NCBI RefSeq assembly: GCF_000238595.1
Contig: NZ_AGTS01000100.1
Span: 1 to 64,000, forward strand
Length of the DNA stretch: 64,000 nt
Origin: Acidovorax sp. NO-1
GTDB lineage: Bacteria > Pseudomonadota > Gammaproteobacteria > Burkholderiales > Burkholderiaceae_C
Reading direction: 5' to 3'
Both the position numbers and the translations under genes were made by a program. A model generated the notes under the pieces. The model ran no database searches. It saw only the letters and a program-made list of their open reading frames with translations, and was not told the DNA's origin. The stretch's first letter is position 1; each line of letters starts with the position of its first letter. Positions 1 through 64,000 of the stretch are shown here, one piece after another.

Positions 1-25
1 CTTGTTTTCCTGACCTAGCTGCGAT

Positions 26-56
26 CAGCTGAGCCTTGAATTCTAGCACAGTTTTT
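26..56 (+). repeat. Copy 1 of AGCGAAGCC-type short repeat
   Basis: This reads AGCTGAGCCTTGAATTCTAG, then CACAG and five T. It shares the GAGCC/GAAGCC, TTGAATT and TAGCAC-G-TTTT blocks with the copies at 137 and 296. Its function is unknown. Confidence 0.5.
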
Positions 57-136
57 AAAGAACTGTCAAACTTTTGAAAACTTTCTCAGTTTTCATCACC
101 TTGCAAAAGCAGCGTCTTGCGACATCAACCTCCACT

Positions 137-167
137 CAGCGAAGCCTTGAATTATATACCGGTTTTT
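137..167 (+). repeat. Copy 2 of AGCGAAGCC-type short repeat
   Basis: This reads AGCGAAGCCTTGAATTATAT, then ACCGG and five T. It matches copy 1 almost fully in the central AGCCTTGAATT block. The preceding bases (GCAGCGTC) also resemble those before copy 3. Confidence 0.5.
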
Positions 168-295
168 ACACCGCCTGCAATCCAAAACCAAACTTTCTTT
201 CACCCCACCACCCCGGCATCAGCTGCAGCGCAGCACTCGGCCCGTCACAGATCTGCGCCTTCAGCAACGCCGCGTTTTCTGCAGCGTCGCATCGG

Positions 296-325
296 TAGCG
301 AAGCCCTCGACTATAGCACTGTTTT
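296..325 (+). repeat. Copy 3 of AGCGAAGCC-type short repeat
   Basis: This reads AGCGAAGCCCTCGACTATAG, then CACTG and four T. It is the most diverged of the three copies but keeps the same block order. Confidence 0.45.
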
Positions 326-389
326 GGGGGTCCTGAAGAGTTGCGTGCGAAATTTCTGATTGGCTACAGGCAAACGAGCGAGATACTGT

Positions 390-914
390 TCACACCTGCC
401 ACTTCTCAAGCAGCTTCTCAGGGCTCAAACTATCGTAGCCCTCAAACGGCTGATGTATCCAGGGGTTGGTCGGCAGAAACTCCACCGAATAGTCGGGCGT
501 GAAGGTCGACAGGCCCTTGGTCCAGATCACAGCACTGCGCAATTCGGTGATGGGCTCATAGTTGGTTTTCAGCATGTGGATGACAGCGTGCAAAGTATGC
601 CCAGAGTCTGCGAGATCATCCACCAGCAGCACCTTGCCAGCAATTTCGCCTTTGGGAGTAGTAATGAACCGAGCAATATCCAGATGCCCCTGCACTGTTC
701 CGGCCTCTGCGCGGTATGAGCTCGTGGACATGATGGCCAACGGCTTGTCAAAGATCCGACTCAGGATATCGCCAGGTCGCAACCCTCCCCGCGCAAGGCA
801 CAAGATGGTGTCGAACTCCCATTCAGACTGATGCACTTTGAGGGCGAGCTTCTCGATCAAGCTATGGTACTCATCGTAGCTGACGTAAAGGTGTTTGCCG
901 TCTTCGGTCAACAT
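390..914 (-). CDS. Purine-type phosphoribosyltransferase
   Basis: This 174-residue cytosolic protein is a type I phosphoribosyltransferase, transferring phosphoribose from PRPP to a base, probably a purine. The PRPP-binding signature is clear at about residues 95-105 (VLLVDDLADSG), after a hydrophobic strand, and LARGG near residue 41 fits the PPi loop. The length suits xanthine- or hypoxanthine-guanine-type enzymes, but the hood region is too divergent for me to name the substrate. It is the last gene of the minus-strand run, 57 bp after purA, which supports a purine salvage or interconversion role. It could equally be an uncharacterised family member. The fold is sure and the substrate is not. 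Confidence 0.85.
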   Translation of the reverse strand: MLTEDGKHLYVSYDEYHSLIEKLALKVHQSEWEFDTILCLARGGLRPGDILSRIFDKPLAIMSTSSYRAEAGTVQGHLDIARFITTPKGEIAGKVLLVDDLADSGHTLHAVIHMLKTNYEPITELRSAVIWTKGLSTFTPDYSVEFLPTNPWIHQPFEGYDSLSPEKLLEKWQV

Positions 915-971
915 GAAACAACTCCTCGATAGAACACTATGTGCGCAAGACTTATAGGCGACAACAAAACA

Positions 972-2360
<1,389 letters not shown>

Positions 2361-2375
2361 TCAATTGTCAAACGC

Positions 2376-3524
2376 TCAAACAGATTGCACGACCCAGCGG
2401 CCCGCAACCTGCACCAGTTCCCGGTCGCAGTGAAATTCGTCCACTTCGCTCTCATGTCCCGGCAATACACAGACTACCGTCTCACCCGAACGCCGTAGTT
2501 CGGCAATAGCCGCATTCACATCATCGGATTCTCCCCAAGGAGCACGGATGGCAGCCTTCAAAGCACGCGGAGACACCACGCCCACCACCTGCTTGATATC
2601 CAGGCTGAAGCCAGCCGCAGGACGATTGCGACCGAATACAGCACCCACCTCGTCATATCGGCCACCGCGTACGAGCGCATCGCTCCCGCCGGGGGAATAA
2701 ATTGCGAACCGCGCGCCACTGTAGTACGCATACCCACGCAAATCGGCCAGATCGAACGTAACGGTAGCACCTTCAAGACGGGAAGCAAGCCACTTTAAGT
2801 TTGATAGCACTACAGCAATACCAGGAAAGCGCTGAAGTGCTTTTTCGGCCTCATTCAATACACCCTGGTCGCCATAGAGCTGCAGCAGCGATAACAAACC
2901 CTCTCGGGATTCCGCAGGGAAAAGTCGGGTCAATGTCGCAAGTTCAGCTCCATCTTTGGCCGCAAGCGCCGCGTGGATACGACGCAGATCAAGCGCACTT
3001 AACGACACACCCGCGAGTAGATTGCGCACTATGCGCACGTCAGCCAAGTCAATCGAGGTGTCTGCCACATTGGCAGTACGCAAGCAGTCTCTGGCCAGCT
3101 CTAACGCCTCCAGATCCGCCTCAAGCCCTGCATGTCCGTAGATCTCTGCTCCAAACTGGAGCGGCTCACGCGTGGCGTGCGGCCGATCAGGCCTCGCGTG
3201 AAGCACGGGGCCGCAATAGCACAGGCGAGTGACTCCTTTACGATTGAGCAAATGCGCGTCGATTCGTGCCACTTGCGGCGTTGTGTCCGCGCGGAGACCC
3301 ATGGAGCGCCCAGAGAGCTGGTCCACCAGCTTGAATGTCTGGAGATCTAGCGCTTCGCCAGTACCGGTGAGCAATGACTCCAGGTGCTCCATAAGCGGAG
3401 GCATGACCAATTCATAGCCGTAACAACGGGCTGTATCAAGCAGCCCGCGACGCAACTCTTCGATGTGCCGCGCTTCGGACGGCAAGACATCGGCAATGTG
3501 ATCCGGAAGGACCCAAGCAGACAT
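2376..3524 (-). CDS. hisZ: ATP phosphoribosyltransferase regulatory subunit HisZ
   Basis: HisZ is a histidyl-tRNA-synthetase-like protein without tRNA-charging activity. It assembles with the short form of HisG to make a regulated ATP phosphoribosyltransferase, the first step of histidine synthesis. The 382-residue protein shows the class II synthetase core: a motif-2-like stretch [15 protein letters not shown] near residue 77 and a motif-3-like [11 protein letters not shown] near residue 305. It lacks the anticodon-binding domain, as expected. Its position between hflC/DUF2065 and purA is the usual betaproteobacterial arrangement. A separate genuine hisS lies at about 11-12.3 kb. Confidence 0.95.
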
Positions 3525-3614
3525 GTAGAAAAGGGGAGGCTGTTAAAACCGTGATTCTACCGGTAGCGACGAGAACATCGGGAGATCCACACCAGCTACC
3601 AGTTCGTGCGCTAT

Positions 3615-3797
3615 TCAGACCCAGAGCATCAACGCGCCCGCGAGAATGGCAACCAAACCGAAAGCCCGGATTTGACCATCTCGCATCAGGGCAATCTGCG
3701 CGACTGCACTCCGCCACCTCGATGGTGAAAGAAATGGCAGCAACCCCTCTATGAGCAGAAACAAGCCAAAGGCCGCCCAGAGGCTATCGGAGTTCAC
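3615..3797 (-). CDS. DUF2065 small inner-membrane protein
   Basis: This is a 60-residue protein with two predicted transmembrane helices (about residues 6-24 and 42-59) joined by a short positively charged loop. It matches the DUF2065/YjeT family, which is found directly downstream of hflC in many proteobacteria, including here (31 bp gap). Its function is not established. The position suggests a link with the HflKC membrane complex, but that is inference. Confidence 0.85.
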   Translation of the reverse strand: MNSDSLWAAFGLFLLIEGLLPFLSPSRWRSAVAQIALMRDGQIRAFGLVAILAGALMLWV

Positions 3798-3827
3798 GGC
3801 GGCAAGCAGAGCATGGCACGAACACGA

Positions 3828-4736
3828 CTACTTTCGCGGCGCCGCCGACGTGGAAGCAGCGTTACCGCCTCGGAAGGTCTTGAAAAAATCCGATGTCGAT
3901 GGATCAAGCACCATGACATCGCTCTTCTTGTTGAAGCTGGATTTGTAGGCTTCAAGACTTCTGTAGAACTGCGCAAATTGCGGATCCCGACCGAATGACT
4001 CAGCGTAAATGCGGGCGGCCTCGGCATCCCCTTCTCCCTTGATCTTCTGTGCATCGCGGTAGGCATTGGCAATCGTGATTTCGCGCTGGCGGTCGGCATC
4101 TGCGCGAATTTTCTCACCCTCCGCTGCACCCGTAGAACGGAGTTCGTTGGCCACACGCTTGCGCTCAGCCTCCATGCGCCGATATACCGATTCCGTAATC
4201 GCCTCGACGTAATCGACACGTGTTATGCGCACATCGACAACATCCACCCCCCAGGGTTTCGCACCCCGAACGCTCTCCAGCACCTCGCGCTTGACATCGG
4301 CCATCAGAGCCTCCCGCTTGAGCGACAGAAGCTCCTTGACGGTTCGCTTGTTGATTTCTTCCTGGAAGGCATTGCGCACTACACGATTGAGCTGCATGGC
4401 ACCCGCATTTTCGTCCAGGCCAACATTGCGGATGTATTCGGTGGGCTCAGAGATCCGCCACCGCACGTACCAGTCAATCACTACACGCTGCTTTTCTGCG
4501 GTCAGCATCGGCTCGGTATCGCTGCTATCCAGCGTCAAAAGCCGCTTGTCTATGTACGAGACATTCTGAAAAGGCGGTGGCAATTTGAAATTCAACCCCG
4601 GCTCGGTGATCACCTCTTTGATCTGACCAAGTGCATACAGCACCCCAAACTGCCGCTGATCCACCACAAAAAGCATCGAGCTCATCAGGGCCAGCACCAC
4701 CAACAGGGTAGAAGCAATAAATCCGACTCTATTCAC
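3828..4736 (-). CDS. hflC: FtsH protease modulator HflC
   Basis: HflC is a single-pass inner-membrane protein with a large periplasmic SPFH (band 7) domain. With HflK it forms the cage that surrounds and modulates the FtsH protease. The 302-residue product has an N-terminal anchor (about 5-24), the SPFH domain (about 25-200) and a helical stretch rich in Arg, Glu and Ala (ANELRSTGAAEGEKIRADAD) typical of stomatin-like proteins. It follows hflK by 9 bp, so the two are surely one transcript. Confidence 0.97.
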   Translation of the reverse strand: MNRVGFIASTLLVVLALMSSMLFVVDQRQFGVLYALGQIKEVITEPGLNFKLPPPFQNVSYIDKRLLTLDSSDTEPMLTAEKQRVVIDWYVRWRISEPTEYIRNVGLDENAGAMQLNRVVRNAFQEEINKRTVKELLSLKREALMADVKREVLESVRGAKPWGVDVVDVRITRVDYVEAITESVYRRMEAERKRVANELRSTGAAEGEKIRADADRQREITIANAYRDAQKIKGEGDAEAARIYAESFGRDPQFAQFYRSLEAYKSSFNKKSDVMVLDPSTSDFFKTFRGGNAASTSAAPRK

Positions 4737-4745
4737 AAGTTGCTC

Positions 4746-6116
4746 CTAGCGAGATTCGCGTTCACGTGTGCGGCTGCTGTCACGCGCACGGGGATCATTC
4801 GACAAACTGGATGACGGGCCGGACGGCATCGTCGGCGGCACCACAGTGCCCGACAGCGGCTCTGCGGCAGCTCCACCCGCAGCGACGCCTTGCATGATTT
4901 TGTCCAGCGGCAGGTACAAGAGATTGGAGCCCTGACGCGATTCCACCAGCACCTTGGTCACGTTCCCATAGATTTGCTGCATGGCCTCCAGGTACATGCG
5001 ATCACGCGTTACCTGGGGTGCCCTTTGGTACTCGGCCAGGATAGATGAAAACCGTTGTGCATCACCTTGTGCCTGAGCAACAATTCTCGCCTTGTAAGCA
5101 GCTGCCTCTTCATTCAAACGCGAAGCAGAACCCACTGCCCGGGGAATAACATCGTTGGCATAGGCCTGCGCTTCGTTCTTGGCTCGTTCACGCTCTTGAC
5201 CGGCTTTCAGTACGTCATCGAACGATGCCTGAACCTGCTCGGGAGGGCGTACGCCTCCCTGCTGCAGATTGATGCCAACTACCTCCACCCCCACCTTGTA
5301 GCGATCAAGAATGGTCTGCATGAGGGTACGAACGCGTGGCGCAATCTGATCACGCTCTTCCGCCAAGGCGGAATCCATCCGCATCTTTCCAACCACCTCG
5401 CGCACTGCAGTCTCGGCTGCCTGAACCACAGCGTCGGACGGGTTCCTGCTCTCAAACAGCCACGCACGGGCATCGTTCAGCCGGTATTGAACCGCGAATT
5501 TGATTTCCACGATGTTTTCGTCTTCCGTCAGCATCGCCGACTCACGCAACCCAGTACTCTTGATGATGTTGTCGCGGCCCACATCAGCGGAGCGGATTTG
5601 CGTCACAAACACCAGTTCGTGGCGCTCAATAGGGTACGGCAGGCGCCAATTAAAGCCAGCCCCTACCGTGCTCTTGTACTTGCCAAACTGGGTTATGACA
5701 GCTTGCTGACCTTCTTGAACAATGAAGAACCCTGTCCCCAGCCAGATGACAAAGGCGATACCCGCGATAAGACCCAGCCCCACACCTGCATTTTTCATGT
5801 CAGGCTGGAATCCACCTCCCGGGCTACCACCGCCTGGACCACGACCAGCCCCGCCCTTGGAACCAAAAAAACCTCCAAGTTTCTTGTTCAGGTCGCGCCA
5901 GAGCTCATCAAGGTCCGGCGGCTGCCCACTGTTGCTGGGACGCTGATCTCCACCACGACCTCCGGCGGGAGGATTTGCAGGGCGATCGTCCGGCCGGTTG
6001 CTGTCATCGGCTTTGTTGTCGTCACCTCTACCCCAACGTGGGTCATTCAGATTGAACATGCCCCGAATACGTCCTGGGAGTGACGCCCAGCGTAAGGTGC
6101 GGTCTTGGAAATTCAT
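4746..6116 (-). CDS. hflK: FtsH protease modulator HflK
   Basis: HflK is the partner of HflC in the HflKC complex around FtsH. At 456 residues it has a cytoplasmic Gly/Pro/Asn-rich N-terminus (about 25-105), one transmembrane helix (about 112-130), an SPFH domain (about 135-340) and a disordered C-terminal tail rich in Pro, Ser and Arg. Low-complexity N- and C-termini are usual for this family. It sits between hflX and hflC in the standard order hfq-hflX-hflK-hflC. Confidence 0.97.
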   Translation of the reverse strand: MNFQDRTLRWASLPGRIRGMFNLNDPRWGRGDDNKADDSNRPDDRPANPPAGGRGGDQRPSNSGQPPDLDELWRDLNKKLGGFFGSKGGAGRGPGGGSPGGGFQPDMKNAGVGLGLIAGIAFVIWLGTGFFIVQEGQQAVITQFGKYKSTVGAGFNWRLPYPIERHELVFVTQIRSADVGRDNIIKSTGLRESAMLTEDENIVEIKFAVQYRLNDARAWLFESRNPSDAVVQAAETAVREVVGKMRMDSALAEERDQIAPRVRTLMQTILDRYKVGVEVVGINLQQGGVRPPEQVQASFDDVLKAGQERERAKNEAQAYANDVIPRAVGSASRLNEEAAAYKARIVAQAQGDAQRFSSILAEYQRAPQVTRDRMYLEAMQQIYGNVTKVLVESRQGSNLLYLPLDKIMQGVAAGGAAAEPLSGTVVPPTMPSGPSSSLSNDPRARDSSRTRERESR

Positions 6117-6170
6117 GCGGAAATTCTCACGTTCTCAAATTGGCATTTCGAATGCTGGCATTGTGCCCAA

Positions 6171-7346
6171 TCAAGTCGAAATCCCTGGCAATTCAATGGC
6201 TGTACCAGGGGTCATGGCAGCCTGCGCCGCGAGTACGGTACTCGCCAATGCCTGCCGCAGCACATCCAGCCCCTCGCCAGATTGAGCGCTCACGAACAGA
6301 CGGCGGAACACGTGACCATCCAAGTCATAGTGATCGCCTGTTTGCACTGGTCGTTGCTCATTCGGCAGCAAGTCAATCTTGTTGAACACAAGTATCTGAG
6401 GTATGTCCGCTGCACCAATTTCACGCAACACCCGCTGGACTTGCTCCATTTGTTCGGGAAAGCCGGGATTGGATGCATCCACCACATGCAAAAGAAGGTC
6501 AGCATCAATGGCCTCCTGCAACGTTGCTTGGAACGCATCCACCAAACCATGGGGCAAATCCCGGATGAATCCCACGGTGTCAGACAGGGAGACCGATCTG
6601 TCCGCACCACCCAGGTACAGTTGTCGGGTTGTAGTATCCAGCGTCGCGAACAACTGGTCTGCTGCGTACGCCCGCGCTTTTACCAACGCATTGAATAGCG
6701 TGGACTTTCCCGCGTTGGTATACCCTACCAATGAAATATTGAAGGTGTCGCGGCGCTCTCTCTGCCTTCTCTGGGTCGATCGCTGACGCTTGACCTTCAC
6801 CAAACGTTCGCGCGTTCGCTTGACAGCATCACCAATCATGCGACGGTCAAGCTCGATCTGCTTTTCCCCAGGACCACCGCGCGCGCCGATACCACCAGTC
6901 TGGCGTTCCAGATGCGACCAACGACGCACAAGTCGCGTGCTAAGGTACTGCAACCTAGCTAGCTCAACTTGCAGCTTACCCTCGTGGCTGCGGGCACGTT
7001 GGGCAAATATTTCCAGAATCAGCAAGGTGCGGTCATTCACTGGAAGCTCCAAATGCCGCTCGAGATTACGCTGCTGCGCCGGGCTGAGGGCCTGATCGAA
7101 CAGCACTTCCAAAGCCCCGTGCAGCTGCGCTAGCATCCGGATTTCATCCGCCTTGCCACTTCCAACAAATAGAGCAGCGTCTGGAGCTTTGCGCTTGCAG
7201 GTCAACCGGGCGACAGGCATCATGCCGGCAGTTTCTGCAAGCAAGCCCAACTCTTCCAGTTCACCATCAAAGTGAGGATGGCCAAAATCCACTCCCACGA
7301 GCAACACAGGAGTCTCGCCCCCTGGCAAAGCAGTCATGGAATTCAA
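6171..7346 (-). CDS. hflX: Ribosome-associated GTPase HflX
   Basis: HflX is a GTPase that binds the 50S subunit and can split stalled 70S ribosomes. The 391-residue protein has the HflX N-terminal domain (about 10-195), including the glycine-rich GGIGARGGPGEKQIE segment at 151-165, then a G domain with P-loop GYTNAGKST at 208-216, G3 DTVGF and G4 NKID. It starts 60 bp after hfq, as in most proteobacteria, and probably shares the hfq transcript. Confidence 0.97.
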   Translation of the reverse strand: MNSMTALPGGETPVLLVGVDFGHPHFDGELEELGLLAETAGMMPVARLTCKRKAPDAALFVGSGKADEIRMLAQLHGALEVLFDQALSPAQQRNLERHLELPVNDRTLLILEIFAQRARSHEGKLQVELARLQYLSTRLVRRWSHLERQTGGIGARGGPGEKQIELDRRMIGDAVKRTRERLVKVKRQRSTQRRQRERRDTFNISLVGYTNAGKSTLFNALVKARAYAADQLFATLDTTTRQLYLGGADRSVSLSDTVGFIRDLPHGLVDAFQATLQEAIDADLLLHVVDASNPGFPEQMEQVQRVLREIGAADIPQILVFNKIDLLPNEQRPVQTGDHYDLDGHVFRRLFVSAQSGEGLDVLRQALASTVLAAQAAMTPGTAIELPGIST

Positions 7347-7406
7347 AGCCAGTGACCCATTGCCGAGTCTCTGAAATCAAAGAAGGTCAGACACCGCTCT
7401 AGCACC

Positions 7407-7661
7407 TCAGGGGTTGCTGCCGTCTGCATCTGCGGTGTCTGCGGTGGTGAAGTTCACTGCACGGCCAGGAACGATGGTGGAAATCGCGTGCTTGTAGACC
7501 ATCTGCGTGACCGTGTTGCGCAACAACACGACGTACTGGTCAAAGGACTCGATCTGCCCTTGGAGTTTGATACCGTTGACCAAGTAAATGGAAACCGGCA
7601 CATGCTCTCGACGCAGCGCGTTGAGAAAGGGGTCTTGCAAAAGCTGGCCTTTATTGCTCAC
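7407..7661 (-). CDS. hfq: RNA chaperone Hfq
   Basis: Hfq is the hexameric Sm-like protein that pairs small RNAs with mRNAs. I place the start at the GTG at 7661, giving 84 residues that begin [19 protein letters not shown], the family's usual N-terminus. A GGAG Shine-Dalgarno lies 6-9 bases upstream. A longer reading to 7790 adds a cysteine-containing stretch with no homology to Hfq. Both Sm motifs are present: [20 protein letters not shown] and the YKHAIST segment. The short acidic tail ends ADADGSNP. A perfect 12-bp stem-loop lies in the leader. Confidence 0.97.
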
Positions 7662-7705
7662 GATATTCTCCGTGTTCAAAACTGTTGTTGTAAACCAGCA
7701 CCTTA

Positions 7706-7738
7706 CCACAGCAACGGCACTGAACTCCGTTGCTGTGG
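7706..7738 (-). promoter_or_regulatory. Perfect 12-bp stem-loop in the hfq leader
   Basis: The arms CCACAGCAACGG (7706-7717) and CCGTTGCTGTGG (7727-7738) are exact reverse complements around a 9-nt loop. On the minus strand the hairpin lies between the der stop and the hfq start, ending about 45 nt before the hfq GTG. No U run follows it, so it is unlikely to be a standard intrinsic terminator. It may be an RNA-processing or autoregulatory element in the hfq 5' leader, which is inference. Confidence 0.6.
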
Positions 7739-7767
7739 CATGGCCCTTCGTGTTACCCGCGTTTAAA

Positions 7768-9111
7768 TCACACCTCGTCTTTCCCGGCAAAAGGGTTATG
7801 TGAGGTTTTCATTTCAATCCGCAGGGGCGTACCAACCAAGTCGAATTCCTTGCGGAAGCGGCCTTCCAGAAACCGCTTGTAGGCATCCGTCACATGCTCC
7901 AGAGAGTTTCCGTGAATGACAATGACCGGCGGATTCATGCCCCCTTGATGCGCATACCGCATCTTTGGTCGGAACATGCCCGCACGCTTCGGACTCTGAA
8001 ACTGGACGGCTTCCAGCAACAACCGTGTAAGCACCGGCGTAGACATCTTGCATGTGGCCGCCTTGTGCGCCTGGGCAATGGACGCCCACAGCGGGCCCAA
8101 ACCTTGGCGTTTTTTCGCAGAGATGAAATGCAACGACGCGAATTTCAGGAACGCCAGCCGGGTCTCAATGGAGCGCTCCAACAACTGGCGCTGGTAATCG
8201 TCCACAGCGTCCCATTTATTGACAGCAACAACGACCGCCCGGCCACTTTCCAGGATGTAGCCCGCGATGTGCGCATCCTGATCTGTGACACCCTGTGTTG
8301 CGTCAAGCAACAGCAAAACCACATTGGCTGACTCAATGGCCTGGAGGGTTTTGACGACCGAGAATTTTTCTATAGCTTCAAAAACCTTGCCCTTGCGTCG
8401 CAGCCCCGCCGTATCCACCAGTTCGAAGCGCTGGCCGTTGCGCTCGAAAGGTACCGTGATGGCATCCCGGGTTGTTCCGGGCATGTCAAACGCTACGAGC
8501 CGTTCTTCGCCAAGCCAAGTGTTTATCAGTGTCGATTTGCCGACATTCGGCCGGCCAGCGACGGCAAGTTTGATGATGCTCTTGTCAGATTCAACCTCGG
8601 AATCATCCGGATCAGGAAGCTGAAGCGGCTCCAGCGCAATCTCCACCAAGCTACGAATGCCTTGCCCATGCGCGGCAGACACTGGGTACACGTCGCCGAG
8701 ACCCAGTTCATAAAACTCGGCCAGTTGCACCCCCTCCAGCATGCCCTCTGCCTTGTTGGCTACCAGTACACAAGGTTTCCCTAGGCGACGCAGGTAATTG
8801 GCGATGTCATGGTCTTGCGCAGACACGCCGGCACGCGCATCCACGACAAATATGACCACGTCAGCCTCGGCCACCGCCTGCTGCGTCTGCTTGGCCATCT
8901 CTTTGTAAATGCCGGTTGATGCATCAGGTTCGAAGCCACCGGTGTCTATGACGATGTACTCATGCTTACCCTGCTTGCCATTGCCGTAATGCCTGTCACG
9001 CGTAAGCCCAGCAAAGTCCGCAACAATGGCGTCACGGGACTTGGTCAGACGGTTGAATAAAGTGGACTTGCCGACATTCGGACGCCCCACGAGGGCGATA
9101 ACTGGCTTCAT
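7768..9111 (-). CDS. der: Ribosome biogenesis GTPase Der (EngA)
   Basis: Der is an essential double GTPase for 50S subunit maturation. I choose the ATG at 9111, giving 447 residues that begin [17 protein letters not shown]. The frame is open back to 9288, but that extension overlaps bamB and is unlike Der. Two G domains are visible, each with GRPNVGKST (about 8-16 and about 185-195), DTGGF/DTAGL and NKxE/NKWD. A C-terminal KH-like domain contains [14 protein letters not shown]-type ribosome-binding site precedes the start. The gene lies 13 bp after bamB. Confidence 0.97.
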
Positions 9112-9124
9112 TAAATAAGAGTCC

Positions 9125-10291
9125 TCAATCTGGCCGGAATCCGTAGACTCCACCATTGCGTGTAACCACGACCAGCGTATCTGCTGCCACAGCAGGTGCT
9201 GCAGCAATGCCAGATCCGTCGGTGGAGATGCGGTTAAGAGGGGAACCGTCCGTGCGGGAAAGCAGATGAACGAGGCCTGTTTCGTCACCGACCACCACTG
9301 AGCGCCCCAACAGCAAAGGAGCTGTCAACTTGCGATGTTTGAGCCGGTCAGTCGACCACAGACGCGACCCATCGCCGCGACGCCATGCGGTCACCGTACC
9401 ATTGCTCTCAGCTCCGAACAGTGCCTCTCCGTCACCATGCACCCCCTCAGCACCACTAGCGGGTAGCGTCCAGCTCACCGAACCTCTCGCAGCGTTAACA
9501 CAACCCACTGCTGCCTGAAAAGCACGCGCACAGATGGATTCTTCCACCCGGCTGGTACGCCCCACCAACTCCACCAGTCTCTCGACATCGTTGGTACCCC
9601 GAGCGCTGGCCAAGGGAGCCTCCCAACGAACGCTCCCATTGTCGGGATTTAGCCCCACAAGACGGCCGGAGAAGCCTGTAACCAAGGTATCGCCCGCAGC
9701 CAGCAGAACGCCAGACTGGCGTAAAATCAAGGGTTCACCGGGTCGCTGCAGGCTCCAAAGTTTGCGCCCCGTCAACGCATCAAAAGCAGACAAGGAACGA
9801 TCGGCCGAAAGCACAAATACCCGCCCTCCCGCAACGAGAGGGGGGGTGAAAACCTGCGCCCCCAACGGCTGGCGCCACCGCTCGCGCCCCCCATCCAGAA
9901 CGATCAGGGCGTTGCTACGAGCAACAACGGCAGCCGACTTGCCGTCGCTTCCCACACCCGCGGACAACGGCTCCGAAAGAGCTACACGCCACAGGTCTGC
10001 GCCGGTGCGGGCGTCAATGGCCGCCACAACCCCGTCGGAGGAAGCAACAGTTACCACACTGCCCGCGGAATGGATCTCAAGAGGAAGCCCCGAAACGTTT
10101 CCTATGCGCGCAGTCCACGCTTGGCGTACGCCAAGGACAGCAACATTGGCTCCGAGATCCGCCGGCACCGGCTTGGAGCTTCCTCCACCCCACAATGAGC
10201 ATCCCGCCAACATCGCGACCAAGACCGCAGAACAGACCCCACGCACGCTGAAAACCAGGCCCTTCAGGCCGTCTCCACGAATGAACGTCAT
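9125..10291 (-). CDS. bamB: Outer membrane protein assembly factor BamB
   Basis: BamB is the beta-propeller lipoprotein of the BAM complex that inserts outer-membrane proteins. The 388-residue protein has a lipoprotein signal peptide with lipobox LAGC (lipidated Cys at residue 31), then repeated PQQ-like blades (for example [35 protein letters not shown]). A 7-G run inside the gene is in frame, unlike the three 8-nt runs elsewhere in this cluster. It overlaps the yfgM stop by 4 bp (ATGA), so they are translationally linked. Confidence 0.95.
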
Positions 10292-10980
10292 CGCTGTTTC
10301 ACCCCTTCCGCGGATCCGGCAGCGGCGACCGCCGTACCTTGCGGAGAAACCCCCAGAGCTCCGAGTTTGACTTCCACAAGGCGACGGTACTCCACACCCT
10401 CCTCGAGGGCCTTCAAGGCTTTCGTATATTCCGCAATAGCGTCGGCACGCTTGTCCAGCAGCAGATAAATATCTCCTTTGCGATCTGCAAAAACGGCTTC
10501 AAACTCCACAGGCGCACTGCCAGACAATTCCTTGAGTGCGTCATCGTAGTTTTTCTGATCCATCAGCACACTCGCCAGGCGCACCTTGGCCAATGCCTTG
10601 AGACCATCATCTCCCGACTGTGCGGCCACCCAAGCAAGCGGCTCCTTGGCACTGTCGGCATCACCTGCTTCCACCATGGTCTTGGCCAGTGCCAGCCCCG
10701 CCTGGCTTGCCTGCGTCGTACTCGCATACTTGGCTTTCAGGTCAGCAAAGGCCTGTGACATGCGCACCGGATCACCCGACCGGGCGGCCACCTCCACAGC
10801 GTCATAGAGAGCTGCGGCCTGTCCAGCCTGCCGACTCTGCCAATACTGGTATCCGTTCCAAGCGACCAAGGAGCCTGCTACGAGAATCAGCACAGAGCTG
10901 ATGAGCGTGCCCCAGGTGTTCCAGAAATGCTTGAGCTGGTCAAGCTGCTCTTGTTCTTCAAGATCAAGGTGATTTGCCAT
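10288..10980 (-). CDS. YfgM-type tetratricopeptide membrane protein
   Basis: I place the start at the ATG at 10980, giving 230 residues that begin MANHLDLEEQEQLDQLKHFW. The frame extends to 11025, but the extra residues are unlike the family. The layout is a short cytoplasmic N-terminus, one transmembrane helix (about 22-43) and a TPR-like helical periplasmic domain. This fits the YfgM family (DUF2133), an ancillary SecYEG subunit that hands outer-membrane precursors to periplasmic chaperones. Its place between hisS and bamB is conserved in proteobacteria and suits a role in outer-membrane protein export. Confidence 0.9.
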   Translation of the reverse strand: MANHLDLEEQEQLDQLKHFWNTWGTLISSVLILVAGSLVAWNGYQYWQSRQAGQAAALYDAVEVAARSGDPVRMSQAFADLKAKYASTTQASQAGLALAKTMVEAGDADSAKEPLAWVAAQSGDDGLKALAKVRLASVLMDQKNYDDALKELSGSAPVEFEAVFADRKGDIYLLLDKRADAIAEYTKALKALEEGVEYRRLVEVKLGALGVSPQGTAVAAAGSAEGVKQR

Positions 10981-10994
10981 GGAATGTGTTCTGT

Positions 10995-12319
10995 TTAGCA
11001 ATTGGATTGTAGGGTTGCAGCCCACTCGGCCACGGAATCTAGCGGACGGTCAGACTGGGCCCCAATGCCATCGCGCAGTGACTTGACGACAACCATCCCC
11101 CGGGACAGCTCGTCGTCACCAAAAACGAGCGCGTGCTGTGCACCGCTCGCGTCCGCCCTCTTGAACTGGGACTTCATACTGCCCATACCATCACTCCCCG
11201 CAGGGGCAGCATGCATCTGCACACTTATGCCCAACCGCCGCAGACTCTCAATCGCGGCCACTGCCACGGGGAGCGCCGTGACGGACGGAATCACAGCATA
11301 TACATCTGGCGCCAGGGGGGGGCTACGCTGGTCTGTTCCTTAAGCAGTTCCAGGACACGTTCTACCCCCAGAGCCCAACCCACCGCCGGAGCCGCCTTTC
11401 CACCGATCTGTTCAATCAAATAGTCGTAGCGACCGCCGCCACAAATCGTGCCCTGCGAACCTAGCTGATCAGTGACAAATTCAAAGACCGTCAGGTTGTA
11501 ATAGTCCATTCCCCGAACGAGCCGGGGATTTACCGTCCAGGCTACATCGTTGGCACTCAGGATAGTCTTTACTGCGTCAAAGTGCGCGAGCGACTTCGGT
11601 CCCAAAAAATCGATCAATTGAGGCGCAGCCTCCACGACCGCCTGCATGGCAGGGTTCTTGGTATCCAGGATACGCAACGGATTGCTGTACAAACGTCTTC
11701 GCGCCTCATCATCAAGCACCTCAACGTGCTGTTCCAGATACGAGATCAGGGCCGCCCGGTGCGCCTTGCGCTCATGCGGTTCACCCAAGCTGTTCAGCTC
11801 CAGGCGCACATTCTGCAGACCGAGTTCGCGCCACAGCGAGTGGGCCAGAAGAATCAGTTCTGCATCGACCTCCGCCCCGGGGAAACCCAGCGCCTCCGCC
11901 CCTATCTGGTGGAACTGGCGATAGCGCCCGCGCTGCGGGCGCTCATGGCGAAACATGGGGCCCATGTAATAGAGACGCTTACCCCCGTCATACAGCATGG
12001 AGTGCTCTGCAACTGCGCGCACAACGCCTGCCGTCGATTCGGGGCGCAAGGTAAGGTGTTCGCCATTGAGACGATCCTCGAACGAGTACATCTCTTTTTC
12101 GACGATGTCCGTAACCTCACCCAGCCCCCGCACAAACAGGGCGGTGGGCTCAACAATTGGCGTGCGGATATTGCGGTAGGCATACCGAGCCATGAGTGTG
12201 CGCACCCTGGACTCCAGCCACTCCCATCGGGCAGATTCTGGGGGCAAGATATCGTTCATGCCTTTCACGGCCACCAGCTTTTCCTGCTTGATCGACGAAG
12301 CGCTTTTTTCGTTACTCAC
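10995..12319 (-). CDS. hisS: Histidyl-tRNA synthetase, frameshifted in this assembly
   Basis: HisS charges tRNA-His with histidine and is essential. The reading is split. The first part (start 12319, GTG; begins [13 protein letters not shown]) carries class II motif 1, motif 2 ([21 protein letters not shown]) and the histidine-binding RGMDYYN segment, and it stops at 11291. The second part, from about 11314 to 10995, is the anticodon-binding domain in another frame ([19 protein letters not shown] onward). The frames meet at a run of eight C on the coding strand (11315-11322). One more C restores continuous [16 protein letters not shown]. The product would be about 440 residues, the normal length. 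A single-copy essential gene is unlikely to be truly broken, so I favour a sequencing or assembly error. Confidence 0.9.
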
Positions 12320-12413
12320 AACTGTTCTTTTCTCAATCTGACAAATTCTGGACAGAAGTCGCGCACCATTTCGGGGTGGTGACACACATCAATCACGCCA
12401 TGGTGTGCGGCAC

Positions 12414-13697
12414 TCAGGACGATGCCGCAGCAGCGACGCCAAAACGCCGCTCGATGTACTGCTCCACGATGTGGTGGAATTCATTGGCAATGTTGTCGCC
12501 TCGCAGAGTCATCGCTTTCTCGCCATCGATGAACACGGGCGCTGCAGGAGCCTCCCCGGTACCTGGCAGGCTGATACCGATATCGGCATGTTTGCTCTCG
12601 CCGGGGCCGTTGACAATGCAGCCCATCACTGCCACGCGCAGGTTTTCTACGCCGGGATAGCGGACACGCCATACCGGCATCTGGGCACGCAGAAAGTCAT
12701 CAATCTGCTTGGCAAGATCCTGAAATGTTGTGCTGGTCGTACGGCCACAACCTGGACATGCCGTGACACTCGGGACAAATACGCGCATACCCAAAGCTTG
12801 AAGTATCTCGGATGCGACGACCACTTCCTGGGTACGCGCCTCGCCTGGCTGGGGGGTCAGCGAAACGCGGATAGTGTCACCGATGCCTTCCTGCAGCAAC
12901 ACCGACAATGCAGCTGCGGACGCTACTGTGCCTTTGGTTCCCATGCCCGCTTCAGTGAGACCCAAGTGCAACGCATAGTCGCAGCGACGCGCCAGCTCAC
13001 GGTACACGGATATTAGATCCTGCACACCGCTGACCTTGCAGGACAGGATGATCTGATTACCATCAAGGCCCATTTCCTCAGCGCGTCGAGCCGACTCAAT
13101 GGCCGAGGTAATCAGGGCCTCATACATAACCTGGCGTGCCTCCCAGGGAGCAGAGCGACGGCTGTTGGCATCCATCAAGTCAGCCAGCAGCTCCTGGTCG
13201 AGACTGCCCCAGTTAACACCGATGCGCACAGCTTTGTTCCAACGCATGGCTGCATCAATCATCTGGCCGAACTGCCGATCCCGCTTGTCTCCTTTGCCAA
13301 CGTTGCCGGGATTGATGCGGTACTTTGAAAGCGCCTGCGCGCAATCCGGAAAATCAGTCAGCAGCCGGTGTCCGTTGTAGTGGAAATCCCCCACCAAGGG
13401 CACACTCTCCCCCATGCGGTCCAACTGTTCGCGTATGTACGGAACAGCCGCTGCTGCCTCGGGGGTATTCACAGTAATCCGGACAAACTCCGATCCGGCC
13501 TGCGCCAGTTCCTTGACCTGTATGGCGGTACCGATTGCATCCACCGTATCGGTATTGGTCATTGACTGCACGCGTACGGGCGCATTCCCCCCTACGGTAA
13601 CGACGCGCGAGCCCCAGACAACCTTGGCTTGGCGCGACCGCCGGGGCAAGGGGGAGGCAACTGCAACGGGCTGCATTTCGCAAGGAAGCTGATCCAC
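12414..13697 (-). CDS. ispG: 4-hydroxy-3-methylbut-2-enyl diphosphate synthase
   Basis: IspG (GcpE) is the [4Fe-4S] enzyme of the penultimate MEP-pathway step, reducing MEcPP to HMBPP for isoprenoids. The 427-residue protein has the N-terminal TIM-barrel part ([11 protein letters not shown] near 42) and the C-terminal iron-sulfur part with CPGCGRTT and CIVNGPGE, which carry the three cluster cysteines. The start is taken as GTG 13697, which overlaps the rodZ stop by one base (TAGTG) and has GAGGTG upstream. An ATG at 13676 is a possible alternative. Confidence 0.95.
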
Positions 13698-14610
13698 TAT
13701 TTCACCTCGAAGCGCGCTACGTTGTCACGCGACACTGTTGTCAGATCCAAAGGTTTTCCACGCACCAGGACCTCTGTCGCATCCGCACGACCCACGACAA
13801 CACTCAAGGGCAGCTGTCCTGTGACCGACACGGACTCCCCAGCCGTCAGATTGCGCTGCAGCACGGAAGCGCCGGCAGAATCCCGCACCTGTATCCACGA
13901 CTCACTGCGGGCACGCAATACCAAAACACCGCCCTGCGGAGACACCACCCCGCTAACACCCCCTGGCGTTGAGGCTGGTGGCTCACTCTGGCCGGCTATT
14001 ACGGAAGATCCCGTGCTTGCGGGAACTGCGGAAGACTGAGCAGCACTTGACGCGGGCGCTGACACCAGGGGGGCCTCTTGCGATGTTCCAGGGATGACCG
14101 CCGATGGCGTAGCCGGTGCGTCGTTTGGCTCTATTACAGGCCCCCGACCATCGGAGGAGCTCGCTGCAGAGCCAGTAACGCTGTGCGGCTGCCTGGGAAA
14201 AAATACCAATACCAACGCGCCTACCAATAACGCCAGGACGATCACTGTGACAGACTTGGAAGTCGAACTCGACGAAAAGGACGCTGTGGTGGAAGTCCTG
14301 CCTCCCCCCCCTTCACCGGCGCGTTCAATCCCGCGCTGTCAGTAGCAAGCCGTGGGCTCTGACTTTGCGGCAAAAGCGCCAAAATGGGGGCGGGGTCCAG
14401 CTTCAAGGTTCTGCACATGCTCGAGGCCAGCGCCCGCACAAAAACCGTATCTGGCAAGGCACCATAGTTATCAGCTTCCAGGGCTTCAAGCTTGCTCACC
14501 GGCACTTTCAACGCCACGGCCAACGCAGCTATGTGCATGCCTGAAGCTTGTCGCGCCTCTCGCAACAAGCCACCCGCCGTTACGCCCGTCGCCTCTGCTA
14601 CCTCACTCAT
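13697..14610 (-). CDS. rodZ: RodZ-like helix-turn-helix membrane protein, frameshifted in this assembly
   Basis: RodZ links the MreB cytoskeleton to the membrane and sets rod shape. The N-terminal part (from ATG 14610, or 14628) has the Xre-like helix-turn-helix ([20 protein letters not shown]). The C-terminal part has one transmembrane helix ([18 protein letters not shown]), a Ser/Pro/Ala-rich linker and a DUF4115 domain ([15 protein letters not shown]). The two parts are in different frames, meeting at an 8-G run on the coding strand (14304-14311). One more G gives a continuous [14 protein letters not shown] linker into the helix. The intact product would be about 305 residues. The gene overlaps the pilW end and the ispG start. 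Confidence 0.85.
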
Positions 14611-15436
14611 TGAACGCCCCACGCTCATAGAGACCCAGTTCCAGCGACTCCGGGAAACGCTTGCGCAGCTGGTCCGCTAACTGCCTCATGGCCACTGTTT
14701 CGCCCAAAGCACGCTCCACTTTGATTCCCAGCCATAAAGATTCAGAATTGGCGAACTGACTGTTATTAAGGCGGCGAATATAGAACTGGGCTTTCGTCAA
14801 CTCGTTTCTCCGCAACAGAAGAGCGGCCAGATGGTAGCCGACCACTGGGTTGGACGCATCCAGCTCATAGGATTTCAGCAGCGAGTCTTCCGCTTCCGCA
14901 AACCTTCCCGCACCTGACTGGCAGAGCCCCCTGGCCATCAGCGTTTTGCTGCGTGCGGTGTACGCCGGGCTGGCGAGCGCGCGACCAAACTGCTGGTCGG
15001 CTTCTGCGTATTTCTGCTGCTGACACAACAACCATCCATAGTTGTGCAGCAAATTGGGGTCTCCGCCTCTCAGAGCCAATGCCCGGCGAAAACTGTCATC
15101 CGCCTGCGCAAGATCATTCATCCTCATGTAGATGAGGCCACGAAGGTTAAAAGCATCCGCATACGTGGGATCCGCAGCCAGGGCCTGCTTAACTTCGTCG
15201 AGCGCAACAGCCGTCTGTCCATTCTCAAAATAGTTGGACGCCAGCTCCAGGCGGATGCGAGCGCGTCGGCGCGTTTCTGGCTCGTCAGACGGAGTGATCA
15301 AACCTGCGTTGGCATCGGCAGTCAGCGCACCGTTTTGTGTGGCGCACCCCTGAAGGACCGCCATCGAGGCAGCCACACCACACCCCATGAGTGCCCAGCG
15401 AACCCAGTACCGCCAGCGTCCAGCCAATCCCACCAT
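14603..15436 (-). CDS. pilW: Type IV pilus biogenesis/stability lipoprotein PilW
   Basis: PilW (PilF in Pseudomonas) is an outer-membrane lipoprotein that helps the PilQ secretin multimerise. The 277-residue protein has a signal peptide with lipobox LQGC (Cys at residue 31), then six or so TPR units (for example AFNLRGLIYMRMNDLAQADD, LLHNYGWLLCQQQKYAEADQ). Its place between rlmN and a RodZ-type gene is typical of betaproteobacteria. It overlaps the rodZ-like start by 8 bp. Confidence 0.92.
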   Translation of the reverse strand: MVGLAGRWRYWVRWALMGCGVAASMAVLQGCATQNGALTADANAGLITPSDEPETRRRARIRLELASNYFENGQTAVALDEVKQALAADPTYADAFNLRGLIYMRMNDLAQADDSFRRALALRGGDPNLLHNYGWLLCQQQKYAEADQQFGRALASPAYTARSKTLMARGLCQSGAGRFAEAEDSLLKSYELDASNPVVGYHLAALLLRRNELTKAQFYIRRLNNSQFANSESLWLGIKVERALGETVAMRQLADQLRKRFPESLELGLYERGAFNE

Positions 15437-15473
15437 TTAGAGCCTCCTTGAATAATGTCGACCGCTTGCAGAA

Positions 15474-16595
15474 TCAAGTCACCGGTTTGAGCAAAATTGT
15501 CCGCTGCTTCGCCATGCGCTCAGCCGCTCTCGTGCGATCCTTGACATCACCCGCGAGTTGACCGCAAGCAGCATCGATGTCATCCCCCCGCGTCTTGCGC
15601 ACGGTGGTGACAATACCCGCTTCGCTCAAAACCTTAGCGAAAGCCAGTACCTGATTTTGCGGCGAACGCAACAGCCCAGAGGCCGGAAACGGATTGAAAG
15701 GAATCAGGTTGAATTTGCAGCGCACTCCCGCGCCGCGCGCCGGCTTGACGAGTTCTATCAGCTGACGAGCATGCTCAACCTGGTCATTCACACCATCCAG
15801 CATGCAATATTCAAACGTAATGAAGTCACGCGGGGCATGAGCCAGATACCGGTTGCATGCGGCCATCAACTCCTCGATGGGATACTTGCGGTTCAGAGGT
15901 ACCAGGTTGTCGCGCAATGGATCGTTCGGCGCATGAAGTGACACAGCGAGCGCCACAGGACAATCGAGGGCCAAGCGGTCCATCATAGGAACTACACCCG
16001 ACGTTGAAACTGTAACCCGCCTGCGTGACAAACCATACCCATGGTCGTCCAGCATGACGCGCAAGGCCGGCACGAGGGCCGAGTAGTTCTGCAGCGGCTC
16101 CCCCATCCCCATCATCACCACGTTCGAAATGACGCGGTCACCGGATTGAAGGCGCTGGCGAAGGGAATGCTCAGCAAACCAAAGCTGCGCAACGATTTCG
16201 CCCGTCGTAAGGTTTCTGCTAAAGCCCTGATGACCTGTTGAGCAGAAGCGGCACCCCACGGCACACCCAGCCTGCGAGGAAACACACAGTGTTCCCCGGT
16301 CATCTTCGGGGATAAAAACCGCCTCGACTGCATTGCCATCACCCACGTCGAACAGCCATTTGACGGTGCCGTCCGTGGACACATGTTCGGAGATGACGGG
16401 TAAGGCTTCAACACGCGCGCAGCCCTTGAGCTTGTCGCGCAAGGCCTTTGCCAGATCACTCATGGCGTCAAAGTCACTGGCGCCGCGTTGATGGATCCAG
16501 CGAAACAACTGCGTAGCGCGAAACCGCTTTTCACCCAACTGCTGGCAGAAAGCCGCCAGACCGTCGAGATCAAATTCCAAAAGATTGGTGGTCAC
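15474..16595 (-). CDS. rlmN: 23S rRNA/tRNA adenine-C2 methyltransferase RlmN
   Basis: RlmN is a radical-SAM enzyme that methylates C2 of A2503 in 23S rRNA and A37 in some tRNAs. The 373-residue protein has the cluster motif CAVGCRFC (Cys 111, 115 and 118), the GMGEPL motif, and the C-terminal cysteine region ([10 protein letters not shown]) used to form the methyl-carrier intermediate. It lies between ndk and pilW, its normal place in this group. Confidence 0.97.
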
Positions 16596-16682
16596 TGCGC
16601 CCTCCCCGGGGTGGGCCGAACCCAGTCGTCCCCATGGCGCAGGTATCCCACGTGTGCGGGAACAGGCATGGGGACACCCATA

Positions 16683-17108
16683 TCAGCGCGAGTAAATGTT
16701 CAGGCCAGGGAAGAAGAAAGCGACTTCGGCCTGGGCGGTTTCCGCGGCGTCGGAACCATGCACTGCATTGGCGTCGATGCTGTCCGCGAAGTCGGCGCGG
16801 ATGGTGCCGGCTTCTGCCTTCTTGGGGTCAGTGGCACCCATGAGTTCGCGGTTTTTCAGAATCGCGTTTTCACCTTCCAGAGCCTGGATCATCACGGGGC
16901 CGGAGATCATGAAGTCCACCAGATCCTTGAAGAAAGGACGCTCTTTGTGCACAGCGTAAAACTGCTCGGCTTCCAGGCGCGACAGATGGGCCATACGTGC
17001 AGCCACGACCTTGAGACCAGCCGCTTCGAAGCGCGCATAGATCTGACCGATGACGTTCTTTGCCACTGCGTCGGGCTTGATGATGGAGAGAGTGCGTTCG
17101 ATTGCCAT
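16683..17108 (-). CDS. ndk: Nucleoside diphosphate kinase
   Basis: Ndk moves the gamma phosphate between nucleoside triphosphates and diphosphates through a phospho-histidine. I place the start at the ATG at 17108, giving 141 residues beginning [18 protein letters not shown]. The active-site His is in NAVHGSDA near residue 117, and the length is standard. The upstream rluB frame runs on into ndk only because of the base missing in rluB. With that fixed, rluB ends 93 bp before ndk starts. Confidence 0.98.
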
Positions 17109-17200
17109 ATTGATTTCCTGAATTGATGTTGCTGTGAATCGTTTGTCCACCGGACAAAGCCCTCGATTCTAACCGTGAGACTGCATACGGATCCGCTGCA

Positions 17201-18774
17201 TCAGCGCCCACCCCCGCCACGTCGAGGCCCCCCCCACCGGGACGTCGTTTGTCCTGACGATGCCGCGAGAGACTGTCCATGCCGATATAGCCCACAGAAG
17301 TCTTCATAGGATCGGGCTGCGCTGCGCCACGGGGGCGGTCTCCACTGCCTGTGTTGTTGCCACGGTCGAAACCTTGCCCCCCATCACGGCGGGACTTCTG
17401 CCCGCGGGTGCCACCTGGCCCACCCTGCGACATGTCGCGACGCGGACCCTCGCCCGCACGCGGGCCATTGCGTCCCCGGTTGCGCTTGTTTCCGCTCCGC
17501 CCACCATCGGCCCCCAGCCCTTCCTCCGAACGACCATCGGCAGCTTCTGGCCGCCCGGCACCCGCAGCCCGCACCAAGGCACGGATGTCGCTCTCATCGA
17601 GTTCGAGCCATGCGCCGCGCTTGAGCCCCCGCGGTAGCACCATGGCGCCGTACCGAATGCGAATCAGGCGGCTGACCGCATGACCCACGGATTCGAGCAT
17701 GCGGCGCACCTCGCGATTGCGCCCTTCGGAAATGGTGACCCGGTACCAGCAATTGGAACCTTCGCCTCCACCGTCTTCAATGGAACCAAACGACGCCATG
17801 CCATCGTCCAGGCGCACGCCATCGAGCAGCTTCTGCTTTTCCTCATTGCTCAGGGCGCCAAGCACACGCACCGCGTATTCGCGCTCAAGACCGAAACGCG
17901 GGTGCATCAGCTTGTTGGCCAGCTCTCCCGAGCTGGTGAACAGCAGCAGGCCTTCGGTATTCAGATCCAGTCGCCCGACCGACTGCCACTTGCCCTGCAT
18001 GAGCCGGGGCAGTTTGCGAAAAACGGTGGGGCGGTTCTGGGGATCGTCATGGGTCACCACCTCCCCCACTGGCTTGTGGTACGCAATCACACGTGCTGGC
18101 GGCGGGTCGATGCGGTAGCGGATGGGTTTGCCGTTGACCTTGACCTGATCGCCGAACTGGATGCGCTGGCCGATGTGGGCTGGCTCGTTGTTGACGGAGA
18201 TGCGCCCTTCCAGAATGAGTTGCTCCATCTCGAGGCGCGAGCCCAGACCCGCCTGCGCCAGCACCTTGTGGAGCTTGGGTGTTTCTACCTGGGGCAACAA
18301 CACACGCTTGGCAGGCACAGCTTCTGCCGAAGCGTCATCCGCGTCAAAACGCCCTGATACCACATCTTCAAACTCATAGCCCTGCACTGCAGGTGCACCC
18401 GCCTTGCGCTTCTCGCGGGCAGCGCCATCCTGACGCGACGGCCTGGCCCCAGCGTCTCCACGGCTCCCGGGCGCGCCAGAGTGGCCTGCGCGGGAAGCGT
18501 CAGAGCTTGCAGCAGGCTCACGTTCAACCGAAGTACTTTCAACCACGTCCGGCTGACTCAGCTCTGGTGCCATTTCCCCAGCGCTAGCAGCCGCTCCCGC
18601 AGCCCCCTGTCCATTTACGTCATCCGCATCAGGCATCACCACGGCCACAGTTGGCTCGCCTTTTTTCTTGCGCGGAGCGCGCTTGGCAGCGGCCTTTTTG
18701 GGCAAAGAGGCGTCCGCTGAAAGGTCAGGGGCCGGCAGATCGGTCGGAACGTCGGGGGTCGAATCATTCATCAA
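17201..18774 (-). CDS. rluB: 23S rRNA pseudouridine synthase RluB, frameshifted near its C-terminus
   Basis: RluB makes pseudouridine 2605 in 23S rRNA. The protein has a long Ala/Lys/Pro-rich N-terminal extension (about 1-165), an S4 RNA-binding domain (about 167-215), then the RsuA-type catalytic domain with [19 protein letters not shown] holding the catalytic Asp. A basic Gly/Arg-rich tail follows. As read, the frame runs on to 16870 through ndk. A run of eight G on the coding strand (17228-17235) is one base short. With nine, the tail ends [12 protein letters not shown] at the TGA at 17201. The start overlaps the scpB stop by 4 bp. Confidence 0.9.
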
Positions 18775-19526
18775 ATATTTCCCTGGATACCACCCTGGGT
18801 ATCGGCATCGTCATCACGGAGATCCGTCTCCGCAGTTTGAAAAAAATCATCCACATAAGGCACCGGCCCATCTGCAACAACAGCTTCCACAGACTGTGGC
18901 TGCTGAATATCTGCTTGCACAGCCGCCTTTTCGGCCTCTGCCTGTGGTTCAGTCTCAGGTTCTATGACACCCTGCGCAGCAGCGGCCATCGCTTCCAGCA
19001 TATTTGCATTGCCTGACGGGTCGTCAAGCACCGGCAACTGGTCCAGAGACTGCAACCCCATGTCGTCCAGGAACTGTCGCGTGGTCGCAAACAATGCGGG
19101 GCGACCCACGGTTTCCCGGTGGCCAATGACCTCCACCCAGCCCCGGTCTTCCAACTGTTTGACGATCAGGCTATTGACGGTCACCCCCCGGATATCCTCG
19201 ATATCACCGCGGGTCACTGGCTGGCGGTACGCAATGATTGCGAGTGTCTCCATCGTGGCTCTCGAATAGCGTGGGGGCTTTTCGGGGTGCAACCTGTCAA
19301 GGTATTCGCGCATCTCGGGACGGCTCTGAAACCGCCACCCCGTGGCCACCTGCACCAGCTCTACACCCCGCAGCGTCCACTCCAGCTGCAAATCCAGCAG
19401 AAGCAACTTGAGCGTGTCCGACCCCAGGGCGTCGTTAAAAAGTACCCGCAGTTCGCGCAGGGGGACGGGCTGCTGCGCGCAGATCAACGCAGTTTCGAGG
19501 ACCCTTTTGGCATCCACCGTGTTCAT
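18771..19526 (-). CDS. scpB: Segregation and condensation protein B
   Basis: ScpB is the winged-helix partner of ScpA in the SMC-ScpAB condensin that organises chromosomes before division. The 251-residue protein has the two winged-helix domains (about 1-170, with [20 protein letters not shown] typical of the family) and an acidic, Gln/Glu-rich C-terminal tail of about 70 residues. No scpA or smc is in the window. Co-occurrence with rluB immediately downstream is common across bacteria. Confidence 0.95.
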
Positions 19527-19673
19527 GTTTCAGCGTTTCCTGGAAAAGTGCCACGCGTTGCAACGGGTGGCACATCAACAGCAGGGGGCAATCAATGGCG
19601 CGCTGTGCAAGGGCGCTGGCGCGACGCAAGAGCCCGGCGGGATTCCGTCTTCGGGCTGGGGCCAGTCTGGCCG

Positions 19674-20699
19674 TCAGGGCGCATTGTAGCCCAGCCCCCA
19701 CAAGGCAAGGGCCTGCCGCATGTCTTCTGGCACGGGGGCATGAAATTCCATCGCCTGGCCCGTGACGGGATGGTCGAAGGCCAGGCGGTAGGCATGGAGC
19801 GCCTGCCGCTGCATCGCCCCGATCGGAGCGCCCCCATAGAGGCTGTCACCCACCAGAGGGTGTTTCAGGGAGGCCATGTGCACCCGGATCTGATGAGTGC
19901 GCCCCGTGTGCAGGGTGCATTGCACCCAGCACCCATTGTCCGTACCCGCCAGGTAGCGAATGTCGGTGCGCGCCTGCTTGCCTGCATGGAGGGCCAAATC
20001 CACCACCGCCATCCGCAGGCGGTTGCGCGGATCGCGCCCGATGGGAGCATCCACCGTTCGGGTCTGGGAGCCTGACCATGCGCCGTGGGCCATGGCCAGG
20101 TACTGGCGCTGCACCTTGCGCTCTGCGATCAATGCCACCAGCGCGTCCATGGTGGCACGATCGCGGGCCACGACCATCAGACCACTCGTGTCCTTGTCCA
20201 GCCGGTGCACGATGCCTGCACGCGGCACGGTCAGTGCCTTGTCATCGCGAGCAAGCAACCCGTTGAGCAAGGTACCGCTCCAGTTCCCCGGTGCCGGATG
20301 GACCACCAGACCCGCGGGCTTGTTCACCACCAGCAAATGCCCGTCTTCATGCACCACCTCAATGGGCATGGGCTCGGGCCGGAACGCCTGGCTCTGCAGC
20401 GTGGGGCGCATTTCCAGCACCACCTCATCGCCGGCTTTCACTCGCGTCGCCGCCTTGGTGGCCAACGTGCCGTTCAGCCGGACCAACCCCTGCGACAGCA
20501 ATTGCTGCAGGTAGCTGCGAGAAAACTCCGGCACCAGGCCGGCAAGGGCCCGGTCAAGCCGCGCAGCATGCTGGTCGGCACCCACACGGGCAGAGCGGAT
20601 CTCGCTGCCAGAATCGTCCGGCAGCCCCTCGGACTCGTCGTTCAGCAGGTCGGCAGAAGGTACCGCACTCTCTGGCGGTTGAGCCTCAGGGGATATCAA
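19674..20699 (-). CDS. rluD: 23S rRNA pseudouridine synthase RluD
   Basis: RluD forms pseudouridines 1911, 1915 and 1917 in helix 69 of 23S rRNA. The 341-residue protein has an N-terminal S4 domain (about 45-105) and the RluA-type catalytic domain with HRLDKDTSGLMVVA, which holds the catalytic Asp, followed by GRTHQIRVHMA. It overlaps the nlpD stop by 4 bp, so the two are translationally coupled. About 150 bp without a gene separate it from scpB. Confidence 0.95.
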   Translation of the reverse strand: MISPEAQPPESAVPSADLLNDESEGLPDDSGSEIRSARVGADQHAARLDRALAGLVPEFSRSYLQQLLSQGLVRLNGTLATKAATRVKAGDEVVLEMRPTLQSQAFRPEPMPIEVVHEDGHLLVVNKPAGLVVHPAPGNWSGTLLNGLLARDDKALTVPRAGIVHRLDKDTSGLMVVARDRATMDALVALIAERKVQRQYLAMAHGAWSGSQTRTVDAPIGRDPRNRLRMAVVDLALHAGKQARTDIRYLAGTDNGCWVQCTLHTGRTHQIRVHMASLKHPLVGDSLYGGAPIGAMQRQALHAYRLAFDHPVTGQAMEFHAPVPEDMRQALALWGLGYNAP

Positions 20700-21613
20700 C
20701 GGGCAGGCAAATAGCGAGAGGGGTCGACAGGCTTGCCGTGCCGCCGGATCTCGAAGTGCAGCTTGACGCGGTCGGCATCCGTACTGCCCATTTCGGCAAT
20801 TTTCTGCCCCTTGCGCACAGCTTGGTCCTCTTTGACCAGCAAGGTCTGGTTGTGGGCGTATGCCGTCAAAAACGTATTGTTGTGCTTGAGGATCACGAGG
20901 TTGCCATACCCTCGCAGGCCGGCTCCGGCGTACACGACACGCCCATCCGCAGCCGCAAGAACAGGGTCTCCTGCCTTGCCCGCAATGTCGTACCCCTTGT
21001 TGCGCGCCTCATCAAATCCTGCAATCAGCGCACCGGGGGCAGGCCAGATGAAGGCCATGTCATCTTCGGCCGCCGCAGGCGGCGTTGCCGGGGTGGTGGG
21101 GGCGACGGCCACCACCGCGCCAGAGGCCGCCGACGCCGCAGGCTTTGTGGCACTTGCGGGCGTGACAGGGGTGCTTGCAGGAGCCGCTGGAGTCACTGTG
21201 GACGATGTCACAGGGCGCGTCACGACCCCGGTGTCCGAGGCCACGGCCTGCGAGGCCGGTGCGGGCGGCGCAACCCGCAGCACCTGCCCGACCTCGATGA
21301 GGTTGGCGTTGTCCAGATTGTTCCAGCGCGCAATGTCTTTCCAGCTCTGACCGGTTTCCAAGCCGATGCGAATCAGGGTATCTCCCGGCTTGACCGTGTA
21401 GTACCCCGCTTTGCCTGCATTTTCAGCGCCCGGAAGGGGCTTGACAGGGGCACCGACCACCACGCCCGGCTGTGCAGCGGGGTTGGCTGGAGAGGACGAG
21501 GATGTGCCCCGATCTTCCACTGGAGCCTTGTTCAGCCGGGTACCACAGCCGGTGAGCACCAGCCCCGCCAGTGCCACGGCAAACCCAACCACAAGACCAC
21601 GCGATACGAACAT
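20696..21613 (-). CDS. nlpD: NlpD-type LysM/LytM lipoprotein
   Basis: NlpD is an outer-membrane lipoprotein that activates the AmiC amidase at the division site. I choose the ATG at 21613 (305 residues), with AAAGGAAATT upstream. A TTG two codons earlier is less likely. The signal peptide has a lipobox in LVLTGCG. A LysM domain (about 70-115, YTVKPGDTLIRIGLETGQSW), an Ala/Thr/Pro linker and a C-terminal M23 domain follow. The first zinc ligand is missing (GYDIAG instead of GxHxGxD), so the M23 domain should be catalytically inactive, as in E. coli NlpD. The order surE-pcm-nlpD matches the family context. Confidence 0.93.
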   Translation of the reverse strand: MFVSRGLVVGFAVALAGLVLTGCGTRLNKAPVEDRGTSSSSPANPAAQPGVVVGAPVKPLPGAENAGKAGYYTVKPGDTLIRIGLETGQSWKDIARWNNLDNANLIEVGQVLRVAPPAPASQAVASDTGVVTRPVTSSTVTPAAPASTPVTPASATKPAASAASGAVVAVAPTTPATPPAAAEDDMAFIWPAPGALIAGFDEARNKGYDIAGKAGDPVLAAADGRVVYAGAGLRGYGNLVILKHNNTFLTAYAHNQTLLVKEDQAVRKGQKIAEMGSTDADRVKLHFEIRRHGKPVDPSRYLPAR

Positions 21614-21625
21614 AAGCAATTTCCT

Positions 21626-22396
21626 TTACGCAATCCCCGATTTTAGGGGTACAAAATGGACCGGTTCGAGCACGTTTTGTTTCAATCCGTGCGGTGTTCT
21701 GTCGATGACCAGCAACATCTGCTGCCCGCCCGCAAGGGCCATCGGTGCTACCAGACGCCCGCCCACGGCCAGCTGGTCGCACCAGGCCGGGGGCACGGCG
21801 TCTCCACCCGCCGCGGCGATGATCGCAGCATAGGGTGCGCCCTGGGCGTATCCCAACATGCCATCCCCCAAAAGCAAATGGACATTGGCCAGCCGAAACG
21901 GGCGCAGATTCTGTCTCGCCTTGTCGTGCAGCCCGCGCAGGCGCTCCACGGTATAGACCTCGCGCGCCAGAAAGCTGAGCACCGCCGCCTGGTAACCGCA
22001 GCCGGTACCGATCTCCAGCACCCGGCCCAAACCCCCGGCACGCGCAATCTCTGCTCCCAACAGCAGCTCGCACATGCGGGCAACAACATTGGGTTTGGAA
22101 ATGGTCTGGCCCAGGCCAATGGGCAAACTGGTGTCTTCATAAGCCTGGTTGACCAGGGCACTGTCTACAAAACGGTGTCGCTCCACCCTGCCCATGGCTT
22201 GCAGCACGGCTGGCGACGTGATGCCTCCGGCGGCGAGTTTTTGCACCATGCGGGCGCGCACGGCGGCTGAATCCAGCCCCACCCCCACCGGGGTTGGCGC
22301 AGCAGGGCTGCGCACTGCGGGTGCTGGCGGTGCAGTGCGGGCGGGCACAGCACCTGATCCCGGCAAGCGGGCCGGAAACCCGGGGCGGCGCTGCAT
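21626..22396 (-). CDS. pcm: Protein-L-isoaspartate O-methyltransferase
   Basis: Pcm repairs isoaspartyl residues in ageing proteins by SAM-dependent methylation. I choose the ATG at 22396, which shares one base with the surE stop (TGATG) and gives 256 residues. An upstream ATG would add 19 Gly/Trp-rich residues unlike the family. The SAM motif EIGTGCGYQAAVLS is at the usual place. The N-terminus has an extra Pro/Ala-rich stretch of about 35 residues before the conserved domain, as in some betaproteobacterial homologues. Confidence 0.94.
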   Translation of the reverse strand: MQRRPGFPARLPGSGAVPARTAPPAPAVRSPAAPTPVGVGLDSAAVRARMVQKLAAGGITSPAVLQAMGRVERHRFVDSALVNQAYEDTSLPIGLGQTISKPNVVARMCELLLGAEIARAGGLGRVLEIGTGCGYQAAVLSFLAREVYTVERLRGLHDKARQNLRPFRLANVHLLLGDGMLGYAQGAPYAAIIAAAGGDAVPPAWCDQLAVGGRLVAPMALAGGQQMLLVIDRTPHGLKQNVLEPVHFVPLKSGIA

Positions 22397-23184
22397 CAGG
22401 CTGTGGGGGCGCCAGCCGCCCCAGCCACAAGCCGGGACGCCGTTTGCGCCCAATAGCCCAGGTTGTCATGGTCGGTCAGGTCCACCTTCAGGGGCGTGAT
22501 GGACACATGGCCCTGCGCCGTGGCATGGAAATCCGTGCCTTCCGCATCGTCTTTGGCCGCCCCGGCGCCACCAATCCAGTACATCGCCTCACCCCGGGGG
22601 CTTTCCTGCACGATCACACGCTCGGCCGCATGGCGGCGCCCCAGGCGGCACAGCTTGATGGGCTGTAGTGCCGCAAGCGGCATATTGGGAATGTTCACGT
22701 TCAGCAGCCAGGGTGTATCGGTCACCAGGTTTTGGGCGCGCATCTGCGCCACGATCTCCCGTGCCTTGGCCGCTGCGGCCTCGATCTCGCCCCAGCCTTT
22801 GTCCACCTGCGAGAAGGCAATGGCCGGAATGCCAAACAGAAAGCCCTCCATGGCCGCGCCCACCGTGCCCGAATAGATGGTGTCGTCGCCCATGTTCGCG
22901 CCATTGTTGATGCCCGACACCACCAGATCGGGCCGGTAGCCCAGCAGCCCCGTCAGGGCGATGTGCACACAGTCGGCCGGCGTTCCGTTCACATAACGGA
23001 AGCCGTTGTGCGCCTTGTGCACATACAGCGGCGAGTGCAGGGTCAGCGCATTGGACTTGGCGCTGTTGTTGTGCTCGGGTGCGACCACTTCCACCTCCAC
23101 CCCGTCAAGGGATTTCAGGGCATCGTGCAGCGCCACGATGCCGGGGGCCTGGTAGCCGTCGTCGTTGGATATCAGAATTTTCAT
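22396..23184 (-). CDS. surE: 5'/3'-nucleotidase SurE
   Basis: SurE is a stationary-phase survival phosphatase acting on nucleoside monophosphates. I choose the ATG at 23184, giving 262 residues beginning MKILISNDDGYQAPG, which carries the metal-binding Asp pair. Further ligands are in NNSAKSNAL and SGINNGANMGDDTIYSGTVG. It is the first gene of the long minus-strand run. The 138-bp gap to the plus-strand oxidoreductase probably holds divergent promoters. Confidence 0.97.
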   Translation of the reverse strand: MKILISNDDGYQAPGIVALHDALKSLDGVEVEVVAPEHNNSAKSNALTLHSPLYVHKAHNGFRYVNGTPADCVHIALTGLLGYRPDLVVSGINNGANMGDDTIYSGTVGAAMEGFLFGIPAIAFSQVDKGWGEIEAAAAKAREIVAQMRAQNLVTDTPWLLNVNIPNMPLAALQPIKLCRLGRRHAAERVIVQESPRGEAMYWIGGAGAAKDDAEGTDFHATAQGHVSITPLKVDLTDHDNLGYWAQTASRLVAGAAGAPTA

Positions 23185-23322
23185 GGGTTGCGGTAGAGCT
23201 TGCAACGGATTGTAGGTGGGGCCTCCACGTGCCGTGTGCAGCCCATATCCGTCGCTCTTGGGACACGGCGCTGCCTGCAGCCCCGCCTATCATGCAACCC
23301 ACACTGACAGGAGACTTTTCCC

Positions 23323-24297
23323 ATGCACGCTTGGCTTTGCACCAACCCCACCGGCGTTGACGCCCTGGCCTGGACCGAATTGCCCACGCCCACGCCCAAG
23401 GCGGGCGAGGTGCTGATCGAGATCAAGGCGGCCAGCCTGAACTTCCCCGATCTGCTGATCGTGCAGAACAAGTACCAGATGAAGCCGCCCCTGCCATTCG
23501 TTCCGGGCTCGGAATATGCCGGCGTGGTGGCGGCCGTGGGCGAAGGCGTCACGCACCTCAAGGTCGGCCAGAACGTGGCCTGCCTGTCGGGCACCGGCGG
23601 CTTTGGTACCCACACCATCGCCCCGGCAGCCCTGTGCATGCCGCTGCCTGACGGCTTTTCGCATGTTGATGCCGCCGCGTTCATCATGATCTACGCCACC
23701 TCACACCATGCCCTCGTAGACCGCGCGCAGCTCAAGGCGGGCGAGACCGTACTGGTGCTGGGCGCCGCCGGGGGCGTGGGCACGGCGGCCATCCAGATTG
23801 CCAAGGCCATGGGGGCCCGCGTGATTGCAGCAGCATCGAGCGACGAAAAGTGCGCGCTGTGCACCTCCATCGGCGCCGACGCCACCATCAACTACAGCAA
23901 GGACAACCTGCGCGACGCCATCAAGGCGCTTACCGACGGCAAGGGCCCCGACGTGATCTATGACCCTGTGGGCGGCGACTTTGCCGAGCCCGCCTTCCGC
24001 TCCATTGCCTGGCGCGGGCGCTACCTGGTGGTGGGGTTCGCTTCCGGCCCCATCCCGGCCCTGCCCTTCAACCTGGCGCTGCTCAAGGGTGCGTCCATCG
24101 TGGGCGTGTTCTGGGGCGACTTTGCCAAGCGCGAGCCCAAGGCCAATGCCGCCATGATGGGCGAGCTGGCGCAGTGGTATGCGCAGGGCAAGATCAAGCC
24201 CGTGATCGACCGCACCATGCCCATGGCCGAGCTGCCCGCCGCCTACGCGCACATGGGTTCGCGGGGGGTGATGGGCAAGCTCGTCATGGTGAACTGA
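23323..24297 (+). CDS. NADPH:quinone oxidoreductase-family (MDR) protein
   Basis: This 324-residue, zinc-free medium-chain dehydrogenase/reductase resembles quinone oxidoreductase Qor and enoyl reductases. The GroES-like N-terminal half (about 1-125) contains SLNFPDLLIVQNKYQ and PGSEYAGVV. The Rossmann half has the nucleotide motif GAAGGVGTAAIQIAK near 147. No structural or catalytic zinc cysteines are seen, which fits the quinone reductase branch. It stands alone, with a GGAG-type site in front (ACAGGAGACTTTTCCC). The substrate cannot be told from sequence. Confidence 0.88.
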   Translation: MHAWLCTNPTGVDALAWTELPTPTPKAGEVLIEIKAASLNFPDLLIVQNKYQMKPPLPFVPGSEYAGVVAAVGEGVTHLKVGQNVACLSGTGGFGTHTIAPAALCMPLPDGFSHVDAAAFIMIYATSHHALVDRAQLKAGETVLVLGAAGGVGTAAIQIAKAMGARVIAAASSDEKCALCTSIGADATINYSKDNLRDAIKALTDGKGPDVIYDPVGGDFAEPAFRSIAWRGRYLVVGFASGPIPALPFNLALLKGASIVGVFWGDFAKREPKANAAMMGELAQWYAQGKIKPVIDRTMPMAELPAAYAHMGSRGVMGKLVMVN

Positions 24298-24401
24298 TCC
24301 CCGTCCTGCCAGTCTGTGGATTTGGCGGGACCTCCCCTCGGCAAACCGGCCGCTGTGTCACACTCGCAACTCCTGCCTCCCCCTGACACTGGTGTCCGCA
24401 C

Positions 24402-25943
24402 ATGGCCGACCGACCACCTTCCGACATCGCGCGCGAGACGCTCAAACAGCTGGCGGCCCGCCGTCTGCCCCCCACGCCCGACAACTATCTGGCGCTGTAC
24501 GATGAAATCGCCGGAAGCCGCAGCGTGCAGCCGTTTCCGGAAGGCCCGCTCAGCCAGATCCTGCGCGTGCTGCCGGGGCAGACCCCCGCGCAGAAGCGCC
24601 TTCTGGGCCAGTTTGAACGTGCCGTCAGCCAGAAAGACTGGACTTCGCTTCAAAGCGTGCTGGTGGGCTATGCCAACCTGGGGCTGAGCCCTGCTGCCGC
24701 CGCGGCGGCCCCCGTAGAAACCCCGCCCGACCCCCGCACCAGCCCTGGCGTGCTGCCGGACGAGTTTGCGCAGATGCTGGCCCGCCTGATCGACAACACC
24801 CTGCCCGCGCTGGGCGAAGACGACGCCCGCGTGATCGAGATGGCGCAAAAGCTCATCGCGTTTCTGAAGGAGCCTGCGCCGCCCATCTCTACCGTCCAGC
24901 TCATGCTGGGCAACTTCACCTACCGGCTGTCATTTGCCACCGAGGAGCAGGCCTCCATACGCGCCGGCCTGCTGGAGCTGCTGCACATGGTGTTCGAGAA
25001 CATCGCCGTGCTCAGCACCGAAGACCGCTGGCTGCAAGGCCAGGCCGAGGCGTTGATGGCCGCCTCCACCCCGCCCCTCACGCTGCGCCGCCTGGACGAC
25101 GTGCAGCGGCGCCTGAAAGACGTGATCTTCAAGCAGACCGAGGCCAAGGCGCGCACTGTGGAAGCGCAGGAGCAGATGAAGGACATGCTGGCCACCTTCA
25201 TCGACCGCCTTGCCGCCATCACGGCGTCCAGCTCCAGCTACCAGGGCACGATGGCGCGGTGTGCCGACCTGATCGGCAAGGCCAACACGCTGGAAGAAAT
25301 CGCGCCCGTGCTGCAAGAGGTCATGTCGGCCACCCGCGCGATGGCGCTGGACAGCCGTGTAGCCCACGACGAACTGCAGGACCTGCGCGAGCGCACAGAA
25401 GCCAAACGCGCCGAAGTCGCCCGGCTGCAGGAAGAACTCGACCGCGCCAGCGCCCAGGCGCGGCATGACCCGCTGACCGGTTCGCTCAACCGCAAGGGCC
25501 TCGATGAAGCCATGGAGCGCGAAATCGCGCGTGCACGCCGCCTGGGCTCGCCCCTGTGCCTGGCCCTGCTCGACGTGGACAACTTCAAGACCATCAACGA
25601 CCGCCTGGGCCACTCGGGCGGAGACGCCGCCCTGGTGCACCTGGCGCAGGTCACGCGCGAAGTGATGCGGCCGCAGGATTTGCTGGCACGGTACGGCGGC
25701 GAAGAATTCGTGCTGGTGCTGCCCGACACCCTGGCCGCCAGCGGCGTGACCGCCATGACACGCCTTCAGCGCGAACTCACCACACGGTTCTTCCTGCAAG
25801 GCACTGAAAAAGTGCTCATCACCTTCAGCGCCGGCGTGGCCCAGTTGCACGACAACGAAAGCAGCGCCGACGCCATCATCCGCGCCGACAAGGCCATGTA
25901 CCTTGCCAAGCGCTCGGGCAAGAACCGTGTGATGGCAGCCTGA
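24402..25943 (+). CDS. Cytosolic GGDEF diguanylate cyclase
   Basis: This 513-residue protein should make cyclic di-GMP. The C-terminal GGDEF domain (about 350-513) has an intact active site YGGEEFVLVLP and the DVDNFKTINDRLGH segment. The N-terminal two thirds are helical, without membrane segments or a named sensor domain, and end in a coiled coil (about 305-350, ELQDLRERTEAKRAEVARLQ). It is monocistronic, and one copy of the palindromic intergenic repeat family lies just downstream. The signal it senses is unknown. Confidence 0.92.
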   Translation: MADRPPSDIARETLKQLAARRLPPTPDNYLALYDEIAGSRSVQPFPEGPLSQILRVLPGQTPAQKRLLGQFERAVSQKDWTSLQSVLVGYANLGLSPAAAAAAPVETPPDPRTSPGVLPDEFAQMLARLIDNTLPALGEDDARVIEMAQKLIAFLKEPAPPISTVQLMLGNFTYRLSFATEEQASIRAGLLELLHMVFENIAVLSTEDRWLQGQAEALMAASTPPLTLRRLDDVQRRLKDVIFKQTEAKARTVEAQEQMKDMLATFIDRLAAITASSSSYQGTMARCADLIGKANTLEEIAPVLQEVMSATRAMALDSRVAHDELQDLRERTEAKRAEVARLQEELDRASAQARHDPLTGSLNRKGLDEAMEREIARARRLGSPLCLALLDVDNFKTINDRLGHSGGDAALVHLAQVTREVMRPQDLLARYGGEEFVLVLPDTLAASGVTAMTRLQRELTTRFFLQGTEKVLITFSAGVAQLHDNESSADAIIRADKAMYLAKRSGKNRVMAA

Positions 25944-25985
25944 AGCCGGGGCGCACCGAGGCGCAGGGTGCACGCTTCGGGCCAA

Positions 25986-26052
25986 TTGCTACTAAATTTA
26001 TAGCTGCTCGCGCTTACCAGTTAAGCGCTGGAGGCCAAAATCATTAAAATTT
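25986..26052. repeat. AGCGCTT-palindrome intergenic repeat, copy 1
   Basis: The core reads GCGCTTACCAGTTAAGCGCT, flanked by TAGCT and AT-rich arms. It is one of nine related intergenic elements seen between about 26 and 63 kb. Confidence 0.7.
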
Positions 26053-26140
26053 TCTGCCCTGTAGCCTGATGTAACGCCCTTCTGCGCTACCCCCAAGGCA
26101 CCGTACGATGCCCACTACTTCTCGCACCCAAGGAAACGCC

Positions 26141-27985
26141 ATGCCCCAAGCCTTCTCGCCCAGCCCGCTCAGTTCGCCCCGCCTGGGCCGCAAACTGCTC
26201 GCCACCGCCGCCCTGGCCGCCGTGGCAGCGCTCGCGGGCTGCGCCAGCGCCCCCTCGCAGTTCGCCTACACCGTGCCCGCCCAACCCGAGGGTTCATCGG
26301 GCTACACCGAAAAACCCGGCTGGGCCACCGAGAAGTTCGCCGTGGCCGCCGCCAACCCGCTGGCCACCGACGCGGGCTACCAGGTCCTCAAGGCCGGTGG
26401 CTCAGCCATCGACGCTGCCATCGCCGTGCAGATGGTGCTGACGCTCGTAGAGCCCCAGTCCAGCGGCATCGGCGGCGGCGCCTTCCTGCTGCACAGCACC
26501 GGCAAGACCGTAGAGGCCTATGACGGCCGCGAGACCGCCCCCGCCGCTGCCGACGAAAAACTGTTCCTGGGCGCCGATGGGAAACCCGTGCCGTTCTACG
26601 ACGGTGTGGTGGGCGGCCGATCGGTGGGCGTGCCCGGCACCGTGCGCATGCTGGAGATGGCGCACAAGCAGCACGGCAAGCTACCCTGGGCCAGCCTGTT
26701 CCAGCCCGCCATCACCCTGGCCGAAGGCGGCTTCAAGGTCAGCGCACGGCTGAATACTTTGGTGAAGGCCGACGCCCACCTCAAGAAAGACCCCGTCGCC
26801 GCCGCCTACTTCTACAAGCCCGATGGCGACGCACGCGACGTGGGCTTCAACCTGCGCAACCCCGAGCTGGCCGCCGTGCTGCGCCGTATCGCCGCCGAAG
26901 GCAGCAAGGCCCTGCACGAAGGCGAGATCGCCCAGGCCATCGTCGACAAGGTGCAAAAACACCCCACCAATCCCGGCAAGCTCAGCATGGCCGACCTGGC
27001 GGGCTACCAGCCCAAAAAGCGCGAAGCCCTGTGCCACGACTACCAGGTGCAGGCCAAAGACTTCCGCGTGTGCGGCTTCCCGCCGCCCAGCTCAGGCGCC
27101 ATTGCCATCGGGCAGATCCTGGGCATCCTGAAAAACACCGACGCCGCCGCCAAGCCCCTGCAAGACGGCATTCCATCGGCCGACTGGCTGCACCTGTACA
27201 CCGAGGCCGCCCGCCTGGCCTTTGCCGACCGCGCCCTCTACGTGGCCGACCCCGACTTTGTGCAGGCCCCCGGCGGCAGCTGGAGCAGCCTGATCGCCCC
27301 CGCCTACCTGGCCGAACGCGCCAAACTCATCGGCACGCAAAGCATGAAAGTCGCCCAGCCCGGCAACCCGGCCGCCGTGAAGACCGGCTACGCCCCCATG
27401 CCCGACCAGCCCGAGTACGGCACCAGCCACATCAGCATCGTCGATGCCTTTGGCAACGCCGTGGCCATGACCACCACCATCGAAGACGCCTTTGGTGCCC
27501 GCCAGATGGTCAAAGGCTTTTTGCTGAACAACGAACTCACCGACTTCAGCTTTGCCCCCAACGACGCGCAAGGCCAGCCCATTGCCAACCGCGTGCAGCC
27601 CGGCAAGCGCCCCCGCTCCTCGATGGCGCCCACGCTGGTGTTCGACAAGGCCACGGGTGAACTCCTGATGAGCGGCGGCAGCCCCGGCGGCGCAGCCATC
27701 ATCCACTACACCGCCAAGACGTTGTACGGCGTCTTCAACTGGGGCCTGATGCCCCAGCAGGCCATCAACCTGCCCAACTTCGGCTCGATGAACGGCCCCA
27801 CGCTGCTGGAAGAAAAGCGCTTCCCGCCCGCCACGGTGGAAGCCCTGCGCGCCCGCGGTGCCGAGGTGCGCGAGATGAACATGACGAGCGGCCTGCAGGC
27901 CATCACCCTGGGCAACGCGCATGGCAAGAAACTGTGGATGGGTGGGGCCGACCCGCGGCGTGAAGGGGTGGTGATGGGGGATTGA
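26141..27985 (+). CDS. ggt: Gamma-glutamyltransferase
   Basis: Ggt hydrolyses glutathione and other gamma-glutamyl compounds or transfers the gamma-glutamyl group. I choose the ATG at 26141, with AAGGAAACGCC in front, giving 614 residues. An ATG at 26108 has no such site. The precursor is N-terminally lipidated or at least exported (ALAGCASAP at about 30-38). The two-subunit N-terminal nucleophile fold is visible. The self-cleavage Thr is in YGTSHISIVD, and SGGSPGGAAI is the conserved glycine loop near the end. The outer surface or periplasm is the likely location. No linked transporter is present. Confidence 0.95.
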   Translation: MPQAFSPSPLSSPRLGRKLLATAALAAVAALAGCASAPSQFAYTVPAQPEGSSGYTEKPGWATEKFAVAAANPLATDAGYQVLKAGGSAIDAAIAVQMVLTLVEPQSSGIGGGAFLLHSTGKTVEAYDGRETAPAAADEKLFLGADGKPVPFYDGVVGGRSVGVPGTVRMLEMAHKQHGKLPWASLFQPAITLAEGGFKVSARLNTLVKADAHLKKDPVAAAYFYKPDGDARDVGFNLRNPELAAVLRRIAAEGSKALHEGEIAQAIVDKVQKHPTNPGKLSMADLAGYQPKKREALCHDYQVQAKDFRVCGFPPPSSGAIAIGQILGILKNTDAAAKPLQDGIPSADWLHLYTEAARLAFADRALYVADPDFVQAPGGSWSSLIAPAYLAERAKLIGTQSMKVAQPGNPAAVKTGYAPMPDQPEYGTSHISIVDAFGNAVAMTTTIEDAFGARQMVKGFLLNNELTDFSFAPNDAQGQPIANRVQPGKRPRSSMAPTLVFDKATGELLMSGGSPGGAAIIHYTAKTLYGVFNWGLMPQQAINLPNFGSMNGPTLLEEKRFPPATVEALRARGAEVREMNMTSGLQAITLGNAHGKKLWMGGADPRREGVVMGD

Positions 27986-28032
27986 AGGAGTGGGCCGGGC
28001 AATGCTTCGGCCTCCTTCATCCCTTTGAGACC

Positions 28033-28088
28033 GTTCACGCTGAGCCTGTCGACGCGCCGCGCAATGCTTCGACAGGCTCAGGCTGAAC
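28033..28088. repeat. Imperfect inverted repeat with GACAGGCTCAG arms
   Basis: Two 20-nt arms (28033-28052 and 28069-28088) are reverse complements except for two positions, around a 16-nt loop. The arm core TCGACAGGCTCAG is a motif I recognise from dispersed repeats in other proteobacteria. The right arm touches the stop codon of the UPF0158 gene. It may act as a transcript-end hairpin for both ggt and the UPF0158 gene, though no T run follows. Confidence 0.65.
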
Positions 28089-28504
28089 TACACAAGATCA
28101 ATGCCATGGTCCGCACACCACTGGCGAAGGCGAGACTCGGTGGCAGACCGCTCAAATTCAAACCACGCGGCCAGCTGACCTCTGCATTCCAGAAACTCCT
28201 TGAAGCGTGCGTACGCGCCGCGCCGGCGAAAGAAACCCCGGACGGTTTCCGCATCGTTTTGAAGGTACTTTTCCGAAAACTCCATCGCCAGGTCCCAGCC
28301 CAGGTCCAGCTCGCGCTTTCCCGGCAGTGCCAGGTAGGGGCCGGTTTCAATATCCTCCGGCAGCTCTTGGTCCAACTCCAAGTCGCCGGAAACGATATGC
28401 ACGGTCCCGCGCTCCAGGCTGACGAACGCCTGCGTGTCCATCAGATCGGCGAGGGCGCAGAACTCATAGCCATCCAGGATTTCACTGAACTTTGCGGTGG
28501 TCAT
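28088..28504 (-). CDS. UPF0158-family protein
   Basis: I choose the ATG at 28504, giving 138 residues beginning MTTAKFSEILDGYEFCAL. The frame extends to 28570 without family-like sequence. The protein matches the UPF0158 family (KFSEIxDAxE start, a glutamate-rich middle, and a helical C-terminus with MEFSEKYLQNDAE). Its function is unknown. It lies on the minus strand in line with the integron cassettes to its right, and proteins of this kind occur on mobile cassettes, so it could be the last surviving cassette. I see no attC after its stop. Confidence 0.75.
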   Translation of the reverse strand: MTTAKFSEILDGYEFCALADLMDTQAFVSLERGTVHIVSGDLELDQELPEDIETGPYLALPGKRELDLGWDLAMEFSEKYLQNDAETVRGFFRRRGAYARFKEFLECRGQLAAWFEFERSATESRLRQWCADHGIDLV

Positions 28505-28651
28505 GCCGGAGGCAATCCTGTAAAACAGTTGGACACCCGTAGAGACCGCCGACTGCGCATCCCAGCCCAAAACTCACATTCCAACTGGCGTGAAGAACTT
28601 GCCATCAATGATGGTATGTACTGCCGCCGCAGAGCACCAGGAAAAAAAAGC

Positions 28652-28756
28652 ATTCTTAACGAGGCGTAGAAATCCTCAGTGAACTCACCGCGCAATACGG
28701 ACAGCCACTCGGGCTGAAACCAGTATCCAAGCGCCACTGGGCCGACCTGTTAAGGC
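28652..28756 (-). other. Possible second attC or cassette remnant
   Basis: On the minus strand this segment starts with GCCTTAAC just after the 65-residue gene and ends near GTTAAG (28655-28660), which pair as simple and complementary core-like ends about 100 bp apart. The inner arms show little complementarity, so this is a weak attC candidate. No convincing gene lies between 28571 and 28777. Confidence 0.3.
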
Positions 28757-28777
28757 TAAGCCAGAAAAAACGGTGGC

Positions 28778-28975
28778 TCATTTCTTCTTGTCCGCGCGAA
28801 AGCGCCACTCCCACAGCAGGCCCCCGACCGCGCCGATGCCGACGAGCCAGGCGCCCGCTGAAACCGTGTCCGTACCGGCAGGCGCAAGTAAATGAAATAG
28901 CACCGCGAGCGCCACTGCACCGACCACGCCAACGAGAACCGCCGGAGCAACTATTAGCGCGAAGAGCTCTTCCAT
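28778..28975 (-). CDS. Small two-helix membrane protein in an integron cassette
   Basis: This 65-residue protein begins MEELFALIVAPAVLVG. It has two hydrophobic helices (about 4-30 and 38-56) and a basic end (RFRADKKK), so it is probably an inner-membrane peptide. I do not recognise a family. It starts 7 nt after the degenerate attC core at 28982-28989, which is typical spacing for a cassette gene. Membrane peptides of unknown role are common on integron cassettes. Confidence 0.6.
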   Translation of the reverse strand: MEELFALIVAPAVLVGVVGAVALAVLFHLLAPAGTDTVSAGAWLVGIGAVGGLLWEWRFRADKKK

Positions 28976-28981
28976 GCCTGA

Positions 28982-29042
28982 GCCTTAAGGTTGAAGTCGA
29001 GCCGGGCTCGAAGGGCATCGGTACTCGAACGGCATGTTAGGC
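28982..29042 (-). other. attC recombination site of the first cassette
   Basis: This 61-bp site is read on the minus strand. It opens with the core GCCTAAC (29042-29036), overlapping the cassette gene's stop codon. GTTCGAGT follows, with a central TTCGAGCCCGGCTCGA palindrome, then ACTTCAAC and a final CTTAAGGC. The arms GTTCGAGT and ACTTCAAC are complementary at six of eight positions. Length and layout resemble the 60-bp aadA-type attC. The last core reads CTTAAGGC instead of GTTRRRY, so the crossover G is missing. Confidence 0.65.
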
Positions 29043-29375
29043 GGCATCCTCAGCGTAGCCGTCCAGTGGGCGGAAGCGAAACGCAAAGCCAGCACCTTCC
29101 ACTGCGCACTGCGCCTTGACGAGAAATTCCAGCGCTGCCGCGTCGGGCCTATAGCGAACCAGCACGTCGATGACAAAGTCGCGTCCCTTGGCATTCGGGT
29201 AACTCACGTAAACCTCTCCAGATTCGAGGAACGCCAAGTAGGTGTTTAGTTTCGCCTGTAGCACTACGAGGTGCTCGCCGTCCCAAGGCAAATGATCCGA
29301 TACCGTGAGATGGACCTTGCCTGATGCCCGGTCGATGCCTATTGCATCAATCGAAGAATGTTGCTCGACGCTCAA
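29037..29375 (-). CDS. First cassette gene, DUF6572-like
   Basis: This 112-residue protein reads from a TTG codon at 29375 (MSVEQHSSIDAIGIDRASG). It matches my recollection of the DUF6572 family (a conserved IDAIG start, LTVSDHLPW, LNTYLAFLESGEVY and YPNAKGRDFVIDV). Its function is unknown. The gene fills the cassette between the attI core and attC and ends inside the attC core. No Shine-Dalgarno precedes the TTG. The nearest one is the AGGAGG of the attI mini-frame, which stops 10 nt upstream, so coupled translation is plausible. Confidence 0.75.
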   Translation of the reverse strand: MSVEQHSSIDAIGIDRASGKVHLTVSDHLPWDGEHLVVLQAKLNTYLAFLESGEVYVSYPNAKGRDFVIDVLVRYRPDAAALEFLVKAQCAVEGAGFAFRFRPLDGYAEDAA

Positions 29376-29383
29376 CGAATGCC

Positions 29384-29460
29384 GCCTAACGTAATTTAGA
29401 CCGCAAAACCTGCGGGATAAACTGGACCTTGCGGGATATTCTGGACACGGGAACCTCCTG
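29384..29460 (-). other. Integron attI site
   Basis: On the minus strand the core GTTAGGC (29390-29384) matches GTTRRRY and marks the point where cassettes join. Towards intI, two 17-bp direct repeats (TGCGGGATAAACTGGAC at 29411-29427 and TGCGGGATATTCTGGAC at 29430-29446) lie 19 bp apart, suggesting extra integrase-binding sites like those of attI1. The site lies between divergent intI and cassettes, as in mobile integrons. Confidence 0.7.
29386..29448 (-). CDS. 20-codon mini-frame inside attI
   Basis: This short frame (MSRISRKVQF then IPQVLRSKLR) starts at GTG 29448, with a perfect AGGAGG five bases upstream, and stops at the TAG inside the attI core GTTAGGC. It ends 10 nt before the TTG of the first cassette gene, which has no ribosome-binding site. 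In class 1 integrons a comparable short frame in attI1 (ORF11) raises translation of the first cassette. I infer the same role here. The peptide is basic and may have no function of its own. Confidence 0.55.
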   Translation of the reverse strand: MSRISRKVQFIPQVLRSKLR

Positions 29461-29495
29461 AAAGTGGCTTGCAGCTTGAGGTGGCGGCCGATACA

Positions 29496-29511
29496 CTGTG
29501 TAAAAACACAG
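29496..29511. promoter_or_regulatory. LexA box upstream of intI
   Basis: CTGTGTAAAAACACAG is a perfect CTG-N10-CAG palindrome, the LexA consensus of proteobacteria, ending 13 bp before the intI ATG and next to a TATAAA stretch. SOS control of integron integrases through such a box is established in class 1 and Vibrio integrons. Confidence 0.8.
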
Positions 29512-29524
29512 GTATAAAAATTCC

Positions 29525-30532
29525 ATGAAACCCGGCACGCCTGACTTGCGCTCCCCCCGCCTTCTGGATCAGGTCCGGGAGCGCATTCGCTACCTTCACT
29601 ATAGCCTCAGCACCGAAAAGGCTTATCTGCACTGGGTGCGTTTTTTCATCCGTTGGCACGGGCGTGGCGGGGTCATGCGGCACCCGCGCGACATGGGGGC
29701 GGCCGAGGTCGAAGCGTTCCTCACGATGTTGGCAACAGAACGGCACGTGTCTGCCTCTACCCACAACCAAGCACTCAGCGCGGTCCTTTTTCTCTATCGC
29801 GAAGTATTGGGCGTCGATTTGCCCTGGCTGGAGGGCGTAAACCGCCCCGCCCAGAAGCGGCGCATTCCCAGCGTTTTGACGCGGGATGAGGTCGCTGCCT
29901 TGTTTCAGTTTCTGGATGCAGACATGCGTTTGCTGGCGCAATTGCTGTATGGCACAGGCATGCGGCTGATGGAGGGGCTTCGCCTGCGCGTCAAGGATGT
30001 GGATTTTGACCGCCATGTGATCATCGTCCGGGAGGCCAAGGGCAACAAAGACCGGGTCGTCATGCTGCCGCGCACCCTGGGGCCCACGCTGCGCTCGCAG
30101 CTGCTGCACGCGCGAGGCGTGTGGGAACAGGACCGGCAGGCGCAGCGCGGTGGTGTGCAAACGCCGCATGCGCTGGAGCTAAAGTACCCCCAGGTGGGAC
30201 ACACATGGGGCTGGTTCTGGCTGTTTCCCTCACCCACCCTTTCTGTGGACCCACGTTCGGGCGTGCAGCGGCGGCATCACTTGTTTGAGGAGCGGCTGCA
30301 GCGGGCCGTCAAGAAGGCGGTAGCCCAGGCCGGTATTTACAAACCCGTGTCTGTGCACACACTGCGCCACAGCTTTGCCACACACCTTCTGCAGTCGGGC
30401 ACCGACATCCGCACCGTGCAAGAGTTGCTGGGCCACAGCGATGTGTCTACCACCATGATCTACACCCATGTCCTGAAGGTGGCGGCTGGTGGCACGGCCA
30501 GTCCGCTGGATTCGATGCAGCACATGAAATGA
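29525..30532 (+). CDS. intI: Integron integrase IntI
   Basis: This 335-residue tyrosine recombinase catalyses cassette capture and excision at attI and attC. The SAM-like N-terminal domain includes [20 protein letters not shown]. The catalytic domain has the first Arg in [12 protein letters not shown], the HTLRHSF box, LLGHSDV and the nucleophile Tyr in TMIYTHV. The IntI-only insertion between patches II and III is present ([20 protein letters not shown]), followed by [11 protein letters not shown] as in IntI1. This separates it from XerC/D and phage integrases. It is intact and divergent from the cassettes. A LexA box precedes it, but no clear Shine-Dalgarno does. Confidence 0.95.
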
Positions 30533-30555
30533 CACGCTGCGTTGGGCACAAACGG

Positions 30556-30615
30556 AAAAATATTGACCAAATCAGCCTCTAGCTCTTGTCTATCAAGCGC
30601 TAGCAGCTATCAATA
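30556..30615. repeat. AGCGCTT-palindrome intergenic repeat, copy 2
   Basis: The right half CAAGCGCTAGCAGCTAT is conserved and the left half (CTCTAGCTCTTGTC) is degraded. It lies between the converging ends of intI and the TauE/SafE gene. Confidence 0.65.
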
Positions 30616-30632
30616 GGTGAGCATTCTCTCGA

Positions 30633-31388
30633 TCACCCCCACCTTGCCAACAGCTTCGGCACACTCGCCACCAGCATCGCCGCGCCTGACAGCGTGAGCA
30701 GCCCCAGCACCACCTGCTTGAACCGCGCCTCGCTGATGCCCAGGTACAGCCGGGCGCCGAGCAGTGACGGCACCAGCATGGCCGGAATCACCAGTGCCAG
30801 CAGGGGCAGCGTGGCGCGGGTGATGAGGCCGGTGGAGGCGTAGGTGGCGAAGGTCACCAGCAGCATGGCCAGGTTGAAGTTCTGGATGATGGCGCGCTGC
30901 ACGTCCTTGTCGAGCCCGCGCAGGGTGCACCACAGCGTGGGCAGCACGCCGGTGAAGCCGCCCAGGCCGCCCATCACACCGCCCGAGAGGCCCACGGCCG
31001 CATCCGCCACGCGGCCGCCAGCGGTGATGTGGGGAAGCTGGCGGGCCTGCAGCATGGCCGGGCACCACAGCACCAGCAGCGTGCCCAGCACGAGCTTGAA
31101 GGCGTCCATGTTCAGCCGGGGCAGCAAGGCCACACCCAGGGGGATGCCCGCCAAGCCGCCCAGCACAAAAGGGAGCAGGCGGGCTGTGTCAAAGCCGCGC
31201 CGCATCGTGGCGGCCGCAACGATCTGCCCGGTGAGTGCACCGCACACGGCCAGCACGGCGGCCAGGCGGGGCTCCAAAGTCCAGGCCCAGAAGGACATGG
31301 CCACCATGCTGAAGCCAAAGCCCGACAGGCCTTGCACAAAGCCCGCGGCCGCCGCGCCCAGCACCACCACCCACCATACGCCGTCCAT
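30633..31388 (-). CDS. TauE/SafE (TSUP) family permease
   Basis: This 251-residue inner-membrane protein has about eight hydrophobic segments and the TSUP hallmarks GFVQGLSGFGFSM near the start and GGVMGGLGGFTGV in the second half. Family members export or import sulfite, sulfoacetate and other organosulfur anions. No sulfur gene lies nearby, so the substrate is open. It is probably transcribed alone. Confidence 0.88.
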   Translation of the reverse strand: MDGVWWVVVLGAAAAGFVQGLSGFGFSMVAMSFWAWTLEPRLAAVLAVCGALTGQIVAAATMRRGFDTARLLPFVLGGLAGIPLGVALLPRLNMDAFKLVLGTLLVLWCPAMLQARQLPHITAGGRVADAAVGLSGGVMGGLGGFTGVLPTLWCTLRGLDKDVQRAIIQNFNLAMLLVTFATYASTGLITRATLPLLALVIPAMLVPSLLGARLYLGISEARFKQVVLGLLTLSGAAMLVASVPKLLARWG

Positions 31389-31585
31389 GCGTCCGCCTGT
31401 TCTTTTCGTTGGACCAGTTCGGCTCAGAGGCTGAGAGGGAGTCGGGCGTGCCCGAAAGGGTGCGCCAAAGCGCCGCCAGCAAGGCGCAAAGCACAGCCGT
31501 AACTCGGGCTATGGCGCGCATTTGCAACGCCGCGGGCGGTGGTTTGGGGCGTCAAGGCGGGCACGACCGATTTCCTCTCAGCCTC

Positions 31586-32248
31586 TCAGTACAGCGAGGC
31601 CTGCTGGCGTGCTGGCAGTTCGCGGTCGTAGGTTTCGCCGTCAAAACTGCCGTGCGTGATGGACGCGAGCAGCGCGCCTGGCGTGGGCACGGGCCGGGGC
31701 GTGCCAGGCGGAACGGAGTCCCACAAGCCGGACCGCTGGATGGCGCGCGCGCACTGGAAGTACACCGATTCGGCTTTGATCACCAGCACGCATTGGGGCG
31801 GCTTACCGTTGACCACAAAGCGCGCCCGCAGATCGGGCGCCACACTGATGTGCGCGCGGCCGTTCACCCGCAGGGTTTCGCCCACGCCGGGTATGAGGAA
31901 GAGCAGCGCCACACGCGGGTCGGTGAGGATGTTGCGCAGGCTGTCGGCGCGGTGGTTACCGCGGCGTTCGGGCAGCAGCAGGGTTTGGTCGTCGTCCAGC
32001 ACCTGCACAAAGCCAGCCGGGTCGCCGCGCGGTGATGCGTCCAGCCCGCCGGGGCCCTGGGTGGCCAGCACGGCAAAGGGGGATGCCTCGATCATGGCGC
32101 GGTAGCCGGGGTGCACGCGGGGCAGCTCCTTGGCAACTGCGGCTTCGCTGGGCGTGCCCAGCAGGGATTCGAGCTGCCCAAGGGTGTGGATGGTGTGTTC
32201 GCTGTCCGCAGACAGAGCGGCGGGGTTCAGGGGCGCGGGTGCAGTCAT
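31586..32248 (-). CDS. PPOX-class flavoprotein (pyridoxamine 5'-phosphate oxidase-like)
   Basis: I choose the ATG at 32248, giving 220 residues beginning MTAPAPLNPAAL. The frame opens 12 codons earlier. The split-barrel FMN-binding fold is indicated by SPFAVLATQGPGGLDASPRG, RRGNHRADSLRNIL and VNGRAHIS. It resembles the MSMEG_1061-type flavin oxidoreductases and not the PdxH enzyme of vitamin B6 synthesis. The substrate is unknown. The gap of about 200 bp to the permease gene holds only a distant 12-bp inverted repeat. Confidence 0.82.
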   Translation of the reverse strand: MTAPAPLNPAALSADSEHTIHTLGQLESLLGTPSEAAVAKELPRVHPGYRAMIEASPFAVLATQGPGGLDASPRGDPAGFVQVLDDDQTLLLPERRGNHRADSLRNILTDPRVALLFLIPGVGETLRVNGRAHISVAPDLRARFVVNGKPPQCVLVIKAESVYFQCARAIQRSGLWDSVPPGTPRPVPTPGALLASITHGSFDGETYDRELPARQQASLY

Positions 32249-32303
32249 GCCCTGCATCGTGCCGTGCCTTGGGCGGGCTGGCAAGCTGCGCAGTGTGTGC
32301 TCT

Positions 32304-32366
32304 TAAATACTAAGCAAAAATGGCCGCTAGCGCTTAGCCAGCAAGCGCTGGCAGCTATCATTTTTG
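32304..32366. repeat. AGCGCTT-palindrome intergenic repeat, copy 3
   Basis: Clear copy: GCTAGCGCTTAGCCAGCAAG then CGCTGGCAGCTATCA. The arms CTAGCGCTT and AAGCGCTGG can form a hairpin. It lies between the PPOX and acyl-CoA synthetase genes. Confidence 0.75.
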
Positions 32367-32374
32367 CAAGTTCA

Positions 32375-34021
32375 TCACAGGTCGATAGCCGCCGCCGAGC
32401 CCGCCTGCTTGCGCAACTCGAACTTCTGGATCTTGCCGGTGCTGGTCTTGGGCAGCTCGCCAAACACCACCGCGCGGGGCACCTTGAAGCCCGCGAGGTG
32501 CTTCTTGCAGTGGGCCACGATGTCTTCGGGTGTGGTCTGCGCACCGGCCTTCAGCTCCACAAACGCGCAGGGTGTCTCGCCCCACTTGGCATCGGGCTTG
32601 GCCACCACGGCGGCGGCCAGCACGTCAGGGTGGCGGTAGAGCACGTCTTCCACCTCGATGGACGAGATGTTCTCGCCGCCCGAGATGATGATGTCCTTGC
32701 TACGGTCCTTGATCTTGATGTAGCCGTCGGGGTACTGCACGGCCAGGTCGCCGCTGTGGAACCAGCCGCCCGCAAAGGCCTCTTCCGTCGCCTTGGGGTT
32801 CTTCAGGTAGCCCTTCATGGCGATGTTGCCCTTGAACATGATCTCGCCCATGGTTTCGCCGTCCTGCGGCACGGGCAGCATGGTCTCGGGGTCGAGCACG
32901 CGCACGTCGCGCTCCAGGTGGTAGCGCACGCCCTGGCGGGCGTTGAGGCGGGCGCGCTCGCCGATGTCCAGGCCGTCCCAGGCCTCGTGCTTGGCGCACA
33001 CCGTGGCCGGGCCGTACACCTCGGTCAGGCCGTACACGTGGGTCAGGTCAAACCCCATCTTTTCCATGCCCTCGATCATCGAGGCCGGCGGCGCGGCGCC
33101 CGCCACCATGGCCTTGACGCCTGCGGGGATGCCCGCCTTCATCGCATCGGGCGCGTTGACCAGCAGGCCGTGCACGATGGGCGCGCCGCAGTAGTGCGTG
33201 ACGCCGTGGTTGCGGATGGCGTCGAAGATAGCTTGTGCGTCCACGCGGCGCAGGCACACGTTGACGCCAGCACGCGCTGCGATGGTCCAGGGAAAGCACC
33301 AGCCGTTGCAATGGAACATGGGCAGCGTCCACAGGTACACCGCGTGTTTGGGCATGTCCCACTCCAGCACGTTGCTGATGGCGTTGGTGGCGGCGCCCCG
33401 GTGGTGGTAGACCACGCCCTTGGGGTTGCCGGTGGTGCCGCTGGTGTAGTTGAGCGCTATCGCATCCCACTCGTCGGCGGGCAGGCTCCAGGCAAAGGCG
33501 GCGTCGCCGCTGGCCACAAAGGCGTCGTAGTCGGTGCCGCCCAGGCTTTGCACGGCGGGGCCGTAGAGCGCGTCCTGCACCTCGATCACGCGCAGGGGCG
33601 TGGGGGCGGTGCGCAGGGCCAGCGCCTTGGCCAGGGTGCCGCTGAACTCCGGGTCCACGATCACGGCCTTGGCCTCGCCGTGATCCAGCATGAAGGCGAT
33701 GGCCTCGGGGTCGAGCCGGGTGTTGAGGGTGTTGAGCACGGCGCCCGCCATGGGCACGCCAAAGTGCGCCTCCACCATGGGGGGTGTGTTGGGCAGCATC
33801 ACGGCCACGGTGTCGTTCTTGCCGATGCCTGCCTTGGTCAGCGCGCTGGCCAGCTGGCGGCAGCGGGCGTAGGTCTGGGCCCAGGTCTGGCGCAGCTCGC
33901 CGTGCACGATGGCCAGACGGTCGGGGTAGACCTCGGCCGTGCGTTCGATGAACGACAGGGGCGACAGGGCGGCAAAGTTGGCTTCGTTGCGGGGCAGGTG
34001 CTGGTCAAAGATGGAGGTCAT
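32375..34021 (-). CDS. AMP-forming acyl-CoA synthetase
   Basis: This 548-residue ANL-superfamily enzyme activates a carboxylic acid to its CoA thioester through an acyl-adenylate. The P-loop-like motif YTSGTTGNPKGVVYHH (about 205-220), the YGLTEVYGPAT motif, HSGDLAV, the hinge DRSKDIIISGGENISS and the C-terminal KTSTGKIQKFELR with its catalytic Lys are all present. It is closest to medium-chain acyl-CoA synthetases of betaproteobacteria, but the acid is not predictable. It stands alone. Confidence 0.92.
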   Translation of the reverse strand: MTSIFDQHLPRNEANFAALSPLSFIERTAEVYPDRLAIVHGELRQTWAQTYARCRQLASALTKAGIGKNDTVAVMLPNTPPMVEAHFGVPMAGAVLNTLNTRLDPEAIAFMLDHGEAKAVIVDPEFSGTLAKALALRTAPTPLRVIEVQDALYGPAVQSLGGTDYDAFVASGDAAFAWSLPADEWDAIALNYTSGTTGNPKGVVYHHRGAATNAISNVLEWDMPKHAVYLWTLPMFHCNGWCFPWTIAARAGVNVCLRRVDAQAIFDAIRNHGVTHYCGAPIVHGLLVNAPDAMKAGIPAGVKAMVAGAAPPASMIEGMEKMGFDLTHVYGLTEVYGPATVCAKHEAWDGLDIGERARLNARQGVRYHLERDVRVLDPETMLPVPQDGETMGEIMFKGNIAMKGYLKNPKATEEAFAGGWFHSGDLAVQYPDGYIKIKDRSKDIIISGGENISSIEVEDVLYRHPDVLAAAVVAKPDAKWGETPCAFVELKAGAQTTPEDIVAHCKKHLAGFKVPRAVVFGELPKTSTGKIQKFELRKQAGSAAAIDL

Positions 34022-34137
34022 GGGTCAGTGCAAGAAGATCAGGCAATAAGGTGAACAAGCGACAGCCTAGCGCCACTGGCTGACATGGAGGCAACACCGG
34101 CCAACCTGTGTGAAACCGCAGCGCCAATGGGGGCAGC

Positions 34138-35811
34138 TCATGCCTTGTCCTGCCGGCGGCTTTGCTTGATGCGGTACATGGCCGCGTCTGCGCTGGTCAT
34201 CAGTGTGCGCGCATCCTGCGCGTCGCGCGGGAACAGGCTCAGGCCGATGCTGGCGCGCACGGGCAGGGGCCGGCCCTCAATGTCCAGCGGCAGCATGAAC
34301 GCGTGCTGCAGCTTGGTCACGATCTGCAGCGCTGCTTGTTCGGAGTCCACGTTTTCGCAGAGCACCGTGAACTCGTCCCCGGCCAGCCGGGCCACGGTGT
34401 CCACCTGCCGCACGGCACCCGTGATGGTGCGGGCCACGGCCTGCAGCACCAGGTCGCCCACGGCATGACCGCGCGTGTCGTTGATGGCCTTGAAGTCGTC
34501 CAGATCCACAAACAGCAGGGCACAGCTGCGGCCGCTGCGGCGCGACAGCTCCAGCACCTGGGCCAGGCGCTGCTCGAACATGCGGCGGTTGGGCAGGCCG
34601 GTGAGCGCGTCGTGGTGCGCCAGGTGGGCCATGGCGTCGCGGCTGGCGTTCAGCTCGGTCATCTGGCGGTGGATCTGCTGCTCCATGTCCTGAAAGCTGC
34701 GCGCCAGCTCGCCCACCTCGTCGTCCCGGTGCACGGGCAGCGTGGCGTGCGCGCGCCCCAGCGTGACCGCCTGCGTGGCCTGCACGATGGCCTTGAGGGG
34801 CTGCGTGACTGCGCGCGACACCAGCGCTGCCAGCACCACGCCCACCGCACTGAGCACCAGCAGGATCTTGAGGATGCTGTTGCCCAGGCTCACCACCTCG
34901 CCCTGCACCGCAGCCAGCGGCTGCGAGAGGCCCACCACCATGAACCGCCCTTCACCTTCACGCCCATACGGCATGCGCACAAAGGAGTAGACGCGGGCTT
35001 CCTCGTCATCAGTGCCCGGCTGGCTGAGCACCACTTCCTGCTGGCGGCCATCGATCAGCGCAGCCACGGGCGCAAAGCTTTCCTGGATCAGGATGCGCTG
35101 CCCCCGATCAAAGCCAAAGGACTGGTCCGCATCGGGATGCACCAGAAAATCACCCCACCGGTTGCTGAGATAGAAACCGTAGGGCACCGGCAGTGCGGTG
35201 TTGAAATCGCGCAAAAACGGCTGCGCCGCCACCCGCAGCACCACCACGCCCCGCACCTGCCCGCCCCGCACCACCGGCGAGGCCATGCTGAACACGGGGA
35301 TGGGCTCTGCGTCGGCTGCGCCTTCGTGGTTGATGCCGAACTCCGAGACATAGACCTCGCCCGGCGCGAGCGCCAGGGTTTCAAACACAAAGGGGAAATG
35401 CGCTTTCTCCTGCAGTTCGTCCTCGCTGGCGCGGATCCACGCGTCGCCCTTGCGGTCAATGCGCACCTGCTCCAGCCCAAAGTCCTGCACGCCAATGAAG
35501 CGGATCTGCAGATAGCTGGGATGGGTGACCAGGCTGGCCTTGAACACGTCTGCCAGCGCCGACTTGTCCTGCTCGCTGGCCGCCACGCTGGCCAGAAACG
35601 CGGTATCCCGCGCCACGGTGCCAAAGCCGGCCTGCATGTGGCGCGCCAGCACGTGTGTGGTGGCCAGCAGCGCCTGCTCGGCCCGCCCCTGCAGCCGCTC
35701 GCGGCTGGAGTCGAAGGTGTAGTAGCCCGCAAGAATGGCCGCAAACACGCTGAACGATGCCAGCAACAGCCCCAGCCGCAGCGCAATGCCCCATTTCACG
35801 CGGGTTTTCAT
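34138..35811 (-). CDS. Membrane diguanylate cyclase with periplasmic sensor
   Basis: The 557-residue protein has an N-terminal transmembrane helix (about 8-29), a periplasmic sensor domain of about 270 residues that looks like a double Cache fold, a second helix (about 303-325), a HAMP domain and a GGDEF domain (about 395-557). The active site reads LAGDEFTVL (AGDEF, a working variant) and DLDDFKAINDTRGH is intact. No EAL domain is present. It starts 3 bp after the stop of a PotD-like binding protein, so the two are one operon. This recalls Vibrio NspS-MbaA, where a periplasmic polyamine-binding protein controls a c-di-GMP enzyme. Confidence 0.93.
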   Translation of the reverse strand: MKTRVKWGIALRLGLLLASFSVFAAILAGYYTFDSSRERLQGRAEQALLATTHVLARHMQAGFGTVARDTAFLASVAASEQDKSALADVFKASLVTHPSYLQIRFIGVQDFGLEQVRIDRKGDAWIRASEDELQEKAHFPFVFETLALAPGEVYVSEFGINHEGAADAEPIPVFSMASPVVRGGQVRGVVVLRVAAQPFLRDFNTALPVPYGFYLSNRWGDFLVHPDADQSFGFDRGQRILIQESFAPVAALIDGRQQEVVLSQPGTDDEEARVYSFVRMPYGREGEGRFMVVGLSQPLAAVQGEVVSLGNSILKILLVLSAVGVVLAALVSRAVTQPLKAIVQATQAVTLGRAHATLPVHRDDEVGELARSFQDMEQQIHRQMTELNASRDAMAHLAHHDALTGLPNRRMFEQRLAQVLELSRRSGRSCALLFVDLDDFKAINDTRGHAVGDLVLQAVARTITGAVRQVDTVARLAGDEFTVLCENVDSEQAALQIVTKLQHAFMLPLDIEGRPLPVRASIGLSLFPRDAQDARTLMTSADAAMYRIKQSRRQDKA

Positions 35812-35814
35812 GGC

Positions 35815-36921
35815 TCAGAACCGGTTCGGCCGGTCGCCCGACAGAATGCGCTGCCACAGCTGGGCACGCCGCGCTTCGTCTTCCACGGGCTCCAGCCACA
35901 CGATGGCGCCGGCCGGGGCATCGGCCGACAGCGCTGGTGGCTCTTCGAGCGTGTTGGCCAGGCCCTGGCGGCGGGTCAGCGCACCACTGACGGCGGGCTC
36001 CAGCATGTAGTTGATCCACTCGGCGGCCAGCTCAACCTGGGTGGACTGGCGGGTGATGGCCCAGCAGTCCAGCCAGGCCAGTGCGCCCTCGCGCGGCACC
36101 ACATAGCCCACATCCAGCCCGGCATCGCGCAGCTGCTTGAGCTGCTGCTGGCCGTAGTTGGCATGCATGACCGCAATGCGGTGCTTGCGAAACAGTTCCA
36201 GCGATTCTTCGGGCAGGCTGTAGAACGCACGCACATTGCGGCGCAAGGCCACCAGGTCTTTGGCCAGCGGGCCCAACTGCCCCACCGGGATCTGGAAGGG
36301 CGGCACGCCCCGGTACATGGCCGCGAGCGAAAAGCCGTGGCTGCTGCCGATGAACGCCAGCACACGCCCCTGCCAGCGCGGATCCCACAGCACGGCAATG
36401 GAGCCCGGAGGCCGGGCAAACTGCCCGCGGTCGTAGATGAGCCCCATCTCGGAATAGGTGTAGGGCATGGCGTAGACATCCGTGCCTTGGGCAATGCCCG
36501 CAATGGCGTGCAGTTGCCGAAAGCGCGGCAGCTGGTGCTGGGTGTTGGAGATGTTGTGCAGTGGCAACGGTGTGAGCAGGCGTCGCGCCACCAGCCGTGC
36601 GATTTCGGCCGTGTTGGCCGCCACCAGGTCAAAACCGGTGCCCTGCGGATTGGCCAGCTTGGCACGCAGCACGTCGTCAGAGGCCACGGTGGTGATCTCC
36701 ACCCGCGCCCGGTGGCGCCTCTCGAAGTCGGCCACGATATCCGGGTCGGCATAGCCCGGCCAGGACAGCACACGCAGCACCGGCGCCGCGTGCACCGCTG
36801 CGGGCCACAGGGCTGCAGCGGCCAGCGGCAGCAGCACGGCCACGTCCCGGCGCCGCAGCGACCGCCGCACCGAAGTGACCGCCCCATCCACCGCGCACCG
36901 TGCCCTGTGTGCCATGCCCAT
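35815..36921 (-). CDS. PotD/NspS-like periplasmic binding protein, no transporter
   Basis: This 368-residue exported protein has a long basic N-terminus (SVRRSLRRRDVAVLLPLAAA, possibly Tat-type) and cleavage near AVHAAP (about 44-46). The mature part begins LRVLSWPGYADPDIVADFE, the typical start of spermidine/putrescine-binding PotD proteins. YTYSEMGLIYDR and the C-terminal AAEWINYMLEP also fit. No ABC permease or ATPase lies nearby. The next gene, 3 bp away, is a membrane diguanylate cyclase. I infer a signalling role rather than transport. The gene diverges from dnaG with only 53 bp between them. Confidence 0.88.
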   Translation of the reverse strand: MGMAHRARCAVDGAVTSVRRSLRRRDVAVLLPLAAAALWPAAVHAAPVLRVLSWPGYADPDIVADFERRHRARVEITTVASDDVLRAKLANPQGTGFDLVAANTAEIARLVARRLLTPLPLHNISNTQHQLPRFRQLHAIAGIAQGTDVYAMPYTYSEMGLIYDRGQFARPPGSIAVLWDPRWQGRVLAFIGSSHGFSLAAMYRGVPPFQIPVGQLGPLAKDLVALRRNVRAFYSLPEESLELFRKHRIAVMHANYGQQQLKQLRDAGLDVGYVVPREGALAWLDCWAITRQSTQVELAAEWINYMLEPAVSGALTRRQGLANTLEEPPALSADAPAGAIVWLEPVEDEARRAQLWQRILSGDRPNRF

Positions 36922-36974
36922 CGCCCCGCTTCTGCAAGATCTGGTTACAAACAGTTTACGCGGACAATAGCGCC

Positions 36975-38990
36975 GTGACGATCCCTCAGTCTTTCATTCA
37001 GGAGCTGCTTGCCCGCGTCGATGTGGTCGACATCGTGGGCCGCTATGTACAGCTCAAGAAAGGCGGCGCCAATCTGATGGGCCTGTGCCCCTTTCACGGC
37101 GAAAAATCCCCCTCTTTCAGTGTGAGCCCGGCCAAGCAGTTCTATCACTGCTTTGGCTGTGGAAAAAACGGCAATGCCATCAGCTTCCTGATGGACCATG
37201 CGGGCATGGGGTTTGTCGAGGCCGTGCAGGACCTGGCCCAGAGCGTGGGGCTGCAGGTGCCGGACGATGACGTGTCCCCCCTGGAAAAAGAACGCGCCGC
37301 CGCTGCCCGCCAGAAGCAGGCCACGCTGACCGACGTGCTGGAAAAAGCCGCTGACGCCTACCGCCGGCACCTGCGTGAGTCGCAGCGGGCCATCGGCTAC
37401 TTCAAGGGCCGGGGCGTGTCGGGCACTCTCGCCAAGCGCTATGGCCTGGGCTATGCGCCCGAGGGCTGGCGCAGCCTGGCCAGTGTGTTCGCGAGCTACG
37501 ACGACCCGCTGCTGGAAGAAAGCGGCCTGGTCATCGTGAACGACGAGGATGGCGGCAAGCGCTATGACCGCTTTCGCGACCGGGTGATGTTCCCCATCCG
37601 TAACGTGAAGGGCGAATGCATCGGTTTTGGCGGACGTGTGCTGGGCGACGACAAACCCAAGTACCTCAACTCGCCCGAGACTCCCGTGTTCCACAAGGGC
37701 CGCGAGCTTTATGGGCTGTTCGAGGCCCGCACCGCCATCCGCGAGGCAGGTTACGCCCTGGTCACCGAAGGCTACATGGACGTGGTGGCACTGGCGCAGC
37801 TGGGCTTTCCCAACGCCGTGGCAACGCTGGGCACAGCCTGCACGCCCGAGCACGTGCAAAAGCTGCTGCGCTTCACCGAATCGGTGGTGTTCAGCTTTGA
37901 TGGTGACGCTGCCGGGCGGCGCGCAGCGCGCAAGGCCCTGGACGGCGCCCTGCACCACGCCACGGACACGCGCAGCATCAAATTTCTCTTTCTACCCGCC
38001 GAGCACGATCCAGACAGTTTCATCCGCGCGCACGGCACCGAAGCCTTTGCGCGCCTGGTGGGCGATGCCATGCCGTTGAGCCGCTTCCTGGTCGAGGCGG
38101 CCAGCGAGCACTGCGACCTTGGCACGGCAGAAGGCCGCGCCCACATGGCCAGCAACGCCCGGCCTTTGTGGACGGCACTGCCTGACGGCGTGCTCAAGCG
38201 CCAGGTGCTCGGCGAGCTGGCGGAACTGACCCAGCTCAAAGCTCAAGACCTGGCCGACCTGTGGGGCCCGGGCCAGGGCCGCGACCAGCCAAGGCCCCCC
38301 GGGCCTGGCGGCCGCGGTGCGCAAACGGCGGGCTACCACGCACCATCGCCCTCCGAGGACGTGCCGCCCTGGGCGGGCGCCCCCGGCCCCGACGCATGGA
38401 GCACATACGCAGAGGCCCCCTCTTCCGGCTACGCCACGGGCTACAGCAAGCCGCCGTTCCGCAAAGGCACAGGGGACTGGAAAACGGGGACCTGGAAGAA
38501 AAAGGACAGAGACGCCCCCTGGCCACCCCAGCCGCGCCTGCCACGCGCGCCCACGGCCAGCCGCGCCGACCACGCCGCGCGCCTGCTGCTGTCGCACATG
38601 GCGTTTCTGGAAGAGCTGACGCACGACGATCACGCCACCCTGAGCGCCCAGCCCGCCCCCCACGGCCCGCTGTTTGTCTGGCTGGAGGCGCAGTTTCACG
38701 AGTACGGCCCGCTGGCCTGGGCGGTACTGCGCGAGAGCCTGCGCGACCACGAATGCGAGGCGCTGGCCGTGAAGGTGATGACGGGTTCGCACGCGCAGAC
38801 CGAAGGCGCGCTGCAGGAACTGCGGCTGGAGCTGCGCGACCTGCTCAACCGCATGCAGATCGAGGACATCAAGGAGCAGCAAAAGCTGCTGGTGCTGCAG
38901 GTGGCGCAGGATCCAACGGCGCTGGAGCGCTACCGCGCCCTGGAGCAAAAGCGCAACGCCTTGCAGAACGCAGCGGCAAAAGCGGCTTGA
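36975..38990 (+). CDS. dnaG: DNA primase
   Basis: DnaG lays RNA primers for replication. I choose the GTG at 36975, giving 671 residues beginning MTIPQSFIQELLARVDVVDI, the conserved start. An ATG at 36900 would overlap the divergent gene. The CHC2 zinc domain (CPFHGEKSPSFSV, HCFGCGKNGNAI), the Toprim domain (EGYMDVVAL, FSFDGDAAGRRAARKAL) and a C-terminal DnaB-binding helical domain (from about 520) are present, with a long Pro/Gly linker at about 430-530. rpoD follows, as in the macromolecular synthesis operon, but rpsU is not upstream. Confidence 0.97.
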   Translation: MTIPQSFIQELLARVDVVDIVGRYVQLKKGGANLMGLCPFHGEKSPSFSVSPAKQFYHCFGCGKNGNAISFLMDHAGMGFVEAVQDLAQSVGLQVPDDDVSPLEKERAAAARQKQATLTDVLEKAADAYRRHLRESQRAIGYFKGRGVSGTLAKRYGLGYAPEGWRSLASVFASYDDPLLEESGLVIVNDEDGGKRYDRFRDRVMFPIRNVKGECIGFGGRVLGDDKPKYLNSPETPVFHKGRELYGLFEARTAIREAGYALVTEGYMDVVALAQLGFPNAVATLGTACTPEHVQKLLRFTESVVFSFDGDAAGRRAARKALDGALHHATDTRSIKFLFLPAEHDPDSFIRAHGTEAFARLVGDAMPLSRFLVEAASEHCDLGTAEGRAHMASNARPLWTALPDGVLKRQVLGELAELTQLKAQDLADLWGPGQGRDQPRPPGPGGRGAQTAGYHAPSPSEDVPPWAGAPGPDAWSTYAEAPSSGYATGYSKPPFRKGTGDWKTGTWKKKDRDAPWPPQPRLPRAPTASRADHAARLLLSHMAFLEELTHDDHATLSAQPAPHGPLFVWLEAQFHEYGPLAWAVLRESLRDHECEALAVKVMTGSHAQTEGALQELRLELRDLLNRMQIEDIKEQQKLLVLQVAQDPTALERYRALEQKRNALQNAAAKAA

Positions 38991-39005
38991 AATCTGCGCC
39001 AAAGG

Positions 39006-39011
39006 TATAAT
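39006..39011 (+). promoter_or_regulatory. Candidate -10 element for rpoD
   Basis: A perfect TATAAT lies 12 bp after the dnaG stop region and 236 bp before the rpoD ATG. TTGAAA at 38986-38991 is only 14 nt upstream, too close for a normal spacer, so the -35 is unclear. This suggests rpoD has its own promoter besides read-through from dnaG. Confidence 0.5.
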
Positions 39012-39151
39012 GTAGGGTTAGTTATTGGCAAGAGCGACAGCAGCACCTCCGAGCCGGGCCACCGTGACAAACGCGCACAACCGTCCACCCATCGCAAGGA
39101 CTGCACACCAAATGATCGCCCAGACATCTTGCCGCTGAGGGCCTCCCCTCA

Positions 39152-39178
39152 AGCGCAAAGCCCTTGTAGCTTTGCGTT
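39152..39178 (+). promoter_or_regulatory. Stem-loop in the rpoD leader
   Basis: The arms CGCAAAGC (39154-39161) and GCTTTGCG (39169-39176) pair perfectly around CCTTGTA, extended by two weaker pairs. No T run follows, so it is an RNA structure in the long rpoD leader and not a standard terminator. Confidence 0.4.
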
Positions 39179-39246
39179 GCCACCCGCGCCGGGACCTGAG
39201 GCGCTTGCGTTTTCTTTGTGTCCGTTTTTGATCCTGAGGTTGTTCC

Positions 39247-41619
<2,373 letters not shown>

Positions 41620-41669
41620 ACCGCATTGCGGTCACATGGGCAGGCCCTTGGCAACGGGGCTGCATCGGT

Positions 41670-41707
41670 CGCCCCAGATACCACCATGGTGCTGGGGCGT
41701 TGTGCTT
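41670..41707 (+). terminator. Intrinsic terminator after rpoD
   Basis: The stem CGCCCCAG (41670-41677) and CTGGGGCG (41692-41699) encloses a further CCAC/GTGG pair, and TTGTGCTTTTT follows. It lies about 50 bp after the rpoD stop. Confidence 0.85.
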
Positions 41708-41743
41708 TTTGGCGTGCCGGCCGCAGCGGGCACGCCGTCGCTC

Positions 41744-41803
41744 AAAATTTGATTGAAATATGGCTCCAGCGCTTTATGGATAAGCGCTAACAGCTATAAA
41801 AAC
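41744..41803. repeat. AGCGCTT-palindrome intergenic repeat, copy 4
   Basis: Core: CCAGCGCTTTATGGATAAGC followed by GCTAACAGCTATAAAAA. It lies between the rpoD terminator and the end of the Bug-type gene. Confidence 0.75.
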
Positions 41804-41811
41804 ATGAGCAT

Positions 41812-42828
41812 TCAATCCAGTTTCAGCCCGGACTGCCTGACCAGCTTGGCCATGCGATCCACCTCGCTGCGGAAGAACGCAGCCGTGGCATCGGGCGCGG
41901 GGCTTTGCAGCTGGTAGCCCTGCGCCAGCAGGGCCTCGCGCACTTCCGGTGCTGCCACGGCGCTGCGCACGGCGTTGTAGGCCCGGTCCACTTCTGCCCG
42001 GGGCAGACCGGCCGGCCCCACCACGGCCACCCAGCCGTCCAGGGCGTAGTTGGGCAGGCCTTGTTCGGCAATCGTTGGCAGGTCGGGCAGCAGCGGGGAG
42101 CGTGTGGTGGACGACAGGCCTATGGCCCGCAGCGCACCCGACTTCACATGGGGCGCCGCCACGGCCACGGCGATGAACGCCATCTGGATCTGCCCGCCCA
42201 GCACATCGGCCGTCAGCGGCCCCATGCCCCGGTAGGGAATGTGCTTGATATCCACCTGCGCCTCGTGCACGAACATCTCCGCCGCCAGGTGCAGGATGGT
42301 GCCGTTGCCCGACGAACCGTAGTTCAGCACACCCGGCTGGGCCTTGGCCAGGGCCACCAGTTCGCGCACGTTTTTGGCCGCCACCGAAGGGTGCGCCACC
42401 AGCACAAAGGGTGTGGCGCCAATCAGGGTGATCGGCGTGATGTCGTCCACCGCGTGATACGGAATGTTCTTGAACACGCTGGGGTTGACGGCATGGTTGT
42501 TGGACACCATGCCCAGCATGGAGCCGTCTTTGGGCGCCTTCACGATCATCGTCGTGCCCGTGATGCCGCCGGCGCCGGGGTAGTTTTCCACCACCACCGG
42601 CCGCGCCAGCGCCTTGCCCAGGCTGGGGCCCAGCACGCGCGCAACGCCATCCACCCCCGAGCCCGCACTGACAGGCAGCACCAGGCGCACCGGCCTGTCT
42701 GCCCCCTGGGCAAAGGTCCACGCGGGCACCACGGCACTGGTCATGGCGGCGGCGAGCAGCGTGCGCCTTGTGAGGCGCTGTGCGTTCTGTGAGGGGGATA
42801 CGGTGCTGCGTGCCGTGTTGTCTGTCAT
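41812..42828 (-). CDS. Bug-type (tripartite tricarboxylate) substrate-binding protein
   Basis: This 338-residue periplasmic binding protein belongs to the TctC/Bug family, greatly expanded in Comamonadaceae and Bordetella. A twin-arginine-like signal (LTRRTLLAAAM) and cleavage near TFAQG (about 38-42) are seen. The mature protein has PVSAGSGVDGVARVLGPSL, VVENYPGAGGITG and the YRGMGPLTADVLGGQI segment typical of the family. No TctA/TctB membrane genes lie nearby, which is usual for orphan Bug proteins. Linkage to a CoA-transferase and a lyase suggests it binds the carboxylic acid they degrade. Confidence 0.92.
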   Translation of the reverse strand: MTDNTARSTVSPSQNAQRLTRRTLLAAAMTSAVVPAWTFAQGADRPVRLVLPVSAGSGVDGVARVLGPSLGKALARPVVVENYPGAGGITGTTMIVKAPKDGSMLGMVSNNHAVNPSVFKNIPYHAVDDITPITLIGATPFVLVAHPSVAAKNVRELVALAKAQPGVLNYGSSGNGTILHLAAEMFVHEAQVDIKHIPYRGMGPLTADVLGGQIQMAFIAVAVAAPHVKSGALRAIGLSSTTRSPLLPDLPTIAEQGLPNYALDGWVAVVGPAGLPRAEVDRAYNAVRSAVAAPEVREALLAQGYQLQSPAPDATAAFFRSEVDRMAKLVRQSGLKLD

Positions 42829-42864
42829 GGTTTGTCTCCGGTGTTGTGATGGGAATGCGTGGGT

Positions 42865-44079
42865 TCAGGCCACGGCGCCCTGCGCCTGCAGGGCCTGCAG
42901 CTGCTCGGGGCTGTAGCCCAGCTGCGCCATGAGTTCGGCGGTGTGCTGGCCCAGCACCGGTGGCTGCAGGCGCACGCCCAGCCGCTGCCCATCCATGCGC
43001 AGGGGAAACAGGGTGGTGCGTGCCGTCTGTCCGGCGCGCTCGCCATCGGGCAGCGTGATGTCCGCCAGGCCGCCGGTGGCATTGAGGTGCGGGTCGTCAA
43101 ACAGCTGCTCGGGCCGCAGGATGGGCGCAAAGGGCAGACCGTGCTTCTCGAAGATGGCAGCCAGTTCGGCCGCGCTGTGTGCGGCCAGGCGCCTGCGCAG
43201 CTCGGGCAGCAGCGTGCCACGCGCGCGCACGCGGTCGTTGTTGTTAGACAGGCCCGGATCGGCCTTGAGGTCGGCGAAGCCCAGGGCATCGCAAAAGGTG
43301 ATCCACTGCGCGTCGCTCACGGCGGCCAGAAAGATCTGCTCGCCGTCCTTCACACTGAACACGTCATACAGCGACCACGCCGAGATGCGGTCGGGCATGG
43401 GGGCTGCCGGCTGGCCGGTGACGGCGTACTGCATCATGTGCTGGCCCACGAGGAACACGTTGTTCTCGAACAGGGCCGAGTCCACCTCCTGCCCGCGCCC
43501 GGTGATACCGCGCTGCATCAGCGCCGCCATGGCGCCAATGGCGCCAAACATGCCACCCATGATGTCGTTCACGCTGGTGCCCGCGCGCAGCGGGTCTCCG
43601 GGGCGCCCGGTCATGTAGGCCAGGCCGCCCATCATCTGCACCACCTCGTCCAGCGCCGTGCGGTGCTCGTAGGGGCCGGGCAAAAAGCCCGTGTGGTTCA
43701 CGTAGATGAGGCGCGGGTTGATCGGGCTCAGCGCGGCATAGTCCAGGCCGTATTTCGTCATCACGCCGGGCTTGAAGTTCTGCGCCACCACATCGGCCGA
43801 GGCTGCGAGCTTGCGCGCCACCTTCAGGCCCTCGGGGCTGCGCAGGTCGAGCGCAATGCTTTTCTTGTTGCGGTTGAACATGGGGAAAAAGCCCGCGCCT
43901 GCGCCCAGCAGGTGGCGCGTGCGGTCACCGTCCACGGGCTCGACCTTGATGACCTCGGCCCCCAGGTCGGCCAGCACCATGCCGCAGGTGGGGCCCATGA
44001 CCATGTGGGTGAACTCCACCACGCGCAGGCCTTCCAGGGGCAGGCGTGGGGATGGTGTAGAGGGCTGTGTGTCGTTCAT
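42865..44079 (-). CDS. CaiB/BaiF (class III) CoA-transferase
   Basis: The 404-residue enzyme moves CoA between carboxylic acids by a covalent Asp mechanism. The family core is clear: PLEGLRVVEFTHMVMGPTCG at the start, LGAEVIKVEPVDGD, the NRNKKSIALDLRSPEG stretch, VAQNFKPGVMTKYGLDY, and the downstream FLVGQHMMQY region. It lies 23 bp after the HMG-CoA-lyase-like gene and 36 bp before the Bug gene, so the three are one operon. The likely job is to activate the lyase's acid substrate as a CoA ester. Confidence 0.92.
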   Translation of the reverse strand: MNDTQPSTPSPRLPLEGLRVVEFTHMVMGPTCGMVLADLGAEVIKVEPVDGDRTRHLLGAGAGFFPMFNRNKKSIALDLRSPEGLKVARKLAASADVVAQNFKPGVMTKYGLDYAALSPINPRLIYVNHTGFLPGPYEHRTALDEVVQMMGGLAYMTGRPGDPLRAGTSVNDIMGGMFGAIGAMAALMQRGITGRGQEVDSALFENNVFLVGQHMMQYAVTGQPAAPMPDRISAWSLYDVFSVKDGEQIFLAAVSDAQWITFCDALGFADLKADPGLSNNNDRVRARGTLLPELRRRLAAHSAAELAAIFEKHGLPFAPILRPEQLFDDPHLNATGGLADITLPDGERAGQTARTTLFPLRMDGQRLGVRLQPPVLGQHTAELMAQLGYSPEQLQALQAQGAVA

Positions 44080-44102
44080 GGTGCAGCGTTAAAAAATGGG
44101 GG

Positions 44103-45059
44103 TTAGGCCGCTTGCAGTGCAGCGGGTGCGGCATTGCGGGGCAGGCCCGCCTGCCAGAGCGTGCCGTGCAGGGTCTCCCCCGCCAGCCAGCCCGCCACGC
44201 GCTGGCGCAGCGCCAGCAGCGCGCGCACGTCAATGCCCGTGGTCACGCCCATGCGTTCGAGCATGAACACCAGGTCTTCGGTAGTGACATTGCCGCTGGC
44301 ACCGGGCGCGTGTGGGCAGCCGCCGATACCGGCCAGGCAGGCATCAAAGCGGGTGATGCCCGTCTGCCACGCGGCATAGACGTTTGCCAGGCCCATGCCA
44401 CGCGTGTCGTGGAAATGCGCACAGGCCAGGCGGTCGCCCACCCGGGCGCGCGCTTTCTCAAACAGCCGGGCGACCGAGGCGGGGTCGGCATACCCCACGG
44501 TGTCCGCCAGGCTCACGCGGTCGGCGCCTGCATCCAGCAGCGCCTGCATCAGGCGCAGCACTTCGCTCTCGGCCACTTCGCCCTGCAGGGTGCAGCCAAA
44601 GGCCGTGCCCACGCCACCTTCGATCAGCGTGCGGCTGCCACTGGCGTCACGCAATACGCGGATACGCGCCACCTCGGCCACCACTTCATCGGGGGTCTTG
44701 CGCAGGTTGGCCAGGCTGTGGGCATGGCTGGCCGAGAGCGGCACGATCATGAGGTCGGCGTCCTGCTCCAGCGCGCGCTCGGCACCCTTGAAATTGGGCA
44801 CCAGCACCGAGGCGACCAGCCCCGGCAAGCTCTTGGCATGGGCCAGCACCTGCGCAGTGTCGGCCAGCTGCGGCAGCAGGCGGGCGGGCACGAAGGAGCC
44901 CACCTCGATCTCGCGCTGGCCGGCGGCGTAGGCAGCGTTGATCCACTCGATCTTGTGCGCGGTGGAGACCACGGTGGCAATGCTCTGCAGCCCGTCGCGC
45001 AGGCCCACCTCGCGGACGATGGCGCGCAGGGGCGTGGGATGGGCGGTGGTCGTTTGCAC
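44103..45059 (-). CDS. Hydroxymethylglutaryl-CoA lyase-family enzyme
   Basis: This 318-residue TIM-barrel lyase of the HMGL-like family cleaves a 3-hydroxyacyl-CoA. The metal and catalytic motifs are present: REVGLRDGLQS near residue 15, FHDTRGMGLAN near 205 and the HMG-CoA lyase signature GIGGCPHAPGASGNVTTED near 235, with its active-site Cys. With a CoA-transferase and a Bug binding protein behind it, the operon could degrade free 3-hydroxy-3-methylglutarate or a similar hydroxy diacid (such as a citramalate-type acid). The exact substrate is inference. It diverges from a LysR regulator. Confidence 0.9.
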   Translation of the reverse strand: MQTTTAHPTPLRAIVREVGLRDGLQSIATVVSTAHKIEWINAAYAAGQREIEVGSFVPARLLPQLADTAQVLAHAKSLPGLVASVLVPNFKGAERALEQDADLMIVPLSASHAHSLANLRKTPDEVVAEVARIRVLRDASGSRTLIEGGVGTAFGCTLQGEVAESEVLRLMQALLDAGADRVSLADTVGYADPASVARLFEKARARVGDRLACAHFHDTRGMGLANVYAAWQTGITRFDACLAGIGGCPHAPGASGNVTTEDLVFMLERMGVTTGIDVRALLALRQRVAGWLAGETLHGTLWQAGLPRNAAPAALQAA

Positions 45060-45102
45060 GGGCTGTCTCCTGATGGGGCTCGGTTTTGTTGAATTCTAGA
45101 AA

Positions 45103-45134
45103 TTCCGAATAGAAACTGAAAATCAATTTCGGAA
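45103..45134. promoter_or_regulatory. Candidate LysR operator between the lyase and LysR genes
   Basis: The inverted repeat TTCCGAA (45103-45109) / TTCGGAA (45128-45134) lies in the 118-bp divergent spacer, an AT-rich island in GC-rich DNA. The placement suits a LysR-type regulator controlling the divergent lyase operon. This is inference from position and symmetry. Confidence 0.4.
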
Positions 45135-45177
45135 GCTCTAAGATTCCCACCTGGAATATCAAACCAGCAAGGGCCCC

Positions 45178-46083
45178 ATGCGCGACCTCGATCTGCAAAC
45201 ATTGCGGCTGTTTGCCGCCGTGTGCGAGCAGCGCAGCATTGCGCGCGTGGCCGAGCAGGAATCCATCGTGGGATCGGCCATCAGCAAACGCCTGGCGCAG
45301 CTGGAAGACACGGTGGGCACGCCGCTGCTGCTGCGCAGGCGCCGCGGCGTGGTGCCCACGCCGGCCGGCGAAACCCTGCTGGAGCACGCGCGCACCATGC
45401 TGGCCAGCGTGGGGCAGATCGAGCGCGACATGGCGGCCTACGCCACCGGCACCCGGGGCCATGTGCGCATGCTGGTCACGGCATCGGTCATGGCCGAATC
45501 GCTGGCCGACGATGTGGCGGCCTTTCTTCAGGACCCCGCCCACCGCGACATCCAGGTCAGCATGGAAGAACGCGTGAGCCCCGACGTGGTGCAGGGCATC
45601 CGCGACGGCAGCGCCTCGATCGGCATCTGCTGGGACGCTGCGGACCTTTCAGGCCTGGAAACCCGCGCCTACCGCACCGACCATCTCGCCGTGGTGGCCC
45701 ACACCTCGCACCCGGTGGCAACGCAGAGCAGCGTGCGCTTTGCCGATGTGCTGGGCTACGAGTTCGTCAGCATGCCTGCGCTGAGTGCCGTGCAGGTGCT
45801 GCTGACACGTGCAGCAGCCGTGGAAGGCAAAGCCCTCGTCCACCGGGTGTTGGTGTCCAACTTTGATGCCGCCCTGCGGGTGGTGCGGGCCAACCTGGCC
45901 ATCAGCGTGGTGCCCCGCGAAGTGGCCCTGCCCTTTGCCCAGACCGCCCCGCTGCGGGTGGTTCCGCTGAGCGATCCCTGGGCGCGGCGGCGCTTTGCCA
46001 TCTGCTTTCGCAGCGCGCAGACCCTCACGCCCGCCGCCCAGCTCCTGGTGAGCCACCTGGCAGGCCTGGCCCGCCCGGACTGA
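45178..46083 (+). CDS. LysR-family transcriptional regulator
   Basis: This 301-residue regulator has an N-terminal winged helix (LQTLRLFAAVCEQRSIARVA, SAISKRLAQLEDTVGTPLL) and a C-terminal effector-binding domain. It is divergent from the HMG-CoA-lyase, CoA-transferase and Bug operon, with 118 bp between them, so it is probably their regulator, and the acid or its CoA ester may be the effector. Confidence 0.93.
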   Translation: MRDLDLQTLRLFAAVCEQRSIARVAEQESIVGSAISKRLAQLEDTVGTPLLLRRRRGVVPTPAGETLLEHARTMLASVGQIERDMAAYATGTRGHVRMLVTASVMAESLADDVAAFLQDPAHRDIQVSMEERVSPDVVQGIRDGSASIGICWDAADLSGLETRAYRTDHLAVVAHTSHPVATQSSVRFADVLGYEFVSMPALSAVQVLLTRAAAVEGKALVHRVLVSNFDAALRVVRANLAISVVPREVALPFAQTAPLRVVPLSDPWARRRFAICFRSAQTLTPAAQLLVSHLAGLARPD

Positions 46084-46165
46084 CCGCAGCAACGTGGCCT
46101 GATCGCAACAGTTTAAGTTGTAACATGAGTTTTTCTGGGCCTAGCGCATGTGTGGTGTGCGTTCT

Positions 46166-46215
46166 GAGCTACTAAACTTGTAGCAAAATGGGTTCCGCGC
46201 TATAGTCTCAGCGCA
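46166..46215. repeat. AGCGCTT-palindrome intergenic repeat, degraded copy 5
   Basis: The left arm GCTACTAAACTTGTAGCAAA resembles copy 1, and the palindrome is worn to CGCGCTATAGTCTCAGCGC. It lies just upstream of the small winged-helix regulator gene. Confidence 0.45.
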
Positions 46216-46282
46216 TCAGGGGGCCCGGGGAACACCCGCCCGAATGAAATTTGATCCAACACTTGCGCGAGGAGAAGCGTCC

Positions 46283-46591
46283 ATGAGCTCCAAAGAAAAT
46301 GTCGCCATCAACCAGTTGTTCGAGCGGCTCGAATGCCGGTACGCGCTGCGCGTGCTGTGGGCCCTGAAGGACGGTCACCCCCAGACGTTCCGCCTGCTGC
46401 AAGACAGCGTCGGGGGCATCACGCCCAACACGCTGAACACCCGCATCAAGGAACTGCGCGAGGCAGGGTTTGTGGATCATGGCAGCGATGGCTACACCGT
46501 CACTCCCTCCGGCGCCGACTTGCTCAAACGCCTTTCCGACGTGCAGGCCTTCGCCACCCGCTGGGTTGCCGGCCGCACCAAAAAGGCCTGA
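46283..46591 (+). CDS. HxlR-like winged-helix regulator
   Basis: I choose the ATG at 46283, with GAGGAGAAG upstream, giving 102 residues beginning MSSKENVAINQLFERLECRY. An ATG at 46244 is possible but lacks such a site. The whole protein is one winged-helix domain of the HxlR type (FRLLQDSVGGITPNTLNTRI as recognition part, then KELREAGFVDHGSDGYTVTP as the wing). The usual N-terminal Cys of redox-type HxlR proteins is not at the start, though one Cys is in LECRYALR. Its target is unknown. Confidence 0.85.
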   Translation: MSSKENVAINQLFERLECRYALRVLWALKDGHPQTFRLLQDSVGGITPNTLNTRIKELREAGFVDHGSDGYTVTPSGADLLKRLSDVQAFATRWVAGRTKKA

Positions 46592-46640
46592 ACGGCCCCC
46601 GCCGCGCCAGGCCTTGCGCACTGCACCGCGGCGCCACCGT

Positions 46641-46709
46641 TAAAATATAAGGTCAAAATAGCTTCTAGCGCTTGATGAACAAGCGCTAGAAGCTATATTT
46701 TTAATAGCA
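46641..46709. repeat. AGCGCTT-palindrome intergenic repeat, copy 6
   Basis: This is the best copy: the arms AGCTTCTAGCGCTTG and CAAGCGCTAGAAGCT are perfect reverse complements around ATGAA, flanked by AAAATA and TATTTTT. It lies directly upstream of the FKBP gene, so it may affect its transcription or leader RNA. Confidence 0.85.
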
Positions 46710-46725
46710 TTCAAGGAATTTCCCC

Positions 46726-47085
46726 ATGGCACTGACCACCACCGCATCCGGCCTGCAATACGAAGACACCACCGTGGGCGAAGGCGCCGAGGCGACCAAG
46801 GGCCAGAACGTGTCGGTGCACTACACCGGCTGGCTCTACAACAACGGCGAACAAGGCGCCAAGTTCGACTCCAGCCGCGACCGCAACGACCCGTTCGAGT
46901 TCTCGCTGGGCGCCGGCATGGTCATCAAGGGCTGGGACGAAGGCGTGCAGGGCATGAAGGTGGGCGGCCAGCGCACCCTGATCATCCCCGCAGCCCTGGG
47001 CTACGGCGCACGCGGCGCGGGCGGCGTGATTCCGCCCAACGCCACGCTGAAGTTCGATGTGGAACTGCTCAAGGTGGGCCGCTGA
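46726..47085 (+). CDS. FKBP-type peptidyl-prolyl isomerase
   Basis: This 119-residue single-domain protein is a cytosolic FKBP prolyl isomerase. The core is intact: VSVHYTGWLYN, FDSSRDRNDPFEFSLGAGMV, IKGWDEGVQGMKVGGQRTL and IPPNATLKFDVELLKV. No signal peptide or chaperone insert is present, so it is the short FkpA-C/Fbp type. A bidirectional terminator follows. Confidence 0.95.
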   Translation: MALTTTASGLQYEDTTVGEGAEATKGQNVSVHYTGWLYNNGEQGAKFDSSRDRNDPFEFSLGAGMVIKGWDEGVQGMKVGGQRTLIIPAALGYGARGAGGVIPPNATLKFDVELLKVGR

Positions 47086-47126
47086 CACCTGAAATTTCCG
47101 GCTGGCGACGCCCGTCTCCACCCTGC

Positions 47127-47153
47127 AAAAGCGGCCTTGTGGCCGCTTTTTTG
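47127..47153. terminator. Bidirectional terminator between FKBP and symporter genes
   Basis: AAAAGCGGCC (47127-47136), loop TTGT, then GGCCGCTTTTTTG. The stem with A and T runs on both sides serves both converging genes. Confidence 0.88.
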
Positions 47154-47161
47154 TTGCCTGG

Positions 47162-49252
47162 CTACATCTCTGTGCGTACACGCGGCTGGGGCGGTGCGGG
47201 TCGCGTCAGCCAGCTCACCACCACCGCCACCACGAGCCCCGTGGGCACGCCGAACACGCCGGCCGAGATGGGCTGGATGCCGAACCACAGCCCGTCGGCC
47301 AGCATCCACGCGGGCAGCACGCTCATGGCAGGCACGTGTGACAGCATGTAGTACACCGCCACACCCAGCCCCGCCAGCATCCCTGCCACGGCACCCTGCC
47401 GCGTCGTCCCGCGCCAGAATATGCCCAGCACCATCACCGGCACAAAAGCCGACGCGGCCAGCGAAAACGACGCCGACACCATGGGCAGGATCTCGGACGG
47501 TTTGAGCGCCGCCACAAACGCCGCCGACAGGGCCACCGCCAGGAGCGCGAACTTGGTCAGGATCACACGCTGCTCGGGAGAGGCTTCACGCTGCGTGTCC
47601 TGGAAGTAGAGATCGCGCACCAGGGCGTTGCTGATGGTCAGCAACAATCCGTCTGCGGTAGAGAGCGCCGCCGCCAGCCCTCCGGCCGCCACCAGGCCGG
47701 ATACGACATAGGGCAGTCCGCCCAGTTCTGGCGTGGCCAGCATGATGAGGTCGGCCCCCAGCCGGATCTCGCCAAACTGCACGATACCGTCGGCGTTCAC
47801 GTCCTCCACCGACAGGAGCGAACTGTCCACCCGCGCCCACTGCGCCATCCAGTTGGGCAGAGCTTCAAAGCTGCTGCCCACCAGGTTCTGCATGACCTCG
47901 AACTTCACCAGCACAGCCAGGGCCGGGGCGCTGAGATACAGCAGGGCAATGAAGAACAGGGACCACGCCACGGACGCGCGCGCCCCCGACACCGTGGGCG
48001 AGGTGTAGTAGCGCGTGAGCAGGTGGGGCAGGCCCGCCGTGCCGACCATGAGGCAGAACATGAGCGCCAGGAAGTTGCGGCGCGTGAGCTCGTAGTCGCG
48101 CTGCTCTTCGGGCGTTCCGTTCGGGTCGCCCACGTACGCCTGGCTGTGCAACGGCAGGCCGCCCAGGGGGCGCGCACGTTCATAGTTCTCGCGCATCTCG
48201 CGCGTCCAGCGCTCACGGGCAGCAGCAGCGTCCCGGGGCAACGCGGCCAGTTCGCGGCTGGCTGCAACGATCAGGCCCACCTCGGCATTCTGGGCGCGCA
48301 GCGCGCGGATGCGCTCGCGGCCTCTCTCGCGCTCGCGCTCCAGGGCGCCCTCCACGTCGCGCAGCCGTTCTTCAAAATCCTGCGCGCGCCGCAGGTAGGT
48401 CTGTACCACCTGGTGTTCGGCCGGGGAGTCCAGGAGCTGTGCCTCCAGATCGGCGATCTTGCTGATCTGCGTGCCATAGACCAGCGGCGCCAACGGGTTG
48501 CCCAGCTGCTTGTACGCCAGCCACGACACGGGTATGAGGAACGCCAGCAGCAGCACCACATACTGTGCCACCTGCGTCCAGGTGATGGCGCGCATGCCGC
48601 CCAGGAACGAGCACAGCAGTACCCCGCCCAGCCCGAGCATGATGCCGATCTCGAACTGCACCCCTGTCAGGCGCGAAGCGATCAGCCCCACCCCATAGAT
48701 CTGCGCCACGACATAGGTGAACGAACACAACACGGCCGCCAGCGCCGCAATCAACCGCGGCCAGCGCCCGCCAAAGCGCACATGAAAGAAGTCCGGCACC
48801 GTGTACAAGCCCATGGCGCGCAGGTGCGGCGCAATCAGCATGGCCACCAGGCAGAAGCCTCCCGTCCACCCCAACAGATAGGCCAGGCCCCCTGCCTGCC
48901 CCGGTGTGCCCGAAAAGCCCTGCAGGTACAGCGCCCCGGACAGGCTGATGAACGACGCGGCACTCATCCAGTCTGCCGCTGCCGCCATGCCGTTGTACAT
49001 GGGCGGAATGCGCCGCCCGGCCACGTAGTACTCCTCCGGGTCCGTGGTGCGGCCGTAAACGCCGATGCCTGCGTAAACCATCACCGTGAGGAACAGGAAG
49101 ATGGGGCCAATCCAGTGCCGCGAGAGCCCCTGCCGCTCTGCCCAGGTCATCAGCGCCAGAAAGGCCAGCACCCCGAAGATGTACAGGGCCAGAATGCGGT
49201 GCAGCCGCCACAGATAGGCGCGGTCGGCGCCAGACGCGGTTTGGTCAGCCAT
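47162..49252 (-). CDS. Sodium:solute symporter (VC_2705/ActP-like) with EF-hand-like loop
   Basis: I choose the ATG at 49252, which overlaps the small-subunit gene by 8 bp, giving 696 residues. It is a 13- or 14-helix SSS-family transporter, probably for acetate or another monocarboxylate, with YYVAGRRIPPMYNGMAAAADWMSAASF at the family's sodium-site region (split here by family, not by frame). Two unusual soluble parts are seen. One is a charged coiled coil of about 120 residues between helices (ERLRDVEGALERERERGRER). The other is a loop reading DVNADGIVQFGE, which fits the EF-hand calcium rule. The preceding gene encodes its DUF4212 small subunit. Confidence 0.9.
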   Translation of the reverse strand: MADQTASGADRAYLWRLHRILALYIFGVLAFLALMTWAERQGLSRHWIGPIFLFLTVMVYAGIGVYGRTTDPEEYYVAGRRIPPMYNGMAAAADWMSAASFISLSGALYLQGFSGTPGQAGGLAYLLGWTGGFCLVAMLIAPHLRAMGLYTVPDFFHVRFGGRWPRLIAALAAVLCSFTYVVAQIYGVGLIASRLTGVQFEIGIMLGLGGVLLCSFLGGMRAITWTQVAQYVVLLLAFLIPVSWLAYKQLGNPLAPLVYGTQISKIADLEAQLLDSPAEHQVVQTYLRRAQDFEERLRDVEGALERERERGRERIRALRAQNAEVGLIVAASRELAALPRDAAAARERWTREMRENYERARPLGGLPLHSQAYVGDPNGTPEEQRDYELTRRNFLALMFCLMVGTAGLPHLLTRYYTSPTVSGARASVAWSLFFIALLYLSAPALAVLVKFEVMQNLVGSSFEALPNWMAQWARVDSSLLSVEDVNADGIVQFGEIRLGADLIMLATPELGGLPYVVSGLVAAGGLAAALSTADGLLLTISNALVRDLYFQDTQREASPEQRVILTKFALLAVALSAAFVAALKPSEILPMVSASFSLAASAFVPVMVLGIFWRGTTRQGAVAGMLAGLGVAVYYMLSHVPAMSVLPAWMLADGLWFGIQPISAGVFGVPTGLVVAVVVSWLTRPAPPQPRVRTEM

Positions 49253-49592
49253 GGGGGCGGTCCGCAGCATCGGGCGACGCCTGAGCCGCATTGCGTTCGG
49301 CATCCTGGCGCTCGAAACGGTTCATGGCCCAGCCATAGGCCACCACGATACCGATGAACACCAGCACGGCCCCCTGGGCAGCAATCCAGTAACCCAGCGG
49401 CCAGGTTCCGAACACGCGCTGCTGCAGGTCTCTGGCGAAATAGGTGGCCACGAACGTCACCGCCACCCACAGCAACAGCAACCCGGCCTTAAGCTTCAGA
49501 TGCCGCACATCGTGCAGATCGGGCGGGAACGGGCCCGCCATTTCAGCGTCGGGAGATCGGGAGGGCGGCTGGGGCGGCTGCATCACGGGCAC
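49245..49592 (-). CDS. DUF4212 small subunit of the sodium:solute symporter
   Basis: This 115-residue protein has two transmembrane helices (about 35-55 and 75-97) and a conserved HLKLKAGLLLLWVAVTFVATY stretch typical of DUF4212. Such proteins are encoded directly before VC_2705-type symporters and are thought to be accessory subunits. The 8-bp overlap with the symporter start supports coupled translation. Confidence 0.92.
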   Translation of the reverse strand: MPVMQPPQPPSRSPDAEMAGPFPPDLHDVRHLKLKAGLLLLWVAVTFVATYFARDLQQRVFGTWPLGYWIAAQGAVLVFIGIVVAYGWAMNRFERQDAERNAAQASPDAADRPHG

Positions 49593-49645
49593 GGCATCAC
49601 GGACGCTGTGTCAGGTGGTGCAGATTGCGCATGGCTGCCCGCGCG

Positions 49646-52036
49646 TCAGCTTGCGAGCTGCTGCCAGGTGGCAATCACGCTGTCAGGGTTCAGCGAGATC
49701 GACGAGATGCCTTCCCTGGCCAGCCACTGCGCAAAGTCAGGGTGGTCGCTGGGGCCCTGGCCGCAGATGCCGATGTACTTGCCCTGGGCCAGGCAGGCCT
49801 TGATGGCCTGATGGATCAGCGCTTCCACCGCAGGATCGCGCTCGTCAAAGTCCTGCGCCAGCAGTTCCAGGCCCGAGTCGCGGTCCAGGCCCAGCGTGAG
49901 CTGGGTCAGGTCGTTGGAGCCGATGGAGAAGCCGTCAAAGAATTCAAGGAAGCGCTCGGCCAGGATGGCGTTGCTCGGCACTTCGCACATCATGATGACC
50001 TTGAGGTCGTCCTTGCCACGCGCCAGGCCGTGGGTGGCCAGCAGCTTGGTCACGCGCTCGGCCTGGCCCAGTGTGCGCACGAAGGGCACCATCACCTGCA
50101 CGTTGGTCAGGCCCATGTCGTTGCGCACGCGCTTCAAGGCTTCACATTCCATCGCGAAGGCTTCGCCGAAATCTTCGCTGATGTAGCGGGCTGCGCCGCG
50201 GAAGCCCAGCATCGGGTTTTCTTCCTCGGGCTCGTAGCGGCTGCCGCCGATCAGCTTGCGGTATTCGTTGGACTTGAAGTCCGACAGGCGCACGATGACG
50301 GGCTTGGGCCAGAAGGCGGCGGCAATGGTGGCCACACCTTCGGCGACCTTGTCCACATAGAAAGCGCGGGGGCTGGCATGGCCACGGGCCACGGATTCAA
50401 CGGCCTTCTTCAGGTCGGCGTCGATCTGGGGGTAGTCCAGGATCGCCTTGGGGTGCACGCCAATGTTGTTGTTGATGATGAACTCCAGCCGCGCCAGGCC
50501 CACGCCTTCGTTGGGCAGCTGGGCAAAGTCAAACGCCAGCTGGGGGTTGCCCACGTTCATCATGATCTTGGTCTTGATGGGTGGCATCGCGCCGCGCTGC
50601 ACTTCAGTGACTTCGGTTTCGAGCAGGCCGTCATAGATCTTGCCGGTGTCGCCCTCGGAGCAGCTCACGGTGACCAGCGTGCCATCGGTCAGGCGCTCGG
50701 TGGCATCGCCGCAGCCCACCACGGCCGGGATGCCCAGCTCGCGCGCAATGATGGCCGCGTGGCAGGTGCGGCCTCCCCGGTTGGTGACGATGGCGCTGGC
50801 GCGCTTCATCACGGGCTCCCAGTTCGGGTCGGTCATGTCGGTGACGAGCACATCCCCGGGCTGGACCTTGTCCATCTCGGAAATGTTGTGCACCAGGCGC
50901 ACCGGGCCGGTGCCGATCTTCTGGCCAATAGCGCGGCCCTCGGCCAGCACGGTGCCGCGACCCTTGAGCTTGTAGCGCAGCTCGGCCTGGCCCTTGGCCT
51001 GGCTTTTCACGGTCTCGGGGCGGGCCTGCAGGATGTAGAGCTGGCCGTCGGTGCCGTCCTTGCCCCACTCGATGTCCATGGGGCGGCCGTAGTGCTGCTC
51101 GATCACCAGCGCGTAGCGGGCCAGTTGCTCCACGTCAGCATCGGTCAGCGAATAGCGGTTGCGCTGCTCGGTGGGCACGTCAATGGTCTTGACCAGCTTG
51201 CCGCTGGCGGCCTTTTCCTCGGGCGTGGAGAACACCATCTGGATCAGCTTGCTGCCCAGGTTGCGGCGGATCAGCGCCTTTTTGCCCGCCTGGAGCATGG
51301 GCTTGTGCACGTAGAACTCGTCGGGGTTCACGGCGCCCTGCACCACGGTTTCGCCCAGGCCGTAGCTGCTGGTGATGAAGACCACGTCTTCAAAGCCGGA
51401 TTCGGTGTCGATGGTGAACATCACGCCCGCAGCGCCGAGGTCGGAGCGCACCATGCGCTGCACACCGGCCGACAGGGCCACCACATCGTGCTCGAAGCCC
51501 TTGTGCACACGGTAGGAAATGGCGCGGTCGTTGTACAGCGACGCGAACACTTCCTTCATCTTGTGCATGACTTCGTCGATGCCCACCACGTTCAGGAAGG
51601 TCTCCTGCTGGCCGGCAAACGATGCATCGGGCAAGTCCTCGGCCGTGGCCGACGAGCGCACGGCAAAAGAGGCAGCGGGGTTGCCAGCGCTCAGCTTGGC
51701 AAATTCGTCGGCAATGGCCTTTTGCAGGTCGGCCGGAAAAGGCTGGGCCTCGACCATGGCGCGGATTTCGGCACCCACCTGCGCCAAGGCGCGCACGTCT
51801 TCGGTGTCCAGGCTCTTGAGCTTGGCGCTGATCTTGTCGGCCAGGCCGTCGTAGGCCAGAAATTCGCGAAACGCGTGGGCGGTGGTGGCAAAGCCGGTGG
51901 GCACGCGCACGCCCTGCGGCAGCTGGGAGATCATCTCGCCGAGGCTGGCGTTCTTGCCGCCAACGACCTCGACATCGGTCATTCTCAGGTTTTCAAACGG
52001 TACGACCAGGGCGGTCGGGCTGAAAAGTGCAGACAT
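49646..52036 (-). CDS. ppsA: Phosphoenolpyruvate synthase
   Basis: PpsA makes PEP from pyruvate and ATP, a gluconeogenic step needed on acids such as acetate or lactate. I choose the ATG at 52036, giving 796 residues beginning [20 protein letters not shown]. The frame is open to 52189 without family-like sequence. The ATP-grasp domain ([11 protein letters not shown] near 25), the phospho-histidine region [20 protein letters not shown] and the PEP-binding barrel ([31 protein letters not shown]) are all present. It is divergent from ppsR, its regulator. Confidence 0.97.
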
Positions 52037-52178
52037 GGGAAAGCTCCAGAAGTTGAAACCGGGTCGTCTGCGCGCCCGCCTCGTGCTGTACGCAGGAGCG
52101 GTGGGCGAGCGGCCATGCACAGGCTGCAGCTTTGTCGTTGTGGTTGTGGGCCGACGCGGTGCATGGTGAGAATCAGAT

Positions 52179-52191
52179 AATTGTGACAATT
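52179..52191. promoter_or_regulatory. Palindrome in the ppsA-ppsR spacer
   Basis: AATTGTGACAATT is a perfect 13-nt palindrome around one G in the divergent spacer. GATAAT just overlaps it and could be a -10. It may be an operator for either gene; this is inference. Confidence 0.4.
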
Positions 52192-52240
52192 GTAGGCCCC
52201 CACCACTGGCGGCGGGCTGACGTTTTCAAAAAGGGGCTCC

Positions 52241-53062
52241 ATGCACTCGCGCACCGTATTCTTTGTCTCTGACGGCACCGGCATCACCGCCGAAACCTTT
52301 GGAAACGCCATCCTGGCCCAGTTCGAGATGAAGCCGCGCCATGTGCGCCTGCCCTTTATCGACACCGCCGACAAGGCCCACCAGGCGGTGCGCCAGATCA
52401 ACCACACAGGCGAGGTGGAGGGCAAAAAGCCCATCGTCTTCACCACCCTGGTCAACATGGAAGTGCTCAAGGTCATCCAGGAAGGCTGCAAAGGCATGCT
52501 GCTGGACATGTTTGGCACCTTTGTCCACCCGCTGGAGGAAGAGCTGGGCATCCGCTCGCACCACCGCGTGGGACGTTTCAGCGACGTGAGCCGCAGCAAG
52601 GAGTACACCGACCGCATCGAGGCCATCAACTTCAGCCTGGCCCACGACGACGGTCAGAGCAACCGCGACCTGGCGGGCGCTGATGTGATCCTGGTGGGCG
52701 TGAGCCGCAGCGGCAAGACCCCCACCAGCCTGTACCTGGCCATGCAATGCGGGCTGAAGGCTGCCAACTACCCGCTGATTCCCGAGGACTTTGAACGCCG
52801 CCAGCTCCCGCCGGCCCTGGTGCCGTTTCGCAGCAAGATCTTCGGCCTGACCATCAGCCCCGAGCGCCTGTCCGAGATCCGCAGCGAACGCCGCCCCAAC
52901 TCGAAGTACGCAGACCTGCTCAACTGCCGCAACGAGGTGGCCGAGGCCGAAGCCATGATGCGCCGCTCGGGCATTCGGTGGCTCTCGACCACGACCAAGT
53001 CCATCGAGGAAATCGCCACCACCATCCTGCAGGAGATCCGGCCGGAGAGGCTGGTGTATTGA
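52241..53062 (+). CDS. ppsR: PEP synthase regulatory kinase/phosphorylase PpsR
   Basis: PpsR (DUF299 family) turns PEP synthase off by ADP-dependent phosphorylation and on by Pi-dependent removal. The 273-residue protein begins [19 protein letters not shown], the family's start, and has the P-loop [15 protein letters not shown] near residue 150. It is divergent from ppsA, its target, as in many betaproteobacteria. Confidence 0.97.
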
Positions 53063-53154
53063 AGCCCCTGCCGGTACGCCCCATGGCGCCAGGCGTGTGG
53101 CGAGCAGCGAGGGGGCAAAGGCTGGTGGCCTGCTCTGCGTACAGAGCCCGGGCA

Positions 53155-53199
53155 TAAAAAGAGCGACGGGTGCCAACGCACCACGTCGCTCATATTTTT
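53155..53199. terminator. Bidirectional terminator between ppsR and ahpF
   Basis: GAGCGACG plus GGTGC pair with GCACC plus CGTCGCTC (53161-53191), with one bulged A and a CAAC loop. AAAAA lies before and ATATTTTTAT after, so it can stop transcripts in both directions. Confidence 0.85.
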
Positions 53200-53245
53200 A
53201 TAGCTGCCAGCGCTTTACCATCAAGCGCAGAAGCCCATTTTTACC
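53192..53245. repeat. AGCGCTT-palindrome intergenic repeat, copy 7
   Basis: TATAGCTGCCAGCGCTTTAC, CATCAAGCGCAGAAGCC. It directly abuts the ppsR/ahpF terminator. Confidence 0.7.
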
Positions 53246-53251
53246 TGAATA

Positions 53252-54862
53252 TCAGGCGGGTTCCGCCACCGGCTGCGCTGCCGGGGCTGCGGCCGATGCC
53301 ACCACCGGCATGCGGATAAGGTGGTCGAACGCGCTCAGTGCCGCCTTCGACCCGTCACCCGCCGCGATCACGATTTGCTTGTAAGGCACGGTGGTGCAAT
53401 CGCCCGCCGCAAACACGCCGGGGATGTTGGTGCGGCCGTGCGAATCGACAGTGATTTCGCCAAAGCGCGACAGCTCCACCGTGCCCTTGAGCCATTCGGT
53501 ATTGGGCACCAGGCCGATCTGTACGAACACGCCTTCAAGCTGCACGGTGTGCTCCACATTGGTGGCGCGGTCCTTGTATTTGAGGCCGTTGACCTTGCCA
53601 TCGGCGCCGGTGATCTCGGTGGTCTGCGCGTTGGTGTGGATGGTCACGTTGGACAGGCTCTTGAGCTTGTTGACCAGCACGGCGTCGGCCTTGAGCTGGT
53701 CGGCAAACTCGATGAGCGTGACATGGGCCACCACGCCAGCGAGGTCAATCGCAGCCTCCACGCCACTGTTGCCGCCGCCGATGACGGACACGCGCTTGCC
53801 CTTGAACAGCGGGCCGTCGCAGTGCGGGCAGTAGGCCACGCCCTTGTTCTTGTACTCGGCTTCGCCAGGCACGTTCACGTTGCGCCAGCGGGCGCCGGTG
53901 GACAGGATCACCGTCTTGGCCTTGAGCGAGCCGCCGTTGGCCAGCTGCACTTCAATCAGGCCACCGGGCTGCGCGGCGGGGATGAGCTTGTCGGCGCGCT
54001 GCAGGTTCATGATGTCCACGCCATAGGCGCGGGTGTGGGCTTCGAGCGCGGCGGCGAACTTGGGGCCGTCGGTTTCGAGCACCGAGATGTAGTTCTCGAT
54101 GGCCAGCGTGTCATTCACCTGGCCGCCAAAGCGCTCGGCAGCCACGCCGGTGCGGATGCCCTTGCGGGCGGCGTACACGGCGGCCGCGGCACCTGCAGGG
54201 CCACCGCCAACGATGAGCACGTCATACGGGTCCTTGGCGCTGAGCTTGGCGGCTTCGCGGGCGGCAGAGCCAGTGTCGAGCTTGGCCACGATTTCTTCGA
54301 TGGTCATGCGGCCCGAGCCGAACACCTGGCCGTTCAGGAACACCATGGGCACGGCCATGATTTCGCGCTCGTTCACTTCCTGCTGGAAGGCGCCGCCTTC
54401 GATCACGGTCGTCTTGATCTTGGGGTTGACGATGGCCATGAGCGACAGCGCCTGCACCACGTCCGGGCAGTTGTGGCAGGTCAGGCTCATGTAGACCTCG
54501 AAATTGAAGTCGCCATCCAGGGCCTTGATGGAATCGATCACGTCCTGCTCGACCTTGGGCGGGTGGCCGCCCGTCCACAGCAGGGCCAGCACCAGCGAGG
54601 TGAATTCATGGCCCAGCGGCAGGCCGGCAAAGCGCAGGCTGTTGCTGGCGCCCACGCGCTGCAGGCTGAAGGATGGCTTGCGGGCATCGTTGCCGTCGGT
54701 GCGCAGGGTGATCTTGTCGCTGCGCAGGGTTTGGATGGTCACGAGCAGCTCGCGCATGTCGCGCGCCGTCTCGCTGTCGTCCAGGGAAGCCACCAGCTCA
54801 AACGGCTGCTGCACGCGCTCCAGGTAGGCGGCGAGTTGGGTCTTGAGTTGTTCGTCGAGCAT
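53252..54862 (-). CDS. ahpF: Alkyl hydroperoxide reductase flavoprotein subunit
   Basis: AhpF passes electrons from NADH to AhpC for peroxide reduction. I choose the ATG at 54862, giving 536 residues beginning [20 protein letters not shown]. The N-terminal double thioredoxin fold has its redox pair in [10 protein letters not shown]. The C-terminal part is thioredoxin-reductase-like: FAD motif [15 protein letters not shown], redox pair [10 protein letters not shown] and NADH motif [14 protein letters not shown]. The start lies about 160 bp after ahpC with a terminator between them. A C-terminal Pro/Ala tail of about 17 residues is extra. Confidence 0.97.
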
Positions 54863-54952
54863 GGTGGTGTCCTTTGAATTTGGAGTTGTGATGTGGGGGA
54901 GGTTGAAGCCAATAGGGCTGCAGTTCAAGCCTGCATGTCAACGTCCGGGCGT

Positions 54953-55002
54953 AAAAAAGCCGGACGGCATGGCGCACAGGCGCCATGACGCTGTCCGGCT
55001 TT
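54953..55002 (-). terminator. Terminator or attenuator between ahpC and ahpF
   Basis: On the minus strand GCCGGAC-AGCGTCATGGCGC pairs with GCGCCATGCCGTCCGGC around CTGT, and TTTTTTACG follows. It lies between the ahpC stop and the ahpF start, so it should lower ahpF relative to ahpC, or ahpF has its own promoter. Confidence 0.85.
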
Positions 55003-55023
55003 GGGGCCGAAGAACCAGATTGC

Positions 55024-55599
55024 TTAAATCTTGCCGACCAGGTCCAGCGAAGGCGTCAGCGTCTTGGCGCCTTCCTTCCACTTGGCGGGGCAGACCTGGC
55101 CAGGGTTGGCGGCGGTGAACTGGGCAGCCTTGAGCTTGCGCAGGGTTTCCGACACGTCACGGGCGATTTCGTTGGAGTGGATTTCCATCGTCTTGATCAC
55201 GCCATCGGGATTGATCACGAACGTGCCGCGCAGCGCCAGGCCTTCTTCAGGGATGTGCACGCCGAACGCGTTGGTCAGCTGGTGCGTGGGGTCGCCCACC
55301 AGGGGGAATTTGGCCTTGCCCACGGCGTCCGACGTTTCGTGCCACACCTTGTGCGAGAAGTGGGTGTCGGTCGTCACGATGTAGACCTCGGCACCGGCCT
55401 TCTGGAACTCAGCGTAGTTGTCGGCGGCGTCTTCGATTTCGGTGGGGCAGTTGAAGGTGAAGGCTGCGGGCATGAAGATCAGCACGGACCATTTGCCCTT
55501 CAGGTCGGCTTCAGTCAGATCGATGAACTCGCCTTTGCCATTGCGGTTGACGAAAGCGGTGGTCTTGAAGGGCTGAACTTGCGTATTGATCAGGGACAT
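55024..55599 (-). CDS. ahpC: Alkyl hydroperoxide reductase peroxiredoxin subunit
   Basis: AhpC reduces hydrogen peroxide and organic peroxides. The 191-residue typical two-Cys peroxiredoxin has the peroxidatic Cys in AFTFNCPTEIED (near 50) and the resolving Cys in GQVCPAKWKEG (near 170). It is the first gene of the ahpC-ahpF pair, and its upstream spacer holds an AT-rich dyad that may bind OxyR. Confidence 0.98.
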   Translation of the reverse strand: MSLINTQVQPFKTTAFVNRNGKGEFIDLTEADLKGKWSVLIFMPAAFTFNCPTEIEDAADNYAEFQKAGAEVYIVTTDTHFSHKVWHETSDAVGKAKFPLVGDPTHQLTNAFGVHIPEEGLALRGTFVINPDGVIKTMEIHSNEIARDVSETLRKLKAAQFTAANPGQVCPAKWKEGAKTLTPSLDLVGKI

Positions 55600-55672
55600 T
55601 GCTGTTTCCTTTATGGGTTGGTTGACTGAACAGGACTGAAGTCTAGGCCTTTCCTAGCAATCAATCCAATTA

Positions 55673-55692
55673 ATTGATTTCATTGAATCAAT
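55673..55692 (-). promoter_or_regulatory. Candidate OxyR/LysR-type site upstream of ahpC
   Basis: ATTGATTTCATTGAATCAAT is an inverted repeat (ATTGATT/AATCAAT) in an AT-rich run about 75-95 bp before the ahpC ATG. OxyR is a LysR-type regulator and commonly controls ahpC, so this is a reasonable site, but the sequence does not match the full four-part OxyR consensus. Confidence 0.4.
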
Positions 55693-55832
55693 TGTCTACG
55701 ACTATACATCGCCCTCTCCAATGCAGCGTGAGTGCCGCGACTATTGCCCCACCCCGCTGAAAGGATTGCAGCGCGCAGGAAGCAGCACAACCCTGTGACA
55801 AACAGGCTTTGCGTCATATCAACAAAATAAAT

Positions 55833-55851
55833 GCAAATGATTCGCGTTTGC
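55833..55851. promoter_or_regulatory. Fur-box-like palindrome upstream of the FTR1 gene
   Basis: GCAAATGATTCGCGTTTGC is a 19-bp imperfect palindrome resembling betaproteobacterial Fur boxes (GCAAATGATNATCATTTGC-like). It lies 140 bp before the iron permease ATG and would allow iron-dependent repression. Confidence 0.6.
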
Positions 55852-55913
55852 TAATAAGATCGGGGCACCGCGCGGCATGGCCCTGCTGGCCGCACTCAAC
55901 CCGATCGGGCACC

Positions 55914-55980
55914 AGAAATATTGGCCAAAACTGCCTTCAGCGCTTTACCAACATGCGTAAGTAGCTCATTTATTAATAGC
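55914..55980. repeat. AGCGCTT-palindrome intergenic repeat, copy 8
   Basis: CCTTCAGCGCTTTACCAACA, TGCGTAAGTAGCTCATTTATT. The right arm is worn. It lies just upstream of the FTR1 start. Confidence 0.6.
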
Positions 55981-55992
55981 GAATTCATCACC

Positions 55993-56811
55993 ATGTTCCA
56001 AACACTTCTGATCTGCTTTCGCGAAGGGCTGGAAGCCCTGCTGGTGGTTGCCATTGCCACGTTGTACCTGCGCAAGACGGGGCGCACGCAGCTGCTTGTG
56101 CCGCTGCGCGCAGGTGTGGGGGTGGCCGCAGCACTCTCGGTGGTGCTGGGCTGGGTGCTGTCGCACGTTGGCGCGTTGTCGCCTGCGGCGGAAGGTGTGA
56201 TGGCGCTGGTTGCGGCAGCCACCGTGGCGTGGTGTGCGGTGCACATGCGCAGCGCGGGCCAGGGCATGAGCCGGGTCATCGCCCAACGCATGGACCGCGC
56301 CAGCGTGCTGGAGGGCCCGCGCGCCTGGGTTGCGGTGTTCCTGTTTGCCCTTTTCATGGTGGGCCGCGAGGGCGTGGAAACCGCCACCATGCTTGCAGCC
56401 CTGGGCCGCAGTGCTGACCTGGCCTACATGGCCTGGGGCGGCATCGCGGGCCTGGCGCTGGCCATTGCCATTGCCTGGGCCTGGACGCGCTATGGCCGCG
56501 CGGTGAATCTGGCACGGTTTTTTCGCGTCACCGCATGGTTCATGGCGGTGTTTGCCGTGCAGTTGGTGGTCTATGCGCTGCATGAGTTCACCGAGACCGC
56601 ATCCATTCCGTTCATCGACAACGCCTGGTGGCACGCCGCCACCGAAGATCTGGCCGAGGGGCGGATTGCGCAGCTGATCTCGCTGGCCCTGGTGCTGGTG
56701 CCCACCCTGTGGCTGGGCCTGGCGCACTGGCGCGACCGCAGGGCTGCGGCGCAGGCTGCCCTGCCCATGTCGGCCGGGCGCGCAGTGGGCACAACGCGCC
56801 AAGCGGGGTAA
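55993..56811 (+). CDS. FTR1-family iron permease (EfeU-like)
   Basis: I choose the ATG at 55993, giving 272 residues beginning MFQTLLICFREGLEALLVV. The frame opens earlier through the repeat, without family-like sequence. The inner-membrane protein has seven hydrophobic helices and two REGxE iron-binding motifs (FREGLEALL near 9 and GREGVETATML near 118), as in yeast Ftr1 and E. coli EfeU. No efeO or efeB follows. A bacterioferritin gene is next on the same strand, and a Fur-like box lies upstream, so iron uptake and storage are probably linked. Confidence 0.92.
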   Translation: MFQTLLICFREGLEALLVVAIATLYLRKTGRTQLLVPLRAGVGVAAALSVVLGWVLSHVGALSPAAEGVMALVAAATVAWCAVHMRSAGQGMSRVIAQRMDRASVLEGPRAWVAVFLFALFMVGREGVETATMLAALGRSADLAYMAWGGIAGLALAIAIAWAWTRYGRAVNLARFFRVTAWFMAVFAVQLVVYALHEFTETASIPFIDNAWWHAATEDLAEGRIAQLISLALVLVPTLWLGLAHWRDRRAAAQAALPMSAGRAVGTTRQAG

Positions 56812-56966
56812 CTGCCCCGGTCCCTTCCTTGCAGCAGCCAGATGCGAACACAACTCAGCATCACACGCAGCCATTGCCCGCGCGCAGGGGCTTGCCTTGC
56901 AAGGCTTGGTGCAGCTCACGACAATCGGGGCCGCATCCACACAACACGACATAGCAAGGAGTCCCC

Positions 56967-57443
56967 ATGAAAGGCGACGCACAGGTCATCGGCCATCTGC
57001 AGGCCCAGCTCAAGAACGAGCTCACCGCGATCAATCAGTACTTCCTGCACTACCGCATGCTCAAGCACTGGGGCTTCGACAAGTTGGCCAAGAAGGAGTA
57101 CGAAGAGTCGATCGGCGAGATGAAGCATGCCGATTGGCTGATGGACCGCATCTTCATGCTGGATGGCCTGCCCAACCTGCAGGACCTGGCCAAGATCCAG
57201 ATCGGCGAAGACGTGCCGGAGATCCTGGCCTGCGACCTGCGCGCCGAACAAGGCGCCCAGGCCACCATCAAAGACGGCATTGCCCACTGCGAAAGCGTGC
57301 GCGACTATGTCTCGCGCGACCTGCTGCAAAAGATCCTGGACGACACCGAAGAGCACATCGACTTCCTCGAAACCCAGATCGAGCTGATCGGCAAGGTGGG
57401 CCTGCAGAACTACCTGCAGTCGCAGATGGGTGAGGTGGAGTAA
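56967..57443 (+). CDS. bfr: Bacterioferritin
   Basis: Bfr stores iron in a 24-subunit shell. The 158-residue protein begins MKGDAQVIGHLQAQLKNELTA and has the four-helix ferroxidase ligands (Glu in LKNELTAINQYF, EESIGEMKHADW, and EEHIDFLE) and the haem-binding Met in WLMDRIFMLDG. AAGGAG lies a few bases before the ATG. It follows the FTR1 gene by 155 bp. Confidence 0.97.
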   Translation: MKGDAQVIGHLQAQLKNELTAINQYFLHYRMLKHWGFDKLAKKEYEESIGEMKHADWLMDRIFMLDGLPNLQDLAKIQIGEDVPEILACDLRAEQGAQATIKDGIAHCESVRDYVSRDLLQKILDDTEEHIDFLETQIELIGKVGLQNYLQSQMGEVE

Positions 57444-57487
57444 CGCCACGGTTTCATGAGAGCGCCTCACTGCAGGCAAGCGAAGAG

Positions 57488-57512
57488 AAAACGGGCCGAG
57501 GCCCGTTTTGTT
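57488..57512 (+). terminator. Intrinsic terminator after bfr
   Basis: AAAACGGGCC and GGCCCGTTTT pair around a 2-nt GA spacer (effective loop larger), and a T run follows. It lies 45 bp after the bfr stop. Confidence 0.88.
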
Positions 57513-57904
57513 ATGTCTCACAGGGAATCACATCCGCGGCGCACATCCGTATTTCTGTGCAGGGGCTGGTACTTGCGGGGCACGGCACCAGGTGTGCTGT
57601 TGCCACCAGCGACCTCACATCCCGGCCGGGCAGCAACCTCGCGCAGCCCCTGGGTTGGCGTTCCTGGCACGGCCTTTGTCAACACCTAACGGCATCGGAC
57701 AAGAGCGTCTGTTGCATGCGGCATACAAGCCAGAAGCCAGCGCGTTTACCCCTCTGGCGGCGGGCAACCCGGGCCACTACCATTCGCCTCCGTTGCATAT
57801 AGGCAACGATCACATCACCACAGGCACCTATCTTGCTTGTAGCGATGGCCAGGGGTGCGCACCCTCCGTGTCCCTGGCCCGTGATCACCCGTCGTCAAAC
57901 AAAC
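57513..57904. other. Non-coding stretch before the porin remnant
   Basis: I see no gene here. No frame gives a porin signal peptide or first beta strand, and none has a recognisable domain. This is probably the DNA that replaced the 5' end of the porin gene after a deletion or rearrangement. Confidence 0.5.
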
Positions 57905-58768
57905 AATGTGTCCGCCGAACACCAGAAAGAGGGCGACACGTCGGCCACGGCCATGGCCAACAACTCCTCCCGCATCGGCTTCAAGGGCGTGGAAGACCTG
58001 GGCGGCGGCATGACGGCAGGCTTCCAGTTCGAAAGCGGTATTGACCCCCGCACCGGCGCGTCGAACGGCTACGCCCGCCAGAGCGAAGTGAACCTCTCGG
58101 GTGGCTTCGGCATGGTGCGCCTGGGCAACTTCACGTCCGAGTCGTACTACGCCACGGCGGACTACATCAGCATGCACAACCACGACACCGGTTCGTCGGC
58201 CGATGCGCTGTATGCCTACCCCGCGCGCGACACCAGCAAGATCGCCTACCGCACCCCCAGCCTGGGTGGTGCAACGGTTGAGGCCGGCGTGTCCCTGCAC
58301 GGGCAACCCAGCGGCACCGGTGGCAAGAACAGCCTGGACCTGGCCGCCAACTACGAGATTGGTGCCCTGGGCCTGGGCGCCGGCTATTCCCGGCTGGACG
58401 ACCAGCGCCAGTTTGCCGTGCGTGCTTCGTACACCACCGGCCCGTTCGTGCTGGGCGCCTACGTGCAGCGCGACAAGAACGTGTTCATCGCCAACGGCGG
58501 CAACCGCACCAACCTGCGCCTGGCCGTTGCCTACATGGTGGATGCGTCGGAGTTCCACCTGAATGTGGGCCGCGCGGGCAAGTATTCCAACGTGAGCGAC
58601 AGCGCTGCCACGCAATTCACGCTGGGCTACAACTACAACCTGAGCAAGCGCACCAAGGTCTACGCCCTGTACACCCGCATCAACAACAGCCAGGGCGCAA
58701 GCTATGGCGTGGGCACGGCCGGCGACGACTTCAGCTCCGTTGCCCTGGGCGTGCGCCACAACTTCTGA
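57905..58768 (+). pseudogene. 5'-truncated Gram-negative porin
   Basis: The frame holds most of a trimeric beta-barrel porin of the betaproteobacterial Omp family: SSRIGFKGVEDLGGGMTAGF, then beta strands, loop 3-like LGNFTSESYYATADYISMHN, and the C-terminal strand ending FSSVALGVRHNF with the terminal Phe. The start is missing. There is no signal peptide and no SSVTLYG-type first strand, and the homologous part begins around NNVSAEHQKEGD. The frame upstream (to 57833) is unrelated. About 280 residues remain of about 340-360. As it stands it cannot be exported, so it is a pseudogene unless the breakpoint is an assembly join. Confidence 0.75.
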
Positions 58769-58823
58769 TGACCGGCCCCAAGCTGCTGCCCTGACTGGTG
58801 GGAGGGCAGACACACAGCGAATG

Positions 58824-58857
58824 ACCCCGCGCTCCTCTGGAGTTGCGGGGTTTTTTT
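58824..58857 (+). terminator. Intrinsic terminator after the porin remnant
   Basis: ACCCCGC (58824-58830) and GCGGGGT (58845-58851) pair, with an inner CTCC/GGAG pair, followed by seven T. Confidence 0.9.
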
Positions 58858-59003
58858 GTGCCCCCTGCAGGCCGGTGCATGCGTGTTGCGGGCCCGAAGC
58901 GCACCAAATCCGGCCCGGCACACAGGCTTTCCGGGCGGCAGATGCTCTGCGCCACACCGGCCGGGCAATGACCACTTGGCTCTGAATTGGGAAGCACAGG
59001 AAC

Positions 59004-59720
59004 ATGCAAAAACTCATGTACGCAGCCAGCGCCACCCTGGCGTTCTGGGCCCTGACCGCATCTGCCCAGACCACAGCGCCCGTGGTGCTGGACGACCTGC
59101 GCGGCCTGCGCATCGACAAGACCGAAGTCACCATCGCCCAGTTTGCACGCTACGCGCGAGCCACCGGCACCACCACCCGTGCCGAGCGCGAAGGCGGCGG
59201 TTTTGAATACGCAGGCGGCTGGCAGCGCCGCGCAGGCTGGACCTGGCAGCGCCCAGACGGTGTAGTGCCAGACAGCGACCAGCTGCCCGCCGTACACCTC
59301 ACCCACACCGAGGCCCAGGCCTACTGCCGATGGGCGGGTGGCCGTCTGCCCACCGCCGCCGAGTGGCGCGCCGCCGGCTTTACCGAGCTGCGCAGCTACC
59401 CCCCCGCGCCCTGGGTGCGTGGCACCACCTACCCCTGGACAACAGGCCAGAGCCCGCAGGGCGCCAACACCAGCGACCCCGACCCCTGGCCCCGCGCCGC
59501 GCCGGTCACCGCCACGGCTGCCGGGGTGAACGGGCTGCACGACATGGGCGCCAATGTGTGGGAATGGGCGGCCGATACACGCGGCGACGAGCGGCGCACG
59601 ATGGGTGGGTCCTGGTGGTATCCCGCATCGCAAATGCGCGCGGAGGTGGAGGCCTGGAAGCCTGCGGACTTTTATGCGGTGTACATCGGCTTTCGCTGCG
59701 CGTACGACCCGAAGCCTTAG
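59004..59720 (+). CDS. Secreted FGE-fold (SUMF1-like) protein
   Basis: This 238-residue protein has a signal peptide (cleavage near TASAQTT, about 19-22) and the formylglycine-generating-enzyme fold: IDKTEVTIAQFARYARATG, LPAVHLTHTEAQAYCRWAGG, RLPTAAEWRAAGF and GVNGLHDMGANVWEW. The C-terminal GGSWWYP and FRCAY are kept, but the Cys pair of true FGE sulfatase activators is not. It is probably a binding or structural member of the superfamily in the periplasm. No sulfatase lies nearby. Confidence 0.88.
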   Translation: MQKLMYAASATLAFWALTASAQTTAPVVLDDLRGLRIDKTEVTIAQFARYARATGTTTRAEREGGGFEYAGGWQRRAGWTWQRPDGVVPDSDQLPAVHLTHTEAQAYCRWAGGRLPTAAEWRAAGFTELRSYPPAPWVRGTTYPWTTGQSPQGANTSDPDPWPRAAPVTATAAGVNGLHDMGANVWEWAADTRGDERRTMGGSWWYPASQMRAEVEAWKPADFYAVYIGFRCAYDPKP

Positions 59721-59840
59721 GGCCAAAAGAGGCGGCACCGTCAGTGAGGGGATCTTCACTATGCCCGCAAACCGCCCGACCTGCCGTCGCGCCCCTCTTG
59801 TGCGAGCTTGAAAAGCTCGTGATCAGGTTCTCATAAAGCA

Positions 59841-59873
59841 AAAAGGCCCCGATGCCCATGGCACCGGGGACCT
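59841..59873 (-). terminator. Terminator after gabD
   Basis: On the minus strand CCCCGGTGCCATGGGCATCG then GGGCC, followed by TTTTTGC. The stem CCCCG/CGGGG has an inner GCC/GGC pair. It ends the aldehyde dehydrogenase transcript. Confidence 0.8.
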
Positions 59874-59919
59874 GTGACTGACGCGCTAAGAACCTGTTCA
59901 ATAAGCGCGATGGTCACAT

Positions 59920-61356
59920 TCACACGTTCATGATCGACACCAGGCGCGTGTTCAGGTGCGCCTCGATGGCCTCGGGGCCACCCTCGGAGCCATAGCCCGA
60001 ATCCTTCAGGCCACCAAACGGCAGCTCGGCCGCAGGGGCGGCGGCCTGGTTGATCCAGAGCATGCCCACTTCCAGGCGCTGCGCCAGCAAATGAGCGTTT
60101 TTCAGCGACGAGGTGAAGGCATAACCGGCCAGGCCAAACGGCAGGCGGTTGGCTTCGGCAATGGCGTCTTCGATCTTGGTGAAGCCACGCACGGCAGCCA
60201 CGGGGCCAAAGGGCTCTTCGTTCACGATGCGGGCCGACAGAGGCACGTCGTTCAGCACGGTGGGCTGGAAGAAGTTGCCTTCGGTGCCGATGCGCTCGCC
60301 ACCCGTCACCAGCGTGGCGCCCTGCTGCACCGCGTCAGCCATCAGGTCGGCCATCGCGGTGATGCGGCGCGGGTTGGCCAGCGGGCCCATCTGCGTGCCG
60401 TCCGTGAGGCCATCGCCCACCTTCAGGCCCTGCGCGTACTTGGCGAAGGCAGCCACGAAGTCGGCACGGATGCTTTCGTGCACCAGATAGCGCGTGGGCG
60501 AGATGCAGACCTGGCCTGCGTTGCGGAACTTGGCGCCACTGCTGATCTTGATGGCGAGTTGGAGGTCGGCGTCTTCGGCCACGATGACCGGGGCGTGGCC
60601 GCCCAGTTCCATCGTCACGCGCTTCATGTGCTTGCCAGCCAATGCTGCCAGTTGCTTGCCCACGGGCGTGGAACCCGTGAAAGTGACCTTGCGGATGATG
60701 GGGTGCGGGATGAGGTAGTTGGAGATCTCGGCCGGGTCGCCATAGACCAGGCCCACCGTGCCTGCAGGCACGCCCGCGTCGGCAAACGCGCGGATCAGCT
60801 CGGCGGGGCTGGCGGGGGTTTCCTCGGGCGCCTTCACCAGAATCGAACAGCCTGCACCCAGCGCGGCGGCCAGCTTGCGCACCACCTGGTTGATGGGGAA
60901 GTTCCAGGGCGTGAACGCGGCCACGGGGCCCACCGGGTCCTTCAGCACCATCTGCGTGGCCTTGAGGTTGCGCGAGGGCACGATGCGGCCATACACGCGC
61001 AGCGATTCGTCGGCAAACCATTCGATGATGTCGGCCGACGCCATGGTTTCGACCTTGGCTTCTGCCAGGGGCTTGCCTTGCTCTTTCACCATGATGGCGG
61101 CTATTGATTCGGCGCGCTCGCGCATCAGCGCTGCGGCGCGGCGCATGGTCTTGGCGCGCTCGGCGGCGGGCATGTCGCGCCAGGCTTCAAAGCCCTTTTG
61201 GGCGGCCTCCAGCGCGCGGTCCAGATCCACCTTGGTGGCATGGGCCACACGGCCGATTTCTTTTCCCGTGGCGGGGTTGAACACGGCAAGGGTCTTGCCT
61301 TCGGCGGCGTCTTGCCACTGGCCTGCGATGAAGAGCTGGGTGTTGGGATAGGTCAT
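59920..61356 (-). CDS. gabD: NAD(P)-dependent succinate-semialdehyde dehydrogenase
   Basis: This enzyme oxidises succinate semialdehyde to succinate at the end of GABA and related pathways. The 478-residue aldehyde dehydrogenase has [31 protein letters not shown], the general base Glu in [11 protein letters not shown] and the catalytic Cys in [11 protein letters not shown], and ends with a typical [20 protein letters not shown]. The motifs fit the GabD/SSADH class well, though related semialdehydes are possible. It diverges from a PLP aminotransferase 81 bp away, so the two may act in one amine or amino acid pathway. Confidence 0.88.
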
Positions 61357-61437
61357 GGGCCTTGGTCAGGTGTTGGATGGAAAAAGGACAAAAGACTATA
61401 CGCCTGCGATGATCGTCACGTTGATCAAGGAGATTTC

Positions 61438-62610
61438 ATGCGAGAAGTAGTGCAAGGCCTCGAAGAGTCGCGCATCCGCGAAGTGGCCAACGAAGGCCTG
61501 GGGCGCAGTGATGTGCTGAAGTTCTGGTTCGGCGAGAGCGACGAGGTGACGCCCGATTTCATCCGCGAGGCGGCCATTGCGTCGCTGCAAAAGGGCGAGA
61601 CCTTCTACGCCCACAACCTAGGCTTGCCCGAGCTGCGCCACGCGATTGCAGGCTACATGCACGGCCTGCACCCGCGGCAGCACACCGATGCGTGGTTTGA
61701 CCGCATAGCCGTCACATCCGGCGGTGTGAACGGTCTGATGGTGGCCGTGCAGGCGCTGGTGGACGCGGGCGACGAGGTGGTGCTGGTCACGCCGGTGTGG
61801 CCCAACCTGGTGGCGCAGCCGCGCATTCTGGGCGCACAGGTGCGCACCGTGCCGCTGGTGGCCGATGCGCAGGGCGCGTGGCGCCTGAACATGGATGCGC
61901 TGCTGGCCGCCATCACACCCGGCACGCGCCTGCTGGTGGTCAACGCACCCAACAACCCCACAGGCTGGACGCTGACGCGCGAAGAGCAAGCCACCATCCT
62001 CGCGCACTGCCGCCGGACCGGCACGTGGATTCTGGCGGACGAGGTGTATGAGCGGCTTTACTACGCGGGCGACACGGCCAATGGCGCGGCCCCCAGCTTT
62101 CTGGACGTGGCTGAGCCCGAGGACCGGCTGATCGTGACACACAGCTTTTCCAAGAGCTTCCTGATGACCGGCTGGCGCCTTGGGTGGCTGGTGCTGCCGC
62201 CATCGCTGACGCATGCCGTCGGCAAGCTGATCGAGTTCAACACCTCGTGCGCGCCGGTGTTTGTGCAGCGCGGGGCCACGGTGGCGCTGCAGCGCACGGA
62301 TGAGGTGACACCCGCGTTGGTGGCGCACCTGAAAACCTGCCGCGACACGCTGGTGCCGCTGCTGGCCGAGGTGCCGGGGGTGTCGGTGGCCACGCCACGT
62401 GGGGGCATGTATGCGTTCTTCCACATCGACGGTTACGACGACTGCCTGACGCTGGCCAAGCGGCTGGTGCGGGAGGCGGGGCTGGGGCTGGCGCCGGGCA
62501 GTGCGTTTGGAGGTGAGGCGTCAGGCTGGCTGCGGTGGTGTTTTGCGAGCCAGGATGTGGTGAGGCTGGAGGAAGGAGTCGGGAGGTTGCGGGGGTGGTT
62601 GAAAGGTTGA
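61438..62610 (+). CDS. PLP-dependent aminotransferase (class I/II)
   Basis: I choose the ATG at 61438, with AAGGAG 8 bases upstream, giving 390 residues beginning MREVVQGLEESRIREVANEG. Fold type I features are present: the VTSGGVNGLMVAVQAL helix, NAPNNPTGW, ADEVYERLYY and the PLP lysine in SFSKSFLMTGWRLGW, with the substrate Arg near the end (GWLRWCFA). The donor is unknown. It diverges from gabD, and an aspartate/arylpyruvate-type transaminase is the likely group. Confidence 0.9.
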   Translation: MREVVQGLEESRIREVANEGLGRSDVLKFWFGESDEVTPDFIREAAIASLQKGETFYAHNLGLPELRHAIAGYMHGLHPRQHTDAWFDRIAVTSGGVNGLMVAVQALVDAGDEVVLVTPVWPNLVAQPRILGAQVRTVPLVADAQGAWRLNMDALLAAITPGTRLLVVNAPNNPTGWTLTREEQATILAHCRRTGTWILADEVYERLYYAGDTANGAAPSFLDVAEPEDRLIVTHSFSKSFLMTGWRLGWLVLPPSLTHAVGKLIEFNTSCAPVFVQRGATVALQRTDEVTPALVAHLKTCRDTLVPLLAEVPGVSVATPRGGMYAFFHIDGYDDCLTLAKRLVREAGLGLAPGSAFGGEASGWLRWCFASQDVVRLEEGVGRLRGWLKG

Positions 62611-62629
62611 TGCAGAGCGATTTTTCGAA

Positions 62630-62686
62630 CGATTTTGGCCGCTGGCGCTTGCTGGGCAAGCGCTAGAAGCTATTGTTTTTATAGCT
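62630..62686. repeat. AGCGCTT-palindrome intergenic repeat, copy 9
   Basis: CGCTGGCGCTTGCTGGGCAA, GCGCTAGAAGCTATTG, then TTTTTATAGCT. It lies in the spacer between the converging aminotransferase and alpha/beta-hydrolase genes. Confidence 0.75.
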
Positions 62687-62721
62687 TATCTCGCCCCTGC
62701 CCGTTTGGGCTGCAGCGGCCG

Positions 62722-63603
62722 TCAGGACGACACCGGACTTTGCGTGGCTGCAAAAAAATGCCGGAACTGCTCCTGCGCACCCGCCGCAGACTGGCATTCG
62801 TGCGGGCCGGTCTGCAGCAAGGCATCGGGCCACTGTGGGTTCTTGGCGAACACATGGCGGGTGACCGGCAGGCCCGCAGCCTCCAGCCGGGCCGCGTAGG
62901 CCAGCGCCTCGTCGTGCATGGGGTCGGTGTCGCCCACCAGGATCAGCGTGGGGGGCAGCCCCGCCAGGCGCTGCGCACCGGCGGGCACGGCATAGGGGTG
63001 CTCGGCATCGCGCGGGCAACGCAGAAAGTTGCGCCAACCCTCTGTCCACTTGCACCCGGTGGCGTCGCCCGTGGCCTCGCGCACCGAGGCGGTGCCCACG
63101 CAGGGGTCCAGCATGGGCGACAGCAGAATCTGCCCGGCCAGCGGGGGGTGCGACTGGTCGCGCGCCATCAGTGCCACGGCCGCTGCCAGGTTGCCGCCGG
63201 CCTCCTCGCCCGCCAGGTAAACCGCGGCGCCCTGCCCGCCGAGCCTGGTGCGGTGCTTGTGCACCCACTTGAGCACACCGTAGCCCGTGTCCACCGGCTG
63301 CGGAAAGGGCGTGAGCGGATACGCCACCGACACCACCACGGCCCCCGCACCCTCCAGCATCGAGGCCACCGTGCAGCCGATGTCCAGGTTGCCCGACGTG
63401 AAGGCACCACCATGAAAGTGCACCACCACCGGGGACGCCTGGCCGGTCTTCTTGCGACCGTACATGCGCACCGCCACGTCCTGCCCCTGGGCCACCTCAA
63501 TGGTGGAATCGGTGCAGACAGAAGAAGCCGCCCCGGACGCCCTGGCAGACGCTGCCGCGGGCTGCGATGGCGAAGATGACGACGATGGCCGGTCGGGCTG
63601 CAT
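62722..63603 (-). CDS. LlpE-like alpha/beta-hydrolase, catalytic Ser replaced by Glu
   Basis: This 293-residue protein has the hormone-sensitive-lipase fold: VVVHFHGGAFTSGN (oxyanion HGGAF), a nucleophile elbow, and TDPMHDEALAYA (Asp region). The elbow reads LAGEEAGGN where active members have GDSAGG, so the nucleophile Ser is Glu, and no His is seen in the usual late position (VFAKNPQWPDAL). It is probably not an esterase. Its divergence from a LysR gene recalls the lipase-like llpE next to the BpeEF-OprC efflux genes in Burkholderia; no efflux gene lies in the window on this side. Confidence 0.8.
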   Translation of the reverse strand: MQPDRPSSSSSPSQPAAASARASGAASSVCTDSTIEVAQGQDVAVRMYGRKKTGQASPVVVHFHGGAFTSGNLDIGCTVASMLEGAGAVVVSVAYPLTPFPQPVDTGYGVLKWVHKHRTRLGGQGAAVYLAGEEAGGNLAAAVALMARDQSHPPLAGQILLSPMLDPCVGTASVREATGDATGCKWTEGWRNFLRCPRDAEHPYAVPAGAQRLAGLPPTLILVGDTDPMHDEALAYAARLEAAGLPVTRHVFAKNPQWPDALLQTGPHECQSAAGAQEQFRHFFAATQSPVSS

Positions 63604-63774
63604 GGCAGATACCCATCAAGTAGGTGGAGCGTCGGTTGACGATGGATGAAATGTAGTGGCTCCTGGCCAGCAGATAAACCGGCAAAACACCGCCGCAGTG
63701 TTTCCAAACAGCCAACAATCATCGCGCGCCTGGCGTGTGAGAATTCTTCCGAGTTCCAGATTCAAGGAGAAGCC

Positions 63775-64000
63775 ATGGACCAGATACAGGCCATGCGCAT
63801 ATTCGTGCGGGTGGTGGAGGCCGGCACGTTCACCCGGGCGGCCGATTCGCTGAGCCTGCCCAAAGCCACGGTGACGAAACATGTGCAGGCGCTGGAGGAG
63901 CGCCTGCGCGTGAAGCTGCTCAACCGCACCACACGCCGAGTGACGGTGACGCCCGATGGCGCGGCCTACTACGACCGCACGGTTCGGCTGCTGACCGATC
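63775..64000 (+). CDS. LysR-family regulator, partial at the window edge
   Basis: The first 75 residues are visible (MDQIQAMRIFVRVVEAGTFT onward), with the complete winged helix (AADSLSLPKATVTKHVQALE) and the start of the linker. AAGGAGAAGCC precedes the ATG. It belongs to the LysR branch with an early RVTVTPDGAAYYDR segment. It diverges from the LlpE-like gene, with 171 bp between them, so it probably controls that gene. Confidence 0.9.
   Translation, partial: MDQIQAMRIFVRVVEAGTFTRAADSLSLPKATVTKHVQALEERLRVKLLNRTTRRVTVTPDGAAYYDRTVRLLTD

Follow-up and report, generated by a model that had tools for sequence, protein, structure and literature searches.

The integron platform and its leader frame

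The window (the whole 64,000-nt stretch of Acidovorax sp. NO-1 DNA that was analyzed) holds an integron platform made up of an integrase gene (intI), a LexA-like box, an attI site, and a first cassette gene. The hallmarks of an integron were found together in the window, namely, an IntI integrase, cassettes running divergently from intI, and an attI core of the form GTTRRRY. The features are as follows.

29525..30532, plus strand: intI, encoding the integron tyrosine recombinase and running divergently from the cassettes (NCBIfam integron integrase, E = 2.7e-140)
29598..29625, minus strand: weak promoter-like TAAGCC-N16-TATAGT inside intI, candidate Pc only
29496..29511, no strand assigned: LexA-box-like CTGTGTTTTTACACAG upstream of intI
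29454..29459, minus strand: the leader's Shine-Dalgarno (SD) sequence, AGGAGG, with 5 nt between it and GTG, read from the sequence
29386..29448, minus strand: leader ORF in attI, GTG plus 19 codons plus TAG, read from the sequence
29430..29445, minus strand: direct repeat 1 (TCCAGAATATCCCGCA), probable integrase-binding box
29411..29426, minus strand: direct repeat 2 (TCCAGTTTATCCCGCA), probably also an integrase-binding box, 19 nt downstream of the first repeat
29395..29405, minus strand: TGCGGTCTAAA, the box in inverted orientation, ahead of the core and pairing with repeat 2 in a centroid RNA hairpin
29384..29390, minus strand: attI/cassette core GTTAGGC, read from the sequence, with the leader TAG on the cassette side of the crossover
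29037..29375, minus strand: first cassette gene, a DUF6572 ORF of 112 aa, with its TTG (29375-29373) 10 nt after the leader stop and no SD

On the minus strand, AGGAGG (29459-29454) is followed by the spacer TTCCC, a GTG (29448-29446), 20 sense codons in all (encoding MSRISRKVQFIPQVLRSKLR), and a TAG (29388-29386) that makes up positions 3-5 of the core GTTAGGC (29390-29384). The first-pass annotation had described AGGAGG, five bases, GTG, and a 20-codon frame closing at a TAG in the attI core, and direct reading found this exact. In the 64-kb window the motif AGGAGG-N4-9-RTG is rare, with three occurrences on the minus strand and none on the plus strand. The upstream element CTGTGTTTTTACACAG at 29496..29511 is LexA-box-like by its resemblance to the consensus. 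LexA sites are known upstream of intI genes, according to PMC3108266, and the crossover point is placed after the first G of the core by the review PMC8876359.

The Pfam DUF6572 match begins at residue 1 of the first cassette ORF and at position 1 of the profile (E = 6.5e-32), and the TTG start is therefore supported. None of GGAG, GAGG, AGGA, and AAGG was found at SD distance before this TTG, the sole SD-like run seen by eye being an imperfect AGGCGG formed by the core and the next bases; the earlier description of a TTG 10 nt past the leader stop, without a ribosome-binding site, was borne out. A second GTTRRRY (GTTGAGC, window 29376-29370) overlaps the TTG, 14 nt past the core. At the far end of the first cassette, GCCTAAC lies at 29042 with no GTTRRRY partner within 50-150 nt, and the DNA hairpin at 29042-28975 is weak (z = -0.93), so that the attC there seems degenerate.

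Conservation of the leader among related attI sites

The comparison set was drawn from 80 loci found on genome contigs (the best 80 of 558 confirmed), the 30 best loci from 399 family genomes, loci from genus searches (a 47-genome sample), and three plasmid records. From the 137 loci with an IntI match, 5 with upstream DNA too short and 30 duplicates were removed, leaving 102 upstream regions. The core set consisted of 46 upstream regions, no two of them the same, whose integrases were at least 75% identical to that of the window, and 41 of these carried a recognizable attI, defined by the core pattern A[ACT]AT[TC][GA][AC]GTT, which was not recognized in the other five (L129, L033, L031, L133, and L039); both the 75% limit and the pattern were chosen after inspection of the sites. 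By record title, the set is mostly Comamonadaceae (Giesbergeria, Hydrogenophaga, Rhodoferax, Polaromonas, Diaphorobacter, and others), some records naming only higher ranks. A second family-level search added no loci beyond those known, and in the listed matches from 399 order-level genomes the best relative outside the family stood at 68% IntI identity, none reaching 75%. The integron is patchy in the genus sample: counting the window's own genome, 6 of 47 have an integrase match with an E value of 1e-120 or lower, and the one genome marked as the same species (G412) has none at that level. The DNA upstream of intI at two genus-sample loci (L121 and L122) is common to two Acidovorax records (L060 and L078).

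In 33 of the 41 attI sites a start codon begins a frame that stays open as far as the crossover, and 28 of these also have an SD. At 27 of the 41, an RTG with an SD stood at exactly -58 from the core G, and one further site (L032) kept the frame from an SD-preceded start at -82, 24 nt further out. Start and frame were kept with an imperfect SD at three sites (L127, L102, and L100) and without an SD at two (L023 and L030). The remaining eight sites were missing the device, seven for want of a start (L021, L130, and L040; L119, L036, L103, and L120) and one by a frameshift (L025). The first-pass annotation had called the frame a built-in device of this integron lineage, resembling ORF-11 of attI1, and had proposed an alignment of related sites; in that alignment an SD, the start, and the frame were kept in most, which upholds the claim for the greater part of the lineage but not for the 8 of 41 sites without the device. 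Two of the leaderless sites (L040 and L103) adjoin cassettes that begin TTATGC, where the core gives the ATG of 86- and 201-codon ORFs. The upstream DNA of L103 is the same as that of L123, a member of the lineage on a Diaphorobacter plasmid (NZ_CP049911.1; IntI, 76%) that likewise is without the leader start.

Setting aside the eight sites without a leader and L032 left 32 aligned sites. A scan from -125 to -6 found RTG with an SD at -58 in 27 of the 32 and nowhere else; the SD 4-mer at the matching place was likewise present in 27, the window included, and the equivalent flank before repeat 2 had neither an RTG nor an SD at any of the 32. The start column reads A at 20 sites and G at 12 (ATG or GTG), followed by TG in 32/32, a figure that holds by choice because these sites were selected for a start at -58, the free count being 32/41. 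The six spacer columns from -64 to -59 vary, and the GGAG columns are kept in 26 to 30 of the 32 sites; over the 59 nt of the frame region the sites have a median identity of 0.69 (minimum, 0.49).

The leader stop fell within the core in 29 of the 33 sites with start and frame. At the other four, with cores TTCCGG, TTATGC, TTATAT, and TTGGGC, the frame runs 3 to 9 codons into the cassette. The stop triplet comes with the cassette, so the earlier statement that any inserted cassette would meet the same ribosomes is nearly true but not strictly so.

The IntI tree, built by a quick method with SH-aLRT only, covered 61 rows, of which 39 belong to the core set of 41 and 22 lie outside it; support was weak on 17 of its 58 inner branches. 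The two core rows excluded (L072 and L099) have integrase reading frames that break early; their adjoining leader frames are intact. On this tree, at 39 of the 41 sites, ATG/GTG changed at least three times, and leader presence/absence changed at least three times too. That the absences are losses we infer rather than read from the tree, since a count of changes cannot tell gain from loss.

No convincing Pc was found, either by a sigma-70-like search or by comparison across the 41 sites. On the minus strand of 28900-30650 a single sigma-70-like site scored 9/12; it lies at 30650-30623, past the 3' end of intI, and was rejected. The place of the candidate inside intI (TAAGCC/TAAACC-N16-TATAGT) has at least 8/12 matches in 26 of the 41 sites, the window (7/12 by our own count) not among them, and the conservation there may simply be coding conservation. 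Synonymous-site conservation in intI, over 24 ungapped rows, did not settle Pc.

Stop avoidance, first cassette genes, and the probable role of the leader

No in-frame stop preceded the crossover in any of the 32 aligned sites, compared with a mean of 5.5 and a minimum of 1 in 2,000 column shuffles. In frame +1, 25 of 32 sites had stops versus a shuffle mean of 22.7 (97% of shuffles at or below), and in frame +2, 7 of 32 versus 8.0; unlike the leader frame, these two show no shortage of stops. The column shuffle takes no account of how the sites are related. When the sites were thinned to at most 85% identity (n = 18), in-frame stops numbered 0 versus 3.69 (fraction, 0.004), with 16 versus 13.0 in frame +1; at most 75% identity (n = 7) gave 0 versus 1.45 (fraction, 0.135), and at most 70% (n = 6) gave a fraction of 0.26.

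The integrase boxes bear on the same point. Ten of the 32 sites have the GAGC form in all three boxes (GCTC in the inverted copy), and the others are mostly CCGC-like; the three boxes change together, as if boxes and integrase specificity co-evolve. In the GAGC sites, repeat 2, where a TAG is out of frame, reads TAGAGC in 9 of 10, whereas repeat 1, where a TAG would be in frame, reads TAGAGC in none, but TGGAGC in seven and TCGAGC in three (Fisher p = 1.2e-4, uncorrected for relatedness). Moving each site's repeat 2 box into repeat 1 would produce an in-frame stop in 9 of 32 sites, and the reverse swap in none.

The leader pN/pS was 1.11 in frame, much as in the other frames (1.23 and 0.97), and selection on the leader peptide was rejected. 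As the peptide is not conserved, it is therefore the act of translation, judged from these substitution patterns, that appears to be under selection, and not the peptide; the lack of peptide conservation is evidence against a peptide role and neutral for a leader that feeds ribosomes.

For the first gene we used the longest ORF whose start fell within 150 nt; this could be evaluated at the 26 of 33 sites with at least 250 nt of cassette sequence. At 24 of the 26 it had no SD at that start, and at 23 none at any start in the first 30 codons; in 22 of the 26 it starts 2 to 34 nt after the leader stop. The lack of an SD was rejected as a mark of leader dependence, given that leaderless sites show the same (8/8 first genes without an SD at the longest start, 7/8 at any start). 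SD-less starts are the rule there and also among long ORFs of the window, where 6 of 44 have an SD at the longest start, or 12 of 44 when every start within the first 50 codons is counted, and so are not independent support. SD-less first genes lying close to the leader stop fit with reinitiation.

The observations, then, are the conservation of SD, start, and open frame, the avoidance of in-frame stops, and the SD-less first genes near the leader stop. We consider it likely that attI of this lineage carries a translated 20-codon leader, which would pass ribosomes on to a first cassette that usually has no SD; transcription and translation of the frame, and a gain in cassette expression by termination-reinitiation, we infer. 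Ribosomes would load at the leader SD, cross the integrase-binding repeats as well as the inverted repeat, end at a stop usually supplied at the crossover by the core of the incoming cassette (TTRRRY), and restart at the cassette start codon a few bases downstream. A captured gene without an SD of its own would thereby be translated in the first position.

The conserved bases could alternatively be DNA signals, such as integrase accessory sites, upstream elements of PintI, or sites for another binding protein, with the frame a by-product. The frame does lie within attI, most invariant columns fall in the repeats or the core, and the block TGCAAGCC just upstream resembles, in our own reading, a PintI -35 on the other strand. 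We regard this explanation as unlikely, since it predicts neither an A/G toggle followed by an invariant TG, nor a spacer near-fixed in length and free in sequence, nor stop avoidance in one frame, nor the avoidance of A in repeat 1 and not in repeat 2. It is quite improbable, too, that the leader is translated but serves as a sensor or attenuator, or stabilizes mRNA via held ribosomes, instead of acting by reinitiation. Leader-ORF attenuation of the cmlA cassette gene and the proposal that small ORFs of attI1 stabilize mRNA, both related in PMC8876359, are precedents for such a role, and the inverted repeat near the frame end can fold in RNA, as the centroid structure has it. Against it, the 136-nt region folds no more stably than shuffles (z = 0.36), the peptide is not conserved, and the inverted repeat is explicable as integrase boxes because the direct repeats change along with it. 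Chance or simple common descent of a functionless SD and frame is hardly credible: the sites are related and strong thinning leaves too few for a significant stop test, yet at a median frame identity of 0.69 (minimum, 0.49) RTG stands in 32/32 sites picked for their start and in-frame stops in 0/32, RTG being a condition of neither the core pattern nor the 75% limit.

If the ribosome-feeding reading holds, a leader kept in many environmental integrons would mean that captured genes receive not only transcription but also translation from the platform. This would bear on the tolerance of SD-less cassettes and on the importance of the first position. The natural variants, with the SD present, weak, or missing, the frame shifted, or the leader absent, are ready for a direct test.

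Leader frames in other integrons

Among integrases below 75% identity, rows in which an SD frame ends in the core numbered 2 of 14 with the strict core pattern (L076 and L085) and 6 of 30 when any GTTRRRY 110-230 nt from intI was accepted, two pairs being alike so that there are four kinds; the other phases gave 2 and 2 open SD frames, counted per core with no stop required. These core-ending frames in distant lineages are suggestive only. In L076 and L146 (IntI, 66-67%), a separate 18-codon SD frame (MLDRKPRCYAAVLRSKSR) ends in the core stop, and other SD frames ending in the core stop occur in L085, L053/L141, and L149. Tentatively, cassette-feeding leaders may have arisen more than once, each phased so that GTTRRRY yields a stop, with this lineage, attI1, and perhaps L076/L146 independent. 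If so, the recombination core would double as a translation punctuation mark.

Among the 25 plasmid matches listed, the top one was a Diaphorobacter plasmid integron (76%), and the closest resistance-integron class was class 3 (IntI, 68%), whose attI3, in the one site available (L124), has no ATG, GTG, or TTG with an SD running into the core. Translational control of cassettes has so far been unraveled in class 1 integrons, as PMC8876359 puts it. The titles and abstract openings of open-access PMC articles gave no attI leader frame outside class 1, which leaves absence from print unproven, and passages of PMC10609294, PMC2945992, and PMC9668308 make no mention of one.

In attI1 of class 1 integrons, ORF-11 has an SD GGAG 8 nt from its ATG, and its frame crosses the crossover and is coupled to the first gene; its stop is usually a TAG on positions 3-5 of the cassette core, and changes to its amino acids had only a slight effect (work of Hanau-Bercot 2002, as related in the review PMC8876359). 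Frames of attI1 are described as enhancers of cassette expression in PMC8024014 and PMC9410878 as well. The class 1 site of our set (L125) has this ATG at -34, GGAG 8 nt away, 12 codons by our own count, and the core TAG. The core-supplied stop had been offered in the first-pass annotation as a difference from attI1; it is not new, because the ORF-11 frame of L125 ends at the core TAG too.

Two other attI1 frames, ORF-17 and ORF-18, are also small attI frames that raise expression of the first cassette, by the account in PMC8876359. ORF-17 differs from the leader here in that its stop lies inside attI and it uses another frame; ORF-18 prolongs ORF-11 into the cassette, and the 4 of 33 read-through cases here resemble it. 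The leader here is not ORF-11 itself, as the site is not attI1 of a class 1 integron and its position and length differ, as does the host lineage: the IntI of this platform is about 63% identical to IntI1, and the start lies just before direct repeat 1 at -58 and opens 20 codons, with AGGAGG 5 nt from GTG in the window, whereas ORF-11 in L125 starts with ATG at -34, has 12 codons (11 aa in the review), and has its GGAG 8 nt away. What the two share is a small frame with an SD in attI that crosses the crossover, a stop at the core TAG, and first cassettes poor in SDs. The leader of this lineage is thus ORF-11-like but in a differently placed frame, with a core-supplied stop already known from attI1.
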